Assembly (NCBI GenBank): GCA_001798135.1
Contig: MGRJ01000015.1
Span: 186,001 to 250,000 of the forward strand
DNA length: 64,000 nt
Source: Deltaproteobacteria bacterium RIFCSPHIGHO2_02_FULL_40_28
GTDB lineage: Bacteria > UBA10199 > 2-12-FULL-40-28
Direction: 5' to 3'
Both the position numbers and the translations under genes were made by a program. The notes beneath the pieces were generated by a model that worked only from the letters and a program-made list of their open reading frames with translations, was not told the origin of the DNA and searched no databases. Shown here piece after piece: positions 1 to 64,000 of the stretch (its first letter is position 1; every line of letters starts with the position of its first letter).

Positions 1-36
1 CTTCTAACCGATAACTAAGGGTAGTAAGGAGTACTT

Positions 37-927
37 ATGACAATTCAATTTCGTTCTTTTGGTGATTTTTTAAACAAAGTTGGTTTTACGGCTACTGATT
101 ACCAAGATGGTGTAAGTTGGGCAGAGGCTAAAGCAAAGAATTCGGCTCTTTCTGAACGAGACCACGATTCTTTTATTCGTTTAGCCAACATTGCTGGAGA
201 TTCCAGTGAAGTTGATGAAGCCGATCAAAAACTTCTTTATTCAAATCCCTTGGTAGTAGCCAATCTCGTATCTGATGAATACATCACCACAGCTTTTGAA
301 AATTCTCGCTCTCTCGATATCCATTATGGTGGCCAGGAAATGAGACAAGGCCCTTACAATGAACATGTTCCACCCACTGAACACAAACGTTATATCACCT
401 ATGTCCAATTTCTTTTAGGCCATATGATGCCCGATCAGATAGTGAATCCTGATGGAGGCTATGGAAGACAAATGAGTGATTTGGTACAATGGTTTGAATC
501 TGTTCTTCCAGGTTTATCCAAACGGGATGTTGATGGAGATACCTTAAATCGTTACACCCTGCAGTCACTTGTGTTTTATGGCAACCATGCCCAAAATAAG
601 TTGGTAGAACTTGATACTCTGATTGCTCGTTTAGAAAAGAAAAGAGATTATCTTAAAGCTAATGGTAGCTTTGAATATTTTGATGAATCTTCAGAGGAAT
701 CCATTAAAGCTGAAATGGATGGGGATTCAGCCCTAGCCTATGCCCTGCAATACTTGGGGCACTTAGATGGCATGGCTTCTATTAGTTCCTATGAGAATTC
801 CTTCTTAGAACAAGGAGTGGGGGATATTATTAAAGCTAACTTTGGTGGCACAGGTGCAACCTACAATGCCGACATTTTAACCAAAGTCATTGATGAATTA
901 AAAGAGCTTCGTGAATCCCTTGCCTAA
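37..927 (+). CDS. Uncharacterised 296-residue soluble protein
   Basis: I do not recognise this protein. It has no signal peptide and no membrane segment, is acidic, and looks alpha-helical, with a short charged heptad-like stretch near residues 190-210 (LDTLIARLEKKRDYL). Several Gly-Gly and Asp-rich turns occur in the middle (around DVDGDTLNRY). The start is well supported: AAGGAG lies 6 bases before the ATG. Only 36 bases of upstream sequence are in the window, so its promoter and operon are unknown. It faces the TRAP gene dctP with an 11-base gap and no visible terminator. It could be a structural, secreted or phage-like protein, but nothing in the sequence decides this. Confidence 0.8.
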   Translation: MTIQFRSFGDFLNKVGFTATDYQDGVSWAEAKAKNSALSERDHDSFIRLANIAGDSSEVDEADQKLLYSNPLVVANLVSDEYITTAFENSRSLDIHYGGQEMRQGPYNEHVPPTEHKRYITYVQFLLGHMMPDQIVNPDGGYGRQMSDLVQWFESVLPGLSKRDVDGDTLNRYTLQSLVFYGNHAQNKLVELDTLIARLEKKRDYLKANGSFEYFDESSEESIKAEMDGDSALAYALQYLGHLDGMASISSYENSFLEQGVGDIIKANFGGTGATYNADILTKVIDELKELRESLA

Positions 928-938
928 TTATCTAGACT

Positions 939-1940
939 TTATCTTGGTCCAGCAAGAGCCAAGGTTTTATCTAAAATAGGTTGAGGATACAGCTTTCCTA
1001 CCAACTTTGTAGCCACTTCTTTACTAATGGATTCTAATTCCGTTTGCGCCTCAGGAGTTAAAGTTACGATTTGAAGCCCCATGCTTTGCAAAGCTGTCAT
1101 GGATTGTTGATTATCGGTGCGCGATTGAGCCACCATACCCTTGGCCTCTTCACTAATTACAGCCTTCACAATGGTTTGTTCTGCTGGAGCCAAGGTTTGC
1201 CAAACAGAATTAGCTAAAATAAGGGCTCCAGTTCCCATCACTAAATCAACCTTGGTTACAAATTTGGTTTTGGTTGGCCATTGAAAAGCAATAGCACCCA
1301 ATGGAGGAGCATAGCAGCCATCAATTAAACCTGTTTGAAGGGAGGTTAAAACATCAGTTACAGCCAAAGGAACTGGGACTACCTTGAGGGATTCGTACAT
1401 GGCTTGGGCTAGGGCATCCCCTTCCCACATCCACATTTTCATCCCAGAAAGATCCGCCCTCGATTTGATAGGCTTGTTAGAAAAAATTTGCACAAAACCA
1501 ACTTCAGCCCATCCTAAAAGTTGAAAACCTTTTTCATTCAATTTTTGCTCAAAATAAGGTTTTAATTGCCCATAAGTAGAATCTACCTTGGCGTAGTCTT
1601 TAAAAAGAAAGGGAAGTTCTAACACTCTAATTTCGGGTTCAATTTGTCCCAAACCAACACCTGTTAAAGCAGCTCCGTGTAATTGACCAATGCGCATTTT
1701 ACGTACAACATCTTTTTCATCCCCGGCAGATCCGCCTCCATACAATTGCACATCCACACAACCCTGCGTTTGAGCCTTAATTTTGGTTTGTACAGCCACC
1801 AAGCCCTTGTACATGCCCGTTCCCTCGGGAGCCAAGGTTGCCAATTTCAAGGTTTTGGCAGGAGTAGCACAAGGAGCAGCTGCAACCGTTTGTGAAACAA
1901 AACTAAAAACCACTAATAAAATAAATATAAAAGATTTCAT
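939..1940 (-). CDS. dctP: TRAP transporter substrate-binding protein (DctP/TatP family)
   Basis: Periplasmic extracytoplasmic solute receptor of a tripartite ATP-independent periplasmic (TRAP) transporter, which binds an organic acid or similar ligand. A Sec signal peptide covers about residues 1-21 (hydrophobic core FIFILLVVFSF, cleavage near VAA-AP). The family layout is clear: LKLATLAPEG at the mature N terminus, then LELPFLF, the MKMWMWEGD region, and the late segment with the ligand-contact block LTSLQTGLIDGCYAPP. At 333 residues it has normal length. The SD AAGGAGGAAG precedes the ATG. It lies downstream of tatT on the same strand, separated by a strong stem-loop. No DctQ/DctM membrane subunits lie in the window, so the ligand and partners are unknown. 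Confidence 0.9.
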   Translation of the reverse strand: MKSFIFILLVVFSFVSQTVAAAPCATPAKTLKLATLAPEGTGMYKGLVAVQTKIKAQTQGCVDVQLYGGGSAGDEKDVVRKMRIGQLHGAALTGVGLGQIEPEIRVLELPFLFKDYAKVDSTYGQLKPYFEQKLNEKGFQLLGWAEVGFVQIFSNKPIKSRADLSGMKMWMWEGDALAQAMYESLKVVPVPLAVTDVLTSLQTGLIDGCYAPPLGAIAFQWPTKTKFVTKVDLVMGTGALILANSVWQTLAPAEQTIVKAVISEEAKGMVAQSRTDNQQSMTALQSMGLQIVTLTPEAQTELESISKEVATKLVGKLYPQPILDKTLALAGPR

Positions 1941-1957
1941 TCTTCCTCCTTAAATTC

Positions 1958-1989
1958 GTCGTAACCCCTCCAACCGGGGGAGTTATGAC
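1958..1989 (-). promoter_or_regulatory. Stem-loop between tatT and dctP
   Basis: Two 14-base arms (1958-1971 and 1976-1989) can pair around a 4-base loop with only wobble-type or single mismatches, giving a GC-rich hairpin in the RNA. It begins 17 bases upstream of the dctP start, just before its SD, and is not followed by a T run. This makes it more like an intercistronic processing or stability element than a terminator; it could protect dctP mRNA and raise receptor level over TatT. Confidence 0.6.
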
Positions 1990-1999
1990 ATTATTATTA

Positions 2000-2917
2000 T
2001 TAAAACATACCACTGGCATGCTCTAAAAGCCACCGGGCCCGAAGTTTTGCCAGTTCATTAGCCAAACGTTGTTCGGGCATTACATCGGCATTTGTACTTT
2101 CCACTTGGTTTAAAAGTAAATCAAACAAAGCACGATCTTGGTTTTGAACAGCTGTATATTGCGCATATAAAACGTTGGCCATCAAAATTTTATGATTATA
2201 AGTGTTCATTACTTTTTCAAAATGAGCTTTTGATTTATCTGGATCCCCACCAAACATTTTAGGACGTGAGCCATAGGATACACCAAAAAATAAATGGGGC
2301 CCCCCATAAAAATAAAATTCATCCAACTCCACCACTCGATTCATCATGGCTTCTACCTTGGGATATTCGGCAATGGCTAAGGGCGAATCTTTATTAAGAT
2401 TAATATAACTCCCCCAATTAAAAGCCGTCCAAAAAAGAGCTGGAGCATACCCTCTTCCCATTCCATGCAGGGCTTTTTTAAAGGAATCTAAATCTTTATT
2501 AAGATTTTGTTCGAAAGCTGAATTACGATTAAGAATTTGAAGCCCAAAATCTTTGCCCCTTGAATAAAAAGTTTTAGCTCTATTTAAATTAACATCCACC
2601 TTAGCTTCATCTACCCCTTTGTACTTCAGCATATTCCATTCTAAAAAACCAAAGGCATAATTAGCATAAGAGCGAGAAAGCAAAAGAAGGTAATTGGCAT
2701 TTCGGGGATTGTCGTGTTGGAAGGTCTCCAACATTTTCATCATGGTAAGCCCTGAGATTTCGGCAATTTCTACGTCAGATTCCATCTCAAAAGCAGGAGA
2801 TCCTGCTTTAAAAATTTGAGATGTAATATCTGAAGCAATTTGTTTTGGCGTACAAGACAACATGCTTGCAAAAAGTGGGAAAAGAAAAAGAAGATAAAGT
2901 GGTTTAGACAATTTCAT
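2000..2917 (-). CDS. TRAP-associated lipoprotein TatT family
   Basis: Periplasmic lipoprotein with helical TPR-like repeats that partners a TRAP binding protein. The family is known from Treponema pallidum TatT, which forms a complex with its DctP-like TatP. The ATG at 2917 is chosen because it gives a clean lipoprotein signal (LYLLFLFPLFASMLSC, lipobox Cys at residue 22). A longer TTG start at 2959 would put 14 odd residues before it, and that TTG is better read as the -35 TTGACT of a promoter. Helical-repeat residues include NYLLLLSRSYANYAFGF and a PHLFFGVSYGSRP segment. It is followed by dctP. The pair without QM subunits is unusual. Confidence 0.82.
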   Translation of the reverse strand: MKLSKPLYLLFLFPLFASMLSCTPKQIASDITSQIFKAGSPAFEMESDVEIAEISGLTMMKMLETFQHDNPRNANYLLLLSRSYANYAFGFLEWNMLKYKGVDEAKVDVNLNRAKTFYSRGKDFGLQILNRNSAFEQNLNKDLDSFKKALHGMGRGYAPALFWTAFNWGSYINLNKDSPLAIAEYPKVEAMMNRVVELDEFYFYGGPHLFFGVSYGSRPKMFGGDPDKSKAHFEKVMNTYNHKILMANVLYAQYTAVQNQDRALFDLLLNQVESTNADVMPEQRLANELAKLRARWLLEHASGMF

Positions 2918-2962
2918 AGACGAAAAATGATGTAAAAAACAGATAGGCAAAAGAGTCAATGA

Positions 2963-3727
2963 TTATTTTAAAAGGATTTGACTTAAAAAATTAAGAGACT
3001 TTAAGGGTTTGCCCACAGTAAATTGGATAAAATATTCTAAGGCCTTTCTCATTTTAAGGGTTTCATCAGCACCCCAACTTTCTTTGGGCCAATCTTGGGG
3101 AACACGCCCTAATTGAGAAAGCATTTTTTGGATAGTAACATAATCAAGTAAATACACACTATGAGCCACAGGAGTATTTTCATGGCAAGCAAGACAAACA
3201 ACCCCGCCCTTTGCTCCATGAAAATAATAGGATTGAGAGGCTTTGAGTTTTTCCTGACAAATTAAACAGGAAGTAAACCTTGGCTGAAATCCAAAATGAG
3301 ATAATAATTGATGCTCCATTAAAGGAATAAAATGGTCGGGCAAAAAAGCTTGGGATTCCATGGTTCTTAAAAAACCAAGAAAGGCTTGGTAAAGCTTATG
3401 CTGTGGATCTTTTTCAGGAAGAAACTCGGAAATCATTTCTCCAAAAAAACTAGCTGCAGAAAATTTTGTAAGATCATTTCTTAATGCAACAAAACCCTCT
3501 ACCAGGTAAGCCTCATTTAAGAGGGGTAAATCACGACCAGGCTTATGATCAAAAGTAACAGAAACAAGATTAAATAAATCAAGTGAAGACCCAAATCTTT
3601 TCTTTGAATTTCTGGCCCCAGCAGCAAAAACAGAAATTTTATTACCTTCTTCTGTAAATAAACTTAAAATCCAATCTGACTCGCCATAAGGAATACGCCT
3701 TAAGACCAAGGCGTTTTTGTCTTCCAT
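2963..3727 (-). CDS. recO: DNA repair protein RecO
   Basis: Recombination mediator of the RecFOR pathway, which anneals DNA and helps load RecA on SSB-coated single strands. The N-terminal OB fold starts with the usual ALVLRRIPYGESDWILSLFT pattern. A helical domain follows, and a zinc site is formed by Cys154, Cys157, Cys178 and Cys181 (CLIC and CLACH). Length (254) is normal. The ATG is 10 bases from the mgtE stop codon, so recO is probably translated from the mgtE message. Confidence 0.93.
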   Translation of the reverse strand: MEDKNALVLRRIPYGESDWILSLFTEEGNKISVFAAGARNSKKRFGSSLDLFNLVSVTFDHKPGRDLPLLNEAYLVEGFVALRNDLTKFSAASFFGEMISEFLPEKDPQHKLYQAFLGFLRTMESQAFLPDHFIPLMEHQLLSHFGFQPRFTSCLICQEKLKASQSYYFHGAKGGVVCLACHENTPVAHSVYLLDYVTIQKMLSQLGRVPQDWPKESWGADETLKMRKALEYFIQFTVGKPLKSLNFLSQILLK

Positions 3728-3737
3728 TTAAGCCCCC

Positions 3738-5090
3738 TTATTTTACAATACGAATAAGGGTACCAAAGTACAACAAGAGGGTTAAGATATCGAGGAAAAA
3801 ATTTACTACAGGACCTGTGGCATGGGTTAGATCAATACGAATTTTACGTAAAAAATAAGGGATAAAAAAACCAGCTAATACAGAAATAAACATGGCAAAG
3901 AAAAGTGAAATCACAATAGCCAATGAAAGTTTAAAATTGTCATGAAAACGAAAAAAGGCATAAACCACAACAGTTAACGAACTAAAAAACCCGATAATAG
4001 CTGTTGAACATAATTGTCCAATCAAAATTCGAAAAACCCTTTTTGGTAAAAACAAACCTTGAGACATTTCATAAATACTGATGGTCGACATTTGTCTGGC
4101 AATTAAACCTGTAAAGCGAAGAATAATGGGAATAAAACCAGCAAAAATACCTTCTGGAGGAAGCCACTGATAAAAATCGGTAATCACCTCGCAAATAATT
4201 AAACCACCTAAAAAGATAATCATGTAAGAAGCCAGTTTTTTGCGAATACCGCGCAAACCTCCATCACCTTCTACATCACTAATGCTGGCCTGCCCCATTT
4301 TCATGGCATGCTCTTGGGCTGTTTCTTGAATCACATCAATCACGTCATCAACAGTAATTACTCCCATCAATTTGTTGTTAGTATCAACAACAGGCAAGGC
4401 CACAAAGTCATACTCACTCACGAGTCTTGCTACTTCTTGTTGCGATTCATCAACAGTTACTCTCACCACATCGTTAAACATGAGTTCTTTTAAGAGCGAA
4501 TCGTCTTTAGCTCTAAAAAGTTGTGGAAGAGAAATCACACCTTTCAAATTATTAAGCTCATCAACTACATAAATGTAATAAATAGTTTCAGCTTTATGAG
4601 CCTCCCTTAAAGTTTTAATGGCATTTTGTACTGTCATCTCTTCTGTTAATTTAAAAATTTCCGTAGACATCAAGGCCCCAGCCGTTGTTTCCTGATACTG
4701 AAGAAGGGCACTTACTTCCGAAGAATTATCTTGGGTCATTAAACTTAAAAGGGCTTGGGCATCAACATCATCCAACTCTTTAAGTAAATCAGCCCGATCA
4801 TCACTGGCCACCATTTCTAAAATTTTAGCCATCCGGGCGTAATCTTGATGATTCTTTAAGTAATTCTTTAAAAAAGATGATCCAAGCCTTGAAAATATAT
4901 CAGCTATTTTTTTGATATCATAAAGGTAACTTAAGATACAATCTTGATCTTCTGCTGGAAAAAGAGGAATAATCGAAGCAATATCAGTTGGGTGAAGTTT
5001 AGTAATTAAATTTTTAGCATTACTTGTTGCGCCCATTCTTAAAAGACGTTGAATAGTTTGAAACAAATTTTGTTGTTGATTAAGCGACAT
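3738..5090 (-). CDS. mgtE: Magnesium transporter MgtE
   Basis: Inner-membrane Mg2+ channel/transporter gated by cytosolic magnesium. The order is N-terminal helical domain (about residues 20-125, with repeated DxxDI/LL elements), two CBS domains (about 130-250, ending VVDTNNKLMGVITVDDVIDV), then a plug helix and five membrane helices from about 285 to the end. The TM part carries the MgtE hallmark region (IPIILRFTGLIARQMSTI). Length is 450 residues. The ATG at 5090 follows the pfkB stop by one base; an upstream TTG at 5111 would overlap pfkB and adds no family sequence. There is no leader that could hold an M-box riboswitch. Confidence 0.93.
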   Translation of the reverse strand: MSLNQQQNLFQTIQRLLRMGATSNAKNLITKLHPTDIASIIPLFPAEDQDCILSYLYDIKKIADIFSRLGSSFLKNYLKNHQDYARMAKILEMVASDDRADLLKELDDVDAQALLSLMTQDNSSEVSALLQYQETTAGALMSTEIFKLTEEMTVQNAIKTLREAHKAETIYYIYVVDELNNLKGVISLPQLFRAKDDSLLKELMFNDVVRVTVDESQQEVARLVSEYDFVALPVVDTNNKLMGVITVDDVIDVIQETAQEHAMKMGQASISDVEGDGGLRGIRKKLASYMIIFLGGLIICEVITDFYQWLPPEGIFAGFIPIILRFTGLIARQMSTISIYEMSQGLFLPKRVFRILIGQLCSTAIIGFFSSLTVVVYAFFRFHDNFKLSLAIVISLFFAMFISVLAGFFIPYFLRKIRIDLTHATGPVVNFFLDILTLLLYFGTLIRIVK

Positions 5091-5091
5091 A

Positions 5092-6006
5092 TTAAAAACT
5101 AATTTCGTCAAAATGACTTAAATTTTTAAAGGCAGTATAACGAGCATGAAGATCTTTTTGAGTTAAATGACGTATACGATCACAGCTAAATTTTTCTACA
5201 TTATAAGAAGCCATCACACTTCCCACAATCATCGCCTGACGAAAGGTAGAAAGACTTAAATCATTTTTCATGGCAAGATAACCAAAAAGCCCCCCTGCAA
5301 AACTATCCCCTGCCCCTGTAGGATCAAATACATCTGAAAGTGGCATCCCGGGAGCTGAAAAAATATGCCCATCATAAAAAAGCAAGGCTCCATACTCACC
5401 TTGTTTAATCACCACAATACGAGGACCTAATTGATGAATAACTTGGGCAGCTTTAACCAAGTTGGTTTTACCAGATAAAAGACGGGCTTCACCTTCATTA
5501 ATAACGATCATATCAACTAAACTTATCGTTTTTAAAAGGGACTCTCTTTTTCCTTCAATCCAAAAATTCATGGTATCACAAGCAAGAAGTTTTGGTTTTT
5601 TAACCTGTTCTATCACACTCCTTTGCAAATCAGGATCGATATTGGCTAAAAAAACAAAATCATTCTGCCCAAATTTTTGAGGAACCTTGGGTATAAAATT
5701 TTGAAAAACATTGAGTTCTGTTTTTAAAGTTTGGGCACTATTTAAATCAATGCCATAATGTCCTGTCCAACGAAAAGTTTTTCCAGGTACAGTTTCTAAT
5801 CCACTTACATCAATATCCCTGCTTTTTAAAAACTCAACATGTTCATGAGGAAAATCGGTTCCTACCACCGCCACCATTGAAACCTTGGTAAAATAAGAGG
5901 CAGATACACTAAAATGAGTAGCCGAACCTCCCAAACCATCTGTCATGCTCCCAAAGGGAGTGGTTACTGTATCAAGGGCTACCGAACCAATAACTAAAAT
6001 ACCCAT
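5092..6006 (-). CDS. PfkB-family sugar/nucleoside kinase
   Basis: ATP-dependent ribokinase-fold kinase. The N-terminal glycine motif is GLGGSATHFSVSAS (residues 24-37) and the C-terminal PfkB signature DPTGAGDSFAGG lies at 228-239, with Asp234 the expected catalytic base. Length (304) is normal. SD AAAGGA precedes the ATG. It sits 13 bases after mtnP, so the substrate may relate to methylthioadenosine salvage (a ribose, methylthioribose or adenosine-like compound), but the family is too broad to name it from sequence. The fold also covers adenosine kinase; that is an alternative. Confidence 0.85.
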   Translation of the reverse strand: MGILVIGSVALDTVTTPFGSMTDGLGGSATHFSVSASYFTKVSMVAVVGTDFPHEHVEFLKSRDIDVSGLETVPGKTFRWTGHYGIDLNSAQTLKTELNVFQNFIPKVPQKFGQNDFVFLANIDPDLQRSVIEQVKKPKLLACDTMNFWIEGKRESLLKTISLVDMIVINEGEARLLSGKTNLVKAAQVIHQLGPRIVVIKQGEYGALLFYDGHIFSAPGMPLSDVFDPTGAGDSFAGGLFGYLAMKNDLSLSTFRQAMIVGSVMASYNVEKFSCDRIRHLTQKDLHARYTAFKNLSHFDEISF

Positions 6007-6019
6007 AGTATCCTTTCGT

Positions 6020-6883
6020 TTAAATATATTTTTGTATGAGAAGAGAAAGTTTTTTCTTGGTTTTAGCGGATATCTTTTTTCGATCTGTTAAAATTGCATG
6101 AGCTAAAGCATAACGACATTTCCCTGTACAAGCAGAAATTCCCAACACTAACACCTGCTTTAAAATTTTCTGGGCCATGACAATATTATTTTTTAAAACT
6201 TCTACCACTTGATCTGCTGTAACCTCCTCATGTCCCACTCGCCAACAATCATAATCAGTAGAAAGAGCCAAAGTGGCATAACACATTTCGGCTTCCCTGG
6301 CGAGTTTAGCTTCTTGCACATTGGTCATGCCAATCACATGAGCATTCATTAATCGATACCAATGTGATTCGGCCTGAGTAGAAAATTGTGGACCTTCCAT
6401 ACACAGATAAGTCCCTTGAGGATGAATAGAAGCCCCTGCCTTATGAGAAGCTTCAATTAAAGCTAAACGAAGGCTGGGACAAGTAGGCTCAGCCAGACTC
6501 ACATGAGCCACTATTCCTTGATCAAAAAAACTAGATTCACGGGCATAGGTTCGATCGATAAATTGATCAACCACAACCATATCACCAGGTTTTATTTCTT
6601 CCTTCAAAGAACCAACAGCAGAAACAGAAATAATAGAGCTTACTCCTATCTTTTTTAAAGCCCAAATGTTGGCTCTAAAATTAATATGGGTGGGATTAAT
6701 CAGGTGTCCTGCCCCATGTCTTGGAAGAAAAGCTACCTCTTTCCCTTCTAAGGTGCCTAATAAAATAGAATCCGATGGTTTACCAAAAGGAGTTAATAAA
6801 GAAACTTTTTTCTTCAACCGAAAGTCAACCATAGAGTACAAACCGCTTCCACCAATAATTCCAATCAATTCTGTATTTTTCAT
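6020..6883 (-). CDS. mtnP: S-methyl-5'-thioadenosine phosphorylase (MTAP family)
   Basis: Splits methylthioadenosine with phosphate into adenine and methylthioribose-1-phosphate, recycling the by-product of polyamine and related synthesis. The phosphate loop GGSGLY is at residues 11-16, RHGAGH follows, and the family signature runs MTNVQEAKLAREAEMCY with TDYDCW behind it; Asp in TDYDCW points to an adenine-type purine site. It is slightly long at 287, with a Cys-containing tail (ACTGKCRYA). SD GGAGAAG precedes the ATG. First gene of a mtnP-pfkB-mgtE-recO run; a possible promoter overlaps its leader. Confidence 0.92.
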   Translation of the reverse strand: MKNTELIGIIGGSGLYSMVDFRLKKKVSLLTPFGKPSDSILLGTLEGKEVAFLPRHGAGHLINPTHINFRANIWALKKIGVSSIISVSAVGSLKEEIKPGDMVVVDQFIDRTYARESSFFDQGIVAHVSLAEPTCPSLRLALIEASHKAGASIHPQGTYLCMEGPQFSTQAESHWYRLMNAHVIGMTNVQEAKLAREAEMCYATLALSTDYDCWRVGHEEVTADQVVEVLKNNIVMAQKILKQVLVLGISACTGKCRYALAHAILTDRKKISAKTKKKLSLLIQKYI

Positions 6884-6891
6884 ATCTTCTC

Positions 6892-6919
6892 CCTATACTA
6901 AAGCCTTCTTCTATTTCAA
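6892..6919 (-). promoter_or_regulatory. Putative sigma-70 promoter of mtnP
   Basis: On the minus strand TTGAAA (6914-6919) is 16 bases from TATAGG (6892-6897). The -10 ends 8 bases before the mtnP ATG, so the mRNA leader would be only a few bases, too short to carry the SD seen there. Called by eye. Confidence 0.4.
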
Positions 6920-6933
6920 TGTTTTTTCTTAAC

Positions 6934-6962
6934 TTGCAAGACGCACTCACTCCAACTAGATT
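6934..6962 (+). promoter_or_regulatory. Putative promoter of tldD, nearly leaderless
   Basis: TTGCAA (6934-6939) and TAGATT (6957-6962) are 17 bases apart. Nine bases separate the -10 from the tldD ATG, and no SD is present in them. Transcription would start 2-3 bases before the start codon. Confidence 0.45.
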
Positions 6963-6971
6963 TCAAAAATC

Positions 6972-8357
6972 ATGAAAACAGGAGAAGCCTTTTTACTCAT
7001 TCAAAAAGCTATCCAATCTGGAGGAGAGTATGCTGATGTTTTTCTGGAATCCAAACATCAAACTCATATTGTTCTTGAAAACAAAACAATTGATCAAATT
7101 TTTTCTGGAAAAATAACTGGAGCTGCTATTCGCGTTATCTCTGAATTTAAGAATTATCTTACTATTACCCAAGATATTTCAATCCCAAATCTTTTAAAAG
7201 AAGCAAACCTCCTGGCCACATCAATTAAAAAAAACAAACGGTCCCCGAAGTCAACGACCAAAGGAAGTGCCTGTGGTACAAGTAAAATAAGTCCTCCATC
7301 CTCACAAGTGGGTTTAAAAAAAATTGTAACCCATTTAAAAAAAATTGAAAAATTGGCCTGGAAAATGTCGCCCCATAGCGTACAGGTTAAACTTTCCTAC
7401 TCCGATTCCCTACGAGCCATCGAAATGGCAACCAGTGATTTTAGCTTTTTAAAACAAAGCACTCCTCAAGCTAGTTTTTCAGTTTTAATCACTGTCTCTA
7501 AAAAAGGAAAAAATTTTACAGGCTTTCATTCATTAGGAGGGCAATTTGGATCACACTTTATCTCTCTTGATGCTTTTGAAGAATGTGCACTACTGGCCAC
7601 CCAAAGGGCTATAACAAACATGTCAGCTAAAACCATCACAGGAGGAGTGATGCCCGTTGTGATTTCTTCTTCATCAGGTGGCACTCTCATTCACGAAGCC
7701 ATTGGACATGGTTTAGAAGCTGATTTAGCCCTAGAAGGGCTTTCTGTTTATAAAAATAAACTGGGGGAAAAAGTAGCAAGTTCTAAAGTAACCATTACAG
7801 ATAACCCCACACTTCAAGGTAAACGAGGTTCTTACATGTTTGATGATGAAGGCATTCGTGCTCAAAATACAATTCTTATCGAAAAAGGAATTCTGAAAAA
7901 CTTTTTATGTGATCGACTCCACGCCCTTAAATTTGGCTTGAAATCCAATGCCCATGGACGTCGTGAAGATTTTACTGCAAAACCCATTGTACGCATGGCT
8001 AACACCATGATGCTACCTGGCCCCGATGATCCTCAAAAAATACTTAGTTCTGTAAACCATGGACTTTTTGTAACCATGATGGGTGGAGGCGAAGTTAATA
8101 CTGTGAATGGAGATTTTGTTTTTGAAGTCACCGAGGGATATTTGATTGAAAATGGAAAAAAAGGCGAACCTGTCAGAGGGGTTAGCCTTGTAGGAAATGC
8201 AGCTCATGTACTTGCCTCTATCGATCTTGTTGGTTCTGATTTTGGTTTTTCTGTTGGAACTTGTGAAAAAGATGGACAAGATGTTCCTATTACCGATGGC
8301 ATGCCAACGGTTAGGATTCCTCTTTTAACGGTTGGGGGAAGCACTTCAAACCAATAA
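6972..8357 (+). CDS. tldD: TldD-family metalloprotease
   Basis: Zinc peptidase subunit; in E. coli TldD pairs with TldE (PmbA) to trim peptides such as microcin B17 precursor and CcdA. The catalytic motif HEAIGHGLEADL is at residues 241-252 (HExxxH) and the third zinc ligand is probably the Cys in VGTCEKDG near the C terminus. Length (461) is normal. No pmbA partner is in the window. There is no SD before the ATG, matching the leaderless-type promoter. The last 47 bases overlap the convergent pgeF. Confidence 0.92.
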   Translation: MKTGEAFLLIQKAIQSGGEYADVFLESKHQTHIVLENKTIDQIFSGKITGAAIRVISEFKNYLTITQDISIPNLLKEANLLATSIKKNKRSPKSTTKGSACGTSKISPPSSQVGLKKIVTHLKKIEKLAWKMSPHSVQVKLSYSDSLRAIEMATSDFSFLKQSTPQASFSVLITVSKKGKNFTGFHSLGGQFGSHFISLDAFEECALLATQRAITNMSAKTITGGVMPVVISSSSGGTLIHEAIGHGLEADLALEGLSVYKNKLGEKVASSKVTITDNPTLQGKRGSYMFDDEGIRAQNTILIEKGILKNFLCDRLHALKFGLKSNAHGRREDFTAKPIVRMANTMMLPGPDDPQKILSSVNHGLFVTMMGGGEVNTVNGDFVFEVTEGYLIENGKKGEPVRGVSLVGNAAHVLASIDLVGSDFGFSVGTCEKDGQDVPITDGMPTVRIPLLTVGGSTSNQ

Positions 8358-9021
8358 AAGAAATCTGGCGTTCTTTTTTATCTCCTCCTCGATAAGAATA
8401 AAATAAGTTTCGATCACATTGGGTACAATAACTCATCCTTTCAATTTCTTTTAATCCTTGCGATTGAAGTTGAAAATAACACGCTCCAACTAAATCAACT
8501 AAAAAACGATCTCCTTTTCCCTGAGTAATCAGGGATTGAGGTAAATCTTTAAATTGCTCTAAAATTTCTGGACCAATCTCAAAACAAGATTTACAAAGCC
8601 CTGCCCCAATAACAGCCTTCATTGCCCCCGGATGAACTCCCGTCAGATTTACAAGAGAGGAAATAGTACGCGGAATAATTTGAGATACAACTCCTCTCCA
8701 ACCTGCATGAATATTGGCAATAGCAGGCTTTTCTGGAACATAAATTAAAACAGGAATACAATCAGCCACTCTCATCACTAAAAGTACTTTTTCTTTTTGG
8801 GTCATCAAAGCATCACCTGAAACCAATCCAGAACCAATTTTTGGTAAAGACAATGATGGGAAAAGATAAATCTGATGAGAATGCACTTGTTTTAAACTCA
8901 TGATTTGAGAAGTAGGCCAATCAAGTATGGAACCTAAACGCTTGTAATCAGAGCCTAAGCCGCGTGTGGTGAAACCATGTTCTAAGCCTGGTATGTTTAA
9001 TAAGCGTGATCTAAGAATCAT
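8311..9021 (-). CDS. pgeF: Peptidoglycan editing factor PgeF (YfiH/laccase-domain family)
   Basis: Cytosolic copper/zinc amidase-like enzyme that removes wrongly incorporated L-serine from UDP-MurNAc precursors; older annotations call it a polyphenol oxidase. Family landmarks are LKQVHS with the first His ligand, VMRVADCIPVLI with the Cys, and IHAGWRGVV with the last His. The ATG at 9021 (MILRSRLLN) is preferred over a TTG at 9033: GGA lies 8 bases upstream of the ATG. It overlaps the end of rluD by 11 bases, and the two genes are adjacent in many bacteria. Confidence 0.92.
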   Translation of the reverse strand: MILRSRLLNIPGLEHGFTTRGLGSDYKRLGSILDWPTSQIMSLKQVHSHQIYLFPSLSLPKIGSGLVSGDALMTQKEKVLLVMRVADCIPVLIYVPEKPAIANIHAGWRGVVSQIIPRTISSLVNLTGVHPGAMKAVIGAGLCKSCFEIGPEILEQFKDLPQSLITQGKGDRFLVDLVGACYFQLQSQGLKEIERMSYCTQCDRNLFYSYRGGDKKERQISFIGLKCFPQPLKEES

Positions 9022-9970
9022 AAATTTTTCCAAAAGCTACTTGGGCAATACTTCGAAAAGATTCTGGTATCGGTGCTGTAAAAGTCATGGGTTGTTTAGA
9101 AAAAGGGTGAACAAACTTAAGTGTACGAGCATGAAGCAAAGTATGATCAAGATTTTTAATAAGAGAAAACAAATTTTTATCTTTTAAATTTTTTGCAGGT
9201 GAAATTCCACCGTAAGTAGAATCTCCCACAATAGGAAAACCTAATTCACTCAAATGTACACGAATTTGATGAGTTCTACCTGTATCAATTTTAACTTCTA
9301 CAAAACTTAAACCACAAGCCTCATCACACCTACGATAATGACTAATAGCCTCTTTGCCCTTTAAAGCTGAAGCAAATTTTTTTCTATTTTTTGGATGTCT
9401 TGATAATAAAGTTTTAATACTTCCAATAGATTTTAATTTTCCATAAACAAGGGTCCAATAAATTTTTTCTATCTCACGATTTTTAAATTGCCTTGAGAGT
9501 TCAATATGAGAAATATCATCCTTAGCAACTACTAAAACACCTGAGGTCCCCTTATCTAAACGATGAACAATACCAGGACGCTCAACACCTCCAATTTGAG
9601 ATAATCCCTTACAATGAGAAAGAAGAGCCTGTGTGAGAGTTCCCCTGGGATGACCAGCTCCTGGATGAACAAGCTGACCAGGAGCCTTGTTAATCACAAT
9701 GAGATGAGAATCTTCAAAAAGGATAGAAAGGGGTAAATTTTCAGGAATCAGTTCTGATTTTTTTATCTCAAAAGGAATAAAAGTAATTTGGTCGCCTCTT
9801 TTTAAAAGCAGTGAGGGTTTAACTCCCTTCCCATTAACTAAAACATGTTTTTGATTAATCCGGAAAGAAGCTTGAGATCGGCTTAAATAAAATTGATTCT
9901 TGGCCAAAAAGACATCGAGCCTTAAAGATTTTTCTTCTAAAAAGACAACCTGACTAACTTTCAAGTTCAT
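9011..9970 (-). CDS. rluD: 23S rRNA pseudouridine synthase, RluD type
   Basis: Makes pseudouridine in large-subunit rRNA (helix 69 sites in E. coli RluD). An S4 RNA-binding domain covers about residues 15-75 (RLDVFLAKN, VLVNGKGVKPS). The catalytic block is VHRLDKGTSGVLVVAK with Asp139 as nucleophile. The C-terminal RTHQIRVHLSELGFPIVGDSTYGG motif is present. Length (319) is normal. Starts inside the end of the HNH gene (17-base overlap), so translation is probably coupled. RluD and RluC/RluA subtypes cannot be fully separated by eye. Confidence 0.88.
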   Translation of the reverse strand: MNLKVSQVVFLEEKSLRLDVFLAKNQFYLSRSQASFRINQKHVLVNGKGVKPSLLLKRGDQITFIPFEIKKSELIPENLPLSILFEDSHLIVINKAPGQLVHPGAGHPRGTLTQALLSHCKGLSQIGGVERPGIVHRLDKGTSGVLVVAKDDISHIELSRQFKNREIEKIYWTLVYGKLKSIGSIKTLLSRHPKNRKKFASALKGKEAISHYRRCDEACGLSFVEVKIDTGRTHQIRVHLSELGFPIVGDSTYGGISPAKNLKDKNLFSLIKNLDHTLLHARTLKFVHPFSKQPMTFTAPIPESFRSIAQVAFGKIYDS

Positions 9971-10550
9971 TATTCCAGTAACTATAATCTAGGATATTAA
10001 GATAGGGAAACCATTCCTTATAATGAATGGGCTTGGTTAAAATGCGAAACATAAAAGACCAATCGGGACGCATGGGAGTACGCATGATATGAAGCCCTGC
10101 TTCTTGTGGAGTTTTTCCACCTTTTTGAACATTACAAACCACACAGCAACACACAATATTTTCCCAACTGGTTCCACCACCACGTGATAAGGGAAGTACA
10201 TGGTCGAGCGTGAGTTCGCTTCGAGAATATTTTTTTCGACAATATTGACAAGTATTTTGATCACGCAAATAAACATTAAGACGTGAAAAACGCACCGGCT
10301 TATGAGGCACTTTATCATAAAAATGGAGTAAAATAACGCGTGGGATCCGAATCGCCTTGTGTACTAATCCCAAAGATTCGGCATGAGTTACAACAGAGAG
10401 TTCTGCCCAAGACTGAAAATCAAAAAGCTCGTATTGCTGATCAACTACTTTAGCCAAACCACGATACAAAAGGCAAAGAGCTCTTTTAAGACTGGTTACT
10501 TGAATGGGAATATAGGATCGATTAAGGACTAAAACCTGGCTACTTAACAT
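9954..10550 (-). CDS. HNH endonuclease family protein
   Basis: Small HNH nuclease-fold protein common in deltaproteobacterial and cyanobacterial genomes beside housekeeping genes; its physiological role is not established. A zinc knuckle CQYC (Cys101, Cys104) and a second pair at Cys136/Cys139 frame the HNH core: Asp116-His117, Asn131 and the CNVQKGG helix. The N-terminal 90 residues (VLVLNRSYIPIQVTSLKRAL) are typical of this stand-alone chromosomal subfamily, unlike homing endonucleases. It precedes rluD with overlap. No self-splicing element or inserted gene is nearby, so it looks resident. Confidence 0.88.
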   Translation of the reverse strand: MLSSQVLVLNRSYIPIQVTSLKRALCLLYRGLAKVVDQQYELFDFQSWAELSVVTHAESLGLVHKAIRIPRVILLHFYDKVPHKPVRFSRLNVYLRDQNTCQYCRKKYSRSELTLDHVLPLSRGGGTSWENIVCCCVVCNVQKGGKTPQEAGLHIMRTPMRPDWSFMFRILTKPIHYKEWFPYLNILDYSYWNNELES

Positions 10551-10619
10551 ACTTCTATTTTATCAAAAAAAGAGAGGAGTGCAAACCCTCAATTTTACTG
10601 TAAAAAGTAGATATGATGA

Positions 10620-11573
10620 CTATAAATCTCCTAAGTGCTTCGTTATTTTTTTAAGAATATCCTCAAAGTCAGGCTGGCCTTTGAAATAAAGGTTACGGGT
10701 CTTCTGGTATTCTGATTTGAACAGATTTCTGGTTTTGTCATTTGACAAAAGAAAAGCCTGATTTTTGCTAAGGTCAGGCTCATCACTGGCAGCAAACCTT
10801 TCTTTTTTATGAGAAAGATACTCTGGCGTTCCAATAAACTTTTTTACACGATCCTGTTCCAACAATTTAAAAACATCGTAATAGTGGCGAATAAAATTTT
10901 TTGGCAGCACATTTTTAGATTCAAAGTTTCTAAATTTAGTCGAAATTGTTTGAAGTTTTTCAACAAAAGTATATTCCGGAAAATAACATAAAATTTTATA
11001 GGCGCGATTGTCCAAAACTGACAAAGCAACCGTGTGTGCTTTATCCATCATCCAACTGGAAATTGTTCTTGGTTTATTGGGCGTAGTAATATCAAACCCT
11101 ACTTCCAACAAAATCCCCTCTTTCACTCCTAATAAGGGTTCAAAAGCACTATCGTATATCAAGCGGATACCAGCACCACGCATTTTACCATCGTCAAAAG
11201 CTGTATCCCGTTTCACTTTCTTAATACCTGAAATCACAATTTTTTGTGCTAATTTATCAAAATAGTCTGCTCTTGCTTTTATGTGTGACGTTTTATCGTG
11301 ATTCTTACCAACAGGAAGTTTTGTAACATCCGGGGTTGAAATTTTAATATCCACATCTTCTGAAAAACGATCGATAATACCCCAGCCCTTAGATAAAGAA
11401 GTTCCACCTTTCAATTCTAAACCAAAACCTTGTTCTTTAAGTCCCCACAGGCAATGCATGAGCCAGTAATCTTTTTCGATAATTTGTGGAAAAATTCCCA
11501 TTTCCAAACTGAGGGTTTGATAAAGATTACGAATGTCACTTCTTTCATGCAGGAAGGAATTAATGTGCGACAT
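10620..11573 (-). CDS. abiEii: AbiEii-type nucleotidyltransferase toxin
   Basis: Toxin of an AbiE (type IV) toxin-antitoxin and phage abortive-infection pair; the family is a DNA polymerase beta-like nucleotidyltransferase, and related toxins modify tRNA 3' ends. The signature is LKGGTSLSKGWG (residues 55-65) followed by RFSEDVDI (69-76), giving the two metal-binding acids. An EKDYWLMHCL helix precedes it and a helical C-terminal domain follows (to 317). It overlaps the antitoxin gene by 14 bases in the usual antitoxin-first order. It seems intact: full length, no frameshift. Confidence 0.9.
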   Translation of the reverse strand: MSHINSFLHERSDIRNLYQTLSLEMGIFPQIIEKDYWLMHCLWGLKEQGFGLELKGGTSLSKGWGIIDRFSEDVDIKISTPDVTKLPVGKNHDKTSHIKARADYFDKLAQKIVISGIKKVKRDTAFDDGKMRGAGIRLIYDSAFEPLLGVKEGILLEVGFDITTPNKPRTISSWMMDKAHTVALSVLDNRAYKILCYFPEYTFVEKLQTISTKFRNFESKNVLPKNFIRHYYDVFKLLEQDRVKKFIGTPEYLSHKKERFAASDEPDLSKNQAFLLSNDKTRNLFKSEYQKTRNLYFKGQPDFEDILKKITKHLGDL

Positions 11574-12144
11574 ATAATTCTTTTATAAAATCTTTGGTTC
11601 GTGCGCGACCATATTTCAAGGCTATTTTCATCAATTCATCAGAATCAAATTCCGAAAAATTTTCTTTAAGTTTGGGGGTAATAGTAGCCTCATCTTCAAC
11701 AAGCAATTTGCTGTTATTGAGCAAATCCACCACCAAATATTCTTTGGATAATTTTTTAGGAAAATCGCTGACTCGTTTGAACTCAAAGATTTTGGACGCT
11801 AAAACCATTCGTCCATGCCTTTTATAGTTATAAACAACAGAACTATTATAAAGTTGTGTGAAACCCAAACCCAGACTGTTGAAGTGATTAAAGGAGGTTA
11901 TTAAGAAACGGCTGTCTTTTAAAAAAGAACGTACCAACTCTTTATCTTCCGGCGGTTGCAAACCAAAAGCAGAATGTTTGGGGCGGCAATAAAGACCAGG
12001 ACTTAATTTAAGCACTTCTTTATTGTCACAAAGCTCCTTTAAGTCCCGATCAATTGAAGTGGCGTATTGTTTCAAATCGGCACGCCTATAAACCTTACCC
12101 CTTTTCATGTGCTCCAACAGCTTATGTGTAAGTTCTAATTCCAT
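11560..12144 (-). CDS. abiEi: AbiEi-type antitoxin / transcriptional repressor
   Basis: Antitoxin of the AbiE pair. The N-terminal winged helix is visible in residues 1-60 (LLEHMKRGKVYRRADLKQYAT, then DRDLKELCDNKEVLKLSPGLYCRP), which in this family binds the promoter and autorepresses. The C-terminal half holds the antitoxin part. At 194 residues it is at the short end for the family. There is no SD before the ATG; the -10 box ends 6 bases upstream, so the message is probably leaderless. Upstream DNA holds long AT palindromes, fitting operator sites. Confidence 0.85.
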   Translation of the reverse strand: MELELTHKLLEHMKRGKVYRRADLKQYATSIDRDLKELCDNKEVLKLSPGLYCRPKHSAFGLQPPEDKELVRSFLKDSRFLITSFNHFNSLGLGFTQLYNSSVVYNYKRHGRMVLASKIFEFKRVSDFPKKLSKEYLVVDLLNNSKLLVEDEATITPKLKENFSEFDSDELMKIALKYGRARTKDFIKELYVAH

Positions 12145-12150
12145 GGTTTT

Positions 12151-12180
12151 ATTTTACATTTATTAGACTCTATTTTGCAA
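12151..12180 (-). promoter_or_regulatory. Putative leaderless promoter of abiEi-abiEii
   Basis: TTGCAA (12175-12180) and TAAAAT (12151-12156) on the minus strand are 18 bases apart. Only 6 bases separate the -10 from the abiEi ATG, which would make the A of ATG the expected transcription start. Confidence 0.5.
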
Positions 12181-12181
12181 G

Positions 12182-12239
12182 TATTTTTATTAAAAATAAA
12201 TTCAATTATATTATATAAATATATGATATATTTATATAA
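12182..12239. promoter_or_regulatory. Two AT-rich palindromes upstream of abiE: candidate AbiEi operators
   Basis: A 29-bp odd-centred palindrome spans 12211-12239: 14-base arms that match perfectly around a single central G at 12225. A second inverted repeat with 7-base arms (TATTTTT / AAAAATA) spans 12182-12198, directly before the -35 box. AbiEi antitoxins are known to bind paired inverted repeats in their promoter; equating these repeats with that site is inference, because the DNA is almost pure A+T. Confidence 0.45.
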
Positions 12240-12280
12240 ATTTAAAATAAAAAAATTAGAAGATAAGAATATAGATAGAT

Positions 12281-12329
12281 CCCGTGCCCCGTCTATGCGG
12301 GGGCAAGTTTACAGACACGGGGATGACAG
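12281..12329. repeat. GC-rich palindromic element after pyrD
   Basis: A 49-base GC-rich block stands out in very AT-rich surroundings, beginning 5 bases after the pyrD stop. It contains nested inverted repeats: GCCCCG / CGGGGGC around 12286-12304, and ATCCC-GTG / CACGGGGAT between the two outer ends. No T run follows on the pyrD strand. It resembles a short interspersed palindromic element and might also act as the pyrD 3' end. Only one copy was seen in this window. Confidence 0.45.
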
Positions 12330-12334
12330 ATGAT

Positions 12335-13372
12335 CTACATTTTTAGAATCTCCGGATTTCCAATTAATTCACGATAGTTCTTTATTCCAAGCTTTTTACA
12401 AAAGTTGGCTAATTGCTTGTTCAAATGAGCTACAAAAAAAGGCCCTCGATAGATAAGGCCTGTATAAATTTGAAAAAATTCTGCCCCCAAGGACAATTTA
12501 GTTAAAAGATCTTCAAAAGATAAAATACCTCCTGCTCCAATAAGAAGTGCCTTCCCCTTTGTTATTTCAAAAACATTTTTTAATTGTGCATTGGCTTGAC
12601 TCAAAAGTCTTCTACCACTTACTCCACCCTCGCTTGTCGCAGATGTATTAGAGACTACAAAACCATCAAATCCTAATTTAAGAGCCGATTCACAAAGACT
12701 GTTTAATTGTTGTAATGGAAGTGTTGGAGAAACTTTAATTAAGTGAGGTTTCTTACTTTTTTTCTTAAGAAGAGCTTCTGCTAATTCAGAAAATAAGCCA
12801 GGATCTTCAAAAGTTCTTCCATCTTCTGTATTGGGACAACTTAAATTGAGAACAGAGTAAAAACCTAAATTTTTTAAATTTTCATAGGTAGATAAAAAAT
12901 CTGAAATGCCATTGCGAGCATCATTTTTTGGCACTGCAAAATTGGGCGTTCTAGCAATATTAAGTCCATAGGGAAGTTTTGGGGTCTCTTTTTTGAGTCT
13001 GGTGGCAATAACTTGAGCTCCATGGTTAGGTAATCCCAAACGATTCATCAAAGATTCATCTTTTGGATATCTAAAAAGTCGTGGTTTTTTATTTCCAAGA
13101 CAGGGATGAAGGGTTACTGATCCAATTTCTGAAAATCCAAAACCTAAAGCATAAATTAGCTCTAACATTTCCCCATTTTTATCAAAACCTGCAGCTAAAC
13201 CTATGGGATTATCAAGAAGAGTACCCCCAAGTGAGGTTTTTAAAGCTGGATAGGCGTGTCTTGTTTTTTTTGAAAGAAGCTTTTTAGGTAAAAAAGGTGA
13301 TAGATTTTTAACAAAAAGATGGGCGCTTTCAGGATCGAAAGTAAAAAGAATTCTTTTAAGAAGCGAATACAT
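12335..13372 (-). CDS. pyrD: Dihydroorotate dehydrogenase, class-2-like
   Basis: Oxidises dihydroorotate to orotate in pyrimidine synthesis. The N terminus (YSLLKRILFTFDPESAHLFV) matches the membrane-associating helix of quinone-linked class 2 enzymes, and PIGLAAGFDKNGE binds FMN. Near the C terminus GAGGI and the FQIYTGLIYRGP element are present. The ATG at 13372 overlaps the stop of the GNAT gene (ATGA). Oddly, the active-site loop reads LNLSCPNT, with Cys179 where the E. coli class 2 enzyme has its catalytic Ser; Cys is usual in class 1. Class should therefore be checked. Confidence 0.88.
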   Translation of the reverse strand: MYSLLKRILFTFDPESAHLFVKNLSPFLPKKLLSKKTRHAYPALKTSLGGTLLDNPIGLAAGFDKNGEMLELIYALGFGFSEIGSVTLHPCLGNKKPRLFRYPKDESLMNRLGLPNHGAQVIATRLKKETPKLPYGLNIARTPNFAVPKNDARNGISDFLSTYENLKNLGFYSVLNLSCPNTEDGRTFEDPGLFSELAEALLKKKSKKPHLIKVSPTLPLQQLNSLCESALKLGFDGFVVSNTSATSEGGVSGRRLLSQANAQLKNVFEITKGKALLIGAGGILSFEDLLTKLSLGAEFFQIYTGLIYRGPFFVAHLNKQLANFCKKLGIKNYRELIGNPEILKM

Positions 13373-13718
13373 CAAATTTTAAGTACCATATTGATGGCAT
13401 TTTTTCCATTGCGATAATAATGCTTTCTTTCTCCAATAAAAGTAAAACCAAGAGAGTGATAAAATTTAATAGCACCTTCATTATTTTCTGCTACCTCAAT
13501 AAAAATTTCATGAACTTGAGGATTATTTTCACAGGCAAAACGGATAAGCCTTGATCCAACCTGTAATCTTCTAAATTTTTCAGCTACATCAATTTGAACA
13601 ATATCCATAGAGGGATTTGTAATCAAGCATTCTAAAAAACCTATTTTTTCTCCATTAAAAAAAGCAATAAAAGTAGGGCGTGTTTTATCTCCTGTTTCCT
13701 GGATAGAAATAGAAAGTT

Positions 13719-13722
<4 letters not shown>
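13372..13722 (-). CDS. GNAT-family N-acetyltransferase (RimI-like)
   Basis: Acetyl-CoA-dependent acetyltransferase of 116 residues. The acetyl-CoA loop is VAEKFRRLQVGSRLIRFA (Q/RxxG/A-type) in the middle, followed by EVAENNEGAIKFYHSLGFTFIGERKHYY, the usual RimI-like C-terminal pattern. It could modify a ribosomal protein N terminus or another amine; the substrate cannot be told. It overlaps both neighbours by 4 bases (aminotransferase upstream, pyrD downstream), so it is part of the eno operon. Confidence 0.82.
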
Positions 13723-16155
<2,433 letters not shown>

Positions 16156-16178
16156 TTATTTTTTTCTTGTTGTCTCAA

Positions 16179-16247
16179 GTTAAAACGCATTATCATTCCA
16201 TGATTCAGGGGGTCAATGAAATTCCTAGCACAGTGCGTTAAAACGCA
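16179..16247 (-). promoter_or_regulatory. eno promoter flanked by a repeated 11-mer
   Basis: The promoter reads TTGACC (16211-16216) and GATAAT (16189-16194) with a 16-base spacer on the minus strand, giving a leader of about 39 bases. The plus-strand 11-mer GTTAAAACGCA occurs exactly at 16179-16189 (start-site region) and at 16237-16247 (20 bases upstream of the -35). The upstream copy extends to the inverted repeat TGCGTTAAAACGCA (16234-16247). This spacing suits a regulator binding on both sides of the promoter. Confidence 0.55.
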
Positions 16248-16383
16248 AAAAGTAGGTTTTGGCCCGTTGAGAAACATTCTCCAAAATCTGCCGATAATAT
16301 CATTGTAAGCTAAAAACAATTTGCCTAGATAACAAGGGCTTTTGCCGCAATGCGGCATTTCTCTTTTTTCTTGGAATATCTCT

Positions 16384-19344
16384 ATGGCTATTAGAGTATT
16401 AACTGACACAATAGGTAACTATCCTTCTCTCTTGGATCCTACAAGGACACCGGTAGATCTTACCCTTCACACAACAATAGGTACTGATAATTTTCAAACC
16501 AAGTCTGACCTTGAAAGCAAACCCTACACGAGTATCGAAGAAAAATTAGGAGTGAGAATTCATATTGGCCAACCCATTGGTTGGTCTAGTTTTGTAGATG
16601 TTAATGGGGTCTTATCTCAAGGGAGTAAATCCATCGAAAACCAACGCGACAACACTGACATGGCAGCCTTTAATCGCTTTGGAGGGGAAATTGCTGCAGG
16701 CCAGGTTTACACTTTCATCGATGATAAAATCCGTATTGCTTTCCCCTTTGGGGCTTACGTTGAAGCAGGCTATATGACGGGTTCCATGCCGCTTGGATTA
16801 GGTGAATATGCCGGAATGGAAACTCCGCTCTATTATTCAGGAGTAGGCTTAAATCCTGGAATCGATTTGACCATCAAAAGAAAAAAAGTTGATTTTGGAT
16901 TTGGGCTTTATGCCAAGCTAGGCATTCGAGGTGTTGGATTACAAAATCAATCACCCTCTGGTATTTCAAGAGCCGTCGTTGGTCGAAGTTGGGGAGTAGG
17001 ACTTCGTTTCTCCATTAAACCCCATTTAATTCCATTCCATCCTACCGATAATACCCTCGCTAATGCTCCTACAACCCCTACCTCTGGAGGAAATTACCAA
17101 GTCATTGGTTTTGCTGGTGACGAACAATATCATCGTATTCGAATGAGTGGAATTATTCGCTCTCTCACTGTTAATACACATACTCCAGCCTTGAGAGCTC
17201 CGGGGGTTAATGGTTTTATTTCACAAGGGCATGAAACTCTTGTGAGAGAGTCTATGCCTAGTGAATACAGAAACTATGATTACTTAGGCTTGATCTCCAT
17301 GGGTGATGCCACTGACATTGCAGGAGACGAAGAATTAGATGCGTTTTTGCATACACAAAATGCACTTGTTAAAGCCGATCCTCGTCATCGTATTCTTGCT
17401 TACATCATTGGTAATCACGAAGTTTTCCATTCAGGTGTTGTCCGTTCAGGAAATAGTTATTTTGGATTGATTGGAGTCCTTCTTAATCTCCAAAGTAAAG
17501 AACGTACTTATGAAAAAGATATTCACGGCATTGAAGTAGGCGGAGTAGAAAATCGCCTCACTAAGAAAAAATTAATCGATCAAATTTATTATAATTTTTA
17601 TAATCATTCACCGCAACCTGCCTATCTTACTGGTTACAATGCAGTAAACTATCAAGTTAACAAGGGCCGTTGGGTTTCATGGAAAAATACAGATCAAGTT
17701 TATCAAGATATTTGGAAACAAGAATCTGATGGAACCTATAATGCGTTGATCAGTTATCGTGAAGGTAAAATGGTAGATAGCGTACAAGAGTTGATGTATT
17801 GCTCGGCTCTGAAAATGGATGAATTTAACACACCCAAGGGAGCAGTGCCTCTTTATTTTATCAATATCGATAGTATGGATTACATGCAGGTTACTACCAA
17901 GTTTGGAGCCGTTCAAGGAACTGTTTCACCCATTCAAATTAAAGTTATTTGGGCCTTTATGCAAGCCATGTTGAAATTAAATCCAAGAGCTAAATTTATT
18001 TTTGGTAGCCATTATCCTGTTACTTCTATCTACAATGCTTCTCTTTTAGGACCACTTTTATCTCATGAATCTGTCATTGCCTTCATGGGAGCCCATACAC
18101 ACGAAAGAGGTTTTATAAACCTCAATAGTGAGCAGTATGCTATTAAATACAACATTCATAGACGTACTCCTCTTCCTCAAATTACAGTTTCTTCCATTGC
18201 TGACAACTATGAAATGGGTTGGATGAAATTTGGTTTCGATGATCAAAATCCAGAGCGTCTTGTTTTAGAATTTAATTATAGAAACCTTGATAACTTGACT
18301 CCACCAGGACATGATCCCATAGTAGATAACGAAATTTATCAATTACATGATGATTTAACCAGCAATAGAAAGGCAAAAGAGTATCTTGATGATAAAAAAA
18401 TAGGTGCTCTTACCGACTTAGATGCTACTCTCTCCAAACAAATCAAGCTAGCTTTAGATCTTATTGCAAGACCTGGGGCAGTTCATAATTTAATAGTTAC
18501 AGAAGATACTATTCCTACCATGATTGCAGATACACAAACCTTTGTGAGATTATTTGCAAGCGTAATAAAAATGTCTTTATCGGAAAGCCCAGATCCAAGA
18601 CTTGCTAGCCAGGTTCGCCCTTTTGAAGAAGATACCCTCGATTATTTGGATATGCTCACCCAATATTATAATGCCGTTTTAAACAGAAAACGTACAGATG
18701 AAACTACTTTTATTAATACTTATCAATTAAATGAGTACGAAGAAAAATTTAACCACAGGATCCAAACTATCGCTGCCTTAATGAGAGTAAATACAGGTAT
18801 TACAGATGAACATGCAAAATGCAATGGGGGTCACAGTCATAGTCAAGTTTTGGAAACTACAAATGATCCTAATTTAAAAATGCAAGCGGCCCTTCTGCCC
18901 ATCATTACCAATTATCAACATTACATTTCTTATTACAGACATTGGCTCGAAAACTACGATGCTCTTCTTCGTGCTAATCCGGAAAGCACAAACTTAATCA
19001 ATGAAGCTAATCTTTTTAATAATAATGATTTTCATGATCTCTTGGGTCACCTCAGCGATTATCCTTATGGGACAAGGGCCCACGCTTTTATGACCCATGC
19101 TTTCCAAGCTTCTGTAGATTCTTATATGAACTACTACAAAGGAAAAGTGCCAAGTAATTTAAGGGACAGCGGTTTATTTACTAAACAGGAGGTACAAAAT
19201 ACTTTAAGAATTGAAGTAGATCTTGATTCTGGACAAATTTATCATTCACCTATTTTAGATAAAAAACCTCCTGTATTTGGAGAGGGAACAGATCCCCATT
19301 TTATATCAACAGATGCCCCTCATCATCCTCTTCATGCGGGGTAA
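16384..19344 (+). CDS. Large protein with barrel-like N terminus and metallophosphoesterase domain
   Basis: Not recognised as a whole; 986 residues. Residues about 25-215 alternate polar and hydrophobic positions with many Gly and aromatic turns (IRIAFPFGAYVEAGYMTG, VDFGFGLYAKLGIRG), like a beta-barrel, but no signal peptide is visible. A calcineurin-like phosphoesterase follows: GDATD near 307, GNHE near 343, GSHYP near 541 and GAHTHERG near 569, the usual metal-site series. The C-terminal third is helical with a His cluster (NGGHSHS) and a His-rich tail. ATG 16384 is chosen over a TTG at 16342 that lies within a hairpin. Its substrate and location are unknown. Confidence 0.72.
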   Translation: MAIRVLTDTIGNYPSLLDPTRTPVDLTLHTTIGTDNFQTKSDLESKPYTSIEEKLGVRIHIGQPIGWSSFVDVNGVLSQGSKSIENQRDNTDMAAFNRFGGEIAAGQVYTFIDDKIRIAFPFGAYVEAGYMTGSMPLGLGEYAGMETPLYYSGVGLNPGIDLTIKRKKVDFGFGLYAKLGIRGVGLQNQSPSGISRAVVGRSWGVGLRFSIKPHLIPFHPTDNTLANAPTTPTSGGNYQVIGFAGDEQYHRIRMSGIIRSLTVNTHTPALRAPGVNGFISQGHETLVRESMPSEYRNYDYLGLISMGDATDIAGDEELDAFLHTQNALVKADPRHRILAYIIGNHEVFHSGVVRSGNSYFGLIGVLLNLQSKERTYEKDIHGIEVGGVENRLTKKKLIDQIYYNFYNHSPQPAYLTGYNAVNYQVNKGRWVSWKNTDQVYQDIWKQESDGTYNALISYREGKMVDSVQELMYCSALKMDEFNTPKGAVPLYFINIDSMDYMQVTTKFGAVQGTVSPIQIKVIWAFMQAMLKLNPRAKFIFGSHYPVTSIYNASLLGPLLSHESVIAFMGAHTHERGFINLNSEQYAIKYNIHRRTPLPQITVSSIADNYEMGWMKFGFDDQNPERLVLEFNYRNLDNLTPPGHDPIVDNEIYQLHDDLTSNRKAKEYLDDKKIGALTDLDATLSKQIKLALDLIARPGAVHNLIVTEDTIPTMIADTQTFVRLFASVIKMSLSESPDPRLASQVRPFEEDTLDYLDMLTQYYNAVLNRKRTDETTFINTYQLNEYEEKFNHRIQTIAALMRVNTGITDEHAKCNGGHSHSQVLETTNDPNLKMQAALLPIITNYQHYISYYRHWLENYDALLRANPESTNLINEANLFNNNDFHDLLGHLSDYPYGTRAHAFMTHAFQASVDSYMNYYKGKVPSNLRDSGLFTKQEVQNTLRIEVDLDSGQIYHSPILDKKPPVFGEGTDPHFISTDAPHHPLHAG

Positions 19345-19394
19345 ATCCTTAAAAGAAGTTGTATTTTCTACACCACATGATAAGAAAATCATAT

Positions 19395-19994
19395 ATGGAA
19401 ACTCTTATAAAAATTATAGCTGAACCCCAAAAAGAATCATGGCGTTGTAAATTTATTTTAGAAACTCCCCTTTCAATTAAAGGTTCTTATTTTTTCAGGG
19501 ATAAAAAAGAAACAATCAATTCAAAACTCGCTGAATTAATTTTTCAAATTGAAGGTGTAGTTGAACTATTTATTGCTCCCACTTTAATTATCGTTACCAT
19601 GAAAGATCCTACAGATTGGCGTCTGTATGGTAAAAATTTTGGTGTTGCTATCAGAGAAGCTATAGCTTCTGGGGTGCCCTTAATTTCAGAAGAAATGATT
19701 AAAAAAATGCCAGCAACAACTGAGATTCGAAAACAAGTAGAAAAATTAATTAAAGAACAAATTAATCCCTCCCTAGCAAGTCATGGGGGTTATATTGAAC
19801 TTCTTGATGTGCGAAATAACGATATTTTCATTAAAATGGGTGGAGGCTGTCAAGGTTGTTCCATGTCGCAAGCAACTTTAAAACAAGGGATTGAACAAAC
19901 ATTAAGACAAGAAATTCCATTTTTAGGTTCTATCTATGATACAACTGATCACGCCGCTGGCCTTAATCCCTACTACAATCCTGAAGCATCCTGA
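19395..19994 (+). CDS. NFU-type iron-sulfur scaffold protein
   Basis: Fe-S carrier with an N-terminal Nfu domain (about residues 1-85; fold seen in eukaryotic NFU1 and bacterial NfuA relatives) and a C-terminal NifU-like domain (about 110-185). The latter has [19 protein letters not shown] with the cluster-binding Cys152 and Cys155. The starts at 19359 (TTG) and 19377 (ATG) are also possible but add no domain sequence. It follows the phosphoesterase gene by 50 bases and precedes queF by 5. Along with the IscA-like gene at 27.9 kb it is the second Fe-S assembly factor in the window. Confidence 0.85.
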
Positions 19995-19999
19995 ACAAA

Positions 20000-20350
20000 A
20001 TGACCCAACCTTCTCAAAACTTGGAAACCTTTCCTAATCCTAATCCAGAACGAGATTACGAAATTAGTTTTACTTGTCCAGAATTTACCTGTCTTTGCCC
20101 TAAAACGGGGCAGCCTGATTTTGCAACCTTACAGATTCAATATATCCCTTACCAAAAATGTATTGAGCTTAAATCTTTAAAACACTACCTTTGGTCTTAT
20201 CGAAACGAGGGAGCTTTTCATGAAAAAGTAGCCAACCAAATTTTAAATGACTTAGTACTTCTTTTATCCCCAAAAGAAATAACGCTTATTGCCGATTTTT
20301 ATGTAAGAGGCGGAATTCATACCATCATTACCGTTAAACATAAAAAATAA
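20000..20350 (+). CDS. queF: NADPH-dependent 7-cyano-7-deazaguanine reductase, short type
   Basis: Reduces preQ0 to preQ1, the nitrile-to-amine step of queuosine synthesis for tRNA. The catalytic motif [10 protein letters not shown] gives Cys33 (thioimide nucleophile) and Asp40 (acid). The QueF motif region is [20 protein letters not shown], with the substrate Glu. At 116 residues it is the unimodular type I form. It lies 5 bases after the nfu gene. The stop overlaps the first codon of a dead acyltransferase fragment. Confidence 0.94.
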
Positions 20351-20509
20351 TGCCTGGCAAAAATTTTAAAAAATTAAATCTTTCAACAAACCCCTTTGGA
20401 TCTGTGATGGTCTACCTTAGATCATCGTTTTATTGATGGGTTTGTCGGCTCACAAATGGCAAAAATGCTAGTAGACATTCTCGAAAATCCTTCAAAATAT
20501 ATGGAGTGA
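20350..20509 (+). pseudogene. Remnant of a 2-oxoacid dehydrogenase E2-like acyltransferase
   Basis: Two pieces of one protein family survive in different frames. From 20350 one frame gives an N-terminal scrap ending STNPFGSVMV, then runs to a stop. From about 20417 another frame reads LDHRFIDGFVGSQMAKML and on to ENPSKYME before a stop at 20507. The DHRxxDG motif is the catalytic His block at the C terminus of lipoyl-dependent acyltransferases (E2). In intact relatives the two pieces are separated by roughly 50 residues, so the N-terminal bulk and an internal block are deleted. No complete E1/E2 genes lie nearby. Confidence 0.7.
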
Positions 20510-20513
20510 AAAT

Positions 20514-22016
20514 TTATTTCTTAATAAAACCTATCAAATCTTGCACAAAACTTTCTACGGTGGGCTTTGATGCAACTAAAGCTACTTTTAAACCAAGCGC
20601 TTTTATTGTATTTGCTGTTATGGGTCCAATACAGCCAATACGAGAATGTTCCAAAGATAAAAAATCTTTTGTCATCTCATAAAAATTTTCTACAGCAGAA
20701 GAACTAGCAAACAAAACCCAGTGAGGTGGAACTTTCATCATATTTTTAATCTGATCATGAGAAAGCTGAATTTTTTCTACTCGATAGATGGGTAGTTCAA
20801 TTAATTGGCAATGATTTTCCTCACATATTTTTTTAATAATACCCCTTGTTTTTTCTGCACAAGGAAGAAGGATTTTCTTACCAGCAATACCTTGTTTGGC
20901 TAAACTTAAAGCCAAGCCCTCTGACGTAGAGGGATTGGCAATTAAATCACATTTTAAAAAGTATGATTTTAATTTTTCACAAGTAGCCTCACCAATGGCT
21001 CCAATTTTAACATGAGCAATATCTCTTAAATCATAATCATCACTTCTCAAACTTTCCAAAAAAAGATCTACTGCATTGCTGCTTGTAAATACAATCCATG
21101 CAATCTCTTTCAGATTCTTTAAAATCTTTTTACCCTCCGGAGTTAGAGGAATTTTTTTAACCTGAATCGTAGGGCATTCAAGCACCATGGCTCCCTCATT
21201 TCTTAACCTCACCGATAATTTTTGATTTCCCTCATAAGAACGTGTGAGCATAAAAGATAAACCAAAAAGAGGTTTTTTTTCAAACCAAGAAAGTTGGCTA
21301 CCTAGCTCTACTATTTTCCCCACAACAATGGTGGTGGGACGGGGCAGAGGATGATGATGAAGCATTTGGCCCACATCTTTAAGTGTTGTAGTTAAGGTTT
21401 TTTGTTCACCATAACTTCCACGACTAATAACAGCCACAGGAGTATTTTCTTCCATACCACCATGCATAAGTTTTTGAGCAATTTCCTTCATACGAGAAGT
21501 AGCCATTAACAAAACAAGAGTTCTTATTTTAGAAACAGCATCCCAGTCTGTTTTTTGTTGTTGTGATTCTTCATAACCTGTAATGACAGCAAAACTTGAA
21601 GAATAAGAACGGTGAGTGAGTGGTATGCCTGCATAAGCTAATACGCCGTTAAAAGAACTAACCCCAGGAATCACTTCAAAGGGAATATGTGCTTTTGCTA
21701 GTTCTACTGCCTCCTCACCACCCCTTCCAAAAACGAAGGGATCTCCCCCTTTTAATCTCACAACAATCTTTCCTTGATTGGCATAAAAAATCATCAACCT
21801 CGTAATTTCATCTTGAGGCATGGAGCATGCTCCACATGGTTTGCCAACATAAAATGACTGACATGTTTTTTGAGTATGAGACAAAAAATATGGGTTAGCT
21901 AAAAAATCGTAAAGAACAATATCAGCCTTGGCAAGAGCAGCTACCCCTGCCAGTGTGATTAATTGCGGATCTCCTGGGCCAGCTCCTACTAAGTAAACTA
22001 ATCCCTTGTTCATCAT
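20514..22016 (-). CDS. cobA-hemD: Fused uroporphyrinogen-III methyltransferase / synthase
   Basis: Two tetrapyrrole enzymes in one chain of 500 residues. The first half (about 1-245) is SAM uroporphyrinogen-III C-methyltransferase, with VGAGPGDPQLITLAG and VVRLKGGDPFVFGRGGEE, leading to precorrin-2 and sirohaem or B12. The second half (about 255-500) is uroporphyrinogen-III synthase (HemD), recognisable from MLTRSYEG, VFTSSNAVDLF and IGCIGPITANTIKALGL. The fusion is common in Firmicutes and deltaproteobacteria. Other hem genes are not beside it; it follows dprA with a 4-base overlap instead. Confidence 0.93.
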   Translation of the reverse strand: MMNKGLVYLVGAGPGDPQLITLAGVAALAKADIVLYDFLANPYFLSHTQKTCQSFYVGKPCGACSMPQDEITRLMIFYANQGKIVVRLKGGDPFVFGRGGEEAVELAKAHIPFEVIPGVSSFNGVLAYAGIPLTHRSYSSSFAVITGYEESQQQKTDWDAVSKIRTLVLLMATSRMKEIAQKLMHGGMEENTPVAVISRGSYGEQKTLTTTLKDVGQMLHHHPLPRPTTIVVGKIVELGSQLSWFEKKPLFGLSFMLTRSYEGNQKLSVRLRNEGAMVLECPTIQVKKIPLTPEGKKILKNLKEIAWIVFTSSNAVDLFLESLRSDDYDLRDIAHVKIGAIGEATCEKLKSYFLKCDLIANPSTSEGLALSLAKQGIAGKKILLPCAEKTRGIIKKICEENHCQLIELPIYRVEKIQLSHDQIKNMMKVPPHWVLFASSSAVENFYEMTKDFLSLEHSRIGCIGPITANTIKALGLKVALVASKPTVESFVQDLIGFIKK

Positions 22017-22891
22017 TTACTCCAACCTGTAATAGATTCATAAATGCCCCCATCAGTAGCCTTTATTTTTCCATTGAGTTCCATAATCGTTACTAATTCC
22101 ATCACTTTTTCTGTTGAAAAACCGGTATGAAAAACTAAATCATCAAGTCTTGCTTTTTGAGTCGAACAAAAATCTAAAATCTGTTTTTCATCTTTTGTAA
22201 CTTGTGAATTTTCTTTTTCAATACAAGGGTAGTTAAGATCAGAAAGAATATCATTGGGATGGGTTACAGGTTTAGCACCTTGGGAAATAAGAAAGTGTGG
22301 CCCCACTGATTTTTCCCAAAAAATAGACCCAGGAACAGCGTAGACATTTCGATTTTGCTCTAAGGCATACTTGGCTGTAATTAAAGCACCACTTTTTTGA
22401 GCAGCCTCCACAACTACAACTCCACGAGATAAACCTGAAATGATTCGATTTCGTTTTGGGAAATTGTAGCGCGCAACATTTTCTGAATGAGAATACTCTG
22501 AAAGAACAACACCTCCACTTTTTACAATCTCATAAACCAAATCTTGATTTCTGGAAGGATAAATATATTTTAAACCACTTCCTAAAACAGCTACCGTTTT
22601 TCCATGAGCACAAAGGGCTGCCTGATGACTTTCGGTATCAATACCTATGGCTAACCCACTTACAATCCCTAAACCTTGCGTAACCAAGCCTGTCACCAAA
22701 TGCCTGGTAGCTTCTCTTCCATAATTTGTGCAGTCTCTTGTCCCTACAATACCAACCCAAGAAAACGCATTTAAAATTGAAACATCTCCATAAGCAAAAA
22801 AAGTCGAAGGTGGATTATGAATTTCCTTTAAAATTTTAGGATAAAAAGGATGATGAAGGGTAACTACGGTAGTTGGTAAATCGTCTATCAC
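22013..22891 (-). CDS. dprA: DNA-processing protein DprA (short form)
   Basis: Protects incoming single-stranded DNA and loads RecA during natural transformation. The Rossmann-like DprA core starts with VGIVGTRDCTNYGREATRHL and continues with SGLAIGIDTESHQAAL, GSGLKYIYPSRN and NRIISGLSRGVVVVEA. A small winged-helix tail is at residues 225-285. At 292 residues it lacks the N-terminal SAM-like domain of longer DprA proteins. It lies 44 bases after the HU-like gene and overlaps cobA-hemD. Confidence 0.92.
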   Translation of the reverse strand: MIDDLPTTVVTLHHPFYPKILKEIHNPPSTFFAYGDVSILNAFSWVGIVGTRDCTNYGREATRHLVTGLVTQGLGIVSGLAIGIDTESHQAALCAHGKTVAVLGSGLKYIYPSRNQDLVYEIVKSGGVVLSEYSHSENVARYNFPKRNRIISGLSRGVVVVEAAQKSGALITAKYALEQNRNVYAVPGSIFWEKSVGPHFLISQGAKPVTHPNDILSDLNYPCIEKENSQVTKDEKQILDFCSTQKARLDDLVFHTGFSTEKVMELVTIMELNGKIKATDGGIYESITGWSK

Positions 22892-22935
22892 CCTTGCATA
22901 GATAAATTAGCGGTTCAAAAAAGCAACGATTTTTT

Positions 22936-23280
22936 TTACTGTCCGCCCTCTCCACCATCAGGGTCGTCAGTACCAACATCGTTATCGTATCTTTCTCCTG
23001 TCCATTTTCCATCAACACGTTCTCTTAATTCCTTTCCTACTTTAAAAAATGGGAGACGCTTGGGTTTTACTTGAATAGATTCACCTGTACGTGGATTTCT
23101 TCCAATATAGGCCCCATATTCCTTATTTACAAAGCTTCCAAATCCTCTAATTTCAATTCTGCCACTTTTGGCTAAGGTATCCGTCATTGAATCAAAAATC
23201 AGATTCACCACATCCTCTGCCTTCCGGCGCGGTTGTTTCATTTTTTCAGCAATAATATCAATCAATTCCGATTTATTCAT
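22936..23280 (-). CDS. HU/IHF-family DNA-bending protein with acidic tail (IHF beta-like)
   Basis: Histone-like dimeric protein that bends DNA. The fold is clear: two helices (MNKSELIDIIAEKM), GRIEIRGFGSF, then the DNA arm with the intercalating Pro in IGRNPRTGESIQV, and FKVGKELRERV. RIEIRGFGSF and GKELRERV are closest to IHF beta. About 22 extra residues follow (DGKWTGERYDNDV and an acidic Gly-rich end), which ordinary IHF lacks. With ihfA at 61.1 kb it could form an IHF heterodimer; that pairing is inference. SD is GGGGGCG; promoter is 60 bases upstream. Confidence 0.88.
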   Translation of the reverse strand: MNKSELIDIIAEKMKQPRRKAEDVVNLIFDSMTDTLAKSGRIEIRGFGSFVNKEYGAYIGRNPRTGESIQVKPKRLPFFKVGKELRERVDGKWTGERYDNDVGTDDPDGGEGGQ

Positions 23281-23339
23281 ATCGCCCCCTTTTTCGTTTG
23301 GGAAAATCTAGGTTTGATAACCATTCAATTTCATTCATA

Positions 23340-23368
23340 AAAATATCAGTTTTTAGAGATAAAGTCAA
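23340..23368 (-). promoter_or_regulatory. Promoter of the HU/IHF gene
   Basis: Strong match on the minus strand: TTGACT (23363-23368) and TATTTT (23340-23345) with a 17-base spacer. The leader would be about 53 bases and includes a G-rich SD. This separates the HU-dprA-cobA/hemD unit from the kinase genes upstream. Confidence 0.6.
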
Positions 23369-23424
23369 CGCTTCCCCCTCTCTCTTTTCTTCACATTATA
23401 ACCTATTGATATTAATCACTTTTT

Positions 23425-25347
23425 CTAATTCTGATTTTTGATTTCCCCTCTCATCGATTGAAGAGCCATGGCAATCAGGCCTTCGGGGCTTGTGGACAGT
23501 TCAGGGTAAATAGCAAATCCGCAAGCCACATGAGGTTCTATTTTAGATCCCAAGTAGTCTCTCACGCATTCCTCAATTGTTTGTTTGATACGATTTAAAA
23601 TAGAGCGGGCTCCCATGGGCCCAATATCAGGAATAATAGCTAAAAAATCTTTAAGTGTGTAATGAAACAGGTGATCAGTTTGTCTTAAGCAATGCACGCG
23701 GATGCGATCTTCAACCATTTCAAATAATTTACCAAGTTCGATGTCTTCTAAATTTTTTCGCAAGATCTTAAGATTTTGAACTGAAAAACAAAAAACACCT
23801 AGAGAAAAATTTTTACTCGAAGCTAAAATCATCGCCTCATTTAAAAGGGTTCTAAAATCATGATCGATATCGTACTGAGCAATGAGAAAATGAAATCTAG
23901 AGCCACATCCTACTTCACTTTCCATCCAAATTTTCCCCTGATGTAATTCGATGATCTCCTTACAAAGAGCAAGCCCTAAACCTGTACCCTTGTAACCACT
24001 GCCACCCATGGGACGATGGATTTGTTCAAACTTATTAAATAAAACCGATTGATGAGATTTTTCAATGCCTACACCATCATCAATAATACTGATTTGGAGT
24101 TGGTTTTTTTGGTCTCCCACAATATCTTGGCATTTGATAATAATTTTACTTTTGGCAAAACGAAGGGCATTATCAATCAGATTGTGCAGCACTTGAACCA
24201 AAAGGTCTGAATCAGCATAACAAGGCATCAGATAATGGGGAAGATCGAGAATCAATTGAATACCCTTTTGTTTAACTTGGGTTTCATAATTTTTAATTAA
24301 ATCATCAAGAATAGGTTTTAAATCAACTCGTCGTAAACGTACCGTAATTTTTCCAGACTCAAGCCTTGCCATATCTAAAAGATTATTAATAAGCTTGGTA
24401 AGTCTTTCAACATTACGACTTGTTGTTTTAACCAAAGCCTGTTGTTTTTCACTTAAAGACCCTACAATACCGTACTCGAGATTAGAAATAGCTCCTTTAA
24501 CAATAGCTAAGGGAGTACGTAATTCATGAGATACCGTACTTACAAAATCATCTTTCAATACCTCCATCCGTTTTTTCTGAGTCACATCCAAAAAAGACCA
24601 AGATCGACCATAGTAAGTAGCATCTAATCCTCTTACTGGGACTGTATAATATTCAAAAATGTGACCATCCTTTAATTGAATCTCCCCTGAGGCCACTTCT
24701 AAACTTAAGTGATTATTTAAAATAATATGTTTTGCAAATTCATCCTCTTCTAAAAGCATATTTTTGATATGTATAAAAATTTGTGAGTCATCCCACTGAT
24801 AAAGCAATTCCTTTTTAAATTTAAATATATCCAAAAATCGCTGATTAACTTTGTAAACACTGTGGTCACTCAACAAAATAAGAACAGCTTCCCAAGCAGA
24901 ATCTAATTGGCATTCTAAAAGAGATTTTTGAAAATAGATTTGATCTTCAATTTTCTGCCTTTCGATAGCATAAAGCATGGCCTTAGAAAGAGATTGAGCT
25001 GTAATTTCTCCCTTATTTAAATAATCTTGAGCTCCTAGATGAACGGCTTCAATAGCTTTTTTTTCATCTTTAAAGCCGGTTAAAACAACAATGGGCCATT
25101 TACGATTAAGGGATTTAATTTGAATAATGCCATCAACCCCCTTGGTATCCGGGAGAGAAAGATCCAAAAGCACAACATCAAAATGATTTTTTTGAAGACA
25201 AACCAGGGCTTGGCTTAAGCTTAAGATTGCCGTAATGTGATAACCAGGACTAGAAATATTTTGCACATATTCTTTAATCAAGGCAACATCACCTGGGTTA
25301 TCTTCTATCATTAAAACCTGAAGAACATTTTTTTCTTGATTAGACAT
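23425..25347 (-). CDS. Receiver-PAS-histidine kinase with degenerate GGDEF tail
   Basis: Cytosolic hybrid signalling protein of 640 residues. Domains in order: receiver (1-125, phospho-acceptor Asp62 in LLDLSLPD), a PAS-like region (about 145-255), HisKA with His274 in STVSHELRTPL, HATPase (about 385-490 with NLIDNALRFA, DDGVGI, GTGLGLAL), and a C-terminal nucleotidyl-cyclase-like domain (about 500-635). The last keeps the overall order (RQTDHLFHYTLKDFLAIIPD, GFAIYPELS) but not GGDEF, so it should be inactive. It overlaps the upstream kinase gene by 8 bases, which suggests phosphotransfer from that kinase to Asp62. Confidence 0.88.
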   Translation of the reverse strand: MSNQEKNVLQVLMIEDNPGDVALIKEYVQNISSPGYHITAILSLSQALVCLQKNHFDVVLLDLSLPDTKGVDGIIQIKSLNRKWPIVVLTGFKDEKKAIEAVHLGAQDYLNKGEITAQSLSKAMLYAIERQKIEDQIYFQKSLLECQLDSAWEAVLILLSDHSVYKVNQRFLDIFKFKKELLYQWDDSQIFIHIKNMLLEEDEFAKHIILNNHLSLEVASGEIQLKDGHIFEYYTVPVRGLDATYYGRSWSFLDVTQKKRMEVLKDDFVSTVSHELRTPLAIVKGAISNLEYGIVGSLSEKQQALVKTTSRNVERLTKLINNLLDMARLESGKITVRLRRVDLKPILDDLIKNYETQVKQKGIQLILDLPHYLMPCYADSDLLVQVLHNLIDNALRFAKSKIIIKCQDIVGDQKNQLQISIIDDGVGIEKSHQSVLFNKFEQIHRPMGGSGYKGTGLGLALCKEIIELHQGKIWMESEVGCGSRFHFLIAQYDIDHDFRTLLNEAMILASSKNFSLGVFCFSVQNLKILRKNLEDIELGKLFEMVEDRIRVHCLRQTDHLFHYTLKDFLAIIPDIGPMGARSILNRIKQTIEECVRDYLGSKIEPHVACGFAIYPELSTSPEGLIAMALQSMRGEIKNQN

Positions 25348-27172
25348 AACTTCCTTCTTTAGGCCAGCTGAAGGAAATGGTGGTTCCCTGCCCAGGAGCA
25401 GAGTCTACCCATACTTGCCCACCATGTGATTCTACAATACGTTTACACACGGCCAAACCAATACCAAAACCACTAAATTGTGTATGAGCATGAAGTTTTG
25501 CAAAAAGATCAAAAATTTTATCCTGATCTTTTTTCTCAATCCCTATTCCATTATCAGCAATCGAAAAAATATAATTAGATCCAGCGTCTTTTGATTTAAT
25601 TTCTATCAATAAATTTTTATCTCTTTTAAACTTAATAGCATTTGAAATCAAATTTTGGAAAAGTCTCTCTAAACTTCCTTGATAGGCACGAACTTGTGGA
25701 AGAACTTCTTTTTTAATCTCAACCTTTGTTTCTTGAATGGTGGCACTTAAATTTTTAAGTGCACACTCTAAAGCTTCATTGGAATTAACAAAATCGATCT
25801 CTTGCTCATGCTTGGTGGCTCTGGAATATTCTAAAAGATTAGAAATCATCTGTTGCATTCTTTTAGCTCCATCTACAACATGATGTAAGTAGCCAAGGGT
25901 TTTTTCATCCTGACTTTCCAGTTTTTTTTCTAAAAGATCCCCAAAGCCAGTAATCATACGAAGCGGCTCTTGCAAATCATGCGAAGCAACATAGGCAAAC
26001 TGTTCTAAATCATGATTGGATTCTTTTAACTGTCTCGCTTGTTCAATTGTCAAATTTTCTGATTTTTTTCTTTCAGTGATATCTCTTACAAAAATATTAA
26101 AAGAGTATCCTTCACCAAATGGGAAAATAGACATGGAAATTTCAACCGGAAAAGCCTCCCCTTTTTTATTATAGGCTTTAACCTCTACATTTTGATTCAA
26201 AATGGGATCTGCTCCTTTTTCAAGATACTCTTTCATTCTTGTTTGCAGGTGACACGCTAAATCATCAGATAAAACGAGAGCAGATAACTTTTGCCCAGAA
26301 GCTTCTTTTTTGCTCATCCCAAAAAGAACTTCGGCTCGTTGATTCCATTCTCTAATCACTCCATTTTCATCAAGTGATAAGAAAGCATCATTGGCTGTTT
26401 CTATAATCAGTGAATATCTTTCTTGAAGCTTAGCTAGGGTTGCATAAGAAACCAATAAATCACGGTTACGTTTTTCAATTTCATCTTTTTGTAAACTTAA
26501 GAGCTGGCTTGTTTGAGCAAGCACTTGCTGACGAGTTTTTTCTAAATTGAATTGTCTGATAATTTCAAGAGAAGCACTGGCCAAAAGTAAAAGCATTCCA
26601 GAAAGCCTCAGAGATGAAGCAGGAATTGGAGACCAACTCACAAGGGAAGCAGGATAAAAAATAACAAAAAAACTACAAACAAATTCAATCAAGGCCATGC
26701 CTAAAAGCATGCGTTCAAAAATACCTCTCAGAGAATCTAAAAAAAGAAAAAAGACAACTCCACCAAGAAAAAGAAAAAAACTAATCCATTTGAGTAATAG
26801 AAAATTTGTTCCCCAAAAATTGAAATAAATTAAAGTGCCAATAAGATACAGTCCTAAAAAAGTAAGGATGATTTTCATCATCCAACTTACAGATAGTTTT
26901 TCTACATCCTTGGTCCATTTAAGAAAAAATAAAAAAACTAAAAATCCACCCGCTTCAAAAAAACGCTGGGCAAACCAACGGTGAGAATGTTCTGGGAAAA
27001 AAAAACGGCTTCCAAAAATAGAAGCCCCATCGAAAAAGAAAAAAAGAGCACAAAGCCCAAAACTAACCCATCCACTAATCTTGTAGGCCACAAGAAGAGT
27101 AATCGACCCCAAGAACACCGTGGCAATAAGCAGGGCCTCCTGAATCTGAGGATTTACCATCATCTGAGGCAT
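25340..27172 (-). CDS. Membrane PAS sensor histidine kinase
   Basis: Inner-membrane sensor of 610 residues. Residues about 10-205 form six to seven membrane helices with short loops, resembling MASE-type sensory modules, although the exact family is not recognised. A coiled-coil linker (210-250) and a PAS domain (250-370, ending NIFVRDITERKKSE) follow. The HisKA motif is FAYVASHDLQEPLRM (His398), phytochrome-like, and the HATPase has NLISNAIKF and GIGLAVCKRIVESHGG. It lies 34 bases after the sigma factor gene and overlaps the next kinase, so all three are likely one unit. Confidence 0.9.
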   Translation of the reverse strand: MPQMMVNPQIQEALLIATVFLGSITLLVAYKISGWVSFGLCALFFFFDGASIFGSRFFFPEHSHRWFAQRFFEAGGFLVFLFFLKWTKDVEKLSVSWMMKIILTFLGLYLIGTLIYFNFWGTNFLLLKWISFFLFLGGVVFFLFLDSLRGIFERMLLGMALIEFVCSFFVIFYPASLVSWSPIPASSLRLSGMLLLLASASLEIIRQFNLEKTRQQVLAQTSQLLSLQKDEIEKRNRDLLVSYATLAKLQERYSLIIETANDAFLSLDENGVIREWNQRAEVLFGMSKKEASGQKLSALVLSDDLACHLQTRMKEYLEKGADPILNQNVEVKAYNKKGEAFPVEISMSIFPFGEGYSFNIFVRDITERKKSENLTIEQARQLKESNHDLEQFAYVASHDLQEPLRMITGFGDLLEKKLESQDEKTLGYLHHVVDGAKRMQQMISNLLEYSRATKHEQEIDFVNSNEALECALKNLSATIQETKVEIKKEVLPQVRAYQGSLERLFQNLISNAIKFKRDKNLLIEIKSKDAGSNYIFSIADNGIGIEKKDQDKIFDLFAKLHAHTQFSGFGIGLAVCKRIVESHGGQVWVDSAPGQGTTISFSWPKEGSYV

Positions 27173-27206
27173 AGTTTAAAATAATACATTGATTTCGGTC
27201 ACTTGG

Positions 27207-27809
27207 CTAGGATGATTTTTTAAGGTGCTTTAAGGCTTGATGATAAATTTGTGAAACCCTAGCCTTGGACACACCAAGATCCAGAGCTAATTGAGCAAAG
27301 GGTTTGTCTTGAAAATAATGGAAATAGATTACTTTCTTCTCTAGGGGTGCAAGATGATTAAGACGTGAATAAAGCCAATTTTTTTGATCTTGATAATCAA
27401 CCATTTCGGCTGCATCAACTTCTGTTTCATAAGATAGATTAACTGCTTCGCAAGCTACCTTATTTTCAACCTCCAACCAATTTTTTTGATTTTGCATCAG
27501 CCCTAAAAGATGTTCTTGTCGACGAATATTTCTCCTTTGATATCTAGAAGATAGATCTAGTTTTCTTAAGTAATCCTGGATAGATCCGCGAATTCGAATA
27601 CGGGCATAGGTAGGAAAGAGATTGTGATCTCCATCCCAGTTAAAACGAACCACTGCCTCAATAAGCCCCAAGATACCAGCGTGGGTTAAATCATCGCGTT
27701 CAATCCAACGAGGAAGATGAAGGCCGAGGTAGGATAGCAAAGTATCTACCAAATAAAGATAAGTGGTTACCTTGTGACCCTGATTCTTTGTCAAAGGTTC
27801 TAAAAACAA
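27207..27809 (-). CDS. FliA/WhiG-type alternative sigma factor
   Basis: Group 3 sigma-70 factor of 200 residues. Region 2 is DDLTHAGILGLIEAVVRF with FPTYARIRIRGSIQDYLRKLD, close to FliA; region 4 is LEKKVIYFHYFQDKPFAQLALDLGVSKARVSQIYHQALKHL. Region 3 is weak or shortened. The TTG start at 27809 is chosen because AGAAGGAGG lies 6 bases upstream, and a promoter lies just before that. Longer readings (ATG 27833 or TTG 27932) run into the promoter. No flagellar genes or anti-sigma factor are seen; instead two sensor kinases follow, which suggests control of a surface or signalling regulon. Confidence 0.82.
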   Translation of the reverse strand: MFLEPLTKNQGHKVTTYLYLVDTLLSYLGLHLPRWIERDDLTHAGILGLIEAVVRFNWDGDHNLFPTYARIRIRGSIQDYLRKLDLSSRYQRRNIRRQEHLLGLMQNQKNWLEVENKVACEAVNLSYETEVDAAEMVDYQDQKNWLYSRLNHLAPLEKKVIYFHYFQDKPFAQLALDLGVSKARVSQIYHQALKHLKKSS

Positions 27810-27836
27810 CCCCGCCCTCCTTCTAACTATCATACA

Positions 27837-27865
27837 ATGATAGTCAAAATTTTGACTAAAAACAA
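27837..27865 (-). promoter_or_regulatory. Sigma factor promoter containing a perfect 18-bp palindrome
   Basis: Minus-strand TTGTTT (27860-27865) and TATCAT (27837-27842) are 17 bases apart. The spacer is filled by the perfect palindrome TAGTCAAAATTTTGACTA (27841-27858), which also overlaps the -10. This placement is typical for a repressor operator. It also lies upstream of the divergent iscA-like gene and could influence both. Confidence 0.6.
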
Positions 27866-27875
27866 CTGGATTGTT

Positions 27876-27904
27876 TTGACAGAGAGGATAAAATGAAATA
27901 AAAG
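27876..27904 (+). promoter_or_regulatory. Putative promoter of the iscA-like gene
   Basis: TTGACA (27876-27881) is a perfect -35, and TAAAAG (27899-27904) follows after 17 bases. Seven bases remain before the ATG at 27912, so the message would be leaderless or nearly so, although an AAAGGAAAGG purine run overlaps the -10. Confidence 0.45.
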
Positions 27905-27911
27905 GAAAGGT

Positions 27912-28283
27912 ATGGAACAACAAAATCAACAAGTAAAACCATTAGATGAAACTATCCCCATTATAACCCTGACAGGAAAAGCCATGAATAAAATCAAGGG
28001 GGTAACCCTATCAAACCCAAACTATGAAGGAAAACTTTTCCGAATTTCAGTAGAAGGTGGGGGGTGTAGTGGATTTCAATATGGCTTTAGCTTTGATGAT
28101 CCCAAGGAAGGAGACATTAAGGTAAGCTGTGGAGATTTAAATGTACTCGTTGATTCTCAAACCAGGCTTTATGTGCATGGCTCACAAATTGATTATGTTG
28201 AAGATTTAAAAAGTTCTGGTTTTGTAGTTCAAAATCCCAAAGCCAAGGCTACCTGTGGCTGTGGCGTTTCCTTTACTGTTTAA
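27912..28283 (+). CDS. HesB/IscA-family iron-sulfur carrier (ErpA-like)
   Basis: A-type Fe-S carrier that delivers clusters to apo-enzymes. The three cluster cysteines are visible: Cys in EGGGCSGFQYG and the C-terminal CGCG of KATCGCGVSF. IDYVEDLKSSGFVVQNP between them is typical. It has a 30-residue N-terminal extension rich in Gln/Pro that ordinary IscA lacks. The 3' end overlaps tsaE by 4 bases with no terminator. No isc/suf operon is next to it. Confidence 0.92.
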   Translation: MEQQNQQVKPLDETIPIITLTGKAMNKIKGVTLSNPNYEGKLFRISVEGGGCSGFQYGFSFDDPKEGDIKVSCGDLNVLVDSQTRLYVHGSQIDYVEDLKSSGFVVQNPKAKATCGCGVSFTV

Positions 28284-28690
28284 CCCATCGAAATTTTTCT
28301 TACTCCCCCATTTTCAACTTCTAAAATAATTTGGTGGGTATACCAATCTCTCATCTCTAAAAATTTATTTCCCCATTCAATAACAGTAATATTGTCTTTA
28401 ATTTGATCTTCAAAATCAAGATCAAGCACTTCTCTAAAATAATCTAGGCGATAAAAATCCAAATGATAAAGAAAACCTTGGGCAAGAGGATACTGATGCA
28501 TCAAGGAAAAGGTTGGAGAATGCACTAACTCTAAGTGTACCCCCCCCAAACCCTCATAAAGTCCTCGCACAAAAGTTGTTTTTCCAGCTCCTAACTCCCC
28601 AACAAGAGAAAGACAAGACCCTGGTTTTAAATTCTTGGCAAAAGCACTTCCCAAATTTTCAGTTTCCTCATTACTTTTTGTATAATGCAT
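28280..28690 (-). CDS. tsaE: tRNA t6A synthesis ATPase TsaE
   Basis: ATPase that works with TsaB, TsaC and TsaD to make N6-threonylcarbamoyladenosine in tRNAs reading ANN codons. Walker A is GELGAGKTTFVRGL (residues 31-44 region), followed by SPTFSLMHQY and the YHLDFYRL motif with a Walker B-like DFEDQI and VIEWG. Length (136) is normal. It overlaps the end of the nnr gene by 20 bases, closing the tilS-to-tsaE cluster. Confidence 0.93.
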   Translation of the reverse strand: MHYTKSNEETENLGSAFAKNLKPGSCLSLVGELGAGKTTFVRGLYEGLGGVHLELVHSPTFSLMHQYPLAQGFLYHLDFYRLDYFREVLDLDFEDQIKDNITVIEWGNKFLEMRDWYTHQIILEVENGGVRKISMG

Positions 28691-30185
28691 AAATCTTCCA
28701 ATGCGATAGAATCTCAGAAGCTAAAACAACACGATGTCCTTTTTTTTCTAGGGTATCTGCCACTAACCCAGTTAAAAAAGGCCCTCCTAAAATGGCCTCG
28801 ATGCAAAACCCATGTTCCGAAATTAATCCTGCCAAAATTCCACAAAGCACATCACCCTGGCCAGCGCTTGCCTGTGCTGGATTGCCCGTTGGGTTAATCC
28901 ATTGATCACCATCTGGGAAAGTAATCACACTACAATAACCTTTCAAGATAAGACAAACCCCATACTGGGTTGAAAAGTTTCTAGCAAAGGAAATGCGATT
29001 TTTTTGAACCTCATTGCTCGTTTTTTTAAGTAGCCTCCCCATTTCACCAGGGTGTGGAGTGAGAAGAGTTGGATATTTTCTTTCACGTAATAAATTAAGG
29101 TTTAAAGACAAGGCATTAAGAGCATCAGCATCCAAAATAAGAGGCATCTTAATTTTTGCAATAATTTCGTGAACAAATTCTATGGTAGAAGAATTACTTC
29201 CCAAACCAGGTCCTAAAATAACAACGGAAGCCTCTTTTATTTTTTCTAAAACTTTTGGAACATGTTCTTTGCTAAAACAATCTCCATCACCAATAGGTTC
29301 GTACATGACCTCTAAATGAGAATAATCAATGCGTTGATAAGAATTTTTTGGCAAAATAAAAGTAGCAAGCCCTGCTCCCGCTTTTAAAGCTCCAAAACAA
29401 GATAAAACTCCAGCTCCAATTTTTCCAAGAGACCCTCCAATAACAAAAACATGACCAAAATTTCCCTTATGAGAATTTTTTGTACGTTTTTGAAATAAAA
29501 CTTTTATTTTTTCTTTCGTCACTAAATGATGGGAAGGGTTCATTGATATAAGAAGTTCGTTTTTAAGACCAATGGGAACTACATCAATAAGCCCCACATA
29601 GTCATGGGCATCTCCTACAAAAAGGCCCAGCTTAGGAAAACCAAGCGTGATGGTGCGATGAGCCGATACGCTTGTTCCCAAAACTTCTCCTGTATTACTA
29701 TCTAATCCAGAAGGAATATCAATGCTCACAATAGGTACATTCAAACCATTCATCCAATGAACACATTTCTGGTGCAAACCAGTCAAAGGTTTATTTAAAC
29801 CCGTACCAAACAAAGCATCAACAATTACAGAATGATTTTTAATTTTTAAATCTTTTTTATCTTGAACAAAAAAAATAGGAATTTTTTTAGGACATTTTTT
29901 ATATTGAATAAAAGCATCGCCCTTTAATTTTTTTTCATCTCCTACAATAAACACAGTAACTGAAATCTTTTTTTGAAATAAAAGCCTGGCTACAACCAAA
30001 CCATCTCCCCCGTTATTTCCCATGCCACAAACAATAAGAACGCTTTCCTTTTTTTTAAGATAATTTTGCAAAAGAATTTTGGTCACTGCACGACCTGCAT
30101 TTTCCATAAGAGTTAACGAGGAAATACCAGCAGCAATACTTTTGGCATCTAGTTTTTGCATTTCTTCTCTGGTTAAAATATCCAT
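28671..30185 (-). CDS. nnr: Bifunctional NAD(P)H-hydrate epimerase / dehydratase
   Basis: Repairs damaged NADHX/NADPHX. The N-terminal half (about 1-215) is the epimerase with VCGMGNNGGDGLVVARLL and DALFGTGLNKPL. The C-terminal half (about 225-500) is the ADP/ATP-dependent dehydratase with VIGGSLGKIGAGVLS, VILGPGLGSN, DADALN, LTPHPGEMGRL and GQGDVLCGILAGL. Start: ATG 30185 has AAGGTGA 3 to 6 bases before it; a GTG at 30191 overlapping the pdxJ stop is the alternative. The fusion is the usual bacterial YjeF form. Confidence 0.94.
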   Translation of the reverse strand: MDILTREEMQKLDAKSIAAGISSLTLMENAGRAVTKILLQNYLKKKESVLIVCGMGNNGGDGLVVARLLFQKKISVTVFIVGDEKKLKGDAFIQYKKCPKKIPIFFVQDKKDLKIKNHSVIVDALFGTGLNKPLTGLHQKCVHWMNGLNVPIVSIDIPSGLDSNTGEVLGTSVSAHRTITLGFPKLGLFVGDAHDYVGLIDVVPIGLKNELLISMNPSHHLVTKEKIKVLFQKRTKNSHKGNFGHVFVIGGSLGKIGAGVLSCFGALKAGAGLATFILPKNSYQRIDYSHLEVMYEPIGDGDCFSKEHVPKVLEKIKEASVVILGPGLGSNSSTIEFVHEIIAKIKMPLILDADALNALSLNLNLLRERKYPTLLTPHPGEMGRLLKKTSNEVQKNRISFARNFSTQYGVCLILKGYCSVITFPDGDQWINPTGNPAQASAGQGDVLCGILAGLISEHGFCIEAILGGPFLTGLVADTLEKKGHRVVLASEILSHWKIYALYKK

Positions 30186-30187
30186 AG

Positions 30188-30895
30188 TCACCTTAAAATA
30201 GCTTGGATCTCAGCAATCGCTTGTTTTAAACCAACAAAAACAGCACGTGAAATAATACTATGCCCAATATTGTACTCCTCGATCTGTTTAATTGAAACCA
30301 AGGAAGGTAAATTAGAAACATTTAAACCATGACCAGCATAAACTTTTAAATGACCAGCTGATTTAACTACATCATTAATTCTAGACCATTCTTCTTTTTC
30401 ATTTTTTTTACCAAAGGCATAAGCATAGGCCCCCGTATGAATTTCAATCGCAAAGGCTCCTAATTCTTTTGCTAATTTTATTTGTTTTATGTCTGGATCA
30501 ATAAATAAACTCACACAAATCTTTTCTGCCTGGAGTAATGAAATTACTTTTTGAATCTCATCTGTTTTTTTTGTGAGATCAAGCCCACCTTCGGTAGTAA
30601 TTTCTGACCGATTTTCAGGAACCAGGGTGGCTGTTTTAGGTTTGTAGCGAAGGGTGAACTCCGCCATTTGGGGGCTAGCTGACATTTCAAGATTAACTGG
30701 CAAAACTTTTGATTGGATAATACGAGCTAAATCGTCTTCTTGAATATGACGACGATCTTCACGTAAATGAAGAGTGACTTGATCTACATTGAGAGAGGTT
30801 AAAATCGAAAGAGATAAAAAGGGATCAGGCTCCACTCCCTTTCTGGCTTCGCGCAAGGTTGCAATGTGGTCAATGTTAACACCAAGTCTAGCCAT
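30188..30895 (-). CDS. pdxJ: Pyridoxine 5'-phosphate synthase
   Basis: Condenses 1-deoxyxylulose 5-phosphate with 3-amino-2-oxopropyl phosphate to give pyridoxine phosphate (vitamin B6, DXP-dependent route). The start RLGVNIDHIATLREARKG is diagnostic. VTLHLREDRRHIQ carries the catalytic His and Arg, with TLVPENR and EIHTGAYAYAF further on and AGHGLN near the end. Length (235) is normal. It lies 10 bases after glmM. PdxJ implies PdxA and the DXP pathway elsewhere in the genome. Confidence 0.96.
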   Translation of the reverse strand: MARLGVNIDHIATLREARKGVEPDPFLSLSILTSLNVDQVTLHLREDRRHIQEDDLARIIQSKVLPVNLEMSASPQMAEFTLRYKPKTATLVPENRSEITTEGGLDLTKKTDEIQKVISLLQAEKICVSLFIDPDIKQIKLAKELGAFAIEIHTGAYAYAFGKKNEKEEWSRINDVVKSAGHLKVYAGHGLNVSNLPSLVSIKQIEEYNIGHSIISRAVFVGLKQAIAEIQAILR

Positions 30896-30905
30896 GATTT
30901 AAAAA

Positions 30906-32249
30906 TCAAAGGTGGGTTTGAAGACATTCAGAAATGCGATCAATACATTGATTCACCTTATCATCACTCTCCCCTTCTACCATCACACGCAACAAAGGTT
31001 CTGTTCCAGAATAACGAATAACAACACGCCCTTTTCCTAAATCTTTTTCGATCTGGTGAAGTTCATCCTGAATGACCTTATCTGTTTGAATATCCCTTTG
31101 CTTTTTCACTGAAATATTTTTTATTTTTTGTGGGAAAACCAGCATATCATTGACAAGATCTTCCAAGGGAAGACTTTTCTTAATCATGCAAGCTAACACT
31201 TGAAGAGCTGCCAACAATCCATCTCCCGTGGTAGAAAGATCCATCATGATTAAATGCCCAGAAGGTTCTCCTCCTACTGTGTATCCTTTATTTCGCATTT
31301 CTTCTACAATGTAGCGATCTCCCACAGCTGTGCGTACAAAATTAATTTTTTGATCGTGCAGATAGCTTTCAAGACCCATGTTGCTCATAATCGTACCAAC
31401 CACTGTATCTTTGTAGAGTCTGGATTCACTTTTACGCTCCATGGCTAAAATAGCTAAAACGCGATCTCCATTAATAATACGCCCTTTGGCATCACAAAGA
31501 ATAAGGCGATCGGCGTCTCCATCAAGAGCAATGCCTAAATCAGCATTGCACTCTTTAACCTTCTTACACAACTCCTCTGGATGCAAGGCCCCACATTTTT
31601 CGTTGATATTAACTCCATTAGGGTCATGATTAATGGCTACAACTTCAGCATCCATCTCAGAAAGCACTAAAGGAGCTACATGGTAGGCTGCTCCATGGGC
31701 ACAATCTACAACCACCTTTAAACCTTTTAAGGTCAAGCTTCGTGGAAAAGTTGATTTTAAGAATTCTGCATACCTCCCTACAGCATCATCAATACGCACA
31801 GCACGACCAATATCAGCGCCTGTAGGACGTATGGAATCGTCAACAGCTTGAAAAACAAAATCCTGCATTTGAGATTCGATTTCATCGGGAAGCTTAAAGC
31901 CATCACGATCAAAAAATTTGATTCCATTATCACTAAAACCATTGTGCGAAGCTGAAATAACAACACCAGCATCGGCCCGCATGGCTGTTGTTAAAAAAGC
32001 AATGCCAGGGGTAGGTAGTGGCCCCGTTAAAACAGCAATAGAACCCATCGAGCTAATTCCAGCCGAAAGAGCATATTCAAACATATAGCTTGATCTTCTG
32101 GTATCCTTGCCAATAACAATGCGTCCAAAACCCTGTTTTCTGGCAAAATGAAAGGCAATGGCTTGCCCTAGAGCTAAAGCTACCTCAGGGGTCATGGGAT
32201 AACGATTGGCTCTGCCTCTGACTCCATCTGTTCCAAACAATTTTTCCAT
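30906..32249 (-). CDS. glmM: Phosphoglucosamine mutase
   Basis: Converts glucosamine-6-phosphate to glucosamine-1-phosphate for UDP-GlcNAc, feeding peptidoglycan and lipopolysaccharide. The start KLFGTDGVRGRAN is typical, the phosphoserine loop is ISASHNGFSDNG (Ser101), the metal loop is LDGDADRLI, and the sugar loop is GGEPSGHLI. The phosphate-binding IRYSGTEPLLRVMVEG closes the chain. Length (447) is normal. It follows folP by 9 bases. Confidence 0.96.
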   Translation of the reverse strand: MEKLFGTDGVRGRANRYPMTPEVALALGQAIAFHFARKQGFGRIVIGKDTRRSSYMFEYALSAGISSMGSIAVLTGPLPTPGIAFLTTAMRADAGVVISASHNGFSDNGIKFFDRDGFKLPDEIESQMQDFVFQAVDDSIRPTGADIGRAVRIDDAVGRYAEFLKSTFPRSLTLKGLKVVVDCAHGAAYHVAPLVLSEMDAEVVAINHDPNGVNINEKCGALHPEELCKKVKECNADLGIALDGDADRLILCDAKGRIINGDRVLAILAMERKSESRLYKDTVVGTIMSNMGLESYLHDQKINFVRTAVGDRYIVEEMRNKGYTVGGEPSGHLIMMDLSTTGDGLLAALQVLACMIKKSLPLEDLVNDMLVFPQKIKNISVKKQRDIQTDKVIQDELHQIEKDLGKGRVVIRYSGTEPLLRVMVEGESDDKVNQCIDRISECLQTHL

Positions 32250-32258
32250 AATTTCCTT

Positions 32259-33041
32259 TTAAACAAAATGCCGTGAAAAATCAAGCAGAGCTACACTGGG
32301 AGCCACATCATGAGTACGAATCAAACTAGCCCCTTTTTGAAGAGCAACAAAGGCAGCGAGAAGAGAAGGAATAAGTCTTTCCTCTGGAGTAGCCCCTCCT
32401 AAAAATCGTTTACGTGAAAGTCCAACTAAAAGTGGAAATCCTAGTTTGCACAGTTCGTCTAAATGGGAAAGAAGTTCCCAATTATGCGAGAGGTTTTTGG
32501 CAAAACCAAAACCCGGATCTAAAATAATTTGTTCTTTTGTGATTCCAGCCTTTAAAGCCAGCGAAACTTTTTTTAAAAGCTCACTGGCTACTTCTCTTGC
32601 CACATCATCGTACGAAGCCAAAGCATCCATAGTTTCTGGATTACCACGTGCATGCATTATAATCACCTTAACTCCCAGCTTAGTTACAAGGGAAGCCATA
32701 GAAGAATCGTAAGATAATCCTGAAACATCATTGATAAGACTAGCTCCTTTTAAAACAGCTTCATGGGCAACCTTTGCTTTTCTTGTATCAATACTCAAAG
32801 GGATACGAAGAATCTTTTTAAGAGCAATCATTAGAGGCAAAACTCTCTCTAATTCTTCTTCTTCAGAAACAAGGGTAGCTCCTGGCCTTGTTGATTCACC
32901 TCCTACATCAATAAAAGCTGCTCCCTCTTTTTCCATCTGAAGAGCACGTGCAATTGCCTTTTCTAAATGATGGGATTGGCTTTGAGCATAAAATGAATCG
33001 GGCGTACAATTGATAATCCCCATGATACCAAAAATTTTCAT
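32259..33041 (-). CDS. folP: Dihydropteroate synthase
   Basis: Joins p-aminobenzoate to dihydropterin pyrophosphate in folate synthesis; the sulfonamide target. Signatures: GIINCTPDSFY near the start (pterin and phosphate loop 1), DVGGESTRPGA (loop 2), SIDTRKAKVA, INDVSGL, ILDPGFGFAKN and LVGLSRKRFLG, ending with TIRTHDV-like SLIRTHDVAPS. Length (260) is close to usual. Start codon shares one base with the ftsH stop, so translation is coupled. Confidence 0.96.
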   Translation of the reverse strand: MKIFGIMGIINCTPDSFYAQSQSHHLEKAIARALQMEKEGAAFIDVGGESTRPGATLVSEEEELERVLPLMIALKKILRIPLSIDTRKAKVAHEAVLKGASLINDVSGLSYDSSMASLVTKLGVKVIIMHARGNPETMDALASYDDVAREVASELLKKVSLALKAGITKEQIILDPGFGFAKNLSHNWELLSHLDELCKLGFPLLVGLSRKRFLGGATPEERLIPSLLAAFVALQKGASLIRTHDVAPSVALLDFSRHFV

Positions 33042-34948
33042 TAGGCTTTGCCGGGATAAGCCATAGGTGAAATCACAGGCTTGAACGAAGGATTTTCAGA
33101 TTTTTCTGGAACCTTTTCTTCTACTGTTTTAGCTAAGGGAGGCAATTTTTCTCCTCGCATAATCATATCAATTTGCTCACCAGTTAAAATTTCATATTCC
33201 AAAAGGGCAGTTGCTATTTGATGTAGGCTTTCAAGATGGGTGGATAAAATATTTTTGGCGCGCTCATAATTCTTTAACACAATACGCTTTACTTCTTCAT
33301 CAATCATGACGGCAGTTGATTCACTGTAATCTTGATGTTGGGCAATTTCTCGTCCTAAAAAAATCTGCTCTTCTTTTTTTCCAAAAGTTAAGGGACCCAT
33401 TTTTTCAGACATTCCCCACTCACAAACCATTTTACGTGAAATATCAGTAGCTCTCTCAAAATCATTGCCAGCACCTGTTGTGAGCTCACCAAAAATAAGT
33501 TCTTCGGCTACTCGCCCCCCCATCAAGATGGAAATTAAATCTTCTGTATATTTTCGTGACTGCATGTACTTATCGCGCTCTGGCAATTGCTGGGTAAGCC
33601 CTAAGGCCATGCCACGAGGAATAATAGTTACCTTATGCACTGGATCAGTACCAGGTATCATTCGGGCTACCAAAGTATGCCCTGCTTCATGATAAGCCGT
33701 CACCTTTTTTTCTTCATCACTGATCAACATGGATCTTCTTTCTGAACCCATAAGAACCTTATCTTTAGCCATTTCAAAATCCATCATTTTGACTTCTTTG
33801 CTATTTTTTCTGGCTGCAAAAAGAGCTGATTCATTAACTAAATTTTCTAAATCAGCTCCACAAAAACCAGGAGTACCTCTAGCAATCGACATAAGATCGA
33901 CATCATCAGCCAAAGGAACTCTTTTAACATGAATTTTTAGAATAGCCTCACGCCCTTTTAAATCGGGCCTTGCAACTACTATACGGCGATCAAAACGCCC
34001 AGGACGAAGAAGAGCTGGATCTAAAACATCGGGACGGTTGGTTGCTGCAATTAAAATAACCCCATCATTACTTTCAAAACCATCCATCTCAACTAAAAGT
34101 TGATTAAGAGTTTGTTCGCGTTCATCGTGCCCTCCACCTAAGCCTGCTCCTCGGTGTCTGCCTACGGCATCAATTTCATCAATAAAAATAATACAGGGAG
34201 CATTTTTTTTCCCTTGTTCAAAAAGATCTCTCACGCGTGAAGCACCAACTCCAACAAACATCTCCACAAAATCACTTCCCGAAATACTAAAAAAAGGAAC
34301 TCCCGCCTCACCAGCAATGGCACGCGCTAAAAGAGTTTTACCTGTTCCTGGAGCACCCATTAAAAGCACACCCCTGGGAATTCGCCCTCCCAGTTTGGTA
34401 AATTTGTGTGGCTCTCTTAAAAATTCGATAATTTCTTGCAGGTCGTCTTTAGCTTCTTCTACTCCTGCAACATCAGCAAAGGTAATTCTTCTTTGTGTAT
34501 CAGACATCAGCCGAGCTTTTGATTTGCCAAAGGACAGGGCCTTGCCACCACCAATTTGTAATTGCCGCATAAAAAAGAAAAAGAAAACAAACAGAAGAAT
34601 CATGGGAAGCCACGAGAACAAAAACTGTTGCCAAATAGGAGTATCTTCTTTTTTACGAAATTCTACTTTTAAATCTTCGTTAGAAAGCATTTCTATTACT
34701 TTGCTATTATCGATAGGACCAATCGTAGTAAAATAAACGCCTTCATTGACATCCGCTTTAAACTTACCTGTGTATTCTTCACCCTTTACAATCACCTCTT
34801 CGAGTTGTTTGGCACGTACAGCAGAAACAAATTCACTGAAGGTGAGTTCTTTTTTAAAAGAGGGCTTTGCATTAAAAAAATGAACAACAGAAAAGGACAT
34901 TAAAATAACAATAATCCATAAAGCCAACGTTTTTTGTGTTTGTTTCAT
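33041..34948 (-). CDS. ftsH: ATP-dependent zinc metalloprotease FtsH
   Basis: Membrane-bound AAA+ protease that degrades unneeded cytosolic and membrane proteins. From the ATG at 34948: TM1 about 8-25, periplasmic domain about 26-108, TM2 about 110-128, AAA domain with Walker A GAPGTGKT (198-205), Walker [11 protein letters not shown], the SRH, and the zinc site HEAGH (420-424). Length is 635. A TTG at 34972 is an unlikely start. A promoter lies 33 bases upstream, inside the tilS-ftsH gap, so ftsH can be expressed apart from tilS. Confidence 0.96.
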
Positions 34949-34980
34949 ATGCGGCAAACCTCTATCCCCCAAGCTTTTCC

Positions 34981-35009
34981 AATGTAACCTGTTAACCAGA
35001 AAGAATCAA
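34981..35009 (-). promoter_or_regulatory. Putative promoter of ftsH
   Basis: TTGATT (35004-35009) and TACATT (34981-34986) on the minus strand with a 17-base spacer. The leader would be about 26 bases and holds a purine run (AGAGG) usable as SD. Confidence 0.45.
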
Positions 35010-35018
35010 CAGTAAAGC

Positions 35019-36368
35019 TTAAGGGTTTTGATGTTTTAAAATACATAAAATAGGCTCCCTAGAATTTTTAACTTTATAATCATCCCCTACTTCATAACCT
35101 ACCAGAGCCACAATTTTCTCTTTTTGGCTTAGGACCAAAAGATTTCTACGATCAAAAAAAGGCACCTTTTTATCAATCAAATAATCTGAAATTTTTTTAG
35201 ACCCGGGAGCACCAAAAGGTTTAAAACGTTCTCCATTTTTTGGAGTTCTCAATTCCAAGGGATAAGAAAGTGTATCTTTTTTCAAAAAAAGAGGTCTAGA
35301 ACCAATATTTTTTTGACATTTGTCTTTAATCTCAGCAAGCAGTAACGAATTAAACTCTTCCACCTGAAGTGAAAAATCTGGAAAATGAAAAATACCAGGA
35401 CCTGGGATTAAAAAAGCTTCCTTTGTTTCTACCTTTAACCTAAAAAAACCAAAATGATCTGGTGTTATCTTTAAAAACAGTGCTCCCACAGGCCTTTCCA
35501 GGGTTCTTTTTTTAGCAATAAGGGAGTCAAGTTCTATAAAAAGCTTTTGTGAAAGAAAATGAAAACCTTCTTTCTGTAACCTGGCTTCCAAAACAAAAAA
35601 ACGAAGCACACGAGAAAGTGCCAAATAACTTTCACTGCACATCCAAACTTGAGCATGTTTCTGAAGAAAAGTATCACAATCTTTTTTGAGTTTTGGAAAA
35701 ATTTTTTGACATTGCGCGGACAAACTTAAAAGTTGCTGGGGCAGATGTGGTTTGTTTTTTTGAAGATGTGGCAGTAATTGATGCCTCACCCAATTACGAA
35801 AATACAAGGTAGTTAAATTTGTTGAATCTGTAACAAAGGGAATATTTTGAGATGCTGCATAAGAAAAAATTTCTGCTCTTGTACATTCTAACAAGGGACG
35901 CACAAAGGAAGTTTTGGGAGTAAAAGCTTTAATGGGCAGAATACCACAAAAACCTCTTAAACCTACCCCTCTCAAAAGGCGCATGAGAAGAGTTTCTAAT
36001 TGATCTCCCTCGTGATGTCCCGTTGCTACATACTTCCACTTTTTTTTATCAGCTTGAGAAAGAATATAATCTAACCTCATGTTTCTAGCACGCTCTTGTA
36101 CCCCAGCCCCCTTCTCTAAAGGAGAATCTACCACTTCAAGCAGGATACCCCATTTATGGAGTATATCTTCTACAAATTTTTGATCACGGTTTGATTCTTC
36201 TCCTCTTAAATGAAAATTAAAATGCACAGCAGAAACCTTGAAAGAAAGCTTCCAAAGCACATAAAGAAGCACCATCGAATCAATCCCACCCGAAACTAAA
36301 CAAACCAAATCATCGGATAAAGAAAGACCCCAACATTGAAGTTTAGATTGAATTTTTTTTTCAAACAA
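35019..36368 (-). CDS. tilS: tRNA(Ile)-lysidine synthase
   Basis: Modifies C34 of tRNA-Ile(CAU) to lysidine so it reads AUA. The PP-loop SGGIDS is at residues 26-31 from the chosen start, followed by HFNFHLRGEESNRDQ and ATGHHEGDQLETLLMRLLRG. The C-terminal tRNA-binding region ends with YLIDKKVPFFDRRNLLVL. Start: no ATG is available; a TTG at 36368 has AGGAG 7 bases upstream and gives FEKKIQSKLQ. A TTG at 36398 would lie too close to the promoter. About 449 residues, a normal length. Confidence 0.9.
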   Translation of the reverse strand: MFEKKIQSKLQCWGLSLSDDLVCLVSGGIDSMVLLYVLWKLSFKVSAVHFNFHLRGEESNRDQKFVEDILHKWGILLEVVDSPLEKGAGVQERARNMRLDYILSQADKKKWKYVATGHHEGDQLETLLMRLLRGVGLRGFCGILPIKAFTPKTSFVRPLLECTRAEIFSYAASQNIPFVTDSTNLTTLYFRNWVRHQLLPHLQKNKPHLPQQLLSLSAQCQKIFPKLKKDCDTFLQKHAQVWMCSESYLALSRVLRFFVLEARLQKEGFHFLSQKLFIELDSLIAKKRTLERPVGALFLKITPDHFGFFRLKVETKEAFLIPGPGIFHFPDFSLQVEEFNSLLLAEIKDKCQKNIGSRPLFLKKDTLSYPLELRTPKNGERFKPFGAPGSKKISDYLIDKKVPFFDRRNLLVLSQKEKIVALVGYEVGDDYKVKNSREPILCILKHQNP

Positions 36369-36388
36369 AAAAACTCCTAACTGAGGAT

Positions 36389-36417
36389 AAATTAACAATT
36401 TTCTCTTGATAAATCAA
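36389..36417 (-). promoter_or_regulatory. Putative promoter of tilS
   Basis: TTGATT (36412-36417) and TAATTT (36389-36394) on the minus strand are 17 bases apart. The start point would be near 36382, inside the longer tilS reading frame, which supports the TTG at 36368 as the true start. Confidence 0.5.
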
Positions 36418-36449
36418 GTGGTTATGACTCACTGCGCTATTTTATTCTT

Positions 36450-36478
36450 TTGACATCCCAGAGGGGTTACGATTAAGA
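36450..36478 (+). promoter_or_regulatory. Putative promoter of the receiver-domain gene
   Basis: A perfect -35 TTGACA (36450-36455) is followed after 17 bases by TTAAGA (36473-36478), with a better -10 alternative TAAGAA one base on. Eight bases remain to the ATG, so the transcript leader is nearly absent. Confidence 0.4.
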
Positions 36479-36486
36479 ATAAGGGG

Positions 36487-37047
36487 ATGCTTCAAAAACA
36501 ACTTTTAGTTATTGATTCTAACTCTTACCATTTTGAAATTTTAATGAGCAGCCTTGGTCAACTCCCACAAGTTCGTTTTCACATTACCAGGGCTCTTAAT
36601 ATGGAGCAGGGAATATTGATGTTAAAAAGCAAGCGTTACGACTTGGTTTTAACCGAAAATTTCAGCATGGAAGAAGGAGAATGGATTACCAAACTTTCAG
36701 AAAAAAGTCGCGGCACACCCATTGTTATTCTCACTTCACAAAGAGATGATAGACAAGCCATTGATGCCATTCGCTTAGGAGCTGCAGATTATCTTTTAAA
36801 AAATAAACAAACCCTGGATCTTCTGCCCTATACTCTTCTCAAAACTATCGAAAAAAGAAAAAATAAATTTATCAAACCGAGAACAACTCCCCTCGATATG
36901 CTGTCTAAAAATATCAGGTCTTTAACGAGTCTTTTGAATGAACCTGCTAAAAAATGGGCTGGAACCGGAAAACAAATTCATCTTACCGGCATTAAAAACG
37001 AAATAAGAAACATAAAAAAAATAATAAAAAACATAGTATTAGAATAG
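36487..37047 (+). CDS. Atypical receiver-domain protein with Glu at the phosphorylation site
   Basis: Response-regulator receiver of 186 residues with no DNA-binding output domain. The fold runs LLVIDSN, YDLVLTENFS, IVILTSQRDD and GAADYLLKNK. The last two supply the conserved Thr and Lys. The phospho-acceptor position is Glu57 instead of Asp, and the acidic pocket is reduced to a single Asp10. Glu can mimic phospho-Asp, so it may be locked on or act as a scaffold. A basic helical tail of about 55 residues (130-186) follows. It converges on the FHA-GGDEF gene, 18 bases away. Confidence 0.82.
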   Translation: MLQKQLLVIDSNSYHFEILMSSLGQLPQVRFHITRALNMEQGILMLKSKRYDLVLTENFSMEEGEWITKLSEKSRGTPIVILTSQRDDRQAIDAIRLGAADYLLKNKQTLDLLPYTLLKTIEKRKNKFIKPRTTPLDMLSKNIRSLTSLLNEPAKKWAGTGKQIHLTGIKNEIRNIKKIIKNIVLE

Positions 37048-37065
37048 AAATATTAATGTTTTAGA

Positions 37066-37956
37066 TTAAAATGGGCCGCTCAGACGGTTACGGCCTTCTT
37101 TTTTGGAGTGATAAAGAAATTTATCGGCTTCATCCACCATATGGAGAGCATCGGATGAGCTTTCAATCAGCGTTGTAACTCCCAGGGAAATGGTAATAGA
37201 AATGCTTTTGCCTTCGTATTGAATGGCAAGTGCGCTCACTATTTTGCGAATACGCTCGCCTAAATCCATGGCTGCATGCCCATCGGCATCTCGAAGTAAA
37301 ATAATAAATTCTTCGCCCCCAAAACGGGCAAAAACATCATCAGTGCGAATACAGGTAGCAACAGCCTTGGCAATTTGTTGCAACACCAAATCTCCTGCTA
37401 AATGCCCATAAGTATCATTTAAAAGTTTGAAGTGATCGATATCAAACATAATCAGGGAAAGCTTAGCCCCTTTTCTTTTAGCAAAAGCAAATTCTTCTTT
37501 TAAACGTTCCAAGAAAAATCTTTTATTATAAATATTAAGAACAGGATCCATAACCCCCATGGAATAAAGACGCTCTTCTGAAACTCTTTGAGTATCATCC
37601 ATAAAAGTAAGTTCAATCACTGTGTCTTGAGAAAGTTGAATTTTATCTCCATCAGATAAAGTAACACTTGCAGCCCTCATCCCATTAACATAGGTGCCAT
37701 TGGTAGATCCCAAATCAACCAAAAACACTTCATGATTTTTATTCATCACAATTTTAAAGTGGCGTCTGGAAATGGCATTGTCATCCACATACAAATCACA
37801 CTCAGGTGCCCTTCCAATAACAATTTCTCCCGTATTTAAAGGAAAAATTTGGCCCAAGCGCACCCCCTTCAAAAAAGTAAGATAAGGTTTTTTAACCGTA
37901 GCACTTTCTTTTTCGAGAGTTTTAATGCTCGTTATAATGGTTTCATCGCCATTCAT
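37066..37956 (-). CDS. FHA-GGDEF diguanylate cyclase
   Basis: Makes cyclic di-GMP under control of a phosphothreonine-binding domain. The FHA domain covers about residues 40-115 (IVIGRAPECDLYV, ISRRHF, DLGSTNGTYVNG). The GGDEF domain covers about 135-295 with FDIDHFKLLNDTYGH and the active-site GGEEF at 213-217. The inhibitory I-site RTDD (204-207) is intact, so product feedback is expected. No membrane segment. The next gene upstream is a Ser/Thr kinase, a natural source of phosphothreonine for the FHA domain. No SD precedes the ATG. Confidence 0.93.
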   Translation of the reverse strand: MNGDETIITSIKTLEKESATVKKPYLTFLKGVRLGQIFPLNTGEIVIGRAPECDLYVDDNAISRRHFKIVMNKNHEVFLVDLGSTNGTYVNGMRAASVTLSDGDKIQLSQDTVIELTFMDDTQRVSEERLYSMGVMDPVLNIYNKRFFLERLKEEFAFAKRKGAKLSLIMFDIDHFKLLNDTYGHLAGDLVLQQIAKAVATCIRTDDVFARFGGEEFIILLRDADGHAAMDLGERIRKIVSALAIQYEGKSISITISLGVTTLIESSSDALHMVDEADKFLYHSKKEGRNRLSGPF

Positions 37957-37966
37957 GAATAAGTTA

Positions 37967-37972
37967 ATTATA
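37967..37972 (-). promoter_or_regulatory. Consensus -10 before the FHA-GGDEF gene
   Basis: A perfect TATAAT lies 10 bases before the ATG on the minus strand; the -35 is weak. No SD occurs between them. Expected start is 3-4 bases before the start codon. Confidence 0.4.
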
Positions 37973-38034
37973 ACTCTATTTAAGAACTTCTAAAAACATT
38001 TTCTTCAAATAAGAGTGTCAAAATTTTGTCTGTT

Positions 38035-39483
38035 TTAAGGTGGATTGATGGCCTTATCAAGGTGTACCATCATTTCTCTTTTTTCCCGATGAGCTAAAAC
38101 CAGGGCTGTTTCGTAAGTGTCATATCCCGTTAGTTCTACTCGTAGGGTAATTGTTTCCCCCGAAAAAAGACTTAATTCATAAAAACCTAAATTTTTTTGC
38201 GTAGACATAAGAGGTTTTTCGTTAATATAAACCCTCGATTTAGGAGGAGAGACTGTAATTTTTAAATACCCTCTAGAAAACCAGGAAACACCCATAAAAA
38301 AAGAAGAAAATAAAATAAAAAGAACTCCTAAAATAAGAGGGATCTTGAACCAAAGACTTAAATGATCAAAAAAACCAAAAGAAACATTTTCAAAAAGTTT
38401 TTTTCGGATACTTTTTAATCTCTCTTTTTCGGTTCTTTCCTCATTGGTTATTTCTTCTAGAATATCTTCTTCAATTTCATCAGACAAGGTTCTCACTTTT
38501 TTGATTTTACTCACTGTCATTTCAGGAAATTCGGGCGGTAATCCTTCTTCATCTGCTTCAGGGCCAAAATAACCATATAAAAATTTTGTAACCAGGCTGG
38601 GCTTGAAATTAGGATTAACAATGTGCAAAAGCCTGTCTAAATCATCCGCCATTTGGGAGGCAAATTCATACCTTTTGCCCCGTTTTTTTTGCAGGGCTCT
38701 TGTAACAATACGATCAAGCTCTTTGCTAACTCCAGCACGATAGCGCGAAGGAGGTTCAATACGTGCAGCCTTCACAGCTTTAACGGTTTCGGGATTGGTA
38801 TTTCTTTTAAAAAGTCGCTTTAAAGTCAAAAATTCCCAGAGAAGAATACCAGCAGAAAAAATATCCGAACGCCGATCAATGGCTCCTCCATCGGCTTGCT
38901 CTGGAGACATGTAGGCAAATTTTCCCTTTAAAACCCCAGACTCGGTTTGGATGATACGATCAAGTGATTTAGCAACTCCAAAATCAATAATTTTAACATT
39001 GCCAGAATAAGAAAGAATAATATTTTGCGGGGAAATATCACGATGAACTACTTTAAGTTCTCTCCCCTGCGAATCTGTTTTGCGATGAATGTAATCCAAG
39101 CCCCGGCAAATTTCTGCGATGCAAAAAAGAACAATATCGAGGGGAAGCATTTCGGCCCTGTCTTTAAAATCCCTGATAATTTGACCAAAAGTTTTTCCAT
39201 CAACATATTCCATCACAATAAAGTAATCATCCCCGGTTCTTCCCAAGTCATAAACCTGCGCAATATTTCCATGAGTAAAATGAACAGCAAGCTTGGCTTC
39301 ATTAACAAACATTTCGATATATTCTGGATGAGAAGAAATATGAGGTAAAATTCGCTTGATCACAACCAAGCGTTCAATTCCATTGGGATCAGCTGTTCTA
39401 GATTTATAAATCTCAGCCATGCCCCCATGGGCAATTTTCTCCAAAATGAGATAATGACCGATTTTATCGGCGAGCTGGGTCAT
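38035..39483 (-). CDS. Membrane Ser/Thr protein kinase with PEGA domain
   Basis: PknB-type eukaryotic-like kinase of 482 residues. The catalytic domain (about 10-290) has GHGGMAEIY-like IAHGGMAEIYKS glycine loop, Lys43, HRD at 147-149 with SPQNI, DFG at 167-169, APE-type MSPEQADGG. A charged linker (310-370), one TM helix (about 376-398), and a PEGA domain (about 403-465: SPPKSRVYINEKPL, LTGYDTYE) outside follow. PEGA domains often contact the cell envelope. It sits 78 bases upstream of the FHA-GGDEF gene on the same strand, so the kinase may phosphorylate a partner read by that FHA domain. Confidence 0.93.
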   Translation of the reverse strand: MTQLADKIGHYLILEKIAHGGMAEIYKSRTADPNGIERLVVIKRILPHISSHPEYIEMFVNEAKLAVHFTHGNIAQVYDLGRTGDDYFIVMEYVDGKTFGQIIRDFKDRAEMLPLDIVLFCIAEICRGLDYIHRKTDSQGRELKVVHRDISPQNIILSYSGNVKIIDFGVAKSLDRIIQTESGVLKGKFAYMSPEQADGGAIDRRSDIFSAGILLWEFLTLKRLFKRNTNPETVKAVKAARIEPPSRYRAGVSKELDRIVTRALQKKRGKRYEFASQMADDLDRLLHIVNPNFKPSLVTKFLYGYFGPEADEEGLPPEFPEMTVSKIKKVRTLSDEIEEDILEEITNEERTEKERLKSIRKKLFENVSFGFFDHLSLWFKIPLILGVLFILFSSFFMGVSWFSRGYLKITVSPPKSRVYINEKPLMSTQKNLGFYELSLFSGETITLRVELTGYDTYETALVLAHREKREMMVHLDKAINPP

Positions 39484-39492
39484 TGAAGAAAA

Positions 39493-39521
39493 ATAGTAAT
39501 GATTTTAGAGCCTTAAGACAA
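39493..39521 (-). promoter_or_regulatory. Putative leaderless-type promoter of the Ser/Thr kinase gene
   Basis: TTGTCT (39516-39521) and TACTAT (39493-39498), spacer 17 bases, minus strand. Nine bases separate the -10 from the ATG and contain no SD. The -35 lies inside the 29-bp direct repeat shared with the phoU 3' end. Confidence 0.4.
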
Positions 39522-39532
39522 GGAATTTGTGG
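39504..39532. repeat. Direct repeat copy 1 (beyond pit)
   Basis: 29 bases matching 41224-41252 in the same orientation at 26 positions, including an exact 20-base core (39513-39532). The two copies bracket the pit-DUF47 pair. Here the copy is non-coding, 9 bases after the pit stop; in the other it encodes the last residues of PhoU. Confidence 0.75.
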
Positions 39533-39540
39533 GAGTAAAA

Positions 39541-40545
39541 TTAAAATAAGATCCGAAGACAGACATAAAAAGCAGCAGCAATAAGTGCTGAAACCGGGAT
39601 GGTGAAAATCCAAGCATAAATGATGGGACTAACCACTCCCCAACGCACTGCGGAAAGACGACGGGTAGCACCTACCCCCATGATAGAACCTGTGATGGTG
39701 TGCGTGGTACTCACAGGAATTCCAGCAAAGGTAGCCATGAATAAAGTCGTGGCAGCCCCTGCTTCCGCGGCAAAGCCCCCCACTGGATGAAGTTTGGTGA
39801 TTTTCATCCCCATTGTTTTCACAATACGCCAACCGCCCATCATGGTTCCTAAAGCAATAACAACATGACAAGACACCATGACCCAAATGGGCACATAAAA
39901 ATCCCCAGTCAGATAACCAGAACTAAACAACAGCACCGTAATGATACCCATGGTTTTTTGGGCATCATTGCCCCCATGACCTAAACTGTACAGGCTAGCT
40001 GAAATCAACTGAAGACGGCGAAAGTGCTTATCTACCCTGGATGGAGAAGTATTTTGAAAAAACAAATTAATGAGGTTCATGAGCACAAACCCAAAAGTCA
40101 TGCCCAGCAGAGGTGACAATACAATAAATAAACAAATTTTAATAAGTCCACTGGAAATCAAAACGCCAAAACCTGCTTTAGTAATGGCTGCCCCTACAAA
40201 ACCACCAACAAGGGCATGCGAGCTAGAACTGGGCAATCCCCACCACCAAGTGAGTAAATCCCAAATAATGGCTCCCATCAGAGCAGCAAAAACAACCCCC
40301 ACACTCATAATGGATGGGTCTACAATCCCCTTGCCTAGGGTGGTAGCCACATGAACCTTAAAAATAAACAAGGCCAAAAAATTAAAAAAGCCTGCCCAAA
40401 AAACAGCAGCAAAAGGGGATAAAACACGGGTAGAAACAATAGTAGCTACAGAATTGGCGGCATCATGAAAGCCATTGATAAAATCGAAAGCGAGGGCCAC
40501 AAAAACCACAAAACCAATCACAATGAGGGAATTGGGATCAAACAT
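39541..40545 (-). CDS. pit: Low-affinity inorganic phosphate transporter (PiT family)
   Basis: Inner-membrane phosphate (metal-phosphate) symporter driven by ion gradient. About ten membrane helices in 334 residues. PiT signatures are present in both halves: GFHDAANSVATIVSTRVLSP near residue 25 and GHGGNDAQKTMGI near 200, with PVSTTHTITGSIMGVGA near the end. The ATG at 40545 overlaps the DUF47 stop by 8 bases. A TTG at 40557 is the alternative. The PiT-DUF47 pair is common; its location just after phoU gives the cell two phosphate routes side by side. Confidence 0.94.
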   Translation of the reverse strand: MFDPNSLIVIGFVVFVALAFDFINGFHDAANSVATIVSTRVLSPFAAVFWAGFFNFLALFIFKVHVATTLGKGIVDPSIMSVGVVFAALMGAIIWDLLTWWWGLPSSSSHALVGGFVGAAITKAGFGVLISSGLIKICLFIVLSPLLGMTFGFVLMNLINLFFQNTSPSRVDKHFRRLQLISASLYSLGHGGNDAQKTMGIITVLLFSSGYLTGDFYVPIWVMVSCHVVIALGTMMGGWRIVKTMGMKITKLHPVGGFAAEAGAATTLFMATFAGIPVSTTHTITGSIMGVGATRRLSAVRWGVVSPIIYAWIFTIPVSALIAAAFYVCLRILF

Positions 40546-41158
40546 TTTTAAGTACAATACCTTCGATCACATTAGCAACATCCTCACAACGATCTGTAGC
40601 TGATTCCAACATTTCTAGAATTTCCTTTTCCTTGATAAGTTTGATGGGATCTTTTTCCCGCTCAAAAAGATTGGAAATAGCAAACCTTAAGGCTTCATCA
40701 GCCTCATTTTCTAGACGGTTGATTTCAATGCACTGGGCTAAAATCATCTCTGGCTTTTTCATATTGCGAAGTCTTAAAACGGCCTTAGCAACTTCTTCCA
40801 CAGCCTGTACCAAAATTTTAACTACAGCCTTCATGTCCGCGTTAGGCGCTGGAACTTTGTAATACACCATTCGATTGGCCGTTCCGTAGATGAGATCCAA
40901 AATATCGTCAATTTCGCTAATGAGTCCATGGATGTCTTCGCGGTCTAACGGGGTGATAAAGGTTTTATTTAACATCTCGATAGTATCGTGGGTAATTCGA
41001 TCGCCCTCGTGTTCCACATCTTCTATTTTTTTCACCTGTGTTGCCCAAGTGCTTGGATCAGAAAAAAAATCATCCAAGAGCTTCGCGCCAATTAAAGCGT
41101 TGTTAGCAGCCTTTTCAAAAAAATCAAAAAACTGTTGTGATTTGGGAAATAGTTTCAT
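40538..41158 (-). CDS. PhoU-like DUF47 (TIGR00153) Pit accessory protein
   Basis: Helical-bundle protein of 206 residues related to PhoU, found next to PiT transporters and thought to modulate them. Repeated acidic metal-ligand elements are visible: EDVEHEGDRITHDTIEML and ESATDRCEDVANVIEG near the C terminus, plus EIDDILDLIYG. No membrane segment. AAGGA precedes the ATG, although a possible -10 overlaps that SD. Confidence 0.9.
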   Translation of the reverse strand: MKLFPKSQQFFDFFEKAANNALIGAKLLDDFFSDPSTWATQVKKIEDVEHEGDRITHDTIEMLNKTFITPLDREDIHGLISEIDDILDLIYGTANRMVYYKVPAPNADMKAVVKILVQAVEEVAKAVLRLRNMKKPEMILAQCIEINRLENEADEALRFAISNLFEREKDPIKLIKEKEILEMLESATDRCEDVANVIEGIVLKNV

Positions 41159-41167
41159 AGTGCGTCC

Positions 41168-41196
41168 TTATAAATAATTTTTAACTTTTACGTCAA
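41168..41196 (-). promoter_or_regulatory. Putative promoter of DUF47-pit
   Basis: TTGACG (41191-41196) and TTATAA (41168-41173), spacer 17 bases, minus strand, in the 74-base gap after phoU. Nine bases remain before the ATG. It would let pit be expressed independently of the Pho operon. The AAGGA purine run overlapping the -10 leaves room for doubt. Confidence 0.35.
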
Positions 41197-41223
41197 TGCG
41201 AATCTGTACAAACGATAAGTTGA

Positions 41224-41252
41224 TTTAGAATTTTAAGACAAGGAATTTGTGG
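41224..41252. repeat. Direct repeat copy 2 (phoU 3' end)
   Basis: Partner of 39504-39532: 26 of 29 bases identical, with the exact 20-base core at 41233-41252. It covers the last six PhoU residues, the stop codon and a few bases after it. Confidence 0.75.
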
Positions 41253-41919
41253 ATTTACCTGCATGGCGAATATCTTGCCCCTTCACCATGTAAATAACTT
41301 GTTCTGCTATGTTGGTAGCATGATCAGCCATTCTCTCTAAATGCCTGGAAATCAGAAGAAGCATGATAGCTGAAGGAATAAGCTTTGAATCCGTTTGCAT
41401 CACCGTTAACAGAGATTGATGAATATCTTTATTAAGTGCATCAACCTCATCATCACTTGCAAGAATTTTTTGGGCTAATTCTACATCCTGATCTACAAAG
41501 GCATTCAAAACAGAATTAACCATTTTTTGTGTTTTTTCTGAAAGAGTAAAAAGCTTATCATGAACTTGTGGAATAGAAGCATGAGTTAATTTTTCTACCC
41601 TTTGAACAATGTTAACAGCTAAATCGCCAATGCGCTCTAAGTCGTTACTAATGCGAATGCCAATGGCAATAAATCTTAAATCAGAAGCTGCAGGTTGCCT
41701 AAGAGCTAAAATTTTAATGCAAAGATCACCTACATCCATTTCAAAATGATTCACTTCATCTTCTTTGATAAAAATTTGCTGGCCTAGGGAAAGGTTATTT
41801 TCCTTAAGAGACTTCATTGCCATGCTAATCATGGCTTCTACATCAGCTCCCATGGCCAGTATCATTCCTTTTAATTTTTGAAGTTGGGCTTCAAACTCTT
41901 TATCGGTATGTGCTGTCAT
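41233..41919 (-). CDS. phoU: Phosphate-signalling protein PhoU
   Basis: Negative regulator that links Pst transporter state to the PhoR kinase. Two three-helix bundles with the repeated metal-ligand motif: IKEDEVNHFEMDV and ASDDEVDALNKDIH, and the RISNDLERIGDLAVNI and ISRHLERMADHATNIAEQV elements. Length (228) is normal. Starts one base inside the pstB stop codon. Last gene of the Pho operon. Confidence 0.96.
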   Translation of the reverse strand: MTAHTDKEFEAQLQKLKGMILAMGADVEAMISMAMKSLKENNLSLGQQIFIKEDEVNHFEMDVGDLCIKILALRQPAASDLRFIAIGIRISNDLERIGDLAVNIVQRVEKLTHASIPQVHDKLFTLSEKTQKMVNSVLNAFVDQDVELAQKILASDDEVDALNKDIHQSLLTVMQTDSKLIPSAIMLLLISRHLERMADHATNIAEQVIYMVKGQDIRHAGKSTNSLS

Positions 41920-42692
41920 TATCCAAACCTCCCTGTAATGTATTCTTCAGTCTTTTTCTCACGTGGAGTGGTGAAAAGATCACTCGTTGATCCAAATTCT
42001 ATCAACTTACCCATGAAAAGAAAAGCAGTATAGTTTGAAACACGCCCTGCTTGCTGCATATTGTGGGTTACAATCACAATGGTATATTTCTTAGAAAGTT
42101 CATGAAGTAAATCTTCTACCTTAGCTGTAGCAATGGGATCTAGGGCGGAACAAGGTTCATCCATCAAAATTACCTCGGGCTCATTAGCAATGGCCCTGGC
42201 AATGCAAAGTCTTTGCATTTGACCACCCGAAAGACTAAAAGCACTTTCGTGTAAACGATCTTTTACCTCATCCCAAAGAGCAGCTCCCTTTAAACTTTTT
42301 TCAACTGTTTCTTCTAAGATTTTACTATCTCTGATACCAGCAACACGAAGACCAAAAATAACATTTTCGTAGATAGATTTAGGAAAAGGATTATATTTTT
42401 GAAAAACCATTCCGATACGTTTTCGAAGCGAAATAACCTCCATATTGGGATGATAAATGTTGTCACCTTGAAAAAGAATTTCTCCCTGATGTCTGGCCTC
42501 TTCTACAAGATCATTCATACGGTTAATGCTTCGAATCAAGGTAGACTTACCACAACCCGAAGGACCAATAAGAGCTGTGACACATTTTTCTTGAATAGAT
42601 AAATTAATGTCATAAAGAGTCTGGGACTCTCCATAAAAGAATGAAAAATTTTTAATTTCAACAATGGAACTTTTAGAATGCTCCTGATCCAT
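41919..42692 (-). CDS. pstB: Phosphate ABC transporter ATPase PstB
   Basis: ATP-hydrolysing subunit of the high-affinity phosphate importer. Walker [22 protein letters not shown]-loop [18 protein letters not shown], signature [14 protein letters not shown], Walker [17 protein letters not shown], and switch His in VTHNMQQ. The ATG at 42692 is set by a strong SD (GGAGGAAG) directly before it; a longer reading to 42728 lies inside pstA. About 257 residues. Overlaps pstA by 20 bases. Confidence 0.97.
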
Positions 42693-44292
42693 ACTTCCTC
42701 CGTAAATGTTCACGAATAGCAATTGCACCCAAATTTAAGGCCAAAACCAAGATAATCATGAGCAGCGCCGTGGCATAAATCATGGGTTTGGCTGCATCTG
42801 AATCTGGTGACTGAAAACCTAAATCATAAATATGAAATCCTAAATGCATAAATTTTTGATCCAAGTGTATAAAGGGATAGGTCATATTCAAAGGCAAGGT
42901 AGGAGCTAATTTGACAACACCCACCAACATCAAAGGAGCCACCTCTCCTGCTCCACGAGCCATAGCCAAAATAAGCCCCGTTAAAACACCTGGTAAAGCC
43001 GCAGGAAGCACAATACGTTGAATCATTTGCCACTTAGAAGCACCACAAGCCAAAGCCGCCTCTCTGGCCCCTCTGGGCACAGCAGCCAAGGCTTCCTCGG
43101 AGGCTACAATAACAACGGGGAGAGTTAATAAAGCAAGGGTGAGTGAAGCCCAAAGTAAACCTCCCGTTCCAAAGGTAGGCGTTGGAAAACGATTACTAAA
43201 AAAAAGTTGATCAAGAGATCCTCCTAAAAAATATACAAAAAAACCAAGTCCAAAAACACCAAAAATAACAGAAGGAACCCCGGCTAAATTATTAACTGAA
43301 ATTCTCACTAAGCGAACAAAAAAACCTTGCTTGGCATATTCCCGAAGATAAATAGCAGCTATCACTCCAAAAGGAGTAACCATTGCACTCATTAAAATAG
43401 TCATAATCATGGTTCCAAACAAGGCAGGGAAAATTCCACCCTCAGTATTTGCTTCCCTTGGTTCTGTTAATAAAAAATTAAAAAGATGAGTACAAAATTT
43501 AAAAGTTCTGGAAAACAAACCCATCTGATTAGGGCGATAATAAGAAATAATTTGTCCAAGAGCCAAACCCACTTCCTCACCATTAAAAATTTGATAAACC
43601 AATTTATTTTGAGATGAAAGCTGACGCAAGTTTGAAGCGGTTGCAGCTAAGGCATTATAGGTTTCATTTAATTTATGAATTTTATCATCAATTACTTTTA
43701 TTTTTTTACTGATACTGGAATATTTTTTTCTTTCTAAACCTTTTTTCTTTTCAATTAATTTTTGAATTTTAGCATTAATATCTCCGATTTGATTTTTCTC
43801 TAAATCTCTAATTTCATCCCATTGATTAGAAACAATATCCAATTCTTGATTGAGGGTTTTATAAAAATCCTGATCACCAACCTTCAAGACTCTATTTTGA
43901 GCTAGTTCTAGTTTTAAAAATCTTCCAAGAGCTGGCCCATATTCTCGTCTTTCAATAACAACAATATCCAGAGGTTGACTGAGCCTGCTAATTTTATCTT
44001 CCTGAATAAAACGAAATCCTTCACCCAAACGATCACGATTTCCTAAAAAAATTTGCCATTCTTTTTTATCTTTAAAGCCTGATTGATCTCTTTTTAAAAC
44101 AATTTGTCCCAAAAGAGGTTGCTCTGAATTTTTGAGAACAATTTCTAATACTCTCTTTGGCCAAAAACTCTCCATCCCTTTCACCATAATAAGCCCTACA
44201 AGACCTACAACCATAATAAGCCCCAAAGCTAGTCCTGTAGCGGTTAACCAAACAAAGGGCTCTCCATAAGTTTTTCTTAAACTAAATTTCAT
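42673..44292 (-). CDS. pstA: Phosphate ABC transporter permease PstA, long form
   Basis: Membrane subunit of the Pst importer. One TM near residues 15-38 is followed by about 210 residues outside the membrane that hold a charged coiled-coil stretch ([21 protein letters not shown] and on to [17 protein letters not shown]). The transport core with five to six helices follows from about 285, with the permease loop [35 protein letters not shown]. At 539 residues it is nearly double E. coli PstA; long versions are known from Vibrio and Pseudomonas. Overlaps pstC by 4 bases. Confidence 0.94.
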
Positions 44293-46580
44293 AAAGTTTT
44301 ATACCGCTCCCGAATATACTGACGTAAAAGTTCGGCAATGGTGTTAACAATAAAAGTCATTAAAAATAAAATGAGCCCCCCTAAAAACAACACGCGATAA
44401 AGAGTTCCATGAAAAGGAGCCTCTGGCAATTCCACAGCCAGATTTGCAGAAAGAGTTCTCATACCTGAAAAAATATTCCATTCCATAATAGGAGTATTAC
44501 CTGTAGCCATGAGAACAATCATGGTTTCACCAACAGCCCTTCCTAACCCAACCATGGTAGCTGAAAAAACCCCTGCTGCTGCTGTTGGAACAACAACACG
44601 AATGGCTGTTTGCCAACGTGAAGCCCCACAAGCCAAGGATGCAGAACGCAAAGAAAGAGGAACCTGCGCTAGTGAATCTTCTGAAATGGTAAAAATAATT
44701 GGAATTACTGCAAAACCCATGGCAATCCCAACAATCAATGAATTGCGTTGTTCAAAAGGAAGGCCAGTAATTTGAGACCACCACGTTCCAAAATCAGCTA
44801 TAACCTGACCAGTTGTAGGATCAATAACTGTAAATACGATGAGCTCAAAAAGTGGTCCTAGTTTCCAAGCTAAGAAAATTGCGAGTAACAAAACGGGAAT
44901 AGAAATAAAAAACTCCATTCCCTTGGGTAAAATTCTTCGAAGTTGATTGGGTAATTGGGCCCAAATAATTCCTAAAAAAACAGCCACAAGAGGCAAAAAG
45001 ATAAGAATTAAAATGAGAGAAGGAACTCTATCACTTAAAAGAGGGGCCAACCAAAAAGCTCCAATAAAACCTAAAATAACAGAAGGAAGACTAGCCATGA
45101 CTTCCATGGTGGGTTTTACAATCTTTTTAAGTCTTGGATGCAAAAACTCTGAAGTATAAAGAGCTGCAATAAAGGCAATGGGAAAAGAAAACAGCATGGC
45201 ATACAGAGTACCCTTTAAAGTTCCAAAAATAAGTGGAATAAGAGAAAGCTTAGGTTCGAAATCATCAGTTCCACCGGTAGACTGCCAAGCATACTCAGGA
45301 TTACTAGCTCCTTCATACCAAATTTTCCCAAAAAACGTACGCCATCCTCCTTCGGGATGCGGATCATTAAGTTTATATAAAGAAAATTGGTTAGCCGAAT
45401 CAAGATAAGCTAAATGTTCATACTTACGTGAAAGGGCTACATGTTGGATGGGTACTAAAGATTCACCTTCCCACCTTATATTTTCAGTTGTAGCATAACG
45501 AAGAGAAATTTCTTTTTCTGCTGCTACTAAAAATGCTTTATTTCGTAAACTTTTTGCAAAGGCGTAAGAAGAAGTTGGAACCAAGTGATTAAATTGTTTT
45601 GTTTTTTGAAAAAGCCTTTCTTCTCCATTTTTATCTAAATTAAGGCTATAAATGAGATTGCTTCCTTCCCCACCAATTATATAAAACGAATTACCTCCTA
45701 AAAGAAAATCAGCAAAAATTGGTTTTTCCTCATCAAAGGGAACAAAACTTTGCTTTAATTTTATCCCATCTGAATCTAACCAATAGTAAAAAAAAGTACC
45801 CGTAGCATCAAGGCCCACTACTGCATCAGCTAGATTATTGACATAAACTTTCTGGATATTTTCACCCGCCTTCCCTTTTAATTCATCTAGCCCATCAAAA
45901 GTAACTTCACCTCCACCCAAAAGAGAAGAGGCTTCTTTAAGTTTAATGAGATAAGAGTGATATCCTTCTTCACTCTTAATTGTAGAAGCAATAATTTTTC
46001 TTGAACCTGATTCAACATAAGCTAAATCAGTTATAAAAGTTTTGCCCTTTAAAGATTTAAAAAGATTCTCGCGAAGAAGTTTTTCAATCGAATAAGATTG
46101 GATTTTATGAAAGGAAGGATTACCCTGCATTTGATCTCCATCTTGAAACCTTTCATAATCAATTCTATAAACAGCAATCTCCAAGGCATCAGTTCCTACA
46201 AGAAGATTATTTTGTTCGGGTTCATAACGAAGGGCCGTTAAATTACCTTTTAAATCAGAAACGAGGTTAATGAGTAGAGTTGTTCTACCATCTTTTTGTG
46301 AAATAGATCTCACCTCTCCATTTTCATTAACAAAAAGTGGCAGCTCTCCCCATTCATCTAAAATAAGAGTTAAAGGTTTAAAATGAGAATCCAGTTTAAA
46401 TTGATGTAAAAGAGTAATTTCGGCACCACCAAAAAGTGGAATCACTTGTGATAAGATAAAAAAACAAATACCAAAAACAGCAATAATTAAACTCATTCCG
46501 CCAAAGCGAATAAATCGGGTCATCCATTGATCGATCATCAAAACCGACCTGGAAGGTTTGAAACGTTCTGGAATATTCAT
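44289..46580 (-). CDS. pstC: Phosphate ABC transporter permease PstC, long form
   Basis: Partner permease of PstA, 763 residues against about 320 in E. coli. TM1 (about 28-50) is followed by a 380-residue periplasmic domain built from short repeats of Leu, Tyr and Gly-rich strands (NNLLVGTDALEIAVYRI, LAYVESGSRKIIAST, SYAFAKSLRNKAFLVAAEKEISLRY), suggestive of a beta-propeller. The core from about 455 has QVPLSLRSASLACGASRWQTAIRVVVPTAAAG. There is no SD before the ATG; a stem-loop ends 7 bases upstream. Confidence 0.94.
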   Translation of the reverse strand: MNIPERFKPSRSVLMIDQWMTRFIRFGGMSLIIAVFGICFFILSQVIPLFGGAEITLLHQFKLDSHFKPLTLILDEWGELPLFVNENGEVRSISQKDGRTTLLINLVSDLKGNLTALRYEPEQNNLLVGTDALEIAVYRIDYERFQDGDQMQGNPSFHKIQSYSIEKLLRENLFKSLKGKTFITDLAYVESGSRKIIASTIKSEEGYHSYLIKLKEASSLLGGGEVTFDGLDELKGKAGENIQKVYVNNLADAVVGLDATGTFFYYWLDSDGIKLKQSFVPFDEEKPIFADFLLGGNSFYIIGGEGSNLIYSLNLDKNGEERLFQKTKQFNHLVPTSSYAFAKSLRNKAFLVAAEKEISLRYATTENIRWEGESLVPIQHVALSRKYEHLAYLDSANQFSLYKLNDPHPEGGWRTFFGKIWYEGASNPEYAWQSTGGTDDFEPKLSLIPLIFGTLKGTLYAMLFSFPIAFIAALYTSEFLHPRLKKIVKPTMEVMASLPSVILGFIGAFWLAPLLSDRVPSLILILIFLPLVAVFLGIIWAQLPNQLRRILPKGMEFFISIPVLLLAIFLAWKLGPLFELIVFTVIDPTTGQVIADFGTWWSQITGLPFEQRNSLIVGIAMGFAVIPIIFTISEDSLAQVPLSLRSASLACGASRWQTAIRVVVPTAAAGVFSATMVGLGRAVGETMIVLMATGNTPIMEWNIFSGMRTLSANLAVELPEAPFHGTLYRVLFLGGLILFLMTFIVNTIAELLRQYIRERYKTL

Positions 46581-46586
46581 GTGAAA

Positions 46587-46619
46587 TGGGTACCGAGATG
46601 TTTTATACCTCGGTACCCA
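46587..46619 (-). promoter_or_regulatory. Stem-loop between pstS and pstC
   Basis: A perfect 11-base-pair stem (arms 46587-46597 and 46609-46619, core GGTACCGAG / CTCGGTACC) with an 11-base loop, no T run after it. It lies 7 bases before the pstC start. Intercistronic hairpins of this type usually protect the upstream pstS message from 3' decay and lower translation or read-through into pstC. Confidence 0.7.
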
Positions 46620-46653
46620 ATAAGGGGATAGATATCAAATTGAAATTTACTTG

Positions 46654-47619
46654 TCACTTGCCCAATTTCTTGGACTCTTCAGAAGCAATTTTAGCAGGAA
46701 GTGGAAAGTATCCATCTTTCACAACGACGTTTTGACCATCTTTGGAAAGAGTATACTTCATAAACTCACCAACTAAAGCACCTAAAGATTTACCTGGGGC
46801 TTTATTAAGATACACGTAGAGAAAACGAGCCAAAGGATATTTTCCGGCAATAGCATTGTCTAAGTTAGCCTCATAACAAGTACCATCTTCACCTTTTAAC
46901 TTAACAGCTTTCACACCGGCTGTTTTGTAACCAATACCAGAATAACCAATTCCATTTAAGTCACTGGAAATTCCTTGAACCACCGAGGAAGAACCTGGTT
47001 GTTCTTTTACGGTTGTTTTGTAATCTCCATTTTTTAAGGCATGTTCCTTAAAAAAACCATAGGTGCCTGAAGCACTATTACGACCATACAGAGAGATGGG
47101 TTTTCCTTCCCAACCAGTTGCAAGTCCTAGCGCACCCCATTTATCAACGGATGTACCACCTCTTTTAAAAGTGGAAGAAAAAGCAGAATCCACTTGATCG
47201 AGAGTAAGGCATTCAATGGGATTATCTTTATGAACAAACACAGCTAAAGCATCAATAGCTACTTTAACAGGTGTTGGTTTGTAACCGGTTTTTTGTTCAA
47301 AAGCACTTGCTTCTGTATCTTTCATGGCTCGACTCATGGGGCCCAATTGAGATGTGCCTTCTGTTAAGGCAGGAGGAGCAGTGGATGATCCCTTTCCTTC
47401 AATTTGTATATTCACATTAGGATAATTAGCTTTAAAACCTTCGGCCCAGAAGGTCATCAGATTATTTAAAGTATCTGACCCAATGCTATTTAAATTTCCT
47501 GATACACCTCCAACTTTGGCGTAAGCTGGTATTGTAGGATCAACCGTTACTGTTTCAGCGTGAGACAGGATGGATCCCATTAAAAATATTACAGTTAAAC
47601 TTAAGATTTTATTTTTCAT
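46654..47619 (-). CDS. pstS: Periplasmic phosphate-binding protein PstS
   Basis: High-affinity phosphate receptor of the Pst importer. A Sec signal peptide (about residues 1-21, [17 protein letters not shown]) is followed by a family start, [24 protein letters not shown], with the phosphate loop Ser residues, and [14 protein letters not shown], and [17 protein letters not shown]. It is the type found with long PstC/PstA. ATG 47619 is set by AAGGA 6 bases upstream; a start at 47634 adds five residues only. Follows the porin by 14 bases. Confidence 0.95.
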
Positions 47620-47633
47620 ATTATTTCCTTTCA

Positions 47634-48821
47634 TTAAAAGAACAACGTTGCTTGCATCCGGAAGCGATGATCAGTTTGGTCTTGAATAAAACCACCTGTA
47701 CCACCTCTGGTGATAAAGTTTCTTGCACCGGTCGTTGTATTGTGAACCAAGGGAGAATTAATCAACATGGCATAATCAGCTTGAAGTTTGAGATCATGTC
47801 CTTTGAAATAATAGTTGAAAGAACCGCCATACTCGTAACCATTAACAACAGCTGATTGGGTAGGAACAACACCAATTCCACGGAGAGCTACTTCAAATTT
47901 TTCAGGAACAATGAAGTAACCAACTTGGCCAATAAAACCTAATACGGTTGCATCGGCATCAAGATCTCTTACGAAATGGCCTTCTCCTACAAGAGAGAAT
48001 CCACGATGTCTGTAAGCTACATCTCCAGCCATGGCCATCATATCATTTTGGCCAGCATTACTGGGTCTATTGTAGTTTCCAGCTACAGCAACTGCTAAAT
48101 GGTGATCTTCAGAATCTTTAACATCTCCTTGTTCATAGCCATGGTTACCCATGATATTATAAACAAAGCGTCCACCCATTAAGAGTTCGGAGTTAAAGTT
48201 AGTGCGGTTCACATTATTTCCTTCATTGGTTAAATAAAGAGCCCATTCTAACTTTTTATCAAATACCTTACCATGGATGGCTAAGCCTAAATCGCGACCA
48301 AGACTCACAACATCATTAAGCGTACTTCGATCAACGAAGTTAAGCTTGGTATCTGATGTTAATTCTTCTCGGTTATAATAAGGCTTAAATTGACCTGCAC
48401 GAATTTCAATTTCATCCATGAACTTGTAATTGATGTAGGCATCTAAAAGCTGATCAGCTCTTAATTCACCCTCGTTGGTTGTATTAGTACGACCACCAAT
48501 GGCTTCGTATTGAACACGGTAGGTTAAATTTTCACTAAAAGCATTTCCTGTGAAATGAATCTGACCGCGTCGAATTTGGAAAGTATGAACATCGTCCTGA
48601 CCTTCCATGACCAAGGTTTGATACTGGGGTTGTAAGTGAACATTGATTTTGAGTTTATTTTTTCCATCATCCGTCTTGATATAGACACCCTTGTCGTATC
48701 CCACGCTGACAGAGCCATCCTTATCCTTCCCGGAATCTGTTCCGTTTGCGAGTACTGCTGATGTTGTGGACAATCCCACAAACACGGCTATTCCCGCAAT
48801 TTGAAGTAGTTTTTTATTCAT
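47634..48821 (-). CDS. OprP/OprO-like phosphate-selective porin
   Basis: Outer-membrane 16-strand porin of the Porin_O_P family, letting phosphate into the periplasm. Signal peptide about residues 1-25 ([21 protein letters not shown]). Mature features: [62 protein letters not shown] (a family hallmark), and a C-terminal Phe pair (ATLFF) for Bam insertion. ATG 48821 is set by AAGGAG about 8 bases before it; a GTG at 48851 gives ten residues ahead of the signal peptide. First gene after the Pho box. Confidence 0.92.
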
Positions 48822-48874
48822 TAGGTTCTCCTTTTTAAAGTTAAATAACACGAGGGGACAATGCTAATAGGCCT

Positions 48875-48914
48875 GTGACAAGGTAATGAGCTTTGTGTGA
48901 CATGTTTGTGACAA
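48875..48914 (-). promoter_or_regulatory. Pho box of the porin-pstSCAB-phoU operon
   Basis: Four heptamers spaced exactly 11 bases apart on the minus strand: TTGTCAC (48908-48914), ATGTCAC (48897-48903), AGCTCAT (48886-48892, degenerate) and TTGTCAC (48875-48881). This matches the E. coli PhoB pattern of CTGTCAT repeats at 11-base spacing. A TATTAG (48866-48871 region) just downstream may be the -10. It lies in the 98-base gap between phoR and the porin gene, so PhoB from the neighbouring genes is the obvious regulator. Confidence 0.85.
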
Positions 48915-48919
48915 TTTAA

Positions 48920-50169
48920 CTAGAGCGGCAGGGTAAATGACAAGGTAGAACCAAAACCCACTTCACTTTGAACAGAAACACTTCCACCATGGAATTGAAC
49001 CAGATTTTTAACAATAGCAAGGCCTAAACCAGTGCCACCTACTTCTCTGGATCTTGATTTATCAACACGATAAAAACGTTCAAAAATACGTGCCTGATCT
49101 TCTTTCAAAATTCCAATTCCAGTATCTTTTACTGCAATACAAATTTGATCTTTTTGTTGGCTAGCCATCCATTTTATTTCACCACTCAAAGGAGTATATT
49201 TAATGGCATTATCAAGCAGATTGGTCATAATTTGTCTTAAAATACGTTCATCGGCTTTCACCATTAAATCATCTTTGAAATCAAGAGAGAGGTTAATTTT
49301 TTTCTCATTCACCCGGGATTGAAAATCTTGCAAAAGCTCAGTCGCCAGATTTTTTAAGTTCAAAATTTGAATATTTAAATGAAGTGTTTTAGAATCCATC
49401 TGTGACAAAAATAAAATATCATTCACCAAATCTTTAAGTTGAATGGCATTCTTTTCAATTTTTTGGATAAAACGAAGCGTTGTTTCCTTATCCGTCATTT
49501 CCCCATCACGAATAGTTTCTGCATAACCAATAATGGATGTGAGAGGGGTTCTTAATTCGTGAGAAACATTAGCTACAAAATCCTGTCTGATATTTTCTAA
49601 TTTCCTAATCTGGGTTGTATCTGAAAAAACAGTAACAGACCCAAGACTTAATCCATTGGCAATCAAAGGTGCTGAATGAACAATACAATGAAGCTCAAGG
49701 GTAGCTATGATAAAAGAAAAAGTTCCCTCATAAGATTTTTTTTCAGATAAAACCTGGGTAATAATGGAATGAATTTCATTGTTGCGTATGCATTCTATGA
49801 TGGTTTTACCCAGACAATTTTTGACTCCCATCATATTTTGAAATGAAAGATTCACCAGGGTAATCACACCTTTGGCATCAGTCACCAAAACACCTTCCAT
49901 CATGCCATTTAAAATTGTGGCTAATCTATTTTTTTCTTCCGTTAAGGCATCATGTTCATTTTCCATTTTTTGAGATAAATTTTTAATAGATATATTTAAT
50001 GAGGTAATTTTTTTTGAAAAATAATGGGAAAGAAAAAATCCAATAAAAAAAGACGGGATTAAAGCAATAAAAAAACGAGTAAAAGAAAAAGAGAATTGAA
50101 AAGAAAGAAAAAAAACAGTTAAAAAATTTACCCCAACAAAAAGAAGGTAAATTTTCCAAAATAGACTTT

Positions 50170-50173
<4 letters not shown>
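48920..50173 (-). CDS. phoR: Phosphate-responsive sensor kinase PhoR
   Basis: Inner-membrane histidine kinase of 417 residues. Two TM helices (about 5-25 and 33-52) have almost no periplasmic loop, as in PhoR. A HAMP-like or coiled linker (55-80) precedes a PAS domain (85-190), HisKA with His205 in ANVSHELRTPLTS, and HATPase (NLLDNAIKYT, DTGIGI, GGTGLGLAIVKNL). It overlaps phoB by 4 bases. The absence of a periplasmic sensor domain fits signalling through Pst/PhoU. Confidence 0.93.
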
Positions 50174-54177
<4,004 letters not shown>

Positions 54178-54181
<4 letters not shown>

Positions 54182-54399
54182 GCTTTTTGTTTTTGTTTCA
54201 CCTTTGCAATTTTTGAATTAAATTTCTTTTTTCGAAAATCAAAAGTTTGCTTTTCTTCCTCAATACTTTTTCTTAAGGCATCATCCATGGCTTCTTTTGT
54301 AGAAAGACCTAAATATTTTTGATCCCTCCGATGTAAATAAAAAAAGAAAAATAAGAGAATAATAAGAGATGCTCCAAATAAAAAATACCAAATTAACAT
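54178..54399 (-). CDS. Small single-pass membrane protein, unknown function
   Basis: 73 residues: one N-terminal TM helix (about 3-23, YFLFGASLIILLFFFFYL) then a strongly charged, Lys/Glu-rich cytoplasmic tail. Not recognised. It overlaps glnD upstream by 7 bases and der downstream by 4, so it is almost certainly translated as part of the operon. Topology is probably N-out/C-in by the positive-inside rule. Possible role as a membrane anchor or adaptor is guesswork. Confidence 0.7.
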
Positions 54400-57134
54400 A
54401 CCAAAACCCCTTGCTCTTGTTTAGGATTAATAGCAGCTTCCAAAGCTAGCTTTAACTGCTTTAATTTTTCTTTGGAGGTAATTTTTTGACCAAAAATATC
54501 TTTTAAATAAAAAGAATCAGAAACCTGTTCTACCTTTGTGGTAATTTTAGACACATCAATATAACAACCTTGTTTATTTAAGGTGTAAACAATATCATAA
54601 AGAAGTCCCAAGCGATCGTGCGCATAAATATCAACTACAGTGTAATAAGCAGAAACATCATTATCAATAACCACCTTAGTTTGAGCTTTCTGAAGGGGTT
54701 TTTTAGCAAGATAGTCGGGTAATTTTCTTTTTTGAATTAATTCTTCCACACGACCTTCCCCATTAAGAATACTCACCATAGAATTAATAATTTTCTGACA
54801 AACTGCTTCATTTTGAATCATTTGTGCATTTGCATCAGTAGTTCTCACTAAAATAAGCCTATCACCATCATGGGATTGAAAAAGATCTGCTTTAATAATG
54901 TTGATATTATGAGCTAACAACACACCTGTTACGCTTGGAAAAACATCCAAATTACTTTGAGTAACAATGCGAAGCTCATTCATTTTGTCTTTTTCAATTG
55001 GCACAATGGTTACCACTGTTTTTTCACCATCAATTAAGCGTCTAAAAAGAAGAAAATGTTCTTCCATATCCTCTAATTCAACTGCAAAAAAATAACGAAG
55101 CCCCATTGAATAAAGATAAGATTTTAATGCTTCTTCGGGATATTTGTCTTTTTTAAGCTCCAAAAAGGCTTTGCGAATTCTATCAGCTCTGGCTTTTGCT
55201 GTTTCTTTGGAATATTCACCTTTAAGAAGAAGATCCTTTGTTTTGAGATATAATTTTTCAAGTAAGGCCCCCTTCCAATCCGTCCAAGCTTCTGGACCAA
55301 CTGCCCTAATATCCCCCCAAGTTAAAAGAAAAAGCATATTAAGATTGTCGAGATTACCAACAGATTGGGCAAACTTGATAATTAATTCTTGATCTTCCAA
55401 ATCACGCCTCTGAGAAAGATGGGGCATTAAAAGATGTGAGATAATTAAAAAATCAATACCTTGAGATTCTTCAGTATTAAATTTAAGCCTCTCTGTGATT
55501 GATTTGGCAATCTGGGCACCTTTTACTGAATGGTTTCCACCTTCCCCCTTGCCTATATCATGTAAAAAAAGACCAAGAGTTAAGAGTTCTGGTTTTTTTA
55601 CTTCTCCAATCACCTGCTTATAAAACGGAAATTTGTCATCATAATCTCCATTGATCAGTTTAGATAATTCTTCAACAGCAAAAATAGAATGCGTATCAAT
55701 GGTGTAAATATGATAGATATCATGCTGAACACGACAACGTAGTTTTTTAAATTCAGGCATCCAAGCATCTAAAAAACCAACATCATGCATGGCAAAAAGA
55801 GCCTGGCCTAATCCCCTGTAGGTATTAAGCATTTGCCTAAAAAGAATTATCGCTTGGGAATTTCTTCGAAAGTCTTCATTAATTCTTGCAGATAAGATTC
55901 TTAAATAATCCTTGGTTTCGGGAGAAATACCATATCCCTTTTCTTGTACCCATTTAAAAAGTGTAAGAACACAAACAGGATCATCTAAATCTGTTGGATG
56001 CTTCACTACAATTTGTCCATCCATCAGACGAAAAGAATCATCGAGAGTTTTAGTTCTTATTTTGGACAAAATTTTACCAATTTTTGTTTGGCCAGAACTT
56101 AAGCGCCTATTAATCATGCTGGTAATGGCTTCTACCTGGTAGGCCTGGCTATAATAATTTTGCATAAACTCTTCTACAGCCAAGATACCACTTTTTTGAT
56201 CTTTAAATCCCATAACAGGAGCTACTTGTTCCTGTTTTTCAAAAATTAAAAGATCATTCTTTTTTCCAAAAAGAAAATGCAGTTCATTTCTCACCCGCCA
56301 TAGAAAATTTCTAGCATAAATAAGGGCGCTATAGGCATCGTTACTCATCAGTTCTCTTTCCTTGAAATTTTCATAGCTTCCAGGTCCGCCTAAAATTTTA
56401 TCAATCCAAAGCGGAGTTTGCAGATCACGCAAGCCTCCTGCACATTCTTTTACGTTTGGTTCCAAAACAAAAACAGAACCTCCATAATTTTTAACTCTCT
56501 CTCTCCGCTCTTTAAGTTTTAAACCTACCAATTTAGAAGCCATGTTTTTTGAGACAAGTATTTTTTTTATCTTGTCCTCTAAATCAACAAAAAGATTTTC
56601 ATCTCCTATTAAATAACGAGCATCAAGCAGAGAAGTCATAATGGTAACGTCTTCACAAAAAAGTTTTGCGGATTCATCCGGGGTACGAGTTGCATAACCC
56701 ACTTCGACTTTAAGATCCCATAAAAGGTAGAGAACCTTTTCAGTTAACTGTTCAATATAAGCCCCCTTTTTTTTAGGATGTAAAAAAAGAAGATCAATAT
56801 CCGAGTGAAGGTTCATTTCTCCCCTGCCATATCCTCCCAAGGCAATCAAACTAGCTCTTGGACCACAATAATTTTCCTTGGCTACAACTTCTTTTTCAAA
56901 GTGATTAAACAAAAATAAAATGAGTCGATCCACCATTTTGGTTTGCACGCCCAACAGATAAGAAGAATTAGACCAATTGTGATGAAGTTTTTTTAAATTA
57001 GCTTTGCATAAAGAAAGATAACAAAGAACATCTTCTTTAAGGCTTAGCTGTGAATGAAAGACAAGCTTGGGCAGATGACGTTTAAAATCGGCCTCATTAA
57101 ACTCGATATAAGAAAAAAGTTTCTGGTTAACCAT
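54393..57134 (-). CDS. glnD: PII uridylyltransferase / uridylyl-removing enzyme GlnD
   Basis: Nitrogen sensor that adds or removes UMP on PII proteins according to glutamine. Nucleotidyltransferase core near residues 95-120 (GGYGRGEMNLHSDIDLLFLH), GlnD helical domain, HD phosphohydrolase domain with LFLHDIGKGEGGNHS, and two C-terminal ACT domains (VVTIVPIEKDKMNELRIVT and YTVVDIYAHDRLGLLYDIVYTL). Length (913) is normal. It overlaps mutS by 8 bases. No glnB or glnA is in the window. Confidence 0.95.
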   Translation of the reverse strand: MVNQKLFSYIEFNEADFKRHLPKLVFHSQLSLKEDVLCYLSLCKANLKKLHHNWSNSSYLLGVQTKMVDRLILFLFNHFEKEVVAKENYCGPRASLIALGGYGRGEMNLHSDIDLLFLHPKKKGAYIEQLTEKVLYLLWDLKVEVGYATRTPDESAKLFCEDVTIMTSLLDARYLIGDENLFVDLEDKIKKILVSKNMASKLVGLKLKERRERVKNYGGSVFVLEPNVKECAGGLRDLQTPLWIDKILGGPGSYENFKERELMSNDAYSALIYARNFLWRVRNELHFLFGKKNDLLIFEKQEQVAPVMGFKDQKSGILAVEEFMQNYYSQAYQVEAITSMINRRLSSGQTKIGKILSKIRTKTLDDSFRLMDGQIVVKHPTDLDDPVCVLTLFKWVQEKGYGISPETKDYLRILSARINEDFRRNSQAIILFRQMLNTYRGLGQALFAMHDVGFLDAWMPEFKKLRCRVQHDIYHIYTIDTHSIFAVEELSKLINGDYDDKFPFYKQVIGEVKKPELLTLGLFLHDIGKGEGGNHSVKGAQIAKSITERLKFNTEESQGIDFLIISHLLMPHLSQRRDLEDQELIIKFAQSVGNLDNLNMLFLLTWGDIRAVGPEAWTDWKGALLEKLYLKTKDLLLKGEYSKETAKARADRIRKAFLELKKDKYPEEALKSYLYSMGLRYFFAVELEDMEEHFLLFRRLIDGEKTVVTIVPIEKDKMNELRIVTQSNLDVFPSVTGVLLAHNINIIKADLFQSHDGDRLILVRTTDANAQMIQNEAVCQKIINSMVSILNGEGRVEELIQKRKLPDYLAKKPLQKAQTKVVIDNDVSAYYTVVDIYAHDRLGLLYDIVYTLNKQGCYIDVSKITTKVEQVSDSFYLKDIFGQKITSKEKLKQLKLALEAAINPKQEQGVLVC

Positions 57135-59715
57135 TTTTTTTCTGCTCTTTTTTAAGTGTATAAATCAAATCAAGAGCTTGCCTTGGAGATAATTCATCTG
57201 CATTAATTTGTCTTAATTTTTCCATCATTTCTTTTTGGGCTAAATTGACATCATCAAAAAGAGTGGGTTGATGAGAGTTAAAAGCTACCTGGGTTTGAAA
57301 GCTTAAATCTTTCTCTTCTAAAAGAGATAAAATTTTCCTTGCCCTTTTAATAAGAGCAAGAGGGAGTCCTGCCATTTGTCCTACAAAAATTCCATAACTT
57401 CTATTAGCAGCACCCGGTTTTAATTCTCTTAAAAAGGTAATTTTTCCATTCCATTCTTTAACCAACATTTGATAATTAGCAATACCCTTTCTCTCCAAGG
57501 CTAAATCAGTTAATTCATGATAGTGGGTTGCAAAAAGAGTTCGCGCCTTAATTTCATCATGGATCATCTCAGCCACAGCCCAAGCAATACTAAGGCCATC
57601 AAAGGTTGAAGTCCCTCGTCCAATTTCATCTAAAAGAATTAAACTTTTTGAAGTTGCATTTCTTAAAATAGAAGCCGTCTCCAACATTTCAACCATGAAA
57701 GTAGAGAGTCCTTTTTGAAGAAAATCCGAAGCTCCAATCCGTGTAAAAATTCGATCTACAATTCCAAGGCGAGCTTTTGTTGCAGGAACAAAAGATCCCA
57801 TTTGAGCCATAATAACAATTAATGCCGTTTGCCTCATCACTGTGGATTTTCCAGCCATATTAGGGCCGGTAATCAAAAGTAAATTCTTATCCTCGCCCAT
57901 GGTGATATCATTAGGAACAAAGGGTTCTTCGGTAACAAGGGCTTCAACTAAAGGATGACGACCTCCCTCAACTTCTAAAATTGTATCGTTTGTCATTTCA
58001 GGGCACACATAATGACGCTCCAGGGCCACAAAAGCCAAAGCACTTAAGGCATCTACCATACTTATAGCCCGGGCATTTTTTTTGATTTTTTCAGTTTGAA
58101 ATTTAAGTTCTTCTCTTAAATCCACAAAAATTTGATATTCTATTTGTTTAATTTTTTCTGAAGCACCTAGGATTTTATCTTCATATTCTTTGAGTTCTGG
58201 CGTAATAAATCGTTCGGCATTAGAAAGAGTTTGTTTTCGGATATAGTGCAGCGGAATTTTATCTTTATGAGTATTGGTAATTTCAATGTAATAACCAAAA
58301 ACACGATTATAACGAATTTTTAAGGAAGAAATTTTACTGGCTTCTCTTTCTTTAATTTCCAGACTTGCAATATAAGACTTACCATTTTTTTCAATATCCC
58401 TTAATTCATCTAAAGAAAAATTTATTCCATCACGAATAAGGTTTCCTTCTTTGAGAGATAAAGGAGGATCTGCAAAAAGAGTTTGGAGTATTTTTACTGT
58501 ATTCTCCTTTAAGCAATCCATCTCATCAGCTAGTTCATTAAATAGCTGAGTACGGGATGTTTTAAGCAAATCGATAAGAAAAGGAATTTGTTGCAAAGAA
58601 CTAGCTAAAGAAATCAAATCTCTTGCATTGGCACTTTGTGCAATAACACGATTTTGAATTCTTTCTATATCAGAAATTTGCTTTAAAATTTCTTTTAATT
58701 TGCCTAAAAAATGAGAGTCCTCCACGAGTTCCAAAACAACTTCTTGTCTTTTTTTAATCTCTCCTAAGTCGATTAAGGGTGCTAAAATCCATTCGCGAAT
58801 AAGCCTAGATCCCATAGAAGTTTGGGCACAATCAAGAAGCCAAAAAAGAGAACCTTTCGACTGCATGTTTTTTTGTTCATCGATTAAATCAAGACTAGAA
58901 ATAGCTAATTTGTCCAAAAAAAGCCCCGAACGATTAAAATACATTTTTGGTCTGGAAATCATGCCAGGTTTTAAAACTTTATTTTCTTTAAGAAGAGATA
59001 AAAGGCTACCCAAGGCAATAGTTGCCGTGGGAAACTCATCCAGGGCAAGGGCTTCCCAATTAAGACCATAATAGCTTGTAAGTAAATCCTTGGAATAATC
59101 AAAATCAAAATGCCATCCCGCAAGAATACTCAACCGAAATTGGCTAGAATGTTTGAGAGCATGCATCCAAGGAGTATCTTTGGACGCTTCTGAGATTATC
59201 ACTTCTTTGGGATCCAATCTTTTGAGCTCATCGATTAATTTTTCTTCATTGGGTAATTCACAAGCTTTGAAAATTCCCGTTGTAATATCAACAATACCCA
59301 AACCATAGAAGCCGGGTTTGATGACCACAGAAACTAAAAAATGAGGGCTCTTGCTATCAAGACAATCAGGATCCAAAACAGCACCTGGTGTTAAAACACT
59401 AACCACTTCTCTTTTAACAATACCTTTGGCCAACTGAGGATCTTCAATCTGCTCACAAATAGCCACCTTATGTCCTGTTTGCAAAAGTTTATTGATATAA
59501 CTTTGAGAAGCATGAACCGGAATACCACAAAGAGGGATAGAATTTTCTTTATTCTTATTTCTGCTGGTTAAAGTTAAATCAAGAATCCGAGCAGCATAAA
59601 CAGCATCATCAAAAAACATTTCATAAAAATCTCCCAATCGAAATAAAAGGATGGAATCCTGGTAATTTTTTTTTACATCCAGGTACTGTTTGACCATTGG
59701 GGATACTTCTGTCAT
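57127..59715 (-). CDS. mutS: DNA mismatch repair protein MutS
   Basis: Recognises mismatches and starts repair with MutL. The mismatch-binding domain I has the DFYEMFFDDAVYAARILDLTLTSR stretch containing the Phe-x-Glu motif (FYEMF). The ATPase has GPNMAGKSTVMRQ (Walker A), ILLDEIGRGTSTFDG (Walker B and signature) and FATHYHEL. The C-terminal dimerisation helix is present, and the protein is 862 residues long, as is usual. No SD precedes the ATG; the -10 ends 6 bases upstream, so a leaderless message is likely. Confidence 0.96.
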   Translation of the reverse strand: MTEVSPMVKQYLDVKKNYQDSILLFRLGDFYEMFFDDAVYAARILDLTLTSRNKNKENSIPLCGIPVHASQSYINKLLQTGHKVAICEQIEDPQLAKGIVKREVVSVLTPGAVLDPDCLDSKSPHFLVSVVIKPGFYGLGIVDITTGIFKACELPNEEKLIDELKRLDPKEVIISEASKDTPWMHALKHSSQFRLSILAGWHFDFDYSKDLLTSYYGLNWEALALDEFPTATIALGSLLSLLKENKVLKPGMISRPKMYFNRSGLFLDKLAISSLDLIDEQKNMQSKGSLFWLLDCAQTSMGSRLIREWILAPLIDLGEIKKRQEVVLELVEDSHFLGKLKEILKQISDIERIQNRVIAQSANARDLISLASSLQQIPFLIDLLKTSRTQLFNELADEMDCLKENTVKILQTLFADPPLSLKEGNLIRDGINFSLDELRDIEKNGKSYIASLEIKEREASKISSLKIRYNRVFGYYIEITNTHKDKIPLHYIRKQTLSNAERFITPELKEYEDKILGASEKIKQIEYQIFVDLREELKFQTEKIKKNARAISMVDALSALAFVALERHYVCPEMTNDTILEVEGGRHPLVEALVTEEPFVPNDITMGEDKNLLLITGPNMAGKSTVMRQTALIVIMAQMGSFVPATKARLGIVDRIFTRIGASDFLQKGLSTFMVEMLETASILRNATSKSLILLDEIGRGTSTFDGLSIAWAVAEMIHDEIKARTLFATHYHELTDLALERKGIANYQMLVKEWNGKITFLRELKPGAANRSYGIFVGQMAGLPLALIKRARKILSLLEEKDLSFQTQVAFNSHQPTLFDDVNLAQKEMMEKLRQINADELSPRQALDLIYTLKKEQKKNG

Positions 59716-59721
59716 AGATTT

Positions 59722-59750
59722 GATTTAGCAGCAGGCTTTATTACGGTCAA
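59722..59750 (-). promoter_or_regulatory. Putative leaderless promoter of mutS
   Basis: TTGACC (59745-59750) and TAAATC (59722-59727), spacer exactly 17, minus strand. Six bases separate the -10 from the ATG, placing the expected start on its A. No purine-rich SD is present. Confidence 0.5.
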
Positions 59751-59760
59751 CTTTTTAGAT

Positions 59761-60717
59761 ATGGCACAATACACCCTGATAACTCCCAAACAATTATCCA
59801 AACTGGCCTCTCAGTTTGGTCTACCAGTTCCCGTTAAAACCAAGGGAATTGTGGAAGGCACAGTAAACACTTATTATCGCCTCGATTATCCCAAAAAAAG
59901 TTTTTTTCTTAAGGTTGATGAGGTAGCAAAACTGCCCAGGCTTAAAAAAGAGATCAAAATACTTAAAATCCTGGATAAAAAAATTAAAGAATTTCAAACC
60001 CCCATTCCTCTTAAAACAGCAAATCAAAAATTCTTTGTTTTTTATCACAAAAAACCAATTCTTCTTTTTAAACAAATTCCTGGAATTTCAATAGATCAAA
60101 AAAAGCTGTCCCCTGCCGCCTTAAAACAAATAGGAAAAGCCCTTGGCCTGCTTCATAAAAAAACAAAAAACATCTCTCTTCCAGAGCATCGTTTTTCACC
60201 ACAAGAACTTAAAAGGGTTTACTTTCAAATCCGAAAAAAACTGATTAAAAAACATCCCGCCATCGATCTCATGGTAGGTCAGTGGCTTAAAATTATTCTT
60301 CAAAATAAAAATAAAAAGATCCCCTCGGGTTTAATTCATGCCGATCTTTTTGCTGAAAATATTTTATTTTCTAGAGGAAAACTAACAGGCATGCTTGATT
60401 TTGAGGCAGCTGGATTTGGACCTTTTTTATTTGATATTGCAGTGGGCATCCATGCGCTTTGCCATAATCAGAAAAATTTCATAAAGCCAAGGGTACAAGC
60501 TTTCCTAACAGGCTATCAATCGGTACGTGTTTTAACAAAAGAGGAAAAATCTTCTTTTGAATATTATCTTTTTGAGAGTGCACTGCGTTTTTTACTCACA
60601 CGATTGAGGGATTTTGAGTTGAAAGATGGAGCCATAAAAGCCTCTCCATTCAAAGACTACAGGGAATACTTGGTACGCTTCTCTGAGATCCCTTCTTTAA
60701 TGACTTGGATAAACTAG
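59761..60717 (+). CDS. thrB: Homoserine kinase type II (APH-fold ThrB)
   Basis: Phosphorylates homoserine in threonine synthesis; the aminoglycoside-phosphotransferase-like ThrB2 form. An N-lobe with FFLKVDEVAKLPRLKKEI, catalytic loop LIHADLFAENILF and metal motif MLDFEAAGFGPFLFDIAVGI are clear. Length (318) is typical. It is the only plus-strand gene in the last 23 kb; its stop TAG and that of convergent merR share one CTAG (60714-60717). No SD is visible. A generic choline/aminoglycoside kinase is the alternative, but TPYQLTQ-like start and length suit ThrB. Confidence 0.85.
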   Translation: MAQYTLITPKQLSKLASQFGLPVPVKTKGIVEGTVNTYYRLDYPKKSFFLKVDEVAKLPRLKKEIKILKILDKKIKEFQTPIPLKTANQKFFVFYHKKPILLFKQIPGISIDQKKLSPAALKQIGKALGLLHKKTKNISLPEHRFSPQELKRVYFQIRKKLIKKHPAIDLMVGQWLKIILQNKNKKIPSGLIHADLFAENILFSRGKLTGMLDFEAAGFGPFLFDIAVGIHALCHNQKNFIKPRVQAFLTGYQSVRVLTKEEKSSFEYYLFESALRFLLTRLRDFELKDGAIKASPFKDYREYLVRFSEIPSLMTWIN

Positions 60718-61118
60718 ATTTGTCCTTGAGTCATTTCTTTTTTGATCACTTTCAGGCTATTTAAAACTTCCTTTAAATGCCCAACAGCAATCAAGGAATC
60801 ATCGGCTAAACCCAAACCTAATTGATCGCCTTCTTTTTGAGACTCAAATCTGGATCTTTTATTTTCGTCCTTTAATTTTTGCCTGGCACCATTAATAGTG
60901 AAGCGTTGATTATAAAGCAGATCTTTGATTTTAAAAATAAGTTCTACATCCTGCTTGCGATAAAGGCGTTGCTGAGTGCGAGATTTTACAGGCGCAATAT
61001 CCCTAAACTCAGTTTCCCAGTAACGCAAAACATAGGGTTTCACTCCAATCAGTTCACTCACTTCTCCAATTTTAAAATAAAGTTTGTCGGGAATATCGGG
61101 AATAGTAGGCATTTTCAT
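60714..61118 (-). CDS. MerR-family transcriptional regulator
   Basis: 134-residue regulator with an N-terminal MerR helix-turn-helix: LYFKIGEVSELIGVKPYVLRYWETEF, then RLYRKQDVELIFKIKDLLYNQRFTINGARQKL. There are no effector cysteines and only a short basic/helical tail, as in the CarD-like or HspR-type small MerR proteins placed after ihfA in deltaproteobacteria. Ligand and target are unknown. ATG 61118 touches the ihfA stop; an in-frame ATG two codons on is possible. Confidence 0.88.
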   Translation of the reverse strand: MKMPTIPDIPDKLYFKIGEVSELIGVKPYVLRYWETEFRDIAPVKSRTQQRLYRKQDVELIFKIKDLLYNQRFTINGARQKLKDENKRSRFESQKEGDQLGLGLADDSLIAVGHLKEVLNSLKVIKKEMTQGQI

Positions 61119-61394
61119 TTACTTATTGAGAGCCATTTTTAAAATTTGAGAAGGTTTAAAGGTTAAAACCTTACGGGCTGTAATTTCAATTTCTTCACCA
61201 GTTTGAGGATTTCTTCCAATGCGGGGTCTTTTTTGACGAACAACAAAATTTCCAAAGCCAGAAATTTTTATTTTTTCTCCACGCTCCAAAGTTTCTTTCA
61301 TGGTATCAAATACCATCTCAACAATCTCTGCAGCTTCCTTTTTGGAAAAACCAATTTTTTCGTAGACAGTTTCAACGATCTCAGCCTTGGTCAT
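61119..61394 (-). CDS. ihfA: Integration host factor alpha-type subunit
   Basis: DNA-bending protein of 91 residues. TKAEIVETVYEKIGFSKKEAAEIVEMVFDTMKETLERG helices are followed by EKIKISGFGNFVVRQKRPRIGRNPQTGEEIEI, with the intercalating Pro in RNPQTG, and LTFKPSQILK. The position after pheT matches the E. coli pheST-ihfA order, supporting IhfA over HU. Strong SD (AAAGGAGG). The IHF beta-like gene at 22.9 kb may supply the partner. Confidence 0.93.
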   Translation of the reverse strand: MTKAEIVETVYEKIGFSKKEAAEIVEMVFDTMKETLERGEKIKISGFGNFVVRQKRPRIGRNPQTGEEIEITARKVLTFKPSQILKMALNK

Positions 61395-61488
61395 TTAACC
61401 CTCCTTTAAACCACCACCAAAAGCTTAATAATTTAATTATGTTATCCAAAATGAAAACAGAAAACAACTTGTTTTTTCTAATGTTTTT

Positions 61489-63849
61489 CTACCGAAGTTC
61501 AACTGCTAAGCTTTTTGTTAGTTTTTCTACTAAATCAAAATGCACACGATTTACTTCCTCATCTGTTAAAGTCCGCTCATTGTTCTGATAAGTTAAACTC
61601 ATCGTTAAAGAATGCTTGCCATCTGCCAAGTTACCTCCAGAAAAAAGATCAGTTAAATTTAAATCAACCAACCATGATGGATTTTGGCGTTTAATTTCAT
61701 CTAAAATTTCCTGATAAGATAACGCTGTAGAAGCCACAAGAGATAGATCACGTATTACTTTAGGAAACTGCGTTATCTTATTGTATTTTAATAGATTTTT
61801 ATTTATATTTTTAAGTATTGGGGAGGCTTCAATTTCAAAAATATAGGGTGAGTTTCCTAGTTTTAAGGCTGTTTGAATGTGTGGATGTAAAAGCCCCAAG
61901 TGCCCCACACTAACCCCTGCTTCATTGTACAAAGCCAAGCTTTCTCCAGGATGGTACAGAGGCATCTGTGCAGGCTTCCATACTCCTTGCACACCTAAAA
62001 AATTAAGAAAGGATTCTAACCAGCCCTTGCCCTCATAAAACCCTAGTTTATCTGAAGTGTGTTGCCAATTATCCATATCCTTTTTCCCTGAGTAAAGACC
62101 AGCCAGGGTTAATTTTTCTTCTCCCCTTTCATTAAAGATTTTTCTCACCTCAAAAAGACGCAGATCACTCCCATACCTGGGGGCAAGGCTTAAATAGCCT
62201 TGTAAAAGAGAAGCTAAAAGGGTTGGCCTTAAAACAGAAAGCTCACTACTTAAAGGGTTTGTCAGCTTTAAACCACCAGCAAGGCCCAACTGCGAAAGAA
62301 AAGCCGGATCAATAAAACTATAATGAATGGTTTCACGAAAACCCTGCGCCTTCCAAAACTCAGCTGCTTTTTGAGAAAAAACAAGCCCAGCATCTCTGTA
62401 AATTGGCCTCGCTTCAAAAAACGGCAGCCGGGAAGGCAGCGCATCAAAACCAGTAAAACGCACCACCTCTTCAATCAAATCAATCTCTCTTGTTAGGTCA
62501 AAACGATGTGGAGGAATGGTAACACGAAATCCAGTTTTATTTTTTTTAGGATTAAAACCAAGCCCACGAAAAAGAGATAAAACATGAGAAGAAGAAAAAG
62601 AAGTTCCTAAAATTTTTTCTAACCTGGCTTTACGAAAAGAAAGAGAAATTGGTTTTTGACAAACAGGATATAAATCAATTTTAGAATACGCATTTCCTCC
62701 AGCCAATTCTAAAATTAATTCTGTTAAGTGCTCCATCACCAAATCAACTTGAGAAGCACTAACCCCACGAGCAAAACGATAAGATGATTCTGTTAAAATT
62801 CCAAGTCTTCTTGAGGTTTGTCTAATACTGGATTCAGAAAAAGCAGCCACTTCTAAAACAATATTCTTCGTCGCATTTGTAACTTCAGAATCCTCCCCTC
62901 CCATAATACCCGCTAAGGCCAAAGGCTTAACTGCATCAGCAACAACCAAATCATTGGATTCTAATTTTCTTTCTACACCATCTAAGGTTTTAAAAGATGC
63001 ATTATCCTTGGCATGACGAATAATCATTTGAGATCCTTCAATCTTATCCAAATCAAAGGCATGAACAGGATGCCCCCATTCCAAAAGAATCAAATTAGTG
63101 GCATCCACTACATTATTGATGGAACGAAGTCCTAAATTTTCTAATCTTCTTTGAAGTACCAAAGGCGAAGGTGCTATTTGAACTCCCAAAATCACCCTTG
63201 CAGCATAACGATAACATCCCTTTTTATTTTCGATTCGAACCTTAAGAGGAGATATTTTTGATTCTTTTTTAAGTTTAATATCCTTTGTTTTTAAGGGGAG
63301 TCCATACAAAATAGCAATTTCTCTTGCTAAACCAAAATGACTTAAAACATCCCCTCGATTGGGAGTGGGACTTATTTCTAAAATGGTGTCATGAAAACCA
63401 TACACTTTTGCAAATTCTTCGCCAGGTTTTACATGGGAAGGAAGTTCTAATAAACCCTTCTCTCCTTCTAATCCTAATTCAGAAGCCGAACACAACATTC
63501 CATACGAATCAATTCCCCGAAGTTTTGCTGTGGCAATAACCATTCCATTGGGAAGCTTGGCTGAAATTTTAGCCAGAGGATATTTGCCATGTAGTAGAAC
63601 ATTAGAAGCCCCACACACAATCTGAAAAACTTCCTTGCCCGTAGAAACTTTGCAAACAGAAAGCTTTTCAGCATTGGGATGGCGGTTTAATTCTACCACC
63701 TCCCCCACCACAATATTTTTATAGCTATCAGCTAAATTGGTTACAGCTTCAACTTCAATCCCTGCATTTGTAAGACGTTCCCCTAAAGCCTGGGGGTGCG
63801 CCTTTAAACCAGGAAGTATTTCTTTAAGCCAAGAGTAAGATATCTTCAT
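61489..63849 (-). CDS. pheT: Phenylalanine-tRNA ligase beta subunit
   Basis: Large subunit of the alpha2-beta2 enzyme that charges tRNA-Phe. An N-terminal tRNA-binding OB domain (about 40-150: VVGEVVELNRHPNAEKLSVCKV), B3/B4 editing domain with NVVDATNLILLEWGHPVHAFD, B5 (PHRFDLTREIDLIEEVVRF), and a C-terminal anticodon-binding FDX-ACB domain (FPKVIRDLSLVAS, LTYQNNERTLTDEEVN). Length (786) is normal. Its ATG lies immediately after the pheS stop with no gap. Confidence 0.96.
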   Translation of the reverse strand: MKISYSWLKEILPGLKAHPQALGERLTNAGIEVEAVTNLADSYKNIVVGEVVELNRHPNAEKLSVCKVSTGKEVFQIVCGASNVLLHGKYPLAKISAKLPNGMVIATAKLRGIDSYGMLCSASELGLEGEKGLLELPSHVKPGEEFAKVYGFHDTILEISPTPNRGDVLSHFGLAREIAILYGLPLKTKDIKLKKESKISPLKVRIENKKGCYRYAARVILGVQIAPSPLVLQRRLENLGLRSINNVVDATNLILLEWGHPVHAFDLDKIEGSQMIIRHAKDNASFKTLDGVERKLESNDLVVADAVKPLALAGIMGGEDSEVTNATKNIVLEVAAFSESSIRQTSRRLGILTESSYRFARGVSASQVDLVMEHLTELILELAGGNAYSKIDLYPVCQKPISLSFRKARLEKILGTSFSSSHVLSLFRGLGFNPKKNKTGFRVTIPPHRFDLTREIDLIEEVVRFTGFDALPSRLPFFEARPIYRDAGLVFSQKAAEFWKAQGFRETIHYSFIDPAFLSQLGLAGGLKLTNPLSSELSVLRPTLLASLLQGYLSLAPRYGSDLRLFEVRKIFNERGEEKLTLAGLYSGKKDMDNWQHTSDKLGFYEGKGWLESFLNFLGVQGVWKPAQMPLYHPGESLALYNEAGVSVGHLGLLHPHIQTALKLGNSPYIFEIEASPILKNINKNLLKYNKITQFPKVIRDLSLVASTALSYQEILDEIKRQNPSWLVDLNLTDLFSGGNLADGKHSLTMSLTYQNNERTLTDEEVNRVHFDLVEKLTKSLAVELR

Positions 63850-64000
<151 letters not shown>

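What the first reader, a model, noticed from the sequence alone, without database searches (positions are those of the whole stretch)
16384..19344. Barrel-like domain fused to a metallophosphoesterase
A 986-residue protein appears to join a Gly/aromatic-rich strand-repeat region to a full calcineurin-type metal site and a long helical C-terminal part with His clusters. No signal peptide is visible, so a surface location is unexplained unless it is exported another way. I know no family with this order.
Basis: partly seen in the sequence, partly recalled or inferred. Interest (0 to 1): 0.55.

Follow-up and report, generated by a model that had tools for sequence, protein, structure and literature searches.

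The report
Leaderless barrel-tagged phosphoesterase
A large enzyme of an undescribed phosphate-cutting family carries a membrane-barrel-like domain but no ordinary export signal, in an uncultured bacterium that has an injection-type secretion system, so it may be a membrane-anchored enzyme exported by an unusual route.

Summary
The 986-aa ORF joins an N-terminal Gly/aromatic-rich strand domain to a calcineurin-type metallophosphoesterase (MPE) core and a helical region. No start available adds a signal peptide.

The MPE belongs to an undescribed family: 12 of 46 genomes of the phylum, none among the other genomes searched (12 of 385). Its first metal motif is DxQ in 17 of 18 members. In the ten closest relatives a different strand-rich domain sits at the C-terminus; the window protein groups with them (100/100) but has its domain at the N-terminus.

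The N-terminal domain is no phosphoesterase accessory: it recurs in four other proteins, one carrying an OmpA peptidoglycan-binding domain, all without signal peptides. Genuine BamA, porin and PstS here do have signal peptides.

The genome encodes a non-flagellar type III secretion system, which exports leaderless proteins. Best reading: a leaderless, probably T3SS-exported, barrel-anchored phosphoesterase. Family, fusion and leaderless state are well supported; membrane insertion is moderately supported; export route and substrate are inferred. Both AlphaFold attempts failed (pLDDT 40 and 31), so the barrel fold is not shown.

The parts
16384..19344 (+). 986-aa leaderless fusion protein (strand domain + DxQ metallophosphoesterase + helical region)
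16384..17013 (+). N-terminal Gly/aromatic-rich strand domain (residues 1-210), barrel-like module shared with four other leaderless proteins
   Evidence: homology; periodicity; fold not shown
17014..17094 (+). linker, residues 211-237 (Pro/Thr-rich)
   Evidence: sequence; alignment
17095..18303 (+). metallophosphoesterase core, residues 238-640 (boundaries approximate), motifs D246xQ248, GD307-308, NH344-345, H543, HxH571-573
   Evidence: PF00149 matched in 4 of 9 family members, not in this protein
18304..19188 (+). helical region, residues 641-935, conserved in the family
19189..19341 (+). C-terminal tail, residues 936-986; the relatives continue here into a different C-terminal strand domain that is absent from this protein
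14848..16143 (-). enolase, conserved neighbour of the orthologues (synteny anchor)
47634..48851 (-). Porin_O_P porin with a normal signal peptide (control)

Best explanation
The gene is this genome's version of an order-wide, undescribed family of binuclear metallophosphoesterases (first motif DxQ) with a long helical C-terminal part. In this lineage the C-terminal strand-rich domain of its relatives is absent and an unrelated N-terminal domain is present. That domain is most likely an OmpA-size (about 200-residue) outer-membrane-type beta-barrel module, reused in other leaderless proteins. With no Sec signal, the protein is most likely exported by the non-flagellar type III secretion system of the same genome. 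It then inserts its barrel into a membrane, of the cell itself or of a contacted cell, holding the enzyme there to hydrolyse a phosphodiester or diphosphate (nucleotide or lipid head group). Shown: fusion, family, metal motifs, lack of a signal peptide, domain reuse, presence of the T3SS genes. Inferred: barrel fold, export route, membrane, substrate.
For: Metal motifs: GD, NH, H and HxH in 18 of 18, DxQ in 17 of 18. PF00149 in 4 of 9 members. Window protein inside a 100/100 clade whose ten other members carry a C-terminal strand domain (eight of the ten aligned, L010 and L011 assigned by eye). N-terminal domain in four further leaderless proteins, one with OmpA PF00691 at 1.5e-25. Highest hydrophobicity in the first 45 residues: -0.67 to 1.65 in 17 leaderless proteins, 2.49 to 3.63 in five signal-peptide controls. 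Two-residue periodicity z 4.6 for the domain family. T3SS parts: SctV 793.7 bits over its cut-off 692.25; SctR over its cut-off, the ATPase over both an SctN and a FliI cut-off, SctJ at 2.9e-36 below its cut-off; two SycD/LcrH-type proteins, also below cut-off. N-terminal Ser/Thr/Pro/Asn 10.0 of 25 in 17 leaderless proteins against 5.5 in 103 control ORFs, p 2e-7 (relatives are not independent; reduced set of 9, p 9e-5).
Against: No profile library or solved structure matches the domain and neither model is usable. The periodicity test is weak: the real BamA barrel scores only z 1.3 and single C-terminal domains 1.0 and 1.5. The two sister proteins in this genome have near-ordinary N-terminal composition, 5 and 7 of 25. 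The gene is not near the T3SS genes. Only two FHIPEP copies were typed as SctV. FHIPEP occurs in 44 of 46 genomes whereas the family is in 12, so co-occurrence tells nothing about the route.
Confidence: 0.42

Rival explanations
1. A cytosolic enzyme. The strand-rich domains at either end are soluble beta domains (oligomerisation or ligand binding); there is no export and the lack of a signal peptide needs no explaining.
For: No signal peptide in any of 9 family members scored; members that end without a strand domain exist (5 of 18 with a complete end, 2 more cut by locus ends); the domain has no match to known OM barrel families and neither AlphaFold run modelled it.
Against: The same domain precedes an OmpA peptidoglycan-binding domain in L052:317-3142 (L003), which makes little sense in the cytosol; Gly/aromatic composition and two-residue periodicity resemble the window porin; an unrelated strand-rich domain sits at the other end in the relatives.
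Confidence: 0.33
2. The protein is part of a leaderless outer-membrane-protein kit: leaderless POTRA/Omp85-like proteins act as its insertase and the barrels are delivered through the T3SS into the membrane of a contacted cell (prey, host or organelle).
For: Leaderless POTRA proteins (PF07244 3.9e-5 in one of three) occur in 2 of 46 genomes, the same two that hold the N-terminal domain; one lies beside a barrel gene in G002; true BamA and a TamA-like protein in this genome have signal peptides.
Against: The POTRA query was picked because it lies beside such a gene, so the coincidence is worth only about 1 in 45. Profile comparison with BamA and the TamA-like family is not significant (probability 0.2 and 1.3%) and PF01103 does not match the leaderless copies.
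Confidence: 0.12
3. The protein is exported by Sec through an unrecognised signal, or a frameshift or assembly error hides a signal peptide.
For: One draft contig; no read data here.
Against: The open frame adds only 17 residues without a strongly hydrophobic stretch; eight homologous MPEs and four homologous strand-domain proteins from other loci also lack one; window porin, PstS, DctP and the BamA of this genome have clear ones.
Confidence: 0.06

Closest known systems
ADPRibase-Mn-like phosphohydrolases (ADP-ribose/CDP-alcohol diphosphatases)
   Same: MDP-superfamily motif order and Gln at the third place of the first motif, D[V/I]Q there (PMC4334965, PMC3407115; passages read)
   Different: Only an insignificant sequence match (2nxf, 322 aa, E 1.9); about three times longer; helical region and strand domain added
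Purple / tartrate-resistant acid phosphatases
   Same: Weak local match round GHYPV...HxH (1war, E 0.77)
   Different: Insignificant match; first motif differs (DxG there, recalled)
OmpA-type outer-membrane proteins
   Same: A paralogue of the N-terminal domain is followed by a true OmpA peptidoglycan-binding domain; size and composition fit
   Different: No signal peptide, no Pfam barrel match, MPE instead of OmpA domain
Autotransporters (type V secretion)
   Same: Passenger enzyme plus barrel idea, above all in the relatives with a C-terminal domain
   Different: No signal peptide; strand domain at the N-terminus here

Membership tests
Calcineurin-like metallophosphoesterase (MDP) superfamily | Five metal motifs DX[H/X], GDXX[D/X], GNH[D/E], [G/X]H, GHX[H/X] | tested here: met
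   signature from PMC3407115, aligned motif table; DxQ in place of DxH, AHTH in place of GHTH
Calcineurin-like metallophosphoesterase (MDP) superfamily | Profile match PF00149 | tested here: inconclusive
   not in the window protein, in 4 of 9 members, best 2.4e-5
ADPRibase-Mn-like family | D[V/I]Q first motif | tested here: not met
   Gln is present but the middle residue is Glu (DEQ)
ADPRibase-Mn-like family | Significant sequence homology to family members | tested here: not met
   2nxf E 1.9 only
OmpA-type outer-membrane barrel | Sec signal peptide | tested here: not met
OmpA-type outer-membrane barrel | Eight transmembrane strands | tested here: inconclusive
   periodicity positive, structure models failed
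OmpA-type outer-membrane barrel | Profile match to a barrel family | tested here: not met
Type III secretion substrate | Non-flagellar T3SS in the genome | tested here: met
Type III secretion substrate | No Sec signal; N-terminus rich in Ser/Thr/Pro/Asn (recalled trait) | tested here: inconclusive
   leaderless yes; composition 9 of 25 here, 5 and 7 in two sister proteins
Type III secretion substrate | Secretion through the T3SS | not testable with these tools
   needs an experiment
Autotransporter (type V) | Signal peptide and C-terminal barrel | tested here: not met

The most novel reading that the evidence does not exclude
The phosphoesterase is one cargo of a leaderless outer-membrane-protein kit: reusable barrels, found at either end of proteins, plus leaderless POTRA/Omp85-like insertases, exported by a type III secretion system so that enzymes are planted in a membrane of another cell.
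Probability: 0.12. Interest if true: 0.9.

Novelty: new variant of a known kind. Interest (0 to 1): 0.6.

Why it matters
Outer-membrane barrels are normally thought to need Sec. A family of enzymes and OmpA-like proteins with barrel-like modules but no signal peptide, in a lineage with a widespread non-flagellar T3SS, would point to another way of placing barrels in membranes and makes the question directly testable. It also adds an MPE family that the Pfam and NCBIfam searches did not name and that is present in all eight genomes of the order examined.

Tried and rejected
Homology between the N-terminal domain and the C-terminal domains of relatives: not detected (hhalign probability 1.3%). 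Search of the own genome for the C-terminal domain: empty, with no positive control in that call. Defence function: no PADLOC match for the window protein (the OmpA paralogue matches ZorB models within its OmpA-domain region). Plasmid, phage and viral-contig relatives: none (for the N-terminal domain, 101, 102). Flagellar export: rejected as main route because the sole FHIPEP of the genome scores over the SctV cut-off and under the FlhA cut-off and its single YscJ_FliF match is SctJ-like. T3SS co-occurrence as proof: rejected, the gate is nearly universal (44 of 46).

Literature: UBA10199 together with type III secretion, 0 papers; no phosphoesterase-barrel fusion among the 12 of 108 papers listed; searches listed nothing direct; one Omp85 survey was searched for signal-peptide statements without a relevant passage (PMC4104836). 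The phylum name UBA10199 is recalled, not shown by a tool; the named relatives are labelled only 'Nitrospira sp.' and 'Deltaproteobacteria bacterium'. The loose motif search at the end was superseded by the aligned table. In one search the 17 leaderless counts were typed in.

Full report
Observation. The ORF 16384-19344 (+) encodes 986 aa. The reading frame opens at most 17 residues upstream and offers a TTG at 16342; neither version has a strongly hydrophobic N-terminal stretch (best 11-residue mean 0.99 and 1.14). In the same test five signal-peptide proteins of this genome (porin, PstS, DctP, BamA, a TamA-like protein) score 2.49-3.63 and four cytosolic ones 0.74-1.26. Of 17 leaderless proteins of this study (this one, four other strand-domain proteins, three POTRA proteins, nine other MPEs), all lie between -0.67 and 1.65.

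The enzyme. Pfam and NCBIfam do not name the protein and no solved structure matches it by sequence. Family members do match Metallophos PF00149 (4 of 9 scanned, best 2.4e-5). An alignment of 18 members shows GD, NH, H and HxH in all 18 and DxQ in 17 of 18 (DxH in one). The published superfamily signature is DX[H/X]...GDXX[D/X]...GNH[D/E]...[G/X]H...GHX[H/X] (PMC3407115, passages), and ADPRibase-Mn enzymes are conserved as D[V/I]Q (PMC4334965, passages). The Gln ligand thus has a precedent, but the sequences are not demonstrably related beyond the superfamily (2nxf E 1.9). Hydrolysis of a diphosphate or phosphodiester is an inference.

Family and architecture. The family is in 12 of 46 genomes of the phylum, including all 8 of the same order, and in 12 of 385 relatives searched, all 12 in that phylum. 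A scan of named genomes found two loci, L027 and L028. In the window genome and in G002, G006 and G007 the gene lies near enolase; in L027 pyrD, an acetyltransferase and an aminotransferase gene lie alongside as in the window (L027 matches the G002 locus and L028 the G007 locus in protein sequence). A tree of 18 rows puts the window protein in a 100/100 clade with ten proteins that bear a C-terminal strand-rich domain (eight aligned; L010 and L011 assigned by eye); seven members labelled as lacking it form the other side. Two of those seven, L012 and L014, run off the ends of the loci I held, so their ends are unknown; they were left unlabelled in the count of changes. Long branches make the order inside the clade unsure. 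The window protein lacks that C-terminal domain, and no copy of it was found in the own genome (without a positive control), but it has an unrelated N-terminal domain (hhalign probability 1.3%). A strand domain at one end or the other thus seems wanted.

The N-terminal domain. It occurs three times in this genome and twice in G002, in 2 of 60 genomes searched. The partners are a 475-aa protein, a 942-aa protein with an OmpA domain at 1.5e-25 to 1.7e-25, and two G002 proteins without Pfam families above cut-off. None has a signal peptide. Averaged over five sequences it shows two-residue hydrophobic periodicity with z 4.6 against shuffles; the window porin alone scores 2.9; enolase, MutS, PheT and LigA -0.5 to -1.8; the MPE and helical parts averaged over the family -1.0 and -0.9 (the helical part of this sequence alone 2.0); the C-terminal domain family 2.3. 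The real BamA barrel scores only 1.3, so the test is insensitive. AlphaFold gave no usable model and no database matched. A barrel is the best guess, not a result.

Route. The sole FHIPEP gene of the genome is SctV by NCBIfam (793.7 bits, cut-off 692.25) and fails the FlhA cut-off (695.8 of 772.1). A gene cluster on contig C31 holds SctR (over its cut-off), SctS- and SctT-like proteins, an ATPase over both an SctN and a FliI cut-off, SctL-, SctQ- and SctD-like proteins, SctJ at 2.9e-36, and two SycD/LcrH-type proteins next to unnamed proteins without evident signal peptides. Several of these fall below curated cut-offs, some score as well or better with flagellar models, and no secretin was looked for with a profile. 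Across the phylum FHIPEP is in 44 of 46 genomes and YscJ_FliF in 40 of 46, of which 39 have a short, SctJ-sized frame (typed by frame length only). Type III systems export proteins without Sec signals (recalled). The leaderless proteins have N-termini rich in Ser/Thr/Pro/Asn, 10.0 of 25 against 5.5 in 103 control ORFs, but the two sister proteins of this genome score only 5 and 7.

A possible kit. Near one strand-domain gene in G002 lies an 821-aa leaderless protein with a POTRA match (PF07244, 3.9e-5, over its cut-off). Relatives of it occur in 2 of 46 genomes, G002 and the window's own, which has two, both leaderless. These are the two genomes with the N-terminal domain. As the query was chosen next to such a gene, the coincidence is worth about 1 in 45. 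Homology to BamA or the TamA-like family is not significant and PF01103 finds in this genome only BamA and the TamA-like protein, both with signal peptides. A bacterial barrel acting at host mitochondria has been reported for chlamydial OmpA, delivered by vesicles (PMC12890168, start of abstract in listing), so a barrel working in a foreign membrane is not absurd.

Verdict. It is a new family of a known enzyme superfamily in a new arrangement. Fusion, family and leaderless state are well supported, the barrel moderately, the T3SS route and substrate by inference.

Noticed in passing
L138, L141 (G000:C31) and L105:10195-12336 (G000:C4): Non-flagellar type III secretion genes in an uncultured lineage; FHIPEP in 44 of 46 genomes of the phylum, SctJ-sized YscJ_FliF frame in 39 of 46.
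   Followed up: partly
L068:5841-8552, L069:9106-11799 (own genome), L055:5993-8455 (G002): Leaderless POTRA-bearing, Omp85-like proteins, in 2 of 46 genomes.
   Followed up: partly
L052:317-3142 (G000:C10): OmpA-domain protein without a signal peptide, preceded by the same strand domain as the window protein.
   Followed up: partly
L054:2108-4828 and 4907-7921 (G006:C64): Two different metallophosphoesterases in tandem, both leaderless with strand-rich C-terminal ends; the first matches PF00149 at 8.6e-7.
   Followed up: no
L067:9734-13475 and L055:2199-5738: Tandem signal-peptide-bearing proteins with an AGYC motif after the leader, near the leaderless POTRA genes in both genomes.
   Followed up: no
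L052:7588-8544 and L053:6613-7860: Leaderless proteins with a shared EF-hand-like N-terminus, near the two other strand-domain genes of the own genome.
   Followed up: no
window 37-927 (+): Leaderless 296-aa protein without any Pfam family.
   Followed up: no
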